DNA of 38,978 nucleotides from an uncultured Candidatus Berkelbacteria bacterium (lineage in GTDB: Bacteria; Patescibacteriota; UBA1384; UBA12157): NCBI GenBank assembly GCA_903877885.1, contig CAIRFN010000006.1:220332-259309 (forward strand), in the 5' to 3' direction. Positions 1-38,978 of the stretch are shown here, piece after piece. The translations under genes and the position numbers were made by a program. The notes under the pieces were generated by a model. The model was not told where the DNA came from, searched no databases, and saw only the letters and a list, made by a program, of their open reading frames with translations. Positions within the stretch are counted from its first letter, which is position 1; every line of letters begins with the position of its first letter.

Positions 1-375
1 GATAAAGTTGCGTCTGTCACCGTTGTACCAAAATCAACTGAAGAATTTATTCAAACCATTGATGAAGATAAGCAGGCGATTGCTGTGCCGATTCAAGAAG
101 ATCGACCGATTCAAGAAGTTGAACCGATTGAAGAAGTTGACGCCAAAGCCGAACGAGAAAAAGAAGTCGAAGAAATCAAAGAACATAAAATCGAGGAATC
201 TGACGGTACTTCTATTCCTGAATGGGCCCAGGTCCATGCTGATGTGAAGCCGTCCGCAATTAAGTCTGATAAAGTTGAACCATCAAAAAAGTCTGATGAT
301 AAAGACGACAAAAAACCAACTCAATCTAAGTTAGACGACACTAACTGGTGGGGCGGCGGAGATATTAAGAAGTGA
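1..375 (+). CDS. C-terminal fragment of an unknown acidic protein (5' end outside window)
   Basis: The reading frame is open from the first base to the TGA at 373-375, so only the last 124 residues are present. The sequence is rich in Glu, Lys, Asp and Pro (repeated PIQE/PIEE units, then a Lys/Asp/Ser stretch) and ends in a compact tail with two Trp and three Gly (NWWGGGDIKK). This looks like a disordered, charged C-terminal extension with a conserved-looking end motif. No catalytic or fold motif is visible, so I assign no function. A dispersed-repeat hairpin and then a terminator-like hairpin follow the stop, so it ends its transcription unit. Confidence 0.7.
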   Translation, partial: DKVASVTVVPKSTEEFIQTIDEDKQAIAVPIQEDRPIQEVEPIEEVDAKAEREKEVEEIKEHKIEESDGTSIPEWAQVHADVKPSAIKSDKVEPSKKSDDKDDKKPTQSKLDDTNWWGGGDIKK

Positions 376-379
376 TGTA

Positions 380-433
380 GTCATCCTCGAGCCGGTGTGA
401 GATTATCGAACACCGACATCAAGGATCCAGAAT
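380..433. repeat. REP-like dispersed hairpin, copy 1
   Basis: Shares its arms with the copy at 19067-19112: both have TCNTCGAGCCGG on the left and CCGACATCAAG-ATCCAGAATA on the right. It folds into an outer stem ATCCT (382-386)/AGGAT (422-426) and an inner stem CGGTGT (393-398)/ACACCG (410-415). Relative to copy 2 the outer stem shows a paired C-G to T-A change, which suggests a maintained structure. GTAG sits directly 5' of the hairpin at 377-380. Confidence 0.65.
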
Positions 434-444
434 AAATATTAGTT

Positions 445-482
445 AAGGACAGTCCTTTAACGCGCTGAAGGACTGTCCTTTT
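445..482 (+). terminator. Terminator-like hairpin after the first gene
   Basis: A perfect 13-bp stem: AAGGACAGTCCTT (445-457) and AAGGACTGTCCTT (468-480) around a 10-nt loop. Only four T residues follow, so termination strength is uncertain. Confidence 0.65.
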
Positions 483-498
483 GGTATCTGATATTTTA

Positions 499-527
499 TT
501 GACTAAAACTCGAGAAAGTGTTAAAAT
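499..527 (+). promoter_or_regulatory. Promoter of the 555-1262 gene
   Basis: -35 TTGACT (499-504), 17-nt spacer, -10 TAAAAT (522-527). A Shine-Dalgarno GAGGAGG lies at 543-549. Confidence 0.75.
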
Positions 528-554
528 TCAAGCATTATCTTTGAGGAGGTGGCT

Positions 555-1262
555 ATGTCTAAACAACTACAAGGCTGGTTCAGTGAAGAAGAGATAAGTT
601 CCTTAAAAGAATCCTTGAACATGATTTCTTCAGTTAGACGGTCGTTTAACGAAGGAATTCGACGAGAGCCATCGGAATATCGCGATTTAGTAATATCAAG
701 TGGAACAAATGAAGCTAGTATAATCAGATCGTTAATTGGTGCAGATTCATTTTTACAGGGAAAAACATCAAGTAATTATCAAGTTGGGAATCATCATTTC
801 TATCAGATAATTAGTCAGGATATCTTACCAAAATTGGCTTTAAATGATCTGTATGAATTTTCCTTAATTGCTGATGCTGAAAATGATGAAGATGCGGAAA
901 AACTTGGACTTGAGCCGGTTTTGGTCTGGATTTTCCGTCGAAATGGTCATGCGATTATCCACTACAATACTCTCACGACTAACAGAATTGATAGTATTGT
1001 GGTTCGATCGTCGACGCTCAAGAAAGAACCAAATATTTTATGCAGCTATGCTTATAAAATGATGCTAGATCGGCAGGAATTTATTTTTCGGACCCAACCA
1101 ATTTTATTGCCACCGCCAGGATTTTCTTGGGACAAAATTGTGTCTGGTATTAAAAATTTTACCAAACCCAGTCTAAAGGAAAACGGACATTTTGCCATCG
1201 ATTATGATAAATTTAAAACCATTTTCGATTTAACCACTGATAAATGGTGGTCAAATATTTAG
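555..1262 (+). CDS. Hypothetical protein, 235 aa
   Basis: I do not recognise this protein. It appears soluble, with no signal peptide or membrane segment. It starts with an amphipathic charged region (KQLQGWFSEEEISSLKESL), and the middle has alternating hydrophobic stretches suggestive of a mixed alpha/beta fold (LEPVLVWIFRRNGHAIIHYN). I chose ATG 555 because the in-frame GTG at 549 lies inside the Shine-Dalgarno GAGGAGG; ATG 555 gives normal spacing. The gene is a stand-alone unit with its own promoter (499-527) and terminator (1279-1303), the same layout as other orphan genes here. Coding confidence is high; function is unknown. Confidence 0.8.
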   Translation: MSKQLQGWFSEEEISSLKESLNMISSVRRSFNEGIRREPSEYRDLVISSGTNEASIIRSLIGADSFLQGKTSSNYQVGNHHFYQIISQDILPKLALNDLYEFSLIADAENDEDAEKLGLEPVLVWIFRRNGHAIIHYNTLTTNRIDSIVVRSSTLKKEPNILCSYAYKMMLDRQEFIFRTQPILLPPPGFSWDKIVSGIKNFTKPSLKENGHFAIDYDKFKTIFDLTTDKWWSNI

Positions 1263-1278
1263 AAATTTCTAACCTACT

Positions 1279-1303
1279 ACCGCTTTACAAAGAGCGGTTT
1301 TTT
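1279..1303 (+). terminator. Rho-independent terminator
   Basis: ACCGCT (1279-1284), 8-nt loop, AGCGGT (1293-1298), followed by a run of T to 1303. Ends the orphan gene upstream. Confidence 0.85.
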
Positions 1304-1313
1304 GTTTCCAATA

Positions 1314-1341
1314 TTGACAAACTTGAATTTTTCCCTATAAT
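1314..1341 (+). promoter_or_regulatory. Promoter of the 1375-1905 gene
   Basis: Consensus -35 TTGACA (1314-1319), 16-nt spacer, consensus -10 TATAAT (1336-1341). Shine-Dalgarno AAAGGAG lies just before ATG 1375. Confidence 0.85.
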
Positions 1342-1374
1342 TAGACACAGCTAATCGCACCAAAGGAGATAGAG

Positions 1375-1905
1375 ATGGAATTTCTGTTGTTCTTGAGCGG
1401 ACCGATTATCGGTTGTACTTATGAAGGTTGTTCGGATTGGCGTAATTATGTTGCCAATAAACTCCCTTCTAATATTCAGGCGATTTCGCCAATGCGAGGT
1501 AAAGAGTTCCTGTCTAATCAGGGTGTAATTGGTAAGGAAAATTTGAGAGAAAATACCTCCTCATTAATTACAAGTAGTGGTATCACTACTCGCGATCGAT
1601 TTGATATCGCGCGTTGCGATGTTGTATTAATGAATTTGATTGGCGCAACTCAAATTACTATAGGAACGATGATAGAATTGGGTTGGGCTGATGCCTATCG
1701 TAAACCGGTTGTTTTAGCGATAGAAAAACAAAATATCCATCATCACCCAATTGTTTGTGGAATCGCTGGCTTTGTAGTGCCAACGCTTGATGAGGCGATT
1801 CAAACTGCAATGGCTGTATTGATGCCAAACTATAGATCAATAAACGATAATAATATTACAGATAATATTCAATCTGATTCCCCTAAAATAGTCAATAACA
1901 TGTAA
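1375..1905 (+). CDS. Nucleoside 2-deoxyribosyltransferase-like protein
   Basis: 176 aa, resembling the nucleoside 2-deoxyribosyltransferase family, which exchanges bases on deoxyribonucleosides in nucleotide salvage. Visible features are an N-terminal beta strand ending in SGPI (8-11), an SPMRGK segment (39-43), RCDVVLMNL (80-88) with the expected Asp82, and GTMIELGWADAYRKPVVLAI (97-116), where Glu101 matches the family's catalytic Glu. A weakly conserved, Asn/Asp-rich tail follows about residue 150. It is a stand-alone gene with a consensus promoter, strong ribosome site and its own terminator. Salvage would suit an organism with limited nucleotide synthesis (inference). The substrate cannot be read from sequence; a related Rossmann-like nucleotide-binding protein is the alternative. 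Confidence 0.75.
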   Translation: MEFLLFLSGPIIGCTYEGCSDWRNYVANKLPSNIQAISPMRGKEFLSNQGVIGKENLRENTSSLITSSGITTRDRFDIARCDVVLMNLIGATQITIGTMIELGWADAYRKPVVLAIEKQNIHHHPIVCGIAGFVVPTLDEAIQTAMAVLMPNYRSINDNNITDNIQSDSPKIVNNM

Positions 1906-1911
1906 TCAGCT

Positions 1912-1934
1912 CCCGCTTTAATTAGCGGGTTTTT
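1912..1934 (+). terminator. Rho-independent terminator
   Basis: CCCGCT (1912-1917), 6-nt loop, AGCGGG (1924-1929), then a T run. Ends the deoxyribosyltransferase-like gene. Confidence 0.85.
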
Positions 1935-1938
1935 GATC

Positions 1939-1979
1939 TAACACTGTTCGCCTACCTCCGAGGTCGCCGTACGGTGTTA
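1939..1979. repeat. Hairpin upstream of the REP-associated transposase
   Basis: TAACACTGT (1939-1947) pairs with ACGGTGTTA (1971-1979) over 9 bp with one G-T wobble. The loop contains a smaller hairpin ACCT/AGGT (1954-1957/1961-1964). It lies about 100 nt before the transposase start and has no T tract. It may be a substrate or end of that transposase; no second copy was seen in the window. Confidence 0.5.
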
Positions 1980-2082
1980 ACTTCTTTAAACTTTTAAATC
2001 AGAAGGTAACTTCCAGGGTTGTCATATGGGGAAAATTGAGAAATATTTTGTGATTAGACTAAAGATGAATTATAATAAACAT

Positions 2083-2748
2083 ATGAATAATCGAAAAACA
2101 CCTTTAGTTACTAATCAAACATATCACATATTTAATCGAAGTATCGGTGGACTTAAAATTTTCAATAAACCGGAAGATTACAACCGGTTTATTGGCATGC
2201 TCGCGCTCTATCGCTACCAAAATCTAACTTACAGTTATTCCAAATTTGAATCTTTTTCTGAATCATTTCAAAACCAGGTTTTAGACCATTTACAGGCGGA
2301 AAACAAATATTTAGTGGAAATTATTGCTTATTGTGTGATGCCAAATCACTTTCATTTGATTTTAAAACAGGTTACAACCGATGGTATCACCCAATTTATG
2401 TCCCGAATTTCTAATAGTTATGCTAAATATTTAAACGCCGAACAAAATCGTTTAGGTCCGCTTTTTGAAGGCCATTTTAAAAATATTGAGATTAAAAATG
2501 ATAATTATCTTTTACATTTAACCCGTTATATTCATTTAAATCCCACCTCGGCCTGGTTGGCGATTAAACCAGAAGATTGGCAATATTCTTCTTACAAGGA
2601 ATTTTTGCATCCCACTAAAACGGGTCTAATTACACCAGTTCTGGATATTACCCCGACTAAATATCAACAACTGATGGACGATCAAGTTACCTATCAAAGA
2701 CAACTAGCAAAAATCAAATCACTTTTAATTGACGATTTGGTGGACTAG
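2083..2748 (+). CDS. REP-associated tyrosine transposase (RAYT, IS200-like Y1 family)
   Basis: 221 aa from ATG 2083. It carries the Y1/HUH signature: YHIFNRSIGG near the N-terminus, CVMPNHFHLIL (84-94) with the metal-binding His89 and His91, a candidate nucleophile Tyr113 in SYAKYLNAEQNRLGPLF, and the YIHLNPTSAW block typical of RAYTs. Enzymes of this type nick single-stranded DNA at hairpins and are associated with dispersed palindromes. In-frame ATGs at 2026 and 2065 exist; none has a good ribosome site, and 2083 begins where family similarity begins. No terminal repeats marking a full IS were found, which fits a single-copy domesticated RAYT. The 1939-1979 hairpin is a possible substrate. 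Confidence 0.9.
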   Translation: MNNRKTPLVTNQTYHIFNRSIGGLKIFNKPEDYNRFIGMLALYRYQNLTYSYSKFESFSESFQNQVLDHLQAENKYLVEIIAYCVMPNHFHLILKQVTTDGITQFMSRISNSYAKYLNAEQNRLGPLFEGHFKNIEIKNDNYLLHLTRYIHLNPTSAWLAIKPEDWQYSSYKEFLHPTKTGLITPVLDITPTKYQQLMDDQVTYQRQLAKIKSLLIDDLVD

Positions 2749-2759
2749 TTAGTTTAACC

Positions 2760-2788
2760 TTGCTTTTATACCTAAAAAGGAATATGAT
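2760..2788 (+). promoter_or_regulatory. Probable infB promoter
   Basis: -35 TTGCTT (2760-2765), 17-nt spacer, -10 TATGAT (2783-2788). Transcription would begin near 2795, which rules out in-frame starts at 2760 and 2784 and supports ATG 2820. Confidence 0.55.
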
Positions 2789-2819
2789 TAGACTAAGACA
2801 GAGGAGTCTTTTATTTAAT

Positions 2820-4583
2820 ATGGATACAAATTCAAATCCAGCTACAACTAAAAAAATTGTCGAAGTCTCATCGGTTCTCTCGGTTCGAGAGTATGCCGAA
2901 GCTTTGAAAATGCCCGTGACGCAAGTCATGAGTGTTTTGTTTAAAAATGGCGTTATGGCGACAATCAATGAATCAATTGATTTTGAAACCATGGCTATTA
3001 TTGGTGATGAGTTAGGATATGACGTCAAAGAAAAAGCTGATGAAAAAATCTCTAAAATTGTGGAAGTCGAACGTAAACACTTAACCGAACGCTCTCCTGT
3101 TGTGACTGTGATGGGCCATGTCGATCACGGTAAAACCAAACTTTTAGATGCTATTCGCTCAACCGATGTGGTTTCGACTGAATCTGGTGGTATTACCCAG
3201 CATATCGGCGCTTATCAAATTACAATCAAAGATAAAGAGAAAAAAGAACGAACCATTACCTTTTTAGATACACCTGGCCATGAAGCTTTCTCGGCAATGC
3301 GGGCCCATGGTGCAAATATTACCGATGTGGTTATTTTGGTGGTGGCTGCCAACGATGGTGTTAAGCCACAAACAATCGAAGCGGCCAAGCATGCCAAAGA
3401 GGCAAATGTGCCGATTGTGGTGGCGATTAATAAAATTGATTTACCTGATGCTGATATTGAAAAAACCAAACGCCAATTAGCTGATATTGGACTTCTTCCT
3501 GAAGAATGGGGTGGTAGTACGCCAATGGTAGGAATTTCCGCCAAAAATCATCTTAATATTGATGAACTTTTGGAAATGGTCTTGTTGGTTTCCGATCTTA
3601 AAGAAATGAAAGCTGATGCTACGGTCCCGGCTTCTGGTGTGGTGATTGAATCTCACATGCAAGCCGGTAAGGGCCCGTTGGCAACTGTTTTGGTCCAAGA
3701 AGGGACATTGCACCTCAATGATCCAATTATTATTGGTCAAACCTATGGTAAAATTCGAATCATGGAAAATTATTTGGGAAAGAAAATCAAAGAAGCCAAG
3801 CCTTCGACCCCGATTCAAATTGCCGGACTGCAAGATTTACCAAACTTTGGTGATCGTTTTCAGGTTGTCGAAAATGAAAAAGAAGCGCGCGATTTGGTTA
3901 AAACTAAGAGCATTCATCGCAAAGTTATTTCTATTACCGAAATTAGCAAAGATATTAAAGAAGGTAAACTCAAAGAACTCAAAATTGTCTTAAAGGCTGA
4001 TGTGGCCGGTTCCCTGGAGGCGATTAAAACTTCTCTCGAAAAAATCTCCACTTCCGAAGTCAAAATTAATATTGTTCATGAAGGTGTTGGCGATGTTAAT
4101 GAATCAGATATTAATATGGCCCTGGCTTCCACGGCTTTAGTGATTGGCTTTAGAGTTAAAGCCTCGACTGACGTGATGAACTTGGCAAAACGCGAAAATA
4201 TTAAAATTAGTATTTACGATATTATTTATCAATTACTCGACGATTTGACAGCGGCTCTATCTGGGCTTCTTGAACCAGAAATTATCGAAACCGAAGTTGG
4301 CCGCATGGAAGTTTTGGCTATCTTTAAAGTTGCTCGTCAAGATCAAATTATTGGTGGCAAAGTTAAAACCGGCCGAATTGAAAACAATTGTGTGGTTAAA
4401 ATTGTGCGTGATAAAGAAACACTTGGTGAAGGAAAAATCACTTCACTTCAACAAAACAAGCGCGAAGTGAGCGATGTTCAAGAAGGTTTCGAATGTGGTT
4501 TGAAAGTTGTCAGCGCCACCAAAATAAAAGTCGGCGACTCATTGGAGTGCTACAAACACGAAGAAATTATCAGGAGATTGTAA
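2820..4583 (+). CDS. infB: Translation initiation factor IF-2
   Basis: 587 aa GTPase that places initiator tRNA on the 30S subunit and promotes subunit joining. An IF2-N domain (about 13-66) leads directly to the G domain, so the long variable N-terminus of the E. coli protein (about 890 aa) is absent. G motifs are GHVDHGKT (99-106, followed by Lys rather than the usual Ser/Thr), DTPGH (from 150) and NKID (from 204). Domains II-IV follow, ending CYKHEEIIRRL. I start it at ATG 2820, with GAGGAG at 2801-2806 (13-nt spacing, rather long); the upstream frame overlaps the probable promoter. The C-terminal coding sequence is repeated downstream in recoded form (see 4551-4644). The gene is not linked to nusA or rbfA. 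Confidence 0.97.
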   Translation: MDTNSNPATTKKIVEVSSVLSVREYAEALKMPVTQVMSVLFKNGVMATINESIDFETMAIIGDELGYDVKEKADEKISKIVEVERKHLTERSPVVTVMGHVDHGKTKLLDAIRSTDVVSTESGGITQHIGAYQITIKDKEKKERTITFLDTPGHEAFSAMRAHGANITDVVILVVAANDGVKPQTIEAAKHAKEANVPIVVAINKIDLPDADIEKTKRQLADIGLLPEEWGGSTPMVGISAKNHLNIDELLEMVLLVSDLKEMKADATVPASGVVIESHMQAGKGPLATVLVQEGTLHLNDPIIIGQTYGKIRIMENYLGKKIKEAKPSTPIQIAGLQDLPNFGDRFQVVENEKEARDLVKTKSIHRKVISITEISKDIKEGKLKELKIVLKADVAGSLEAIKTSLEKISTSEVKINIVHEGVGDVNESDINMALASTALVIGFRVKASTDVMNLAKRENIKISIYDIIYQLLDDLTAALSGLLEPEIIETEVGRMEVLAIFKVARQDQIIGGKVKTGRIENNCVVKIVRDKETLGEGKITSLQQNKREVSDVQEGFECGLKVVSATKIKVGDSLECYKHEEIIRRL

Positions 4584-4644
4584 TTTCTTTGTGTTTGCAA
4601 GCTTTGCTTATAAGCATGAAGAGATAATCCGCAGATTAGTCTAA
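4551..4644 (+). other. Recoded C-terminal duplication with inverted repeat, infB
   Basis: Copy A is the gene end, from Tyr (4551) to TAA (4581-4583). CAAACACGAAGAAATT (4553-4568) pairs over 16 bp, one of them G-T, with AATTTCTTTGTGTTTG (4582-4597). A small hairpin GCAA-GCT-TTGC (4597-4607) follows. Copy B (4609-4644) then encodes YKHEEIIRRLV and TAA. The ten shared residues are identical, but seven of the ten codons differ, all synonymously. Deleting 4551-4608 would fuse the gene to copy B. Confidence 0.85.
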
Positions 4645-4662
4645 TTATTTAATTCGATTTCT

Positions 4663-4695
4663 AAAAAAACTCCTTGACAACCAGGGAGTTTTTTT
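4663..4695 (+). terminator. infB terminator with a promoter element in its loop
   Basis: AAAAAAACTCC (4663-4673) pairs with GGAGTTTTTTT (4685-4695). The 11-nt loop begins with TTGACA, the -35 box of the next gene. Confidence 0.85.
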
Positions 4696-4702
4696 GTAAT
4701 AT
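4674..4702 (+). promoter_or_regulatory. Promoter of the 4743-5162 gene
   Basis: -35 TTGACA (4674-4679) in the terminator loop, 17-nt spacer, -10 TAATAT (4697-4702). An overlapping TATAAT at 4700-4705 is closer to consensus but has 20-nt spacing. Confidence 0.75.
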
Positions 4703-4742
4703 AATCACAACAGCAATTCTGTGATGAAAGGAGGTGAAGGCG

Positions 4743-5162
4743 ATGATATCCGAATTGGTTTATGCTGTCATTCGATATTGCGCTGGTACGGATTACGAGA
4801 AAACTATGATACTAGATAACGGTCGATTAGGAGAAATTCCAAGTTTTCGATTAAATTCCAACCAGCCAATCACCGCGTCAATTCGACACGAAAAAGTTAC
4901 AGCTATGATCAACAAAGCTGTAACACAAGAATTCTCCGGTGTTCTAGTGAAACGTCTTCGGCTCTTTAAGCGTTATGATCGAGTTAGAATTTATTTAATA
5001 GAACTAAACGGATGGCCTGAACCACGCGAAGGTCATCATCTTTACTTCTTTGCCGATAAATTCAGGATTCAATCAATGCCGAGTAAGACCAGACACATTA
5101 TCAATTTAGTTGATAAGAAATTAGAACTACTTTTAGCAGTAGCTGAAAATTCCAGTCTCTAA
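4743..5162 (+). CDS. Hypothetical protein, 139 aa
   Basis: Not recognised. It is a small, basic, apparently soluble protein with mixed alpha/beta character; the middle is Arg/Lys-rich (VLVKRLRLFKRYDRVRIYLI) and the end is likely helical (NLVDKKLELLLAVAE). No signal peptide or catalytic motif is visible. I chose ATG 4743 because the alternative GTG at 4734 lies within the near-perfect Shine-Dalgarno AAAGGAGGTG. It is a stand-alone gene with its own promoter and terminator, like the orphan genes at 555 and 19277. Function unknown. Confidence 0.75.
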   Translation: MISELVYAVIRYCAGTDYEKTMILDNGRLGEIPSFRLNSNQPITASIRHEKVTAMINKAVTQEFSGVLVKRLRLFKRYDRVRIYLIELNGWPEPREGHHLYFFADKFRIQSMPSKTRHIINLVDKKLELLLAVAENSSL

Positions 5163-5164
5163 CC

Positions 5165-5195
5165 AGCCCTCGAGCTCAGCTCTTGGGCTTTTTTA
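5165..5195 (+). terminator. Rho-independent terminator
   Basis: AGCCC (5165-5169) pairs with GGGCT (5185-5189), with an inner GAGCT/AGCTC stem, then a T run. Located between convergent genes. Confidence 0.8.
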
Positions 5196-5201
5196 TTCTT
5201 C

Positions 5202-6149
5202 TTATTTTTTTAGACAATCGTTGTATGAGCTCACCTGGATATTAAATTTTTTAACATTAGTGTCGATTTGAGAATAAAGCGTTTTAAGTTGCAAGTCGAT
5301 CGTTTTAGCCTGATCCATTTTTTGTTGCGACTGGGTTTGTAAACTTGCGCCTTCGTCCCAATAAGGTTGAGCTTTGGTTTTACTATGAGTTGAAGCATAA
5401 ATTTGATTACCTTCGACAGTTTTTTCATTTGCCTGATTAGCCAGAGTTTGAGCATCAGTCGATAAAGTATTCATTTGATCTGCTAATTTCTGATAATCAG
5501 TTTTTTCTTGATCAATCGAATTAGATAAAGTTTGATTGGGTTTGGTACAATTTGGTGCCTGATGGCCAAATTCCTGAACTGCCAACCAAGTATTGCGACC
5601 TTCGTAATCATTCAAACCTGTAGCTGCGCCAATTTCGGTATATTCCGGATTCATAATATTGGCGCGATGACCGGGGCTTGCCATCCAGGCGTCAACTAAA
5701 TCTTTTTCATCAGTAAAATCACCCAAAGCCAGATTTTCTCCAGTTGCTTTGTAATTATAACCAGTTTGTAAAACTAATTGAGCTGGCGTGGTACCATCAG
5801 GCGAAATATGTTCAAAATACTGTTTTTGAAACATATCATTGGTTTTGGTATTGGCAGCTGTGGTTAAAAGATCATTTTTGGTTAGTGGCGCAATTTTTTC
5901 TTGCTCGCGATAATAATTAGTCCATTCGATGATTTTATCTGGTGAAAGAGTTGCAGCCTTGGCTTGATTTTCTGGTCCGGTTAAACCACTTGGAGTGTTA
6001 ACATTGCCAATTTGAGAAATTCCCGGTAAATTCCAACTAGAAGCCGCGGTTTTATTTTTTTTAATAAATAAAAATCCGGCTACAATCAGTAGAGCAATGA
6101 CTACGACTACCGCAATTATTTCCGTTAAAAATCTTGATTTTCCCATCAT
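5202..6149 (-). CDS. Membrane-anchored CAP/SCP-domain protein
   Basis: 315 aa. A short basic N-terminus and one hydrophobic segment (about 10-29) would export or anchor it. A CAP (SCP/PR-1) domain spans about 72-195: YFEHISPDG (His114), GENLALGDF (Glu138), AWMASPGHRANIMNP (His161) and WLAVQEFG (Glu193), the conserved His/Glu set of this fold. The C-terminal third (about 210-310) is rich in Gln, Asn, Lys and Asp and looks like a coiled coil (QKLADQMNTLSTDAQTLANQ). Bacterial CAP proteins are extracellular but mostly of unknown activity. Start choice: ATG 6149 or the next codon, ATG 6146; there is no Shine-Dalgarno. A TATGAT box (6156-6161) only 6 nt before the ATG suggests a leaderless mRNA. 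Confidence 0.9.
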   Translation of the reverse strand: MMGKSRFLTEIIAVVVVIALLIVAGFLFIKKNKTAASSWNLPGISQIGNVNTPSGLTGPENQAKAATLSPDKIIEWTNYYREQEKIAPLTKNDLLTTAANTKTNDMFQKQYFEHISPDGTTPAQLVLQTGYNYKATGENLALGDFTDEKDLVDAWMASPGHRANIMNPEYTEIGAATGLNDYEGRNTWLAVQEFGHQAPNCTKPNQTLSNSIDQEKTDYQKLADQMNTLSTDAQTLANQANEKTVEGNQIYASTHSKTKAQPYWDEGASLQTQSQQKMDQAKTIDLQLKTLYSQIDTNVKKFNIQVSSYNDCLKK

Positions 6150-6155
6150 AATTTA

Positions 6156-6161
6156 ATCATA
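6156..6161 (-). promoter_or_regulatory. -10 box immediately before the CAP gene
   Basis: Minus-strand TATGAT lies 6 nt from ATG 6149. No convincing -35 is seen. The geometry matches the leaderless starts at 35045 and 37699. Confidence 0.45.
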
Positions 6162-6178
6162 AAATATTTTCTTCCAAA

Positions 6179-6206
6179 TTGACATCTTTCCTGGTTGTGA
6201 TAGACT
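6179..6206 (+). promoter_or_regulatory. Probable promoter of the M23 peptidase gene
   Basis: -35 TTGACA (6179-6184), 16-nt spacer, -10 TAGACT (6201-6206, weak). Shine-Dalgarno AAGGAGG at 6244-6250. Confidence 0.55.
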
Positions 6207-6253
6207 AAGAATTGTCAAGCCAAGTATCAAAAAAGAGGGTTTGAAGGAGGTTG

Positions 6254-7240
6254 ATGCTTCTCAAAGTCCGAACGATTTTTCAGCCGATTACCTCACGTTT
6301 ACAGGAACTTATTAAAAAAACCAAAAATCGTACACCTAATTTTCTAAAGGTGTTTTTTGGAAAATTTGTTTTACCTTATTTATCAATTATTTTAATTGCG
6401 CTTTTTGTAGTTGTTTCTAACTATGTCGAAGCCTCTGAAAGTTCGATGGAATATGTGCCGAGCGCCGAGGTGATGGACTTAAATCCGGTGGAAGTGGCTA
6501 AAACAGTCAACGCTATCAATCCTTATACGCCTTTAATCCAAGGTGATGCCGTGGAAGTGGTTTTAGCTTTGAAAGATGAAGAATATTTGGGTAAACCAGT
6601 GATTTTGGAAACCGCTAACACCGATGTTGGTAGTGGTAATCGCAAAACAATCATCTCCTATACAGTGGCGGCCGGTGATACGATTAGTTCAATCGGTTGG
6701 ACTTATGGATTAAAGATTTCCACAATCAAGTCGGCGAATAATTTGACTTCGGACAATATTAAACTCGGTCAAAAATTACAATTGCCACCACAAGATGTTA
6801 GTGCTAGTACCATTGCCAGTTTGCAAAAATCGACGACCGCGGCGATTCGGACGGCTTTCAAAGGAATCTTCAATCATCCGTTGCGTGGTTGGGGTTGTAT
6901 GAGTCAGGTTTTTGGCCATACTAGTTACGAAAATTTTCATACCGGAATTGATTTAACTTCGCGATGCGGTACAGCGATTTTAGCGGCCGCTTCAGGCAAT
7001 ATTACTTTTACCGGTGGTGGTTGGGGTGGTGGTTATGGCAATCACATTATTATTTCTCACGGTAATGGCTATTCGACTCTTTATGGTCATCTTTCTAAAA
7101 TTTTAGTCAAAAATGGTCAGTGGGTGAATCAGGGCCAACAAATTGGAATTATGGGTTCAACTGGATGGTCCACCGGCGTTCATTTGCATTTTGAAATTCG
7201 TAAAAACAATAAGCCGCAAAATCCATTAAGTTATTTGTAA
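6254..7240 (+). CDS. LysM + M23 family metallopeptidase (cell-wall hydrolase)
   Basis: 328 aa. A basic N-terminus precedes one membrane segment (about 38-57), so the rest should lie outside the membrane. A LysM peptidoglycan-binding module (about 134-180, YTVAAGDTISSIGWTYGL) is followed by an M23/LytM domain (about 200-328). The zinc ligands are present: His229 and Asp233 in HTGID, and HLH (310-312) in GVHLHFEIR, so the enzyme looks active. Such enzymes cut peptide cross-links of peptidoglycan in growth, division or attack on other cells. The SD-ATG gap is short (3 nt); TTG 6251 is an alternative start but even closer. It is divergent from the CAP gene, another cell-surface protein. Confidence 0.93.
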   Translation: MLLKVRTIFQPITSRLQELIKKTKNRTPNFLKVFFGKFVLPYLSIILIALFVVVSNYVEASESSMEYVPSAEVMDLNPVEVAKTVNAINPYTPLIQGDAVEVVLALKDEEYLGKPVILETANTDVGSGNRKTIISYTVAAGDTISSIGWTYGLKISTIKSANNLTSDNIKLGQKLQLPPQDVSASTIASLQKSTTAAIRTAFKGIFNHPLRGWGCMSQVFGHTSYENFHTGIDLTSRCGTAILAAASGNITFTGGGWGGGYGNHIIISHGNGYSTLYGHLSKILVKNGQWVNQGQQIGIMGSTGWSTGVHLHFEIRKNNKPQNPLSYL

Positions 7241-7250
7241 TATTAAAACC

Positions 7251-7279
7251 TTGAAATCTGATTAAATCTATGCTAAGAT
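7251..7279 (+). promoter_or_regulatory. Probable obg promoter
   Basis: -35 TTGAAA (7251-7256), 17-nt spacer, -10 TAAGAT (7274-7279), leaving a leader of about 110 nt. Confidence 0.6.
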
Positions 7280-7281
7280 AA

Positions 7282-8397
<1,116 letters not shown>

Positions 8398-8476
8398 TTG
8401 CATTCATTCTAAAATATCATTATAATTAAAGTAAATTAAGTTATATAGTTTTTTTCGTGTATTTTATGGAGGGAAA

Positions 8477-9526
8477 ATGAAAAAATCATTCACTTTAATT
8501 GAACTCTTGGTGGTTATTGCTATTATTGGTATTTTGGCGGCTATGATTTTAGTCGCTCTAAATTCCGCTCGCGCCAAAGCTAAAGATGCTCGAGTTAAAT
8601 CTGATATGACTCAAGCTCGAAACTTAGCCCAAATTTACGAAGACAATAATCCGACTAAAAGTATTAACTGTTTTGGTACAACTTGTGATGCTTTTTCTGA
8701 TCCCTCGAATGCTGACGAATTACAAAAAATCGCTCAATTAAGTGCCGATGCTAATTCTCATGGCAGTACTCTTGGTGTCAGTGCTGATAGTAGTCAAATT
8801 CAGGTTACCGCGACTTCGCCTATCCAAGATGCTACTGGGCAAACAACGATTTATACTTTAGCCGATACTAATACTATTACACCAACAATAGTCACTGGCG
8901 ACAATGCCGCTATCGCTCGCGATATGAAACGTATCGCCGATATTAATTTAATCGCTAATGCTTTAAAACAATATAAAGCTCTAAGGGGGCATTATCCGGC
9001 ATTTGCTCCAGCTTATAGTGGGCCTGGCTGTTCTGGTCCTGTATGCGCTTCTCCAGGTTGGCCAGGTTACTGGGAATATGGTACACCATATCAAAGTAGT
9101 TCTGATGCTTCTGACGGTAGTATGAACGCAAGACAAGGCCCATATTATTGTTGGGGAGGAGATGTTGATCTTGGTAGTTCTGCTTTTGGTCCAGTCCACG
9201 CTGGCGATACTTTCTTACAACCTTTGGTTGATGCAGGAATTTTGTCGAGCGTGCCGATTGAAACTAAACCAGGCGGAGTAGCAGATTCCTATAATCCCGG
9301 ACGATTTTGCTCTTATAAGTATAATATAATCCATACATCAGTTAATTCATCTGGTTGTTCTGGTCAAGCATACGCTCAATTATATGCTAGTTTAGAAACA
9401 AATATGGGTCCAACTACCGATATTAGACCTAATGATTTAAAAGCTGGAGTTTGTTTTCCTTGGGGTTATGAAGGTGACGGTGGCTTTCCAAATAATCATA
9501 TTGCCGTTTATTTACCTGTTAATTAA
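8477..9526 (+). CDS. Type IV pilin-like protein, first of a tandem pair
   Basis: 349 aa with a class III prepilin signal: short MKKS, then [20 protein letters not shown] with the +5 Glu. It should be processed by a prepilin peptidase and assembled into a type IV pilus or pseudopilus. The residue before the cut is Ser rather than the usual Gly. After the helix come a conserved basic stretch ([13 protein letters not shown]) and a long C-terminal domain (about 150-349) with several Cys, including [10 protein letters not shown] and FCSYKYN, probably disulfide-bonded. It is much longer than typical 150-residue pilins. Shine-Dalgarno GGAGGG precedes ATG. It is paralogous to the next gene and likely cotranscribed (27-nt gap). 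Confidence 0.9.
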
Positions 9527-9553
9527 CTCTAAAACTAAAAATTGTGAGGGAAT

Positions 9554-10561
9554 ATGAAACAAAAATCATTTACTTTAATTGAACTCCTGGTGGTTATCGC
9601 CATCATTGGCATTTTAGCCGCCATGGTTTTGGTCGCTCTAAATTCCGCTCGCGCCAAAGCTAAAGACGCGCGAGTTAAGTCTGATATGACTCAAGCTCGC
9701 AACTTGGCACAAATTTATACTGACGATAATCCTGGTAAAACTCTCTCTTGTACTACCACAGGCACTGATACAACTTGTAGCGATAACACTGATGAAACGT
9801 CAAAAATTATTCAATTAGGCACTGATGCTACTTCTCAAGGTAGTAGTCTTGGTGTTAGCGCCGATAGTAATCAAATTACTGTCACCGCGACTTCGCCAAT
9901 CCAAGATGTAGCTAATAAAACCACAATTTATACTTTAAATGATACTAATACTATTACACCGAAATCAGTAGATGGCGAAAGTGCCGCAATCGCTCGCGAT
10001 TTAAAGAGGTTGGCTGATATCAAATTAATTACTAATGCATTAAGACAATATAAAGCGTTAAAAGGTCACTTTCCAAGTTATAACGTGGATGCTTGGTATG
10101 TAAATACTCCACCTGGTTCATCAGGGCATTGGGATGATGGTAGTGCCGATACCTCTGATGGACATTATATGGCAAATGATGGAGATAGTCATTATCCTTA
10201 TCATTGTTGGGGTAAATCCGTTGATTTAGGCAGCAATGTTCTTGGTCCAATTTATCCCGGTGATCCTGGTAACGATACTTTTTTGCAGCCTTTAGTCAAT
10301 GCTGGAATTTTATCAAGTGTACCAATTGAAACAAAAGTTGGGGGAGTTGCAAACTCGGAAAATCCAGGTCGATTTTGTTCTTATCGATATGATTATTCAA
10401 CGATTTGCGGTCATAATTATGCTGTTCTTTATGCTGATTTAGAAACAGATATGGGGCCGACAGAAGATCCTAGACCAGCCTGTTATCAACCAACTGGCTC
10501 TGGTTTAGGATATCGTAATCCGGGTGAAAATAATAATATTGCTGTTTATTTGCCAGAATAA
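9554..10561 (+). CDS. Type IV pilin-like protein, second of a tandem pair
   Basis: 335 aa paralogue of the preceding gene. The N-terminal helix is nearly identical ([20 protein letters not shown]), again with Ser before the cleavage site. About the first 120 residues align closely; the C-terminal domain has diverged but keeps landmarks such as [36 protein letters not shown], and an ending IAVYLP. The diverged exposed part beside a conserved helix is what one expects of surface-exposed pilin subunits. Shine-Dalgarno GAGGG lies before ATG 9554. Major versus minor pilin roles cannot be told from sequence. Confidence 0.9.
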
Positions 10562-10575
10562 AATCTTCCTGCCTC

Positions 10576-10604
10576 TTGACAAAAAACAGGAAATATTATA
10601 TAGT
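10576..10604 (+). promoter_or_regulatory. rpoBC promoter
   Basis: -35 TTGACA (10576-10581), 17-nt spacer, -10 TATAGT (10599-10604). Confidence 0.8.
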
Positions 10605-10776
10605 TGATTCAGAAAGTCTTTTGTAGCTACAGTGTAATGCGCTCTAAAACTTTTCCATATTTATATTAGTCAAATAAAATAAATAAAAGGTAAAGGGTGG
10701 AAAAAAGTAGCCTCTAATTTTACCCGTCTGCCCTCAAGCAGCTAGGCGCTGTTATTTAATATTGAGGAGTTTTTTC
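10605..10776 (+). promoter_or_regulatory. Long leader of the rpoB mRNA
   Basis: About 165 nt lie between the promoter and the GTG start. It contains the palindrome TGTAGCTACA (10622-10631), a possible GGTAAA/TTTACC pairing (10689-10694/10719-10724) and a small AGCAGC/GCTGTT hairpin near 10740. This could be a regulatory leader; I cannot match it to a known RNA family. Confidence 0.4.
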
Positions 10777-13700
10777 GTGTTACAAAACCGCATTCAATTC
10801 ACAAAATCAAAATTTAACATTCCTTTGCCGGATTTGATTGAAATTCAAACTCGGTCGTACGATTGGTTCTTTAAGGAGGGAATGCGCGAACTCTTAGACG
10901 AAATCAACCCAGTGGAAGACTTCACTGGTAAAGTTTTGTCGCTCGAATTCGGTGACTTTGCTCTTGAGCAACCAGCCATTGATGAAGAAACTGCCCGAAT
11001 GAAAAATTTAACCTACAAGTCCTCGCTTAAAGCCCAGGTTAAATTAACTAACAAAATTACTGGTAAAACTAAAGAATCCTCGATTTTCTTGGGAGATTTC
11101 CCAATTATGACTGATCGAGGTACTTTTATTATCAACGGCATTGAACGTGTTGTTGTCAGTCAAATCGTCCGTTCCTACGGTGTGCTTTTTGGTGCTGAAG
11201 AAATGGCTGGCCGCAAACTATTTGGCGCTAAAGTTATTCCATCTCGCGGCGCTTGGTTAGAATTTGAAACCTCTAATCGCGATATTATTACGGTTAAAGT
11301 TGATCGCAAACGAAAAATTTTAGTTACCACTTTCCTTCGCTCATTAGGTTTAGATACCGATCAAATCATGAAAGCCTTCGAAGGCGTTAACGACAATGCT
11401 GATCATGACTATATTAAAAATACCTTGGCTCGCGATACAGCCAAAACTTACGACGAATCACTGGTTGAAGTTTACAAACGTATTCGACCAGGTGATTTAG
11501 CGACAGCTGAAACCGCTAAAAGCTTTTTGGATGCCATGTTTTTCAATCCAAAGCGTTATGATTTAGGTAAAGTCGGTCGTTATAAAATTAACCAAAGATT
11601 AGGTACAACCGCTAATGACGATCTTAAAAATCGAATTATGCGAGTTGAAGATATCGTGGAAGTTATTCGTGAAATTATTCGCTTAAACAACGATCCGATG
11701 GCCCAGCCTGACGATATTGATCATTTGCGTAATCGCCGCGTTCGCGCCGTTGGAGAACTTCTTCAAGGTAAAGTTCGTGTCGGTTTGCTTCGAATCGAAC
11801 GTATTATTAAAGACCGTATGTCGGTTTTGGATCCAGATGTTGTTACTTCCGCACAACTGGTAAACGTTCGTCCAATTGCTGCTGTTTTACAAGAATTCTA
11901 CGCCTCATCTCAGATGTCCCAATTTATGAACCAGACAAATCCGTTGGCTGAACTTGAACACAAGAGATGTTTATCAGCTACTGGCCCTGGTGGACTTTCC
12001 CGCGAACGCGCCGGCTTCGAAGTCCGCGATGTTCATCACTCTCACTATGGTCGGGTTTGTCCAATTGAAACTCCAGAAGGTCCAAACATTGGTTTGGTCG
12101 GCTATATGGCTAGCTATGCCAAAGTCAACGACTATGGTTTCTTGGAAACTCCATATTTGCAAGTCGAAAAAGTCGATGGCAAAATGAAAGTTACCAACAA
12201 AGTTGTTTATATGGATGCTGATGAAGAAGATAAATATATTATTGCTCCAGCTTCGACTCCAATTGACGCTAATGGCTTTTTCAATCAAACTAAAGCAGTT
12301 TTGCGTAAATTCGGTGAACCGGGTGTGGAAAAAATTGAAAAAGTTCAGTTTATGGACGTTTCGCCAAAGCAAATTGTGTCAGTTTCAACCGCTTTAATTC
12401 CATTTGTCGAACACAATGACGCTGTTCGTGCCTCTATGGGTTCAAACATGTTACGTCAAGCAGTTCCCCTTGTTAAACCAACCTCGCCGGTTGTTGGTAC
12501 AGGTATGGAAGCCTCGGCTGCCAAAGATTCTGGCCAATGTATTTTTGCTGAAAATGACGCCACTGTCCTTTCGGTTTCGGCTAATGAAATTATTTTAGAA
12601 ACTGCCACTGGCAAGAGAACCCATAAATTACAGAAATTTGTTCGTTCCAACCAGGCAACTTGTATTAATCAACGTCCAGTTGTAACTGTCGGTGATAATG
12701 TCAAACGTGGTCAAATCTTAGCTGATTCTTCAGCTACTGAAAACGGCGAATTGGCTCTTGGTCAAAACGTTCTAGCTGCTTATATGCCGTTTAAAGGTGG
12801 TAACTTTGAAGATGCTATTATTCTTTCCGAACGTTTAGTTCGTGAAGATGTTTTAACATCTGTTCATATTGAAAATTATTCGATTGAAATTCGCGATACC
12901 AAACTCGGTCCAGAACTTTTAACTCGCGATATTCCAAATGTCGGTGAAAGCGCTTTAGCCAACCTTGATGATCAAGGTGTGATCCGAATTGGTGCTCAAA
13001 TCGCCGCCGGCGACATTTTAGTTGGTAAAATTACACCAAAAGGTGAGACCGAACTTTCGGCTGAAGAAAAACTTTTGCGCGCTATTTTCGGTGAAAAAGC
13101 CAAAGATGTGAAAGATACTTCTTTGCGTTTGCCACACGGTGAATATGGTAAAGTTGTCGGTATTAAGATTTTCTCCAAAGAAGCCGGCGATGAATTACCA
13201 GCTGGTGTTTACCAGATGGTGGAAGTCGCGATTGCTCAACTTCGTAAGGTTCAGGTTGGAGACAAATTAGCCGGACGCCATGGTAACAAAGGTGTTATTT
13301 CAATGGTCCTACCAGAAGCAGAAATGCCTTTCTTGGCCGATGGTACACCAATTGATATCATTCTTAACCCACTCGGCGTTATTTCTCGTATGAACCTTGG
13401 TCAGCTTTTGGAAACTCATTTGGGTTGGGCTGCTAAGCGCCTTGGTTACAAAGTTGCCACTCCAGTTTTTGAAGGCACAACTTTGGAACAGATCCAAGCT
13501 GAACAGAAAAAAGCCGGTATTCCTGAAGACGGAAAAGTTCAGTTATTCGATGGTCGCACTGGCGAGCCATTCTCACAAAAAACTACTGTTGGTATTAAAT
13601 ATATGATGAAGCTTTGCCATTTGGTTGATGACAAGATGCACGCCCGTTCAACTGGTCCATACTCAATGGTCACTCAACAACCACTTGGTGGTAAGAGCCA

Positions 13701-14127
13701 ATTTGGTGGTCAGCGTCTTGGAGAAATGGAAGTTTGGGCTCTAGAAGCATATGGTGCCGCTCATACTTTGCAAGAAATGTTAACCATTAAATCTGATGAT
13801 GTCGTCGGTCGTTCAAAAGCCTACGAAGCAATCATTAAAGGTGAGCCAATTCAAAAACCATCAATTCCAGCTTCTTTCTACGTTTTGGTTAAAGAATTGC
13901 AATCATTAGGATTGAATGTAGAGATGCTAACTGCCGCGGAATTAAGCCGTAAAGATGTTAAACGCGCCGCTTTCGTTGAAGCCAAAGATAAAGCCCACGA
14001 TGAAGCCGCACAAGCCAAGCATAATCAAAATTCAGACGAAGATGAAGATATTGATGCCGAAGTCACCGAGCTTAAAGAGGAAGAACCAGATATGGTTTCC
14101 GAGCCGGTTGATGGTCAAGAAGAATAA
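10777..14127 (+). CDS. rpoB: RNA polymerase beta subunit
   Basis: 1116 aa, somewhat shorter than the 1342-aa E. coli subunit. Typical blocks are present: the N-terminal LIEIQTRSYDWF, the rifampicin-region segment SSQMSQFMNQTNPLAELEHKR (split here by position, about 385-405), HYGRVCPIETPEGPNIGLV, the catalytic-core GGNFEDAIILSERLV, KVQVGDKLAGRHGNKGVIS, and the C-terminal clamp block GKSQFGGQRLGEMEVWALEA. It ends in an acidic tail. Start GTG 10777 with GAGGAG at 10764-10769 (7-nt spacing); an in-frame TTG at 10762 overlaps that site. It is the first gene of rpoB-rpoC-rpsL-rpsG, not linked to rplKAJL. Confidence 0.98.
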   Translation: MLQNRIQFTKSKFNIPLPDLIEIQTRSYDWFFKEGMRELLDEINPVEDFTGKVLSLEFGDFALEQPAIDEETARMKNLTYKSSLKAQVKLTNKITGKTKESSIFLGDFPIMTDRGTFIINGIERVVVSQIVRSYGVLFGAEEMAGRKLFGAKVIPSRGAWLEFETSNRDIITVKVDRKRKILVTTFLRSLGLDTDQIMKAFEGVNDNADHDYIKNTLARDTAKTYDESLVEVYKRIRPGDLATAETAKSFLDAMFFNPKRYDLGKVGRYKINQRLGTTANDDLKNRIMRVEDIVEVIREIIRLNNDPMAQPDDIDHLRNRRVRAVGELLQGKVRVGLLRIERIIKDRMSVLDPDVVTSAQLVNVRPIAAVLQEFYASSQMSQFMNQTNPLAELEHKRCLSATGPGGLSRERAGFEVRDVHHSHYGRVCPIETPEGPNIGLVGYMASYAKVNDYGFLETPYLQVEKVDGKMKVTNKVVYMDADEEDKYIIAPASTPIDANGFFNQTKAVLRKFGEPGVEKIEKVQFMDVSPKQIVSVSTALIPFVEHNDAVRASMGSNMLRQAVPLVKPTSPVVGTGMEASAAKDSGQCIFAENDATVLSVSANEIILETATGKRTHKLQKFVRSNQATCINQRPVVTVGDNVKRGQILADSSATENGELALGQNVLAAYMPFKGGNFEDAIILSERLVREDVLTSVHIENYSIEIRDTKLGPELLTRDIPNVGESALANLDDQGVIRIGAQIAAGDILVGKITPKGETELSAEEKLLRAIFGEKAKDVKDTSLRLPHGEYGKVVGIKIFSKEAGDELPAGVYQMVEVAIAQLRKVQVGDKLAGRHGNKGVISMVLPEAEMPFLADGTPIDIILNPLGVISRMNLGQLLETHLGWAAKRLGYKVATPVFEGTTLEQIQAEQKKAGIPEDGKVQLFDGRTGEPFSQKTTVGIKYMMKLCHLVDDKMHARSTGPYSMVTQQPLGGKSQFGGQRLGEMEVWALEAYGAAHTLQEMLTIKSDDVVGRSKAYEAIIKGEPIQKPSIPASFYVLVKELQSLGLNVEMLTAAELSRKDVKRAAFVEAKDKAHDEAAQAKHNQNSDEDEDIDAEVTELKEEEPDMVSEPVDGQEE

Positions 14128-14148
14128 TCGATAGGAGCAAATACGAAT

Positions 14149-17100
14149 ATGAATAAAGAAAAAATTCGAATTAAACCAAAAGAAGCCCCAAGAATTACCG
14201 ATTTTGATGCTTTAAAAATCTCGGTGGCTAGTCCAGATGAAATTTCCAACTGGTCATATGGTGAAGTTACCAAACCGGAAACCATCAATTATCGCACCCA
14301 AAAACCGGAGCGCGATGGTCTTTTTGATGAAAAAATCTTCGGTCCAACCAAAGATTGGGAATGTTATTGTGGTAAATACAAAAAAATTCGTTATAAAGGT
14401 GTGATTTGCGACAAATGCGGTGTGGAAGTCACTCGCTCTTCTGTTCGACGTGAACGAATGGGTCATATTGATCTTTCTGTGCCGATTGCTCATATCTGGT
14501 ATATCCGTTCAGTTCCAAGTATTTTGGGATTACTTCTTGATTTATCAGTGACTGATTTGGAAAAAGTGGTTTACTTTGCTGGTTTTGTTATTTTGGCTGT
14601 CAATGAAGATATTCGCAAAAGCTCGTTAGAACAACTCGAAAGAGAATATACTGAAGCCAAAGCCAAAATCAAAGATAATATGATTATGGCCAAGGTTGAA
14701 GGTTCATATAAAGCGACTAAATCAGAAATTACCAATTTAACTGAAAAGAAAATTTTGTCTGAAGGTCAATACCATGAATTGTCCATGAAATATGGTCAAA
14801 TTGTTAAAGTTGGTATCGGCGCCGAAGCCGTTTTTGAGCTCTTAAAACGAGCTGATTTAGACAAACTTCAGGCTGAATTTAGTTCAGAATTAGACAGTGC
14901 CATTGGTTTAAATCGTCGTAAAGTGTTGCGCCGATTGCGTTTGGTGACTGAAATGAAAGAAGCGGGATTAAAGCCAGAATGGTTAGTTCTAACCCGTCTT
15001 CCAGTTATTCCACCAGATTTGCGTCCAATGGTCCAACTTGATGGTGGCCGTTTTGCTGCATCTGATTTAAACGATCTTTACCGTCGTGTTATTAACCGAA
15101 ACAACCGTCTCAAACGGTTATTAAGCCAAGGCGCTCCAGAAGTTATCTGTCGTAATGAAAAACGCATGCTTCAAGAAGCTGTCGATTCATTGATTGATAA
15201 TTCGGCTCGTCGTGGTCGGGCTGTTAGCACTGGTTCAACTGCCAGAAAATTACGCTCACTCTCCGATATGCTTCGAGGTAAACAAGGCCGTTTCCGCCAA
15301 AACTTACTCGGTAAACGGGTCGACTATTCTGGCCGATCGGTTATCGTCGTCGGTCCAAATTTGAAACTTCACCAATGCGGTCTGCCAAAAATGATGGCTT
15401 TGGAACTTTTCAAACCTTTTGTTATTTCTAAACTTATAAATGAAGGTCATGTTCACAATGTTAAGAACGCGACTAAAATGATGGAACATGGCGATCCAAT
15501 TGTTTGGGATATCTTGGAAAAAATTACGGTTGACTATCATGTCCTTCTAAATCGTGCTCCCACGCTTCACCGCTTGGGTATTCAAGGTTTCCAACCAGTT
15601 TTGATCGAAGGTAAAGCCATTCAGGTTCATCCGCTCGTTTGTCAGGCTTTTAACGCTGACTTCGATGGTGACCAAATGGCTGTCCATGTACCACTTTCTA
15701 GCCAAGCTAAAGAAGAAGTTGCCCGTTTAATGCGTTCGGCTAATAACTTGTTAAAACCAGCTTCTGGTGAACCAGTTATTATTCCTCGAATGGAAATTGT
15801 TTCCGGTATTTATTGGTTAACTAGCGTTGAGACAGACGCTGCCGGTACTGGTAAAGTTTATGCTGGCAAAAATGAAGCCATTTTAGCTTACCAACTTGGT
15901 TATTTACATCCACGAGCTTTAGTTAAAGTTCGAATGAAAATGTCCAAGGGTGATCCAAAAGCAATTGATGAACGAGTGGAAACCACTGTTGGTCGAATTT
16001 TATTCAACAATATTCTACCTGATGCTTTGCAATTTAGAAACGAAACTTTCGATTCTAAAGCCTTAAAGAAAATTTTAGCTGAACATTTTAATAAATATGA
16101 TTTGGCCGAAACCGCCGAATTTGCTGATCGAATCAAGAAAATCGGTTTTGAATATTCGACCGATTCCGGTATGACTATTTCTATTTCCGATGTTCAGATG
16201 CCAACCGATAAAGATCAATATATTAAAGAAGGCGAAAAATTACTAGAAGAAATTGAAAGCCAATATCAACGTGGTTTGATTACCGAAAGCGAACGAAAAG
16301 TTAAAATCGTCGAAATCTGGACTGAAGTTCGTTCTCGAATTGAAGCCCAAATGGTGGAACAATATGATCAGAATTCACCGGTTTACCAAATGGTTAAATC
16401 TGGTGCTCGCGGATCTTTTGCCCAGGTTACTCAACTTGCCGGTATGAAAGGTTTGGTGGTTAACCCAGCTGGTGAAATTATCGAAGTTCCAATCAAGTCC
16501 AACTATAAAGAAGGCTTGCCAATGTTCGAATACTTTATTTCGACTCATGGCGCCCGTAAAGGTAAATCAGATACATCGCTTAGAACTTCTGAAGCCGGAT
16601 ATTTGACCCGACGTTTGGTTGATGTGGCTCAAGATATTGTTATTTCTGAAACTGACTGCGGCACCAAGAAATTCTTCCAGATCGGCCGAGCCGAATCAGA
16701 AGAAATGGGTGAAAAGTTTAGTCAAAGATTAGCTGGTCGCATTGCCGGATCTGATGTTAAGGGTACAAAAGGCGTGATCGTTAAGGCTGGAGCCGAAATC
16801 GATCCAGAAAAAGCGGTCATGATTGAAAGCGAAGCCGATATTGAAACTGTGGCTGTTCGATCACCACTTACTTGCGAAGCTGAACGCGGACTTTGCCAAA
16901 CTTGTTACGGTCGCGATTTGGCCTCTGGCCATATTGCCGAATTCGGCGCTGTCGTTGGTATTATGGCGGCTCAAGCTATTGGTGAACCTGGAACCCAGCT
17001 GACGATGAAAACCTTCCACATGGGCGGTGTTTCTGGAGAAGATATTACTTCAGGTCTACCTCGTGTTGAAGAATTGTTCGAAGCTCGTGTCCCTCGTAAC

Positions 17101-17913
17101 CCAGCGATCATTTCGGAAATCGATGGTAAAGTTCAAATCATTGATGAAAAAGATATTAAGAAAATCGTGGTTACGTCGCCGGAAATGCGCACTGAAACTT
17201 ATATGTTGGAAAAAGATTATGAACCAGCTGTACTTGATGGCGATGTCATCAAGGCCCGCCAAGCCATTGCGATTGCTCAAGGTAAAAAAGCGGTTCGTAG
17301 CGCCATTATGGGTAAAGTTAAAATTAGCAAAGATAAAATCGAAGTTATTTCCACCGACCGCACATCTGTTAGCTACACTGTTCCATCAAAGACCAATTTA
17401 AAGGTTGAAGATGGCGATACAGTTGAAAAGGGTCAGGAATTAACTGATGGTCACTTGAATCTTGAAAACTTGCTTAAATATCGTGGTCCACAAGCAACCC
17501 AGAAATATATTATCCGTGGCGTTCAAGAAATTTATGCTTCTCAAGGTCAAACCATTAACGATAAACATATTGAAATCATTGTCCGCGAAATGTTTTCTAA
17601 GCTTAAGATTAAATATGCCGGTGATTCAACCTTCTTGGTTGGTCAAGTCTTAGACAATACTGAAGCTTTGAAAGAAAACAAAAAATTGCGTGAAGCTAAA
17701 AAGAAAGAAATTACTTTCGAAGAAACAATCATGGGCATCACTCGTGTTGCCTTGGTTACCGAAAGCTTCTTATCTAGCGCTTCCTTCCAAGAAACCACTG
17801 GTGTTTTGATCGATGCCGCGGTTCGTGGTGCAGTTGATCGCTTGCAAGGTTTGAAAGAAAATGTTATAATTGGAAAGTTAATTCCAGCCGGAACAGGTTT
17901 TGTCCAAAAATAA
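14149..17913 (+). CDS. rpoC: RNA polymerase beta' subunit
   Basis: 1254 aa. The N-terminal zinc finger (CYCGKYKKIRYKGVICDKCG) is followed by the catalytic magnesium motif NADFDGD (502-508), the bridge-helix/trigger-loop region (GARGSFAQVTQLAGMKGLV), a second Cys cluster (CEAERGLCQTCYG) and the conserved GIMAAQAIGEPGTQLTMKTF block. It lies 21 nt downstream of rpoB with an AGGAG before the ATG. The protein ends VIIGKLIPAGTGFVQK, and the same 15 residues from the first Ile are encoded again at 17987-18034 with different codons. The repeated copy, not the gene's own stop, lies at a normal distance from rpsL. Confidence 0.98.
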   Translation: MNKEKIRIKPKEAPRITDFDALKISVASPDEISNWSYGEVTKPETINYRTQKPERDGLFDEKIFGPTKDWECYCGKYKKIRYKGVICDKCGVEVTRSSVRRERMGHIDLSVPIAHIWYIRSVPSILGLLLDLSVTDLEKVVYFAGFVILAVNEDIRKSSLEQLEREYTEAKAKIKDNMIMAKVEGSYKATKSEITNLTEKKILSEGQYHELSMKYGQIVKVGIGAEAVFELLKRADLDKLQAEFSSELDSAIGLNRRKVLRRLRLVTEMKEAGLKPEWLVLTRLPVIPPDLRPMVQLDGGRFAASDLNDLYRRVINRNNRLKRLLSQGAPEVICRNEKRMLQEAVDSLIDNSARRGRAVSTGSTARKLRSLSDMLRGKQGRFRQNLLGKRVDYSGRSVIVVGPNLKLHQCGLPKMMALELFKPFVISKLINEGHVHNVKNATKMMEHGDPIVWDILEKITVDYHVLLNRAPTLHRLGIQGFQPVLIEGKAIQVHPLVCQAFNADFDGDQMAVHVPLSSQAKEEVARLMRSANNLLKPASGEPVIIPRMEIVSGIYWLTSVETDAAGTGKVYAGKNEAILAYQLGYLHPRALVKVRMKMSKGDPKAIDERVETTVGRILFNNILPDALQFRNETFDSKALKKILAEHFNKYDLAETAEFADRIKKIGFEYSTDSGMTISISDVQMPTDKDQYIKEGEKLLEEIESQYQRGLITESERKVKIVEIWTEVRSRIEAQMVEQYDQNSPVYQMVKSGARGSFAQVTQLAGMKGLVVNPAGEIIEVPIKSNYKEGLPMFEYFISTHGARKGKSDTSLRTSEAGYLTRRLVDVAQDIVISETDCGTKKFFQIGRAESEEMGEKFSQRLAGRIAGSDVKGTKGVIVKAGAEIDPEKAVMIESEADIETVAVRSPLTCEAERGLCQTCYGRDLASGHIAEFGAVVGIMAAQAIGEPGTQLTMKTFHMGGVSGEDITSGLPRVEELFEARVPRNPAIISEIDGKVQIIDEKDIKKIVVTSPEMRTETYMLEKDYEPAVLDGDVIKARQAIAIAQGKKAVRSAIMGKVKISKDKIEVISTDRTSVSYTVPSKTNLKVEDGDTVEKGQELTDGHLNLENLLKYRGPQATQKYIIRGVQEIYASQGQTINDKHIEIIVREMFSKLKIKYAGDSTFLVGQVLDNTEALKENKKLREAKKKEITFEETIMGITRVALVTESFLSSASFQETTGVLIDAAVRGAVDRLQGLKENVIIGKLIPAGTGFVQK

Positions 17914-18034
17914 ACATTTTAAAAACATTAAACGTAAGTTATAGAAATCTAACTTTCCAATTTCCGCGGTTTGCGGAAGCAAACCCATTATAGGGAAACT
18001 GATACCAGCAGGTACAGGTTTCGTACAAAAGTAA
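17866..18034 (+). other. Recoded C-terminal duplication with inverted repeat, rpoC
   Basis: Copy A is 17866-17913 and copy B is 17987-18034. Both encode IIGKLIPAGTGFVQK and TAA. Eleven of 15 codons differ and every change is synonymous. AATTGGAAAGTTA (17868-17880) in A has its exact reverse complement at 17950-17962. Next comes a hairpin, GGTTTGC-GGAA-GCAAACC (17968-17985), with an alternative TTCCGC/GCGGAA pairing; it ends one base before B. Deleting 17866-17986 restores rpoC, with its stop 12 nt before the rpsL ATG. Confidence 0.92.
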
Positions 18035-18046
18035 GGAATATATCAT

Positions 18047-18460
18047 ATGCCAACAATATCCCAATTAATTCGTAAACCAAGAAAATCTAAAGAAACTAAG
18101 CCAAAAACCCCAGCTTTGCATCGTGGCTTTAACTTCTTAAAAAACCGCCCGATCGATTTCGAAAATGGCCGACCATTTATGCGTGGTGTTTGTATTAAAG
18201 TTACAACTACTACTCCTAAAAAACCAAACTCGGCGCTTCGAAAAATTGCTCGTGTGCGTTTGACTTCCGGTCAAGAAGTAACTGCTTACATTCCAGGTGA
18301 AGGTCACAATCTTCAAGAACACGCTGTGGTTATGATTCGTGGCGGTCGGGTAAAAGATCTTCCTGGTGTGCGTTATCATATTGTTCGAGGTAAACTCGAT
18401 ACTGGTGGCGTCGAAAAACGAAAACAAGGCCGTTCTAAATACGGAGCCAAAAAGAGTTAA
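18047..18460 (+). CDS. rpsL: 30S ribosomal protein S12
   Basis: 137 aa, decoding-centre protein. Conserved blocks include [40 protein letters not shown] and [12 protein letters not shown], including the Lys residues at streptomycin-resistance sites in the wild-type form. Between the N-terminal QLIRKPR and the core is a segment ([20 protein letters not shown]) that makes it longer than the 124-aa E. coli protein. The Shine-Dalgarno AAGGA overlaps the stop of the rpoC copy B, which implies that B was the original neighbour. Confidence 0.98.
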
Positions 18461-18478
18461 AATAATTAAATAATGCAG

Positions 18479-18511
18479 AATTCAGAATTAATAAATTATG
18501 CATTCTGAATT
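18479..18511. repeat. Palindromic hairpin between rpsL and rpsG
   Basis: AATTCAGAAT (18479-18488) pairs perfectly with ATTCTGAATT (18502-18511) over 10 bp with a 13-nt loop. There is no T run and no recoded gene end, so it is a separate AT-rich intergenic palindrome. Confidence 0.6.
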
Positions 18512-18530
18512 AAATCATTAAGGATATTTT

Positions 18531-18998
18531 ATGCGCGGAAAACAAGCTGTAAAAAGATTAATTAAACCGGATTTGAAATATAATTCACAAACTGTGGCTC
18601 GCTTTATTAATAAAGTGATGTATCGCGGTCAAAAAGAAACCGGTCGAAAACTGGTTTACAAAGCTTTTGATATTATCAAAGATAAGTTAAATACTGAACC
18701 TTTGAATGTGTTTGAAACTGCTTTGAAAAATACTGCTCCACTTTTAGAAGTTAAAGCTCGCCGAATTGGTGGCGCTACTTACCAAGTGCCAATGGAAGTT
18801 CGTCCAGAACGTAAAATGGCTTTAGCCATGCGTTGGATTATTGGTGCTTCTCGTGCTGGTCACGGTGATTTTTCCGAGCTTTTGGCTAAACAATTGATGG
18901 ACGCCTTTAACAATACTGGCGATGCCATGAAAAAGCGTGAAGTCTTGCACAAGATGGCCGAAGCCAACAAAGCTTTCGCCCACTATGCTAGATTCTAA
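18531..18998 (+). CDS. rpsG: 30S ribosomal protein S7
   Basis: 155 aa, close to the usual 156. S7 starts assembly of the 30S head and lies at the tRNA exit site. Blocks seen: MRGKQAVKRLIKPD, RFINKVMYRGQKE, GGATYQVPMEVRPERK and the terminal MAEANKAFAHYARF. Shine-Dalgarno AAGGA precedes ATG 18531. The end of the gene is duplicated downstream: YARF plus stop recurs at 19039-19053 (see the cassette at 18984-19053). A REP-like repeat and a strong terminator end the operon. Confidence 0.97.
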   Translation: MRGKQAVKRLIKPDLKYNSQTVARFINKVMYRGQKETGRKLVYKAFDIIKDKLNTEPLNVFETALKNTAPLLEVKARRIGGATYQVPMEVRPERKMALAMRWIIGASRAGHGDFSELLAKQLMDAFNNTGDAMKKREVLHKMAEANKAFAHYARF

Positions 18999-19053
18999 CG
19001 GAATCTAGCACAACGTTCTTGCTGTCAAGCAAGGTTGTTACGCGAGATTCTAA
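18984..19053 (+). other. C-terminal duplication with inverted repeat, rpsG
   Basis: Copy A, TATGCTAGATTCTAA (18984-18998), and copy B, TACGCGAGATTCTAA (19039-19053), both encode YARF and stop, with two synonymous differences. GCTAGATTC (18987-18995) pairs with GAATCTAGC (19001-19009). A second hairpin, ACAAC...CTTGCT-GTCA-AGCAAG-GTTGT (19010-19038), ends exactly where B starts. Deleting 18984-19038 restores the gene. Confidence 0.75.
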
Positions 19054-19066
19054 TAAATTTTAAATT

Positions 19067-19112
19067 GTCATTCTCGAGCCGGATGGTAATCCGACATCAA
19101 GAATCCAGAATA
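19067..19112. repeat. REP-like dispersed hairpin, copy 2
   Basis: Second copy of the repeat at 380-433. Outer stem ATTCT (19070-19074)/AGAAT (19100-19104), inner stem CGGAT/ATCCG (19080-19084/19089-19093). The inner stem differs from copy 1 in sequence and length but still pairs. Placed between the rpsG duplication and its terminator. Confidence 0.65.
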
Positions 19113-19120
19113 CGATATAC

Positions 19121-19146
19121 AAAAATGACCCTCCGGGGTCATTTTT
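19121..19146. terminator. Terminator after rpsG, symmetrical
   Basis: AAAAATGACCC (19121-19131), loop TCCG, GGGTCATTTTT (19136-19146): an 11-bp stem with an A run on one side and T run on the other, so it could work in both directions. Confidence 0.9.
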
Positions 19147-19158
19147 GGTTGTAACTAA

Positions 19159-19187
19159 TTGACATTTTTGATTTTTTATGGTATAGT
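19159..19187 (+). promoter_or_regulatory. Promoter of the 19277-20242 gene
   Basis: -35 TTGACA (19159-19164), 17-nt spacer, -10 TATAGT (19182-19187). The leader can fold a GATGGTT/AACCGTC hairpin near 19198-19216. Confidence 0.8.
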
Positions 19188-19276
19188 TAGATGTTTAGAT
19201 GGTTGAAAAACCGTCAAAAGCATCTGGATAATTTAATATTGGCGCGATTCGCGAAATTTGTTTTAGGGAGAAACCA

Positions 19277-20242
19277 ATGACAAGGGAAGACAAAGCTGTT
19301 TTTCGAGCAGCGATCGAACTGATGACTTCTAGTAAAGCCGTGCGGCAAAGTCGTAACCAGGCTGCCAGAACTTATCGTGGTGTTCATGTTACTGTTGATG
19401 CTGATAGTGGCAAATTGCCAGCCGGCATTGCCATGGATTTAGCTAAATTTCTGGCTGATTATGGCTTTAGAGGAAAAGCTCAATTCAGTGCTTCAATTAT
19501 TGGGGCAGGTCAGGTATTCAGTGGAATTCATTTGGTCAAAGGTTGGCCAGACATGCTCGCTATCGAAATGACTTTCTGTAAAAATTGTCAGGCGGTTCGA
19601 TTATGGTTGTATGTTACGGCCGAGCAATATGATAAAGTCATCTATCGTTTTAATCTAACGAGCGATAATTCTATTAATGAATTATTACTCGTGGATAAAA
19701 TCACAGATGAAACATCAAATAAAGAAACGATTTATTTAAAAACCTGGTCCGAGGAAACTTTGAAACAAATTCTAGATAATCTGCAAGAGTTCGCAAATCA
19801 AAATGGCGAATTCGAATTTAAGGCATTATGTCAAATTGTAATGGAAAGATTCCAAATTAGTTCGGCTATTGATGGCCGAACTTTATATTTTGGTGTCGCT
19901 AAGCCGATGATCGAAGCAGGACATCTCACCAGAATTAGTAAGCAACTCTATCGGCTCAATTCGGCCCCGTTTCTTCTGCCGGAAGTTTTATCGGCGTTAG
20001 TCGAATCTGATGCTGATGAGCTGAAAGCTACTCGTGCCTACACTTTAGTCCGCGAAGCTCAAGCAGCTAAACGGGCTCTAGAGACTTTGGAAGTCGAAGA
20101 TCAGCAATTGCATACAAAACAAGAGTTGATGTATGCGCAATTAACCGAAATTGAAATTTCCAGAGCCGATTTGGCTAAACGGATTGAATCCGCTAAGCTG
20201 ACTATCGACCAAGCTCGAGTCGAACTTGAGCAAATAGTTTAA
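19277..20242 (+). CDS. Hypothetical protein with C-terminal coiled coil, 321 aa
   Basis: Not recognised. Residues about 1-135 look like a mixed alpha/beta domain containing one CxxC (FCKNCQAVRLWLYV). About 150-235 may be a helical winged-helix-like region (LKQILDNLQEF to LTRISKQLYRL; inference from helix pattern only). About 240-321 is a strong coiled coil (AQAAKRALETLEVEDQQLHT onward). No signal peptide or membrane segment. Shine-Dalgarno AGGGAG precedes ATG 19277. It is a stand-alone gene with consensus promoter and terminator. It could be a DNA-binding or scaffolding protein, but nothing proves that. Confidence 0.75.
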   Translation: MTREDKAVFRAAIELMTSSKAVRQSRNQAARTYRGVHVTVDADSGKLPAGIAMDLAKFLADYGFRGKAQFSASIIGAGQVFSGIHLVKGWPDMLAIEMTFCKNCQAVRLWLYVTAEQYDKVIYRFNLTSDNSINELLLVDKITDETSNKETIYLKTWSEETLKQILDNLQEFANQNGEFEFKALCQIVMERFQISSAIDGRTLYFGVAKPMIEAGHLTRISKQLYRLNSAPFLLPEVLSALVESDADELKATRAYTLVREAQAAKRALETLEVEDQQLHTKQELMYAQLTEIEISRADLAKRIESAKLTIDQARVELEQIV

Positions 20243-20264
20243 ATTCTATTTCTATCGAACCATG

Positions 20265-20289
20265 CCGGTCGTTTATTCGACCGGTTTTT
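20265..20289 (+). terminator. Rho-independent terminator
   Basis: CCGGTCG (20265-20271), 6-nt loop, CGACCGG (20278-20284), then TTTTT. Confidence 0.9.
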
Positions 20290-20313
20290 GGTACTATTTT
20301 TCAGACTTATCTC

Positions 20314-20342
20314 TTGACAAAAGACGGATTTTCTGGTACAAT
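20314..20342 (+). promoter_or_regulatory. Promoter of the 20433-21092 gene
   Basis: -35 TTGACA (20314-20319), 17-nt spacer, -10 TACAAT (20337-20342). The leader of about 80 nt contains a GACCG/CGGTC hairpin (20391-20395/20403-20407). Confidence 0.85.
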
Positions 20343-20432
20343 TTTTAGTTCTGAATATTTCGGAACAACTTAAAAATATAACTAAATAGAAGACCGACAC
20401 AAGCGGTCAAATTTGCTTAAAAGGGGTGTGAA

Positions 20433-21092
20433 ATGGCACGACCATCACACGTCAAAAATTCTGTCGGCGGCGCCGGTGTTAAACTGGCCCGGGTGAACGA
20501 AGAGAAGCCAGTTCAGAACAACGACCAACTTCTGGTCATTGTTCGGATTGCTCATCTCAAAGCAAATGGCAATAACCGTTGTTATGGCGATGGCCAGATC
20601 GACAATGGCGCCGGGCAGGCCCAGGTTGGTGACAACGTTTTCATTATCCATGGCGCAGCCAGTCGGATGATGGAACGGGGTTTCGGTGCCGGGTCACTGG
20701 TTGCCGTTAAGATCAAGCGCCAAGAAGGCGAATTCGATCCTGACGGGAAGTACCAGTGGGTTGCGACATATTTCGACATGAACCATGCCGAGAACGTTGC
20801 GATCAACATCTCCGAGTCGATTCAAAAAAAACAGATCGATTATATCGGTCGCGCCCGCGTCGCCTTACAATGCTACAAGGCTTTGGATGCTACCGATCGC
20901 GATGAACCGAAGGCCAAGAAGGCGTATACCGATCTCTGTGCTGGTTTGGCGCAAAACGATTCCGAAGTTGTTCTGTCAGCTGCTGGTCAGCTGAATGTCT
21001 TCGTCCAGGCGATCAACCGCCGAAAAGAGCTCGACGCAAAGTCCAACGCCGAAGCCGCAGCTCTGCTCGCCGAGTTCGGCGATCTCGTCTAG
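20433..21092 (+). CDS. Hypothetical protein, 219 aa, with GC-rich codon use
   Basis: Not recognised. It appears soluble. The first 100 residues are beta-rich (LLVIVRIAHLK, VFIIHGAASRM, LVAVKIKRQ) and the rest mainly helical, Ala-rich and charged, ending ALLAEFGDLV. Its codons favour CTG, GTC, ATC, AAC and GCC, and by eye the gene is well above the GC of its neighbours (about 60% in its first 60 bases). It has a near-consensus promoter, Shine-Dalgarno AAAAGGGG and its own terminator. Biased codons plus strong signals suggest either high expression or recent transfer; the sequence alone does not decide. Function unknown. Confidence 0.8.
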   Translation: MARPSHVKNSVGGAGVKLARVNEEKPVQNNDQLLVIVRIAHLKANGNNRCYGDGQIDNGAGQAQVGDNVFIIHGAASRMMERGFGAGSLVAVKIKRQEGEFDPDGKYQWVATYFDMNHAENVAINISESIQKKQIDYIGRARVALQCYKALDATDRDEPKAKKAYTDLCAGLAQNDSEVVLSAAGQLNVFVQAINRRKELDAKSNAEAAALLAEFGDLV

Positions 21093-21131
21093 GCTCAAGG
21101 ATGAGACAGTCTTCTATCGAACGAACCTACT

Positions 21132-21159
21132 AACCGGTCGCATGATGCTGCCGGTTTTT
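21132..21159 (+). terminator. Rho-independent terminator
   Basis: AACCGG (21132-21137) pairs with CCGGTT (21151-21156), with T residues to 21159. The following TTTTTGGTAT resembles the sequence after the terminators at 445 and 20265. Confidence 0.85.
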
Positions 21160-21204
21160 GGTATCTAAAAATAGAATCATGAATCAAGAAGTATGAATCA
21201 AGTA

Positions 21205-21233
21205 TTGAATAAGATTGAAAATTGATGTATAGT
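21205..21233 (+). promoter_or_regulatory. fusA promoter
   Basis: -35 TTGAAT (21205-21210), 17-nt spacer, -10 TATAGT (21228-21233). Shine-Dalgarno GAAGGAG before ATG 21290. Confidence 0.7.
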
Positions 21234-21289
21234 AGCAAAAGAAGGGGAAATTTTTTAGTAATTAATATTTAACTCTGAAGGAGTATCTT

Positions 21290-23386
21290 ATGGCACGAGA
21301 GTATAGCTTAGAAAAAACCCGTAACTTTGGTATTATTGCTCACATTGACGCTGGGAAAACCACCGTTTCCGAACGTATTTTGTATTATACTGGTAAAACC
21401 TATAAAATCGGTGAAGTTCATGAAGGCGCTGCCACCATGGACTGGATGGAGCAAGAGCAGGAACGTGGTATTACCATCACTTCAGCCGCTACCACCTGTT
21501 TTTGGGCGACCATGGATAATCCAACTGAAAAGGTTCGTTTTAACATTATTGATACTCCTGGGCACATCGACTTTACTGCTGAAGTACAACGGTCCCTCCG
21601 GGTCCTAGACGGCGCTGTAGTTGTTTTTGATGGGGTTGCAGGTGTAGAACCGCAATCTGAAACTGTTTGGCATCAAGCCGACAAGTTTGAAGTACCTCGA
21701 ATCTGCTTTATTAACAAACTCGATCGTATGGGCGCGGATTTTTACCGTTCTTTCCAATCAATTATTGATCGCTTAACCAATTACGCTGTGGCCATGCAAA
21801 TCCCAATCGGGACTGAAGCTGATTTGGAAGGCGTCATCGATCTTTTGAAAATGAAAGCAATTTATTTTGATGGTGACAAAGGCGAAAAGTTGCGCGAAGC
21901 GGAAATTCCAGCCGAGCTTAAAGCTGATGCTGACAAATATCATCAAATCTTGATTGAAAAAATTGCCGAAAATGATGAAGATTTACTCAATAAATACCTC
22001 GAAGGCGAAGAATTAAATATCGATGAATTAAAGAAAGCGGCTCGCAAAGCCACGATTGATAACAAATTGATTTTGGTTTTCTGTGGTTCGGCTTTAAAAA
22101 ACAAAGGTGTTCAACCAATGCTTGACGCGGTTGTTGATTATTTGCCAAGCCCACTCGATATTCCACCAATCAAAGGTATCAAACCTCGAACCGATGAGCA
22201 ATTAGAGCGACACGCATCGGACGCCGAACCATTTGCCGCTTTGGCTTTCAAAGTTGCCGCTGATCCTTTTGTTGGGACTTTGACTTTTTTCCGCGTTTAT
22301 TCCGGAACCTTAAAAGCCGGTTCCTATGTAGCTAACCCAGGTAAAAATACCCGAGAACGCATCGGCCGTATTGTTCGACTCCATGCCAATCACCGTGAAG
22401 ATGTAGAAGACGTTTACGCAGGGGATATTGCCGCCGCCATTGGTTTGAAAGGCACTTTTACCGGAGATACTCTCTGTGATGAAGCTAGCCCAATTCTTTT
22501 GGAAACAATTGAATTTCCTGAACCAGTTATCTCGGTGGCGATTGAACCAAAAACCAAAGCTGACCAAGAAAAAATGGGTATTGCTTTGAATCGTTTGGCC
22601 CAAGAAGATCCAACTTTCCGAATCAAGGGCGACCATGAAACTGGTGAAACTATTATCTCTGGTATGGGTGAACTTCACTTGGATATTTTGGTTGACCGTA
22701 TGAAACGCGAATTTAAGGTTGAGGCCAATGTTGGTAATCCCCAAGTGGCTTACAAAGAAACTATTCGCAAATCGGTTAAACAAGAAGGTAAGTTTATTCG
22801 CCAATCTGGTGGTCGCGGTCAGTATGGTCACGTTTGGATTGAATTAACTCCATTGGAACGCGGCGCCGGTTTTGAATTTATTGATAAAGTTGTTGGCGGC
22901 GCCATTCCAAAAGAATATATTCCAGCAGTTGAAAAAGGTGTCAAAGAAGCCATGGCTAAAGGTGTGGTGGCAGGCTACCCATTGGTTGACGCCTCTGTTA
23001 CCCTTTACGATGGAACTTTCCACGAAGTCGATTCTTCGGAAATGGCTTTCCAAATTGCCGGTTCGATGGCTTTCCAAGATGGTGTTCGTAAAGCCGATCC
23101 AGTGATTTTGGAACCAGTCATGAAAATTGAAGTCGTTACTCCTGAAGATTTTATGGGTGATGTAATGGGTGACCTTAACTCAAAACGTGGTCAGATTAAA
23201 GAAATGTCTGATCGAGCTAAAATGAAGGTGATTGACGCGCAAGCGCCACTAGCCGAAATGTTTGGTTATGCCACTCAGCTTCGTTCCATGACTCAAGGTC
23301 GCGCTTCCTATACCATGGAATTCGATCATTTAGCTGAAGTTCCGGCTCACATTGCTCAAAAGATTATCGACGGCCGACAGAAGTAA
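21290..23386 (+). CDS. fusA: Elongation factor G
   Basis: 698 aa GTPase that drives translocation and, with RRF, ribosome recycling. G motifs are AHIDAGKTT (17-25), [19 protein letters not shown] (from 88) and NKLDRMGAD (from 142). Domain IV and V blocks include [33 protein letters not shown]. Length is standard for a single EF-G. It sits between rpsG and tuf as in the ancestral str operon, but here two orphan genes, its own promoter and its own terminator separate it from rpsG. Confidence 0.98.
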
Positions 23387-23410
23387 AACGATATAGATAT
23401 CTAATCAATA

Positions 23411-23446
23411 AAATAGCCTAATCAGAAATGAAAGGGCTATTTTTTA
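23411..23446 (+). terminator. Terminator after fusA
   Basis: AAATAGCC (23411-23418) pairs with GGCTATTT (23435-23442), extending into a T run. Confidence 0.85.
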
Positions 23447-23521
23447 TTTTAGCAAAAAGCTCATCGTATTTTTTAAAAAATCGTGGTAAAATTAAAGTGT
23501 TAAACAAAAGAAAGGAATCAA

Positions 23522-24397
23522 ATGGACTATATTGCTCTGGCTAAACGCGCTTATCAAATTACAATTAAACACCCGTTTTTGTGGATTTTTGGTATGTTTG
23601 TGGTTGGAACGGTTGGTTTTAGTAATATTGGTAGCTTAAACGATAAAGATAGAGCCGGATTACACAACATCAGCCAAGCGCAAATCAATAATTATATCAA
23701 TGAACACTGGTCATTAGTCTGTTATTTAGCCGGAATTTTAATTGTTCTAGTCGCAGTTTGCTTTGTTTTTGCCATTATTTCTCAAGGTGCCTTAATCGGT
23801 ACGACGGAAAAACTGGAACAAAAAGAGAAAGCGGATTTTCATATCGGTTTTAAAATCGGCAATAAATTTTTTAGCCGGCTTCTTGGTTTAGGAATTGTTT
23901 ATTTCTTGATTATTATGTTAGGAACATTTATTCTTTTTACGCCATTTTTAATGTTTATTGCTGGCAAAATGGTTGTTCCAGCGGTGATTTGGGGATTTTT
24001 TGCCCTAATTGTTTTTGTGGCTTTAGCGATTAGTGTTCAGCTTGTTTCTCCTTATGCGAGTCGAATTTTGGTCTTGGAAGACAAATCAATTAAACAGAGT
24101 TTTAAGGATGCCAATAAATTCGCTTGCAAGCATCTTGGTAAAATTATTTTGGTTTATTTAACTATTGCGATTATTTCAGCGATCTTTGTGACTTGTTTTG
24201 CTTTAGCTTTAATACTTGTTGGTTCAATTCTGGCTCTTATTGGAGTAGCTATCTGGTTGGCATCGGCTATCGCTGGTATACTTTATGTTGCCGCTGTCGG
24301 TTCCGCGCTCTTGATTGTCATTATCATGATTGGCGCGGCATTTAAGGCTTTCCAATCTGTTCTTTTGACTTTGGCGTACAAAGAACTGAAAAAGTGA
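23522..24397 (+). CDS. Polytopic membrane protein of unknown function
   Basis: 291 aa with about six hydrophobic segments (roughly 18-38, 60-85, 118-142, 148-172, 208-240, 245-282). The N-terminus (YIALAKRAYQITIKHPFLWIFGMF) has the 'helix, then K-H-P-x-L-W' start seen in many uncharacterised bacterial membrane proteins of YciC/DUF975-like type; the middle has SPYASRILVLEDKSIKQSFKDA, an amphipathic loop typical of that group. This family link is from memory of the pattern and is tentative. Shine-Dalgarno AAAGGA precedes ATG 23522. The gene ends with TGA just before the first tuf promoter. Confidence 0.8.
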   Translation: MDYIALAKRAYQITIKHPFLWIFGMFVVGTVGFSNIGSLNDKDRAGLHNISQAQINNYINEHWSLVCYLAGILIVLVAVCFVFAIISQGALIGTTEKLEQKEKADFHIGFKIGNKFFSRLLGLGIVYFLIIMLGTFILFTPFLMFIAGKMVVPAVIWGFFALIVFVALAISVQLVSPYASRILVLEDKSIKQSFKDANKFACKHLGKIILVYLTIAIISAIFVTCFALALILVGSILALIGVAIWLASAIAGILYVAAVGSALLIVIIMIGAAFKAFQSVLLTLAYKELKK

Positions 24398-24404
24398 AAG
24401 AGTG

Positions 24405-24433
24405 TTGACGAAAGCAAAAACATTTGGTAAGAT
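24405..24433 (+). promoter_or_regulatory. Upstream tuf promoter P1
   Basis: -35 TTGACG (24405-24410), 17-nt spacer, -10 TAAGAT (24428-24433). Confidence 0.7.
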
Positions 24434-24452
24434 ATTAATCGAGGGAAAAAGG

Positions 24453-24481
24453 TTGACAAACCTTGATTTTTAAGATACAAT
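24453..24481 (+). promoter_or_regulatory. Downstream tuf promoter P2
   Basis: -35 TTGACA (24453-24458), 17-nt spacer, -10 TACAAT (24476-24481). The stronger of two tandem promoters 48 nt apart. Confidence 0.85.
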
Positions 24482-24543
24482 ATGTTAGTATCATTATGTA
24501 AGTTAATTAATAAATAAAAAACTAATTTTATTTGGAGGCCTCA

Positions 24544-25725
24544 ATGGCAGAAAAATTTGAACGCACAAAACCCCATGTAAACGTGGGTACAATCGGTCAC
24601 GTTGACCACGGAAAAACTACCTTAACCGCGGCTATTTTGAAAGTCCAAGCCGATAAAGGTTTAGCTCAAGCTCGTAACGTTGATCAAATCGACGCTGCTC
24701 CTGAAGAAAAAGAACGCGGTATTACTATCGCTACTTGTCACGTTGAATATGAGACTGCAAAACGTCACTATGCTCACGTCGACTGTCCAGGCCACGCTGA
24801 TTATGTTAAAAACATGATCACTGGTGCTGCTCAAATGGATGGCGCTATCTTGGTAGTTTCTGCCGCAGATGGTCCAATGCCTCAAACTCGCGAACACATT
24901 CTTTTGGCTTACCAAATTGGTGTGCCGAAAATTGTTGTTTTCATGAACAAAACCGACCAAGTCACTGATCCAGAACTTTTGGAATTAGTGGAAATGGAAA
25001 TTCGCGATTTGTTAACTAAATATCACTATAATGGTGATGAAACCCCAATCATTAAAGGTTCAGCTTTGAAAGCCCTTGAAGGCGATCCAGCTAACGTTAA
25101 AGCGATTGGTGATTTAATGGATGCGCTTGATGCTTATATTCCAGAACCAGTTCGTGAAACCGACAAACCATTATTAATGGCTGTCGAAGATGTTTTCTCG
25201 ATCAAGGGTCGTGGAACTGTGGCTACTGGCCGTATTGAACGCGGTATGGTTAAAATCAACGATGAAGTTGAAATCGTCGGTATTAAACCAACCAAAAAAG
25301 TCGTTGTCACTGGTGTTGAAATGTTTAAAAAACAACTCGACTCCGGCATGGCTGGCGACAATGTTGGCTTGCTTCTTCGCGGTATTGAACGAGAAGATAT
25401 TGAACGTGGTCAAGTTATTGTTAAACCAGGTTCAATTACTCCACACACTGAATTTGACGCTGAAGTTTATATTTTAAGCAAAGAAGAAGGCGGACGACAC
25501 ACTCCATTCTTCAAAGGCTACAAACCACAATTCTACATTCGCACCACTGATGTGACCGGCGAAGTGGAATTGCCAGCTGATACTGAAATGGTTATGCCTG
25601 GCGATACAATTAGCTTCAAAGTTAAATTAATCCAACCTGTGGCAATGGAAGATGGCATGCGCTTCGCTATTCGCGAAGGTGGCCGAACCGTTGGTGCTGG
25701 TGTGGTAACAAAGATTAATAAATAA
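24544..25725 (+). CDS. tuf: Elongation factor Tu
   Basis: 393 aa GTPase that delivers aminoacyl-tRNA to the ribosome. Motifs: GHVDHGKTT (18-26), [43 protein letters not shown] (Thr where most bacteria have Cys in NKCD) and GSALKALEG. Domains 2 and 3 follow to the usual end VVTKINK. ATG 24544 is chosen; GGAGG at 24534-24538 gives a 5-nt gap, and an in-frame TTG at 24532 overlaps that site. Two tandem promoters suit a very abundant protein. rpsJ follows closely, the standard str-S10 junction. Confidence 0.98.
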
Positions 25726-25730
25726 ATAAT

Positions 25731-25744
25731 CCGCCAGCTGGCGG
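25731..25744. repeat. GC-rich palindrome between tuf and rpsJ
   Basis: CCGCCAGCTGGCGG is a perfect 14-base palindrome in an AT-rich gap, flanked by AT and AA. It shares the TCCGC...GCGGA theme with hairpins after rpoC (17962-17978) and rpsJ (26112-26126). Confidence 0.65.
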
Positions 25745-25763
25745 AAAACGTAGGAGTTGCACC

Positions 25764-26081
25764 TTGGCAAAAGAAAATCAACAAAAAATCAGAATTCGTT
25801 TGAAGGCCTATGACTATCGAATTATCGATAAGTCGGCCCGTAAGATTATTGAAACCGCTGAAAGAACTGGCGCCCAAGTAATTGGCCCAATTCCTTTGCC
25901 AACGGAGAAGAACAAAATCACTGTGCTGAAAAGCTCCTTTGTTCATAAAGATGCTCGCGAGCAGTTTGAAATGCGGATCCACAAACGTTTAATCGACGTA
26001 ATGGAACCAAATGCCAAGACCATTGATTCGTTAATGAGTCTTGACCTACCTGCCGGTGTAGACATCGAAATAAAAACCTAA
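25764..26081 (+). CDS. rpsJ: 30S ribosomal protein S10
   Basis: 105 aa; S10 is in the 30S head and also the NusE antitermination factor. Blocks: [27 protein letters not shown], and [29 protein letters not shown]. The start is TTG 25764 with TAGGAG 8 nt upstream; no suitable ATG exists. It ends EIKT, and EIKT plus stop is encoded again at 26129-26143. Unlike the usual S10 operon, rplC does not follow directly: 211 nt with three hairpins intervene. Confidence 0.96.
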
Positions 26082-26143
26082 TTTTCTTCGGAAAATTAGA
26101 ACTTTGTTTCCTTCCGCCGGGCGGAACGGAAATAAAAACATAG
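26067..26143 (+). other. C-terminal duplication with inverted repeat, rpsJ
   Basis: Copy A is GAA-ATA-AAA-ACC-TAA (26067-26081) and copy B is GAA-ATA-AAA-ACA-TAG (26129-26143). CTAATTTTC (26078-26086), a TTCG loop and GAAAATTAG (26091-26099) form a perfect 9-bp hairpin over the stop; pairing extends with an internal loop to GAAA (26067-26070)/TTTC (26107-26110). The GC hairpin TTCCGCC-G-GGCGGAA (26112-26126) follows and ends two bases before B. Deleting 26067-26128 restores rpsJ. Confidence 0.72.
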
Positions 26144-26157
26144 AAATTAAAATTATA

Positions 26158-26219
26158 TAATAAAATACTTGTCCGGATAAATCTTGCTACGGCGGGATCT
26201 TCCAGACAATATTTTATTA
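26158..26219 (+). promoter_or_regulatory. Long hairpin in the leader of rplC
   Basis: TAATAAAATA (26158-26167) pairs with TATTTTATTA (26210-26219). After a one-base bulge, TTGTC (26169-26173) pairs with GACAA (26205-26209), with further GGA/TCC and ATC/GAT pairs inside and a GC-rich apical loop. Position suggests either a ribosomal-protein operon regulator or an inserted palindrome. Confidence 0.55.
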
Positions 26220-26292
26220 CTTATATAGGATATTAAACTATATAACTACGAAAGCAATCGAAAATTGTTTTCCTCTAGAAAGAACCCAAGAT

Positions 26293-26895
26293 ATGAAAGC
26301 TATTGTCGGAAAAAAATTAGGGATGACTCGGATATTCAACGAAAAAGGTGCTGTAATTCCAGTAACCTTAATTTTAGCTGAACCAAACGTTGTCACTCAA
26401 ATTAAAACTGAAGAAAAAGATGGCTATGCTGCGACTCAAGTCGCTATGGTTCAAGATAAGAAACTCAAAAAACCGCAAGCCGGCCATTTGGCTAAAGTAG
26501 ATATTAAATCTCGAGTTTTGCGTGAATTTGCCTTAACTGATTTGAATCTTGGTGATAAAGTCGATTTAAATCAATTTAATGTCGGCGAAAAAGTGGTCGT
26601 TTCGGCGACCAGTAAAGGTAAAGGTTTTGCCGGTACAGTTAAACGACATAATTTCCATTGCGGACCTAAAACCCATGGTTCGAATAACTATCGTCAACCA
26701 GGTTCAATTGGTTCGATGTATCCACAACGCGTCATCAAAGGCCGCCGCATGGCTGGTCATATGGGTCACGAACAAGTAACTGTCAAGAATCTTGAAGTTG
26801 TACAAGTTGATTTACCAAACCATGTTATTTATATCCGCGGCGCGGTTCCAGGACCGGTCAAAGGTTTCGTCAGAATTTGGAGCGAAAATGTCTAA
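26293..26895 (+). CDS. rplC: 50S ribosomal protein L3
   Basis: 200 aa, early-assembly 23S rRNA-binding protein. Blocks: MKAIVGKKLGMTRIF at the start, KGKGFAGTVKRHNFHCGPKTHGS (positions about 114-136), and GSMYPQRVIKGRRMAGHMGHE. Length is standard. It heads the uninterrupted ribosomal gene run to rplO. No strong Shine-Dalgarno is seen (AGAAAG at 26279-26284), and the 211-nt gap after rpsJ holds the structured sequence at 26067-26219. Confidence 0.97.
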   Translation: MKAIVGKKLGMTRIFNEKGAVIPVTLILAEPNVVTQIKTEEKDGYAATQVAMVQDKKLKKPQAGHLAKVDIKSRVLREFALTDLNLGDKVDLNQFNVGEKVVVSATSKGKGFAGTVKRHNFHCGPKTHGSNNYRQPGSIGSMYPQRVIKGRRMAGHMGHEQVTVKNLEVVQVDLPNHVIYIRGAVPGPVKGFVRIWSENV

Positions 26896-27526
26896 AATCA
26901 AAATTTATAATTTAAAAGGTGAAGAAACTGCTGATATGGCTTTGGAGCCAAGCGTTTTTTCTGCCGATGATAATGCCGACCTTATTTCTCAAGCTGTCCG
27001 GATTCAATTAGCTAATGCCAGAAATGCTATTGCTCACACTAAAACCCGTGGCGAAGTTTCTGGTGGCGGTCGTAAACCTTGGAAACAAAAAGGCACAGGT
27101 AACGCTCGCGCTGGTTCGTCCCGTTCACCAATTTGGACTGGCGGCGGCGTAACTTTTGGTCCACGAAATACCCGCAATTATTCCCTTCGAATTAATGCGA
27201 AAATGCGAACTGGTGCCATTATTTCAGTCATTTCCGAAATTGTTAAAGCTAAAAAATTAGTAGTGGTTAAAGATTTAGATTTGAAAGAAATTTCAACCAA
27301 GAAATTTGTTCAAATTTTGGAAAAATTGCCGATTGAAGAAGGTAAAATTCTGGTTATTCTCGATAAAATTAACCCAGAAGTTGAGCTTTCTGCCAGCAAT
27401 ATTCCTTATGTTAAAGTAATTAAAGCCGAAAATATTAATGTGGTTGATTTGCTAAAATATGATTATATTTTGACAACCCAAGCCGGTTTAGATAAAATTA
27501 GCCAGAATTTGGGAGGAAATAAATAA
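26888..27526 (+). CDS. rplD: 50S ribosomal protein L4
   Basis: 212 aa; lines the exit tunnel and, in many bacteria, represses the S10 operon. Blocks: HTKTRGEVSGGGRKPWKQKG and GTGNARAGSSRSPIWTGGGV, the tunnel loop. ATG 26888 overlaps the rplC stop by 8 nt, with GGAG in front; a longer upstream frame overlaps rplC and lacks L4 similarity. Confidence 0.97.
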   Translation: MSKIKIYNLKGEETADMALEPSVFSADDNADLISQAVRIQLANARNAIAHTKTRGEVSGGGRKPWKQKGTGNARAGSSRSPIWTGGGVTFGPRNTRNYSLRINAKMRTGAIISVISEIVKAKKLVVVKDLDLKEISTKKFVQILEKLPIEEGKILVILDKINPEVELSASNIPYVKVIKAENINVVDLLKYDYILTTQAGLDKISQNLGGNK

Positions 27527-27810
27527 TGAAACAAATTATTTTACAACCTGTTCTTTCAGAAAAATCTTTAGCTGGTACCGAAAATAATAAATATATTTTT
27601 GTGGTAGCAGATTCAGCCAATAAGCATGAAGTAACTTCTGCTCTGGAAGCGATGTATAAAATTGAAGTGACTAAAGTTAATATGCTTAACACTCAACCTT
27701 ATAATCGCATGGTCCGTGGTCGTAATATGGCTCACTCCAAAGGTGTTAAAAAGGCAATTGTCACCATTAAAAAAGGTCAGAAAATCGAAGGTTTTGAATT
27801 TAAGGATTAA
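27526..27810 (+). CDS. rplW: 50S ribosomal protein L23
   Basis: 94 aa; sits at the tunnel exit and docks trigger factor and SRP. Blocks: PVLSEKS near the N-terminus, NKYIFVVADSANKHEV, and the C-terminal KKAIVTIKKGQKIEGFEF. Its ATG overlaps the rplD stop by one base, with GGGAGG 9 nt upstream, so the two are translationally coupled. Confidence 0.96.
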   Translation: MKQIILQPVLSEKSLAGTENNKYIFVVADSANKHEVTSALEAMYKIEVTKVNMLNTQPYNRMVRGRNMAHSKGVKKAIVTIKKGQKIEGFEFKD

Positions 27811-27812
27811 TT

Positions 27813-28643
27813 ATGGCTATTAAAATATGTAAACCAACAACTCAATCTCGACGCAAAATGTCTTTCACCGACTATTCTGTTTTGACTAAAAAAGCGCCAG
27901 AGAAAAAGCTACTTACTGTTCTAAAACGATCTGGTGGCCGCGATAATACCGGTCAAATCAGCGTTCGTCATAAAGGCGGTGGTAATAAACGTAAGTACAG
28001 AATTATTTCTGCGCTTTCTGATCGAATTGATGAGAAAGCGATAGTTACAGCTCAAGAATACGATCCAAACCGCGGCGCTTTTATTGCCTTAGTTGAATTT
28101 GCTTCTGACAAAACCAAAGCATATATTTTAGCTTGGGAAAATCTTAAAGTCGGGACTGAAGTTATTGCTTCAGATAAAACCGAATTTTCTCTTGGCAACC
28201 GAATGCGGATGGAAAATATCGCTACCGGTGTAGCCATCTTTGATTTGGAAATTCATCCCGGTCAAGGTGGTAAAATGGTTAAAGGTGCTGGTAACCAAGC
28301 TGTAATTCTTTCTAAAGAAGGTGATTACGTTCAGGTTAAATTGCCAAGCGGCGAAGTTCGTAAATTTAATAAAAAATGTTTTGCTTCTATTGGTCAAGTC
28401 AGTAATTCCACTCTTTCAATGGTCAGAATCGGTAAAGCTGGTCGAAATCGCCACAAAGGCATTCGTCCATCTGTCCGTGGTAAAGCCATGAACCCGAATT
28501 CGCATCCACATGGTGGTGGTGAAGGTCAAAACAGTATTGGTATGAAATATCCAAAAACTCCTTGGGGCAAGCATGCACTTGGTGTTAAAACTCGTAAAAA
28601 ACATAAATATTCAGATAAATTAATTGTTCGACGCAGAAAGTAA
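27813..28643 (+). CDS. rplB: 50S ribosomal protein L2
   Basis: 276 aa, needed for subunit joining and peptidyl-transferase function. Blocks: GGRDNTGQISVRHKGGGNKR, the central LPSGEVRKF region, and the C-terminal VRGKAMNPNSHPHGGGEG with the conserved His of the peptidyl-transferase region, then TPWGKHALGVKTRKK. Standard length; starts two bases after the rplW stop. Confidence 0.98.
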   Translation: MAIKICKPTTQSRRKMSFTDYSVLTKKAPEKKLLTVLKRSGGRDNTGQISVRHKGGGNKRKYRIISALSDRIDEKAIVTAQEYDPNRGAFIALVEFASDKTKAYILAWENLKVGTEVIASDKTEFSLGNRMRMENIATGVAIFDLEIHPGQGGKMVKGAGNQAVILSKEGDYVQVKLPSGEVRKFNKKCFASIGQVSNSTLSMVRIGKAGRNRHKGIRPSVRGKAMNPNSHPHGGGEGQNSIGMKYPKTPWGKHALGVKTRKKHKYSDKLIVRRRK

Positions 28644-28651
28644 GGAAAATC

Positions 28652-28969
28652 ATGTCAAGATCACTTAAAAAAGGTCCATATATTAACGAAAGATTGATTG
28701 CTAAACTTCAGAATTTAAAAGCTGGAGATAAAACTGCTGTCAAAACTTGGGATAGAGCTGCCACCATTACTCCAGAAATGGTTGGTTATCATATCGGTAT
28801 TCATGATGGCCGCAAACACCAAGATGTTTTAATGATTGAAGATATGGTTGGTCATAAGTTGGGTGAATTTGCTCTAACCCGTAAATTTAATCGCCATGGT
28901 GGTAAAATTGCCAAAGAACAAGCTTCAGCCGCCAATAAAACTGCCGCTCCAGCTAAGGGAGGTAAATAA
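28652..28969 (+). CDS. rpsS: 30S ribosomal protein S19
   Basis: 105 aa; head protein contacting S13 and the A-site region. MSRSLKKGPYINERL and the RAATITPEMVGYHIGIHDGR block identify it, as do HKLGEFALTRKF. An Ala/Lys-rich tail (EQASAANKTAAPAKGGK) makes it longer than the 92-aa E. coli protein. Confidence 0.97.
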   Translation: MSRSLKKGPYINERLIAKLQNLKAGDKTAVKTWDRAATITPEMVGYHIGIHDGRKHQDVLMIEDMVGHKLGEFALTRKFNRHGGKIAKEQASAANKTAAPAKGGK

Positions 28970-29373
28970 TGGCTGTAAAAACGATTAAAACCGGCGCCCG
29001 GTTTGTTAAAACTGCGCCTGATAAAATTCGCATTCTAGCTGATTTAGTTAAAGGCAAAACCATTAACTATGCTTTAGACCAATTAGCATTTGCCGGAAAA
29101 TATGCCGCTTTGCCTTTAAGTTTAGTTTTAAAGCAAGCCAGAGCGCAAATTAAAGATCAAAATTTAGTTGAAGAAGATTTTAAAGTTGCCGAAATGCGCG
29201 TTGACGAAGGTCCAAAATTAAAACGCCGCCGTATCCGCCATCAAGGTAGAGCGACCGCGATTTTGAAACGAATGAGCCATATTACTATTATTATGACCGA
29301 TAATGAAGCGAATAATGTAAAATCAAAAGCGCAAAAAGCTATTGAAAAGCCAAAACAGAACGGAGTTGCATAA
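28969..29373 (+). CDS. rplV: 50S ribosomal protein L22
   Basis: 134 aa; contacts all 23S domains and lines the tunnel. Blocks: APDKIRILADLVKGK, KQARAQIKDQN and the beta-hairpin region DEGPKLKRRRIRHQGRA. The start overlaps the rpsS stop by one base, with AAGGGAGG just upstream. A short basic tail (SKAQKAIEKPKQNGVA) follows the core. Confidence 0.96.
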   Translation: MAVKTIKTGARFVKTAPDKIRILADLVKGKTINYALDQLAFAGKYAALPLSLVLKQARAQIKDQNLVEEDFKVAEMRVDEGPKLKRRRIRHQGRATAILKRMSHITIIMTDNEANNVKSKAQKAIEKPKQNGVA

Positions 29374-30047
29374 TGGGTCAAAAAGTTAATCCTTTTAGTT
29401 TCCGACTGCCGATTACAAAAGATTGGCAATCAAAATGGTTTGGTAAGCATGATTTTGCTGACTATATTAGTATTGATTTAGCTATCCGCGATGCCATTAC
29501 CAAGAAATATGGTAAAAACGCTGGCATTGGTAAAGTCGAAATCTTACGTGATCATGAAGCCATTACAATCAATTTACATACTTCTAAACCAGGTGTTTTG
29601 ATTGGTCGGTCTGGTCAAGGAATTATTGATTTGCGTGCTTATTTAAACAAGCATGTTGAAAAATTCCGAACCATGAATTCCAACAAATTACCAAAAATTA
29701 AAATCGAAATTATTGAAGTTAAAAATCCAGAAGCTAATGCCAGAATTGTGGCTGAAAGTGTTGCTTTGCAACTCGAAAAACGCATTCTTTACAAACGAGC
29801 TGTTAAACAAGCCGTCCAAAAAGCAATGGAAACCAAGACAATCAAAGGTATTAAAGTTAAAGTGGCTGGTCGTTTAAATGGTGCGGAAATCGCTCGTTCC
29901 GAAAAATATGGTTCAAGTTCAGTGCCGTTGGGTAGACTTCGAGCTGATATCGAATTTGGTACCGCTACCGCTCATACTACCTATGGTACCATTGGTGTCA
30001 AAGTTTGGATTTACAAAGGCGATAGATCATTAGAGGAAGAGGAATAA
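29373..30047 (+). CDS. rpsC: 30S ribosomal protein S3
   Basis: 224 aa; mRNA-entry protein of the 30S head. [18 protein letters not shown] at the start, a KH domain with [11 protein letters not shown] (about 72-82), and the C-terminal domain with [16 protein letters not shown] and [12 protein letters not shown]. One-base overlap with rplV. Confidence 0.97.
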
Positions 30048-30051
30048 ATAT

Positions 30052-30459
30052 ATGTTAATGCCAAGAAAGCTAAAACACAGAAAAATTAGTCGTGGTAAAA
30101 TGCGTGGGACTGCCACTCGTGGTGCTGAAATCGCTTTTGGTCATTTTGCATTGAAAGCCTTGAGTCGCGGTTGGGTCACTGCTAGAGAAATCGAAGCAGC
30201 CAGACGAGCTCTAACCCGTTACATCAAACGTGGTGGTGCGGTTTGGATTAGAATTTTCCCAGATAAACCAGTTACCCAAACTCCACCAGAAGTTGGTATG
30301 GGCGGCGGAAAAGGTCCAATGGATCATTTCGTCGCTGTGGTTCGTCCAGGTAGAATTATTTTTGAAATCGATGGTGTGCCGCGTGATATTGCCAAAGAAG
30401 CAATGCGTTTGGCTTCACACAAATTAAGAGTTGAAACCAAATTCATTGAGAAAGAATAG
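30052..30459 (+). CDS. rplP: 50S ribosomal protein L16
   Basis: 135 aa; organises the A-site and P-site region of the 50[12 protein letters not shown] at the start, GRGK-like [32 protein letters not shown] (Arg of the loop that is hydroxylated in some bacteria) and [20 protein letters not shown]. The next gene is 43 nt away across a gap with two small hairpins, GGTTAA/TTAACC and ATTTCC/GGAAAT. Confidence 0.97.
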
Positions 30460-30502
30460 GTTAATAAATTAACCGCGGAAATTTCCAGAGGAAATTATAG
30501 CT

Positions 30503-30727
30503 ATGAAAATAACCAAATTATTGAAAGAAATTAAAGAAAAAGAAAATAAAACCTTAAGCAAGGATATTGTTGAATTAAATCAACAATTGACTAAGCTTAA
30601 TTTAGACGCGGCAATGCATAAATTGAAGAATGTTAAATCGATTCAAGCTACCCGTAAACAAATTGCTCGAACTATGACTATTTTAAACGAACGAGCAATT
30701 CTAAAAGCCAATGAGGTAACGAAATGA
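30503..30727 (+). CDS. rpmC: 50S ribosomal protein L29
   Basis: 74 aa, a small two-helix protein near the tunnel exit. Sequence MKITKLLKEIKEKENKTLSK then the conserved second helix KLKNVKSIQATRKQIARTMT. Conservation is low outside the KNVxxIxxxRKxIAR region, as usual. Position between rplP and rpsQ confirms it. It overlaps rpsQ by 4 nt. Confidence 0.93.
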   Translation: MKITKLLKEIKEKENKTLSKDIVELNQQLTKLNLDAAMHKLKNVKSIQATRKQIARTMTILNERAILKANEVTK

Positions 30728-31074
30728 AAGAAAAAGTAATTAAATCCAAAGAAGAAGTTGTAATCACCAAGAAGATTAAGAAATTGGTGGGCGAAATCGT
30801 TTCCGATAAAATGGATAAAACGGTTGTAGTTAAAATTACCGAAAAATTGGCTCACCCAAAATACGGTAAAATTTATCAAAAAAGCCGAAAAATTCAAGCT
30901 CATGATGAAAAAAATGAATATAAAATTGGTCAAAAAGTGGAAATCGCTGAGACCAGACCATATTCAAAAAATAAATCATGGCAAGTAACTAAAGTCGTTT
31001 CTACTAAACAAGTTCCGACAGAAATTATTGAAGATTCCAATTTGGATGCCAATATAGACGGGAGCGCCAAATGA
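30724..31074 (+). CDS. rpsQ: 30S ribosomal protein S17
   Basis: 116 aa, longer than the usual 84. The core (about 18-92) has [37 protein letters not shown] and [20 protein letters not shown]. Extensions are a Lys/Glu-rich N-terminus (about 17 residues) and an acidic tail [17 protein letters not shown]. Overlaps rpmC by ATGA. Confidence 0.95.
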
Positions 31075-31439
31075 TTCAACCATATACAAGAGTAGTAGTA
31101 GCCGACAATTCTGGTGCTAAAGAATTAATGTGTATTCGTGTTATTGGCGAATCACGTCATGATGTGGCCAGACTCGGCGATGTGATTGTTGCTTCAGTTA
31201 AATCCGCGACTCCACATACACAAATCAAGAAAAAAGAAGTAGTCAAAGCTGTTATAGTGCGCCAAAAATCGCCTTATAACCGCCCAGACGGCACAGCGAT
31301 TCGTTTCGATGACAACGCTGTTGTCTTAATTAATGCTGATAATACGCCTCGCGGAACCCGCATTTTCGGCCCAGTGGCTCGAGAATTACGAGATCGTGGG
31401 TATAATAAAATTATTTCGCAAGCGACGGAGGTCTGGTGA
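31071..31439 (+). CDS. rplN: 50S ribosomal protein L14
   Basis: 122 aa, standard length; forms an intersubunit bridge and binds the silencing factor Rsf[21 protein letters not shown] at the start, then [31 protein letters not shown] and [15 protein letters not shown]. The start overlaps the rpsQ stop by 4 nt (ATGA), and its own TGA overlaps the rplX GTG. Confidence 0.97.
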
Positions 31440-31816
31440 AAATCAAAAAAAATGACAATGTAATGATAATTTCCGGCAAAGACCGAGGTAAGACTGGTTT
31501 AATCGAGAGAGTTTTTGTTAAATCGGAAAAAGTTTTAGTTCCTGGTGTCGCTATCGCTAAACATCATCTAAAACCATCAAAGAAAAACCCACATGGTGGT
31601 ATTGTTGATATGCCAAGTCCGATCGCTGCCAGTAACGTAATGCTTGTTTGCCCACATTGTGGTAAACCGGTTCGTATTGCTTATCGGGTAACGGACAAAA
31701 TGAAAGAAAGAATTTGTCGTAAATGCCAAGGTAATTTAGATACCAAAACTCAAGTTAAAACCAAAGAAACTCCAGTTAAGGCTAAAAAAGAAAAGAGTGA
31801 GGTGACCAATGCCTAA
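31436..31816 (+). CDS. rplX: 50S ribosomal protein L24, zinc-ribbon type
   Basis: 126 aa; an assembly initiator of the 50S. KOW motif near the N-terminus ([19 protein letters not shown]), [21 protein letters not shown], then a Cys4 zinc-ribbon with Cys72, Cys75, Cys94 and Cys97. The basic tail ([16 protein letters not shown]) exceeds the usual length. Start is GTG 31436 in a GTGA overlap with rplN. Confidence 0.95.
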
Positions 31817-32363
31817 CTTAAAGAAAATTTATGAAGAAACAATCGTACCACAGTTAATGAAAGATTTAGGAATTGCTAATACTATGGCTGTGCCGCGCCT
31901 TCAAAAAGTCGTAGTTAACGTTGGAATTGGCCAAAATAAAGTCAACCCAAAGTTTGCTGAAATGGTAAAAGCTAATATCGAAGCGATTACTGGTCAACGT
32001 CCGGTGATTCGAAAATCTCGCAAAGCTATTTCTGGTTTTAAATTGCGAGCTGGTGATGAAGTTGGTTTAATGGTTACCTTACGAGGTGAAAAAATGTATG
32101 ACTTTCTTCAAAAGATTGCTCATGTCACTTTACCACGACTTCGCGATTTCCGCGGTTTAAACCCAAAAAGTTTTGATCAAGCCGGTAATTTTACACTTGG
32201 CTTTAAAGAACAGTTGATTTTTCCAGAAATTACCACAGAAAAGTCTGAATCAACTCATGGTTTAGAAGTTTCAATGATTATTAATTCAAAATCAGCTTTG
32301 AAATCCCAAAAACTGCTTGAAAGCTTCGGCTTTCCGTTTATGAAGGAGCAACAAAATGGCTAA
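31809..32363 (+). CDS. rplE: 50S ribosomal protein L5
   Basis: 184 aa; binds 5S rRNA in the central protuberance. Blocks: [54 protein letters not shown] and [19 protein letters not shown], then IFPEI. Overlaps rplX by 8 nt and rpsN by 8 nt, so translation is likely coupled. Confidence 0.97.
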
Positions 32364-32541
32364 AGTTTCACAAATCGAGCGCGCAAAGCGCAAACCAAAA
32401 TTTTCAAGTAGAATAGTTCATCGTTGTAACCGGTGCGGTCGACGCCACGGATTTATCCGTCAATTTGGTCTTTGCCGAATTTGTTTTCGGGAAATGGCTA
32501 CTCGTGGAGAAATCCCGGGTGTTACTAAGTCTTCATGGTAG
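32356..32541 (+). CDS. rpsN: 30S ribosomal protein S14, zinc type (type Z)
   Basis: 61 aa, the short zinc-binding form. The four ligands are Cys24, Cys27, Cys40 and Cys43 in [10 protein letters not shown]...FGLCRICF, and the end [11 protein letters not shown] is characteristic. ATG lies inside the end of rplE, with AAGGAG upstream. This zinc form and the L24 zinc ribbon show that this set keeps its zinc sites. Confidence 0.97.
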
Positions 32542-32554
32542 AATAGGAAAAAAT

Positions 32555-32956
32555 ATGGATCCAATTGCTAATACATTTGCACAAATTAAAAACGCCATCA
32601 ATGCTTCTCACAAGGAAGTGACTGTTTCATATTCAAAAATGAAATTGGCAATCTTGGCTGCTTTTAAAAAACAAGGATTGATTGAAAGCTATGAAGAAGT
32701 TAAAGTCGAAGATCAAAAATATCCGGCTGGCATCAAAATCGTCTTGAAGTTTAAAGAAAGCAACAAAGAATCAGTTATCAGAAATATTAAAAGAGTGAGT
32801 CGTCCTGGTCGTCGAGTCTATGTAACTGCGACCAAAATCCAATCTTTGAAACGCGGTCGAGCTGAAGTTATCATCTCCACTTCTAGTGGTGTGATGGCTG
32901 GCGCCGAAGCGCAGAAAAAAGGTTTGGGTGGCGAAGTCATTTGCGAGGTAGAATAG
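32555..32956 (+). CDS. rpsH: 30S ribosomal protein S8
   Basis: 133 aa; central-domain assembly protein and, in E. coli, repressor of the spc operon. MDPIANTFAQIKNAI at the start, then KLAILAAFKKQGLI, RVSRPGRRVYV and the C-terminal IISTSSGVMAGAEAQKKGLGGEVICEV (long, in two parts at about 108-133). I start at ATG 32555, 14 nt after rpsN and after AGGA; a longer upstream frame overlaps rpsN and lacks S8 similarity. Confidence 0.97.
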   Translation: MDPIANTFAQIKNAINASHKEVTVSYSKMKLAILAAFKKQGLIESYEEVKVEDQKYPAGIKIVLKFKESNKESVIRNIKRVSRPGRRVYVTATKIQSLKRGRAEVIISTSSGVMAGAEAQKKGLGGEVICEVE

Positions 32957-32958
32957 CC

Positions 32959-33504
32959 ATGTCAAAAATAGGTCGTCTTCTAATTCAAGTCCCAGCAGAT
33001 GCTAAACTGGAAATAACTCCGGGTAATTTTAAAGTTACTGGTCCAAAAGGCGAGTTAAGTTTAGATATGACTGGTCGCATTAAAGTTGAACAAACCGAAA
33101 ATACCCTGGAAGTCAAACGTCTTTCAGAAGATAAACAAACCCGAGCCCTTCATGGCTTGTGGCGCGTTTTGATTGATAATGCTGTCAAAGGCGTGACGGT
33201 TGGATGGGAAAAGAAAATGGATTTCAAAGGTGTCGGTTTCCGTGCCGAAGTCCAAGGTAACAAATTAGTTTTAAATCTTGGTTTTTCTCACCCAGTCGAA
33301 GTAGTCGCCCCAGAAGGTATTAGTTTTAACGTTACTAAAAACGTGATTACAGTCTCTGGTATCGACAAACAAATTGTTGGTCAAGTGGCGGCTAATATTC
33401 GCCAACTTAAACCAGTTGAACCATACAAAGGTAAAGGTATTAAATATATTGACGAAATTGTCCGCAGAAAACTCGGTAAACAAGCTAAAGCGGCCGCAAA
33501 GTAA
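32959..33504 (+). CDS. rplF: 50S ribosomal protein L6
   Basis: 181 aa; at the GTPase-associated region beside the sarcin-ricin loop. Two L6 folds: VTGPKGELSLDM in the first, and GVGFRAEVQGNKLVLNLGFSHPV leading to KPVEPYKGKGIKYIDEIVRRK in the second. ATG 32959 is two bases after rpsH, with GAGGTAG in front; in-frame upstream codons overlap rpsH. Confidence 0.96.
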   Translation: MSKIGRLLIQVPADAKLEITPGNFKVTGPKGELSLDMTGRIKVEQTENTLEVKRLSEDKQTRALHGLWRVLIDNAVKGVTVGWEKKMDFKGVGFRAEVQGNKLVLNLGFSHPVEVVAPEGISFNVTKNVITVSGIDKQIVGQVAANIRQLKPVEPYKGKGIKYIDEIVRRKLGKQAKAAAK

Positions 33505-33512
33505 GGAATAAC

Positions 33513-33851
33513 ATGCAGTTAACTAATAAAGAAAAAAGAATTAAACGAGTTAGAGCCAAAATCAGTGGTACAGCTAGCCGCCCACGACTTTCAGTCTATC
33601 GCTCGAACAAGCAAGTTGAAGCTCAACTTATTGATGATATTAAAGGTGAAACTTTAGTATCTGTTTCGAGTTTGACTTTGAAGGAAAAAGCGACTCCAAC
33701 CGAAAAAGCCAAAAAAATCGGTGAAATGGTTGCCGAAAAAGCTGCTGCTAAGAAAATCACTGAAGTTGTTTTTGATCGTCGCGATAAACAATACCATGGC
33801 CGAGTTAAAGCTTTGGCTGAAGGTGCTCGAAGCAAGGGTTTAACGATATAA
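33513..33851 (+). CDS. rplR: 50S ribosomal protein L18
   Basis: 112 aa; binds 5S rRNA. RIKRVRAKISGTASRPRLSVYRS at the N-terminus, a central AAKKITEVVFDRRDKQYHGRVKALAEGAR block matching the family consensus VVFDRGG..YHGRVKALAdaAR. Slightly short of the 117-aa E. coli protein. AAGGA precedes the ATG. Confidence 0.95.
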   Translation: MQLTNKEKRIKRVRAKISGTASRPRLSVYRSNKQVEAQLIDDIKGETLVSVSSLTLKEKATPTEKAKKIGEMVAEKAAAKKITEVVFDRRDKQYHGRVKALAEGARSKGLTI

Positions 33852-33863
33852 TAAAGGAATTAT

Positions 33864-34445
33864 ATGATCAATAATCAAACCAAACAACCAATGACTGCTA
33901 GCACTGGCAACGCTGCTAACCCAACATTTGCTAATCGCAATGACAATCGTGGCAATCGGCCAAATCGTCCATTTCGGGAAGAAAAGCCAAAAAGCGAATA
34001 TGAAGAACATGTCTTGCAAGTCGATCGCGTCAGCCGAACCGTTAAGGGTGGCAAGCGCATGCGCTTTCGTGCTTTAGTCATTATTGGTAATCGCAATGGT
34101 AAAATCGCTATGGGCGTTGGTAAAGCGGCGGAAGTCGTTGATGCTGTAGCTAAAGCGACTACTTTTGCTAAAAAACATATCATGGAAATCCCGATTGTGA
34201 ATGAAACTATTCCATTCCCAATCGATATTCATAATGGTGCCGCTCATGTGATTTTGCGTCCAGCAAAGCCTGGTACTTCGGTTATTGCCGGTGGTACTAT
34301 TCGAGTTATTTGTAACTTGGCTGGTATTAAAAACTTAGTGGCTAAAATTTTGGGTACTGCCAATAAAATCAACAATGCTCAAACCACTTTGATGGCCTTG
34401 GCGGAAATCTCCAAACAATGGAAGGAGCAAAATGCCTCTAAATAA
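33864..34445 (+). CDS. rpsE: 30S ribosomal protein S5
   Basis: 193 aa; decoding-fidelity protein. A low-complexity N-terminal extension (about 1-48, Asn/Arg/Pro-rich) precedes [20 protein letters not shown], the RNA-binding segment, then [31 protein letters not shown] and VLG-type [12 protein letters not shown]. It is followed directly by rplO with a 14-nt overlap: rpmD (L30), normally between them, is absent. Confidence 0.96.
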
Positions 34446-34965
34446 ATTAGTTAAAACAGTTGATAAATCTTCAAAACGCGTTGGTCGAGGTTTAGCTTCC
34501 GGTAAAGGAAAAACTGCAACGCGAGGAACTAAAGGTCAAAAATCCCGTTCCGGTCATAATATTCCTCGTCGTTTCCAAGGCGGTCAAACTGCTATGATTC
34601 AGCGTCTGCCAAAAGTGCGTGGTTTTAAATCCCGCTTTACTAAGCCGTCGATCGTGAATCTAGTAAAAATTGAAGAAAAATTCAATGAAAATGAAACCGT
34701 TAATTTCAAATCTTTGATTGAAAAAGGTTTGATTAAAAATGCGACCAATGGTGTTAAAATTATTGGTGCTAAAACTTTTACCAAAAAGTTGAACTTCCGC
34801 GAAGTGATTTTTTCTAAAACTTTAGCCGAAGCATATACCAAAGTTCAAACAGAAATGCCAGTGGAAAAAGCGGTTAAAATAGAAGAAGTTAAAGAGAAGA
34901 AAGTAGCCGCGAAAAAAGCCCCAGTAAAAAAAGCTCCAGTTAAGAAAACAGTGAAGAAAGCTTAA
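34432..34965 (+). CDS. rplO: 50S ribosomal protein L15
   Basis: 177 aa. The Gly/Arg-rich N-terminus ([40 protein letters not shown]) fits L15 inserted deep in 23S rRNA; the C-terminal fold has NGVKIIGA. An added tail (about 145-177) of repeated [17 protein letters not shown] units is basic and disordered. It is the last gene of the ribosomal run: a terminator follows, and secY, adk and infA are not here. Confidence 0.95.
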
Positions 34966-34987
34966 AAAAGATACTAAAATCGATATA

Positions 34988-35023
34988 AAAAATAGCCGTG
35001 TAAACTTTACCGGCTATTTTTTT
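34988..35023 (+). terminator. Terminator of the ribosomal protein operon
   Basis: AAATAGCCG (34990-34998) pairs with CGGCTATTT (35011-35019), followed by T residues to 35023. Confidence 0.9.
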
Positions 35024-35028
35024 AATTG

Positions 35029-35037
35029 TGATATAAT
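35029..35037 (+). promoter_or_regulatory. Extended -10 promoter, leaderless start of the permease gene
   Basis: TGATATAAT (TGn plus TATAAT, -10 at 35032-35037) ends 7 nt before ATG 35045. There is no Shine-Dalgarno, so transcription likely begins at or next to the ATG. Confidence 0.65.
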
Positions 35038-35044
35038 AAATTCA

Positions 35045-36013
35045 ATGGATACAATATTTATTCCAATTCAACTCTTTGCCAAATGGTTAACATTTTCCAT
35101 TTTCAAAATTGCGCCATCGACTCATCTGGCTGACGCGGTTAATTTTTTTATTTACGACACGATTAAAATATTAATCCTCTTATTTGTAATAATTTTTCTC
35201 GTTTCAATTGTGAGATCGTTTTTACCGCCGCAAAAAATTCGTCGAATTTTATCGCACAAATATTCAATTATAAATAATTTGTTGGCCGCAATTTTTGGAA
35301 TTTTTACGCCATTTTGTACTTGTAGCGCGATCCCACTTTTTATGGGTTTTATCCAAGCCGGCGTTCCTTTAGGAGTGACTTTTTCGTTTTTAGTTTCCTC
35401 ACCGATGATAAATGAAGTTGCTATTGTGCTTTTACTCGGACTTTTTGGCTGGAAAATAGCTTTACTTTATATTTTAAGTGGCTTAATTATTGGTGTGATA
35501 TCTGGTTTAATTATTGGTAAATTAGATACGACAAACTTACTCGAAACTGATTTATCTGATAGTACTAAACTTACTTTTTCAAAATTGAAAATGTCTTGGA
35601 AAGAACGTTTTTCATATGCTAATGACTACACAAAATCAATTCTAAAAAAAGTTTGGTTCTATATTCTAATCGGTGTTGCTCTTGGTGCTTTTATTCATGG
35701 CTATATTCCAACTGATTTTCTAGCCAATGTCGCCGGTCGCGATAAATGGTATGCTGTGCCGCTGGCGACACTTCTCGGTATTCCACTTTATGCTAATGCG
35801 GCTGGAGTTATGCCATTAGTTTCAGTTTTAACCGAAAAAGGTGTGGCAATCGGTACGGTGCTTGCCTTTATGATGGCAGTGACAGGTCTATCACTACCAG
35901 AATTTTTAATTTTAAAAAGAATTATGAAAACTAAGTTGATTTTAATTTTTGCCACTATTGTTGGTCTTGGTATAATTTTAACCGGCTACATTTTCAATCT
36001 CATTATTAAATAG
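35045..36013 (+). CDS. ArsP/YraQ-type permease (DUF318 family)
   Basis: 322 aa with about eight membrane helices. The family hallmark is the first repeat block GIFTPFCTCSAIPLFMGFIQ (Cys91 and Cys93) followed by GVPLGVTFSFLVSSPMINEV; a second, inverted-looking repeat has GIPLYANAAGVMPLVSVLTE and GTVLAFMMAVTGLSLPEFLIL. In characterised ArsP members this fold exports trivalent organoarsenicals; most relatives have unknown substrates. The CTC motif could bind thiophilic metal(loid)s (inference). No arsenic genes are adjacent. It begins just past the ribosomal terminator and appears leaderless. Confidence 0.88.
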   Translation: MDTIFIPIQLFAKWLTFSIFKIAPSTHLADAVNFFIYDTIKILILLFVIIFLVSIVRSFLPPQKIRRILSHKYSIINNLLAAIFGIFTPFCTCSAIPLFMGFIQAGVPLGVTFSFLVSSPMINEVAIVLLLGLFGWKIALLYILSGLIIGVISGLIIGKLDTTNLLETDLSDSTKLTFSKLKMSWKERFSYANDYTKSILKKVWFYILIGVALGAFIHGYIPTDFLANVAGRDKWYAVPLATLLGIPLYANAAGVMPLVSVLTEKGVAIGTVLAFMMAVTGLSLPEFLILKRIMKTKLILIFATIVGLGIILTGYIFNLIIK

Positions 36014-36052
36014 ATTTTTACTAGTAAATAGACGAATTATTTTAAATATAAT

Positions 36053-36081
36053 TTGACTTATTTTTTAATATAAGTTAAAAA
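36053..36081 (+). promoter_or_regulatory. Probable promoter of the PRPP synthetase-like gene
   Basis: -35 TTGACT (36053-36058), 17-nt spacer, -10 TAAAAA (36076-36081, weak). Confidence 0.5.
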
Positions 36082-36114
36082 GAAAGAAGAGGGTGTACCT
36101 GAAAGGAGACTAAG

Positions 36115-37191
36115 ATGAGTGTTATCGATAACAGTAAACTGTTTTTGCCGAGGTATCGATCTTATCGTGGTCGATTGATAATCGCCAGTTGCGCTTCAGC
36201 GTTGGAATTGGCCCGTAATATCAATAAAGTCTATCAAGACGGGATTGAGTCAAAAAATTCACGAAAAAAATTCCAAAAGTTGATTGATCCGCCTATTGAT
36301 AAGCAATTTCTTGACGGCGAAGTGGTTGTAAGACTCGATGAACATGTTCGTGGTGCTGATGCCTATCTTATTGCCAATCTTAACGATCATGATTTAAATG
36401 GTTCGGTTAATGATAATCTTCAAGCCTTTCTGGACGGAATTCGTGCGTTTAAGCAGTATGGAGCGGCTCATGTTACCGGAGTTATTCCATATCATATCTA
36501 TGCTCGGCAAGACAAGGCAACTAATCGTAAACGCGAACCAATTACAGTCGGTTTGATTGCTCGCCAGATAATTGAGGCAGGTGCAAGTCAAATCGTGACC
36601 TGGCACCCGCACTGTGAGCTTCAGGGCTACTATGGAACAACCATGGTTGATTCGCTTGATGCTCTTTCGCTTTTTCATAATGAATTTTCGCGGTTTAAAG
36701 GTCGGTCAGATGTGATACTAGTTGCGCCTGATGCAGGAGCATTTAAATTTGTTGTCGAATTAGCCGATAAATTAAATCTCGCTTCTGCTGTGGCTGCTAA
36801 AGTTCGTCCCCAACCAGGAACCGCTAAAATCAGTTATATTTTAGGTGAATTTACTGATAAACGGATTGCGATTGTTATTGATGATATGATTGATAGTGCT
36901 GGCACTATGTTTGCGCTGATTCAAAGGCTGGCCACTGAATATCCTCAAATCGAGGAATTCTATATTGGTGCGAGCCATAATTTGTGTCAGGAACCTGCTT
37001 TCGAACGTTTAAGTTCGCTCTGTACCGATTATCGGTTAATGGGAGTAACGGTTACTAATAGCATTCCCCAGACTCAAAAATTCTTGGGGCTTCCTAATTT
37101 TCATGTTCGATGTCTGTCCAAGCAATTAGCTTTAGTGATTAATCGGATCCACTATGATGAAAGTGTTAGCGTACTTTCCGAGATCGAATAA
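36115..37191 (+). CDS. prs: Ribose-phosphate pyrophosphokinase-like protein
   Basis: 358 aa, longer than the usual 315. PRPP synthetase makes 5-phosphoribosyl 1-diphosphate from ribose 5-phosphate and ATP. Present are FLDGEVVVRLDEHVRGADAY (substrate-region block), PYHIYARQDKATNRKREPIT (ATP-binding flexible loop, with RQ and REPIT), WHPHCELQGYY in place of the usual D-L-H-A-x-Q-I-Q-G-F-F, and the PRPP loop VIDDMIDSAGTM (about 253-264). An insertion of some 20 basic residues (SKNSRKKFQKLIDPPIDKQF) lies near residue 45-65. Good Shine-Dalgarno AAAGGAGA; single gene with its own terminator. Could be a regulatory paralogue, but the motifs look functional. Confidence 0.88.
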   Translation: MSVIDNSKLFLPRYRSYRGRLIIASCASALELARNINKVYQDGIESKNSRKKFQKLIDPPIDKQFLDGEVVVRLDEHVRGADAYLIANLNDHDLNGSVNDNLQAFLDGIRAFKQYGAAHVTGVIPYHIYARQDKATNRKREPITVGLIARQIIEAGASQIVTWHPHCELQGYYGTTMVDSLDALSLFHNEFSRFKGRSDVILVAPDAGAFKFVVELADKLNLASAVAAKVRPQPGTAKISYILGEFTDKRIAIVIDDMIDSAGTMFALIQRLATEYPQIEEFYIGASHNLCQEPAFERLSSLCTDYRLMGVTVTNSIPQTQKFLGLPNFHVRCLSKQLALVINRIHYDESVSVLSEIE

Positions 37192-37196
37192 ACTTC

Positions 37197-37220
37197 AACC
37201 GCCTTCACTGGCGGTTTTTT
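37197..37220 (+). terminator. Terminator after the PRPP synthetase-like gene
   Basis: AACCGCC (37197-37203), 6-nt loop, GGCGGTT (37210-37216), then T run. Confidence 0.9.
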
Positions 37221-37225
37221 GATAT

Positions 37226-37251
37226 TAAAAAAGCCTTACAAAATGTAAGGC
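37226..37251 (-). terminator. Terminator of the HEAT-repeat gene (minus strand)
   Basis: GCCTTAC (37233-37239) and GTAAGGC (37245-37251) form a 7-bp stem; read on the minus strand it is followed by a T run. Confidence 0.85.
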
Positions 37252-37275
37252 AAGATAGTTCTTTTTCGATTCGTG

Positions 37276-37602
37276 TTATTCTGCGGTTTGTGGAAATTTT
37301 TCTTTCAATAATTGAATTGATTTTTTAGCGGCTCTGCGAACATCACTATCGCTATCAGTTTTTGATATTTGTTCTAGCAAGTCGATTTCATTTGAAGAAC
37401 CGATTTTGCCAATGGCTTTGACTGCCACTTCGCGAACATCATAATCATGATCATTTTTAACCAACCAAATAATATCTTCCAGCATTTCAGTTAGTTTAAA
37501 TGTGACACAACTATGAATTGCTGTCACTCGAGCTTTCCAACATCCGTCATGAAGACCATTTAAGATACGGGCCTTTTCCCATTGTTCTAAAACATGCGGC
37601 AT
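37276..37602 (-). CDS. Small HEAT-repeat protein
   Basis: 108 aa. Two to three helical HEAT/PBS-lyase-type repeats are visible: KARVTAIHSCVTFKLTEMLE, then DVREVAVKAIGKIGSSNEID and DVRRAAKKSIQLLKEKF, each with the D-V-R-x-x-A core. Such repeats form protein-interaction surfaces; partner unknown. ATG 37602 is used because a GTG at 37611 overlaps the Shine-Dalgarno AGGAGGTG. Own promoter (37628-37656) and terminator make it monocistronic. Confidence 0.85.
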   Translation of the reverse strand: MPHVLEQWEKARILNGLHDGCWKARVTAIHSCVTFKLTEMLEDIIWLVKNDHDYDVREVAVKAIGKIGSSNEIDLLEQISKTDSDSDVRRAAKKSIQLLKEKFPQTAE

Positions 37603-37627
37603 AAGGTTCACCTCCTAAGATGCTATT

Positions 37628-37656
37628 ATTTAACCATAAAATTGATTAATTGTCAA
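37628..37656 (-). promoter_or_regulatory. Promoter of the HEAT-repeat gene
   Basis: Minus strand: -35 TTGACA (37656-37651), 17-nt spacer, -10 TTAAAT (37633-37628). Confidence 0.7.
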
Positions 37657-37683
37657 GATTGATAGTCAGAAATAACCTAATTA

Positions 37684-37692
37684 TGATATAAT
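37684..37692 (+). promoter_or_regulatory. Extended -10 promoter, leaderless start of the cytochrome-b5-like gene
   Basis: TGATATAAT with -10 at 37687-37692, 6 nt before ATG 37699; no Shine-Dalgarno. The same nine bases occur before the permease gene. Confidence 0.65.
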
Positions 37693-37698
37693 ATTTTT

Positions 37699-38397
37699 AT
37701 GAATAAATTAATTAAAATCGATCGATTTTTGGCTTGGGTTTTATTCGCTGGTATGCTTTTATATTTCATTAGTGGTTTCGGTATGAGTAAAGGCATTATT
37801 AATCCACAATTTGCCACCAGTCTACATATGGATATTTTGACTTATATTGTGATGATTGCTTTTGTAGGGCATACAAGTTTTGCGATTCATTTGGCTTTTA
37901 GACGTTGGCAAATGTGGAATAAACTTGGTGTTTCAGTTTTGACAATATTTTTTCTTTACTTTATTGGTGGTTTTATCTATATCGACAAATTTTACAAAAA
38001 ACCGGAAATTCCAGTACAAATTAATGATGTTGTAGAAACTACGCCAACGCCAACAGAAACAATATCTTCCGATATTGCACCAATAGTTACACCAAGTGTC
38101 AGTTTAAGTTCGATTGTTCCGACAAGTCCTTTGAGTACACCGAGTTTAACTCCAGCTCCAACCCCAACTTCTACTCAAAAAACTTTTACTCTGGCCGAAT
38201 TAGCCAAATACAATGGCAAGAATGGTCAGCCAGCTTATGTGGCGGTTGATGGTAATGTTTATGATTTAACCAGTGTTTTTGCCGGTGGCCGACACGCTAG
38301 TCATTTTGCTGGGACAGAATTAACGAATGCATTTTATAGCTATCATGCCAAAAAAGTTCTCGCCAAATATCCAGTTGTTGGAATATTGGTAAAATAA
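37699..38397 (+). CDS. Membrane protein with C-terminal cytochrome b5-like (heme/steroid-binding) domain
   Basis: 232 aa in three parts. (1) Three membrane helices (about 10-28, 45-66, 77-96) with His43, His58 and His64 near or in the second, candidate heme ligands. (2) A Pro/Thr/Ser-rich linker (about 102-160). (3) A cytochrome b5-like domain (162-231): FTLAELAKYNG, AYVAVDGNVYDLTSVFAGG, His199/His202, His216 and YPVVGIL, as in small bacterial heme/steroid-binding proteins. The linker suggests that part 3 lies outside the membrane. A redox or heme-binding role is likely; the electron partner is not encoded nearby. Confidence 0.85.
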   Translation: MNKLIKIDRFLAWVLFAGMLLYFISGFGMSKGIINPQFATSLHMDILTYIVMIAFVGHTSFAIHLAFRRWQMWNKLGVSVLTIFFLYFIGGFIYIDKFYKKPEIPVQINDVVETTPTPTETISSDIAPIVTPSVSLSSIVPTSPLSTPSLTPAPTPTSTQKTFTLAELAKYNGKNGQPAYVAVDGNVYDLTSVFAGGRHASHFAGTELTNAFYSYHAKKVLAKYPVVGILVK

Positions 38398-38404
38398 TTG
38401 ACAC

Positions 38405-38427
38405 AAAAAAGCCTGCCGGGTGGCAGG
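38405..38427 (-). terminator. Terminator of the 38433-38768 gene (minus strand)
   Basis: CCTGCC (38412-38417) and GGCAGG (38422-38427) form the stem; the minus strand continues into TTTTTT (38410-38405). Confidence 0.85.
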
Positions 38428-38432
38428 TGAGT

Positions 38433-38768
38433 TTAAGTAAGATGAAAACATAGTTCGGCGATTTCATTGGTAAAATGATGTCCGATGGTTGATTCATTTT
38501 TTTCTTTAGTGATAATCGTTCGATTTTTTTGTGCTCGGATATCTTCTTTTTCCGGTTCAACGATAATGGCTCGATAGCCAAAGTCGTGTTCGCCATCGCC
38601 GTGATAAAAATTGGAAATTTTTTCTAATAATTCGATCGCTTTGGCTCGACCTAAACTAAATGGCCGACAAATGATTTTTTGCGTTTTAAAATCATCGGTT
38701 TGTTCAATGATTTCATAGTCAAAGTTCTTGTTTTGTCTTAAAACAAGAAAAAGATTTGATTTGTCCAT
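38433..38768 (-). CDS. Hypothetical protein, 111 aa
   Basis: Not recognised. Small, charged, apparently soluble; an N-terminal beta-type stretch (NLFLVLRQNKNFDYEII), a helical middle (RAKAIELLEKISNFY) and a strand AIIVEPEKEDI. Ends with several His (TIGHHFTNEIAELCFHLT). Shine-Dalgarno GGGGGTG lies before the ATG. It has its own promoter and terminator and lies next to a truncated transposase. Confidence 0.7.
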   Translation of the reverse strand: MDKSNLFLVLRQNKNFDYEIIEQTDDFKTQKIICRPFSLGRAKAIELLEKISNFYHGDGEHDFGYRAIIVEPEKEDIRAQKNRTIITKEKNESTIGHHFTNEIAELCFHLT

Positions 38769-38807
38769 GGTGCACCCCCGAAGTAGCTAAGATGACTAGC
38801 TACATAC

Positions 38808-38836
38808 GTTTTAGTCTTTTTTTGATCAAAAGTCAA
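38808..38836 (-). promoter_or_regulatory. Promoter of the 38433-38768 gene
   Basis: Minus strand: -35 TTGACT (38836-38831), 17-nt spacer, -10 TAAAAC (38813-38808). The -35 overlaps the transposase stop codon. The leader has a GTAGCTA/TAGCTAC hairpin (38783-38803). Confidence 0.7.
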
Positions 38837-38978
38837 TAGTCTGTACGAGTTGAGTACATCGGTAACAGTTGTTTGTTTTTTATACAATAATCGATTGGAC
38901 TCAAATTGCCAAGGGCGGCATGCCGTCTTTTAAAGTTGTAACGGATCAGCCAATCTGTAAGGCTGCGATTCATAACAC
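38833..38978 (-). CDS. C-terminus of a DDE integrase-type transposase (IS481/IS3-like), cut by the window edge
   Basis: The minus-strand frame is open from the window edge to TGA at 38835-38833, giving 48 residues: LTDWLIRYNFKRRHAALG then NLSPIDYCIKN. The W-L-x-x-YN-F-x-R-x-H-x-x-LG-x-L-S/TP pattern is the standard C-terminal end of rve-type integrase cores. The catalytic DDE residues lie beyond the edge, so intactness and family cannot be settled; no terminal inverted repeat was found downstream. Confidence 0.8.
   Translation of the reverse strand, partial: VMNRSLTDWLIRYNFKRRHAALGNLSPIDYCIKNKQLLPMYSTRTDY

Follow-up and report, generated by a model that had tools for sequence, protein, structure and literature searches.

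We propose that the gene at positions 20433–21092 of the window, the whole 38,978-nucleotide stretch of DNA analysed here, belongs to a small accessory family, fast-evolving and lineage-restricted, within a Patescibacteria (CPR) class, that GC-rich codons are a property of this family, and that the encoded protein is likely to be abundant and to bind nucleic acid. We give this reading about an even chance of being right. Members would be carried as self-contained single-gene units, each with a strong σ70-type promoter, a short leader with a good ribosome binding site, a GC-rich coding sequence and its own terminator. As the protein diverged, the GC-rich codon use would have been either retained or restored time and again by exchange, and the GC excess would not be solely the trace of one recent import into the window's genome. 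The protein would most probably be small and abundant, with an OB-like beta-barrel, a helical C-terminal part and an affinity for nucleic acid. What can be read directly from the sequences is the anatomy of the unit, its composition, the same anomaly in three members, and the position that two of them have in common.

A GC-rich gene in a self-contained unit

The unit and its upstream neighbour comprise the following features.

19277–20242, plus strand: upstream neighbour u321, 321 aa, with its own promoter (19159–19187) and terminator (20264–20285); not a member of the family
20314–20342, plus strand: promoter TTGACA-17-TACAAT with a TG-extended −10, from the promoter scan
20343–20432, plus strand: AT-rich leader of 90 nt, with a ribosome binding site, AAAGGGG, at 20420–20426
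20386–20401, plus strand: arm of the leader complementary (81%, 16 nt) to the trailer at 21102–21117, from a repeat search and fold; the match may be due to chance
20433–21092, plus strand: GC-rich coding sequence of P0001, 219 aa, with a predicted OB-like barrel at about residues 30–126 and a predicted helical part at about residues 132–215
21132–21159, plus strand: hairpin and T run resembling an intrinsic terminator, from a script scan and RNA fold

The open reading frame (ORF), taken from the ORF list and its translation, starts with ATG and has 219 codons. A preliminary description of this DNA had reported the promoter and a terminator belonging to the gene, and both are present. The promoter matches at 11 of 12 positions, has a TG ahead of the −10 hexamer, and ends 90 bases before the start codon. 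The terminator-like sequence, AACCGG..CCGGTTTTT, was picked up by a script scan and folds as a hairpin followed by a T run; it misses the rules of our promoter/terminator scan, which does not list it. The same description held that the expression signals match the local style. This is true insofar as the same hexamers and spacing, without the TG, stand at 24453–24481 ahead of tuf, but the combination is rare: only three instances turned up in a further 359,634 bases of the genome when both strands were counted. At a looser threshold, promoter-like sites in 17800–26300 are at chance level (17 versus 19.0 expected). We predict that the unit is highly expressed.

The gene has a GC content of 0.536 (GC1 0.64, GC2 0.37, GC3 0.594). 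The excess is confined to the gene: GC is 0.35 in the 190 bases upstream and 0.34 in the 197 bases downstream. Preferred codons include CTG and CTC (11 of 15 Leu codons together), ATC (8/12), AAC (11/16), GCC (14/31) and GTC (7/19). The codon use had been described as unlike that of everything around it, including the ribosomal genes, and our analysis bears this out. GC3 lies between 0.229 and 0.429 in 38 other window genes, ribosomal genes included, which were hand-picked from the 59 window ORFs and named by reading their translations. Relative to bulk codon use, taken from a genome-wide sample of 91,300 codons, the target's codon shifts are uncorrelated with the shifts seen in 18 ribosomal and factor genes (Spearman rho 0.04) and clearly correlated with the shifts in GC-rich ORFs at three other sites of the genome (rho 0.70). 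When GC3 was set against the genome, the target ranked 9th in a sample of 342 ORFs, all 100 aa or longer, drawn from 19 stretches of the same genome (mean 0.343, sd 0.081). Hence, it stands alone among the compared window genes but not in the genome, where GC-rich ORFs form a small class.

Several other ORFs drew our attention. Those at L052:2027–2923 (plus strand) and L053:2204–4982, on contigs C10 and C11 of genome G000, are GC-rich and have unusually folded coding RNA. In the L052 gene, 10 perfect hairpins have stems of at least 8 bp, versus 0.5 in codon-shuffled copies, and the first 720 nt fold with a minimum free energy of −457.5 kcal/mol (z −16.6); the fold z of four L053 ORFs ranges from −4.5 to −11.5. 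By eye, leader repeats seem to be common to the two contigs, and an Rfam search of L052 and L053 gave no match. At L046:3245–5313 (G000 contig C3) there is a tandem pair of GC-rich paralogues, each about 300 aa long and 59% identical to the other, without a Pfam match; a serine recombinase (Pfam Resolvase and Recombinase) lies nearby. The Pfam scan of the listed GC-rich ORFs took in 10 of 13. Within the window, 8477–10561 holds two tandem pilin-like ORFs, each matching Pfam N_methyl, with nearly identical N termini.

The genome that contains the window is 1.0 Mb in size and 99% complete. It has no match to Pfam Ribosomal_L30, which was found in 13 of 14 control genomes, and rpsE overlaps rplO within the window. 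L30 is named in the section of one published account that deals with what sets CPR apart (PMC6744442). In its size and the missing L30 match, the genome fits a Patescibacteria host.

Distant relatives and their positions

The gene had been regarded as an orphan. This does not quite hold, since two distant relatives exist, one found by sequence (P0003) and one by position (P0005). A protein search of 55 genomes of the class matched a single further genome, G032, in which P0003 is 25% identical to the target protein (reciprocal E 1.7e-6 and 4.4e-6). The P0003 gene has a GC3 of 0.84 within a stretch of 44% GC, and all of its Lys, Glu and Gln codons end in G (38/38). Its promoter has the same hexamers as that of the target, a 17-base spacing and an extended −10, and the gene ends in a terminator-like structure. 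It adjoins an RNase J-like gene that is itself somewhat GC-rich (GC3 0.58) and matches Pfam RNase_J_b_CASP at E 1.6e-15.

P0005 was reached by seeking this RNase J-like neighbour in four genomes of the taxonomic family of G032. In G050, of a genus other than that of G032, an RNase J-like gene 40% identical to the G032 copy, and likewise matching Pfam RNase_J_b_CASP, adjoins an ORF of 262 aa, P0005, with a GC3 of 0.72 versus 0.38 for the neighbour. The P0005 promoter is TTGACA-17-TATAAT, and the P0003 and P0005 promoters are identical at 28 of 29 bases. The two proteins share an N-terminal motif, TLA-GL---G-A-E--P, and are similar by BLASTP (E 0.002), mainly in one stretch of the second half. 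A profile search of 30 ORFs matched P0005 at E 0.044. Taken alone, neither the BLAST comparison of P0005 with P0001 (E 1.3) nor its hhalign comparison with a profile of P0001 and P0003 (A1; probability only 4.9%) is significant. The putative membership of P0005 rests on position, promoter and similarity to P0003.

The family thus counted has members in 3 of the 55 class genomes, and a three-row profile built from them found 3 of 379 genomes across the phylum; in both searches these are the members themselves. Two diverged relatives share the GC excess, and P0005 exceeds its own neighbour (0.72 versus 0.38), which argues against a single recent import.

In both relatives the region ahead of the promoter has a feature of its own. 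By eye, the −35 box in L125 (G050) and L124 (G032) forms the 3ʹ arm of ATGTCAATAC..GTATTGACAT, an inverted repeat with a T run after it; the terminator of the preceding gene and the promoter thus seem to overlap. The G032/G050 promoter pattern also occurs, with 2–3 mismatches, at L122:1500, L123:1500 and L126:149 (in G004, in G027 and at a second place in G032), where by eye it precedes short hairpin-forming stretches with CCCCTCC. These stretches are perhaps anti-Shine-Dalgarno small RNAs; an Rfam search of them gave no match.

How stable is the position of the gene? In G001, the nearest relative compared and a member of the same taxonomic family, an unrelated ORF of 126 aa lies between rpsG and fusA, and both the target and u321 are missing from this gap, as judged from a comparison in which 30 of 49 fusA matches were examined. 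u321 (GC3 0.346; promoter 11/12) has no match in the 54 other class genomes, making this the only genome of the 55 to carry it. The terminators of u321 and the target have a 13-base string, CCGGTTTTTGGTA, in common, and this string was not found in 18 other stretches of the genome. Neither gene being in the G001 gap, and u321 being without a match in the class, the pair appears to be lineage-specific as far as the compared genomes show.

In G032 and G050, by contrast with the window's own taxonomic family, the family member shares its position beside the RNase J-like gene across two genera. In G024, of the same genus as G032, the RNase J-like homologue is only 30% identical, and it adjoins a GC-rich ORF of 220 aa (L119:3387–4049, minus strand; GC3 0.66) that has no Pfam match and no similarity to P0003. 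This ORF may be something other than a family member, or a member that has diverged too far to be recognised. If it is the former, genes that are GC-rich but unrelated can settle at sites of this kind, and the pairing of RNase J-like gene and family member may be mobile. The preliminary description had argued that close relatives all carrying the gene at the same place with the same composition would speak against acquisition. Such conservation is lacking within the window's taxonomic family and in G024, and is seen between the genera of G032 and G050. Presence in relatives, which was also to be checked, is similarly divided: a member exists in 3 of 55 class genomes, but the G001 gap has none.

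Alternative explanations for the GC excess

The gene could alternatively have come, once and recently, by horizontal transfer from a donor of higher GC, and have yet to ameliorate, with a promoter and terminator that belonged to the landing place or evolved later. We consider this unlikely, though not strongly so. It would account for the absence of the gene from the G001 rpsG–fusA gap, for the lack of a match in 52 of the 55 class genomes, and for codon shifts that resemble those of other GC-rich ORFs of the genome and not those of ribosomal genes. However, the flanks have local GC and no donor composition, and two diverged relatives have the same excess, with a common site in G032 and G050. 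Scans of genome contigs, viral contigs and phages, which catch mainly close relatives, gave no convincing donor-like homologue. GTG is rare among the Val codons of all three members (1/19, 3/22 and 2/19), which we infer a purely GC-driven donor would not predict. A match in a GC-rich Dormiibacterota genome (L003; 47 residues, 34% identity) was judged to be chance: it contains the peptide pattern by which L003 had been selected, and it sits inside a 907-aa ORF of another kind. A search of another class of the phylum matched 0 of 45 genomes and carries little weight. The earlier suggestion of acquisition from a higher-GC source therefore keeps the foreign codons and the absence from the G001 gap and 52 of 55 genomes on its side, but has local flanks, GC-rich relatives and the want of a convincing high-GC homologue against it.

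If GC-rich codons are instead a family property, as we prefer, either selection holds the coding sequence GC-rich or the family keeps moving through GC-richer hosts. The GC-rich composition would have persisted over time.

Could the codons be those of a very highly expressed gene, optimised for translation? The near-consensus promoter, the strong ribosome binding site and the single-gene unit are in keeping with this, and the ribosomal genes lean slightly to C-ending codons (0.32 versus 0.26), as does the target. In G001, moreover, ORFs with their own promoter and terminator are frequently GC3 outliers (5/10, versus 8/362 of the others; Fisher p 5e-6), a link that we regard as a lead. Yet this association is confined to G001 among four samples, with 1/14 versus 11/328 in G000, 0/11 versus 6/214 in G032 and 1/4 versus 8/271 in G017, none of them significant. 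P0003 is absent from these outlier counts because a longer antisense ORF displaced it in the greedy ORF choice, and some GC-high ORFs in the resulting lists may likewise be false. G-ending Lys, Glu and Gln codons make up 0.55 in the target, versus 0.18 in bulk and 0.14 in ribosomal genes. Codon adaptation, which the preliminary description had proposed to check, places the target 16th lowest of 342 ORFs against the ribosomal reference. With rho at 0.04, optimisation towards the ribosomal set is not supported; this is not ordinary expression tuning, and we think the explanation very unlikely.

We see a similarly small chance that a mobile element left the gene behind, in which case it would be an SSB- or RecO-like gene from a phage or plasmid. 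The top fold match in BFVD is an uncharacterised phage protein (E 1.2e-4, TM 0.27), followed by phage SSBs, viral DNA ligases and unnamed proteins, but these matches come from a low-confidence model. Phage and IMG/VR searches gave no match, PHROGs none with E under 0.09, we noticed no adjoining integrase on reading the window ORF list, and there are no repeat boundaries besides the two like terminators.

The idea that GC-rich codons serve a folded mRNA has, in our view, a chance smaller still: the members do fold better than codon-shuffled copies (z −1.79, −2.37 and −2.58; 120 shuffles), perfect 7-bp hairpins are in excess in P0003 (3 versus 0.2 expected) and P0005 (2 versus 0.4), and GC-high ORFs of G001 have a mean z of −2.53 (18 ORFs) versus −0.61 for 24 ordinary ones (p 0.0013), but the effect is weak and unspecific for the target, since some ordinary window genes reach similar values over their first 660 nt (tuf −2.78, u321 −2.23), though fusA (−0.04) and rpoB (−1.21) do not, and the target has no perfect hairpin of at least 8 bp and a single one of 7 bp versus 0.6 expected. 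In a control, 10 segments of a GC-rich genome had fold z between −2.77 and 1.64. A transcript fold z of −6.1 was set aside, since the transcript is of mixed composition and the reference consisted of dinucleotide shuffles.

The predicted protein and the meaning of the family

Homology and structure prediction, also suggested earlier, yielded the distant relatives described above and an OB-like model of low confidence, but no match of weight for the target in Pfam, PHROGs, NCBIfam, PADLOC or PDB. AlphaFold2, given two sequences, modelled P0001 with a mean pLDDT of 58.6 and a pTM of 0.39. The model has five strands, with a helix after the third, and then further helices; the strand order over residues 30–126 is OB-like. 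By VIA-align 2, it resembles OB domains of SSB, PriB, RecO and asparaginyl-tRNA synthetase with Z 6.3–7.3 (rmsd 2.5–3.7 over 71–85 residues), and its C-terminal part resembles the DnaK lid helices with Z up to 8.8, values in a range (below 8, or about 13 for helices) that may reflect merely a common arrangement. For P0003 the model is of poor quality (pLDDT 47.9); in it the strands precede the helices. The models suggest an OB-like fold, and our best guess is that P0001 is an accessory nucleic-acid-binding protein.

Comparison with known systems gives likenesses and differences. With SSB and PriB, P0001 shares the predicted strand-strand-strand-helix-strand-strand order (VIA Z about 6.3–7.3), but it has an extra C-terminal helical part, and sequence searches of Pfam, NCBIfam, PHROGs and PDB gave no match that passes the usual thresholds. 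SSB has an acidic C-terminal tail. No tail of this type was found in P0003, which ends LPKK, or in P0001, which ends EFGDLV. RecO likewise has an OB-like barrel followed by helices (Foldseek E 7.2e-3, prob 0.96; VIA Z 6.4–6.5), but the VIA matches are confined to the OB part, and the target has no sequence match to the RecO models of Pfam and NCBIfam. Lineage-restricted accessory ORFans of atypical composition are alike in their patchy presence, rapid divergence, single-gene units and deviant GC. The family described here differs in that it deviates towards high GC, and does so again in diverged homologues.

A literature search on such genes found nothing. The analysis defines a protein family that was missed by the model libraries searched. 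A GC-rich gene in an AT-rich genome is routinely taken to be a recent arrival from outside. A broader proposal, which we consider quite unlikely, is that in single-gene units of this CPR class lasting selection acts on the coding sequence itself and keeps it GC-rich, against the mutational and codon bias of the host and through divergence so deep that protein similarity is lost; the family would then be the first traced example. Because its GC deviation recurs in relatives that are too diverged for a simple import reading, the family lends itself to testing whether deviant codon use is maintained by gene exchange or by selection.
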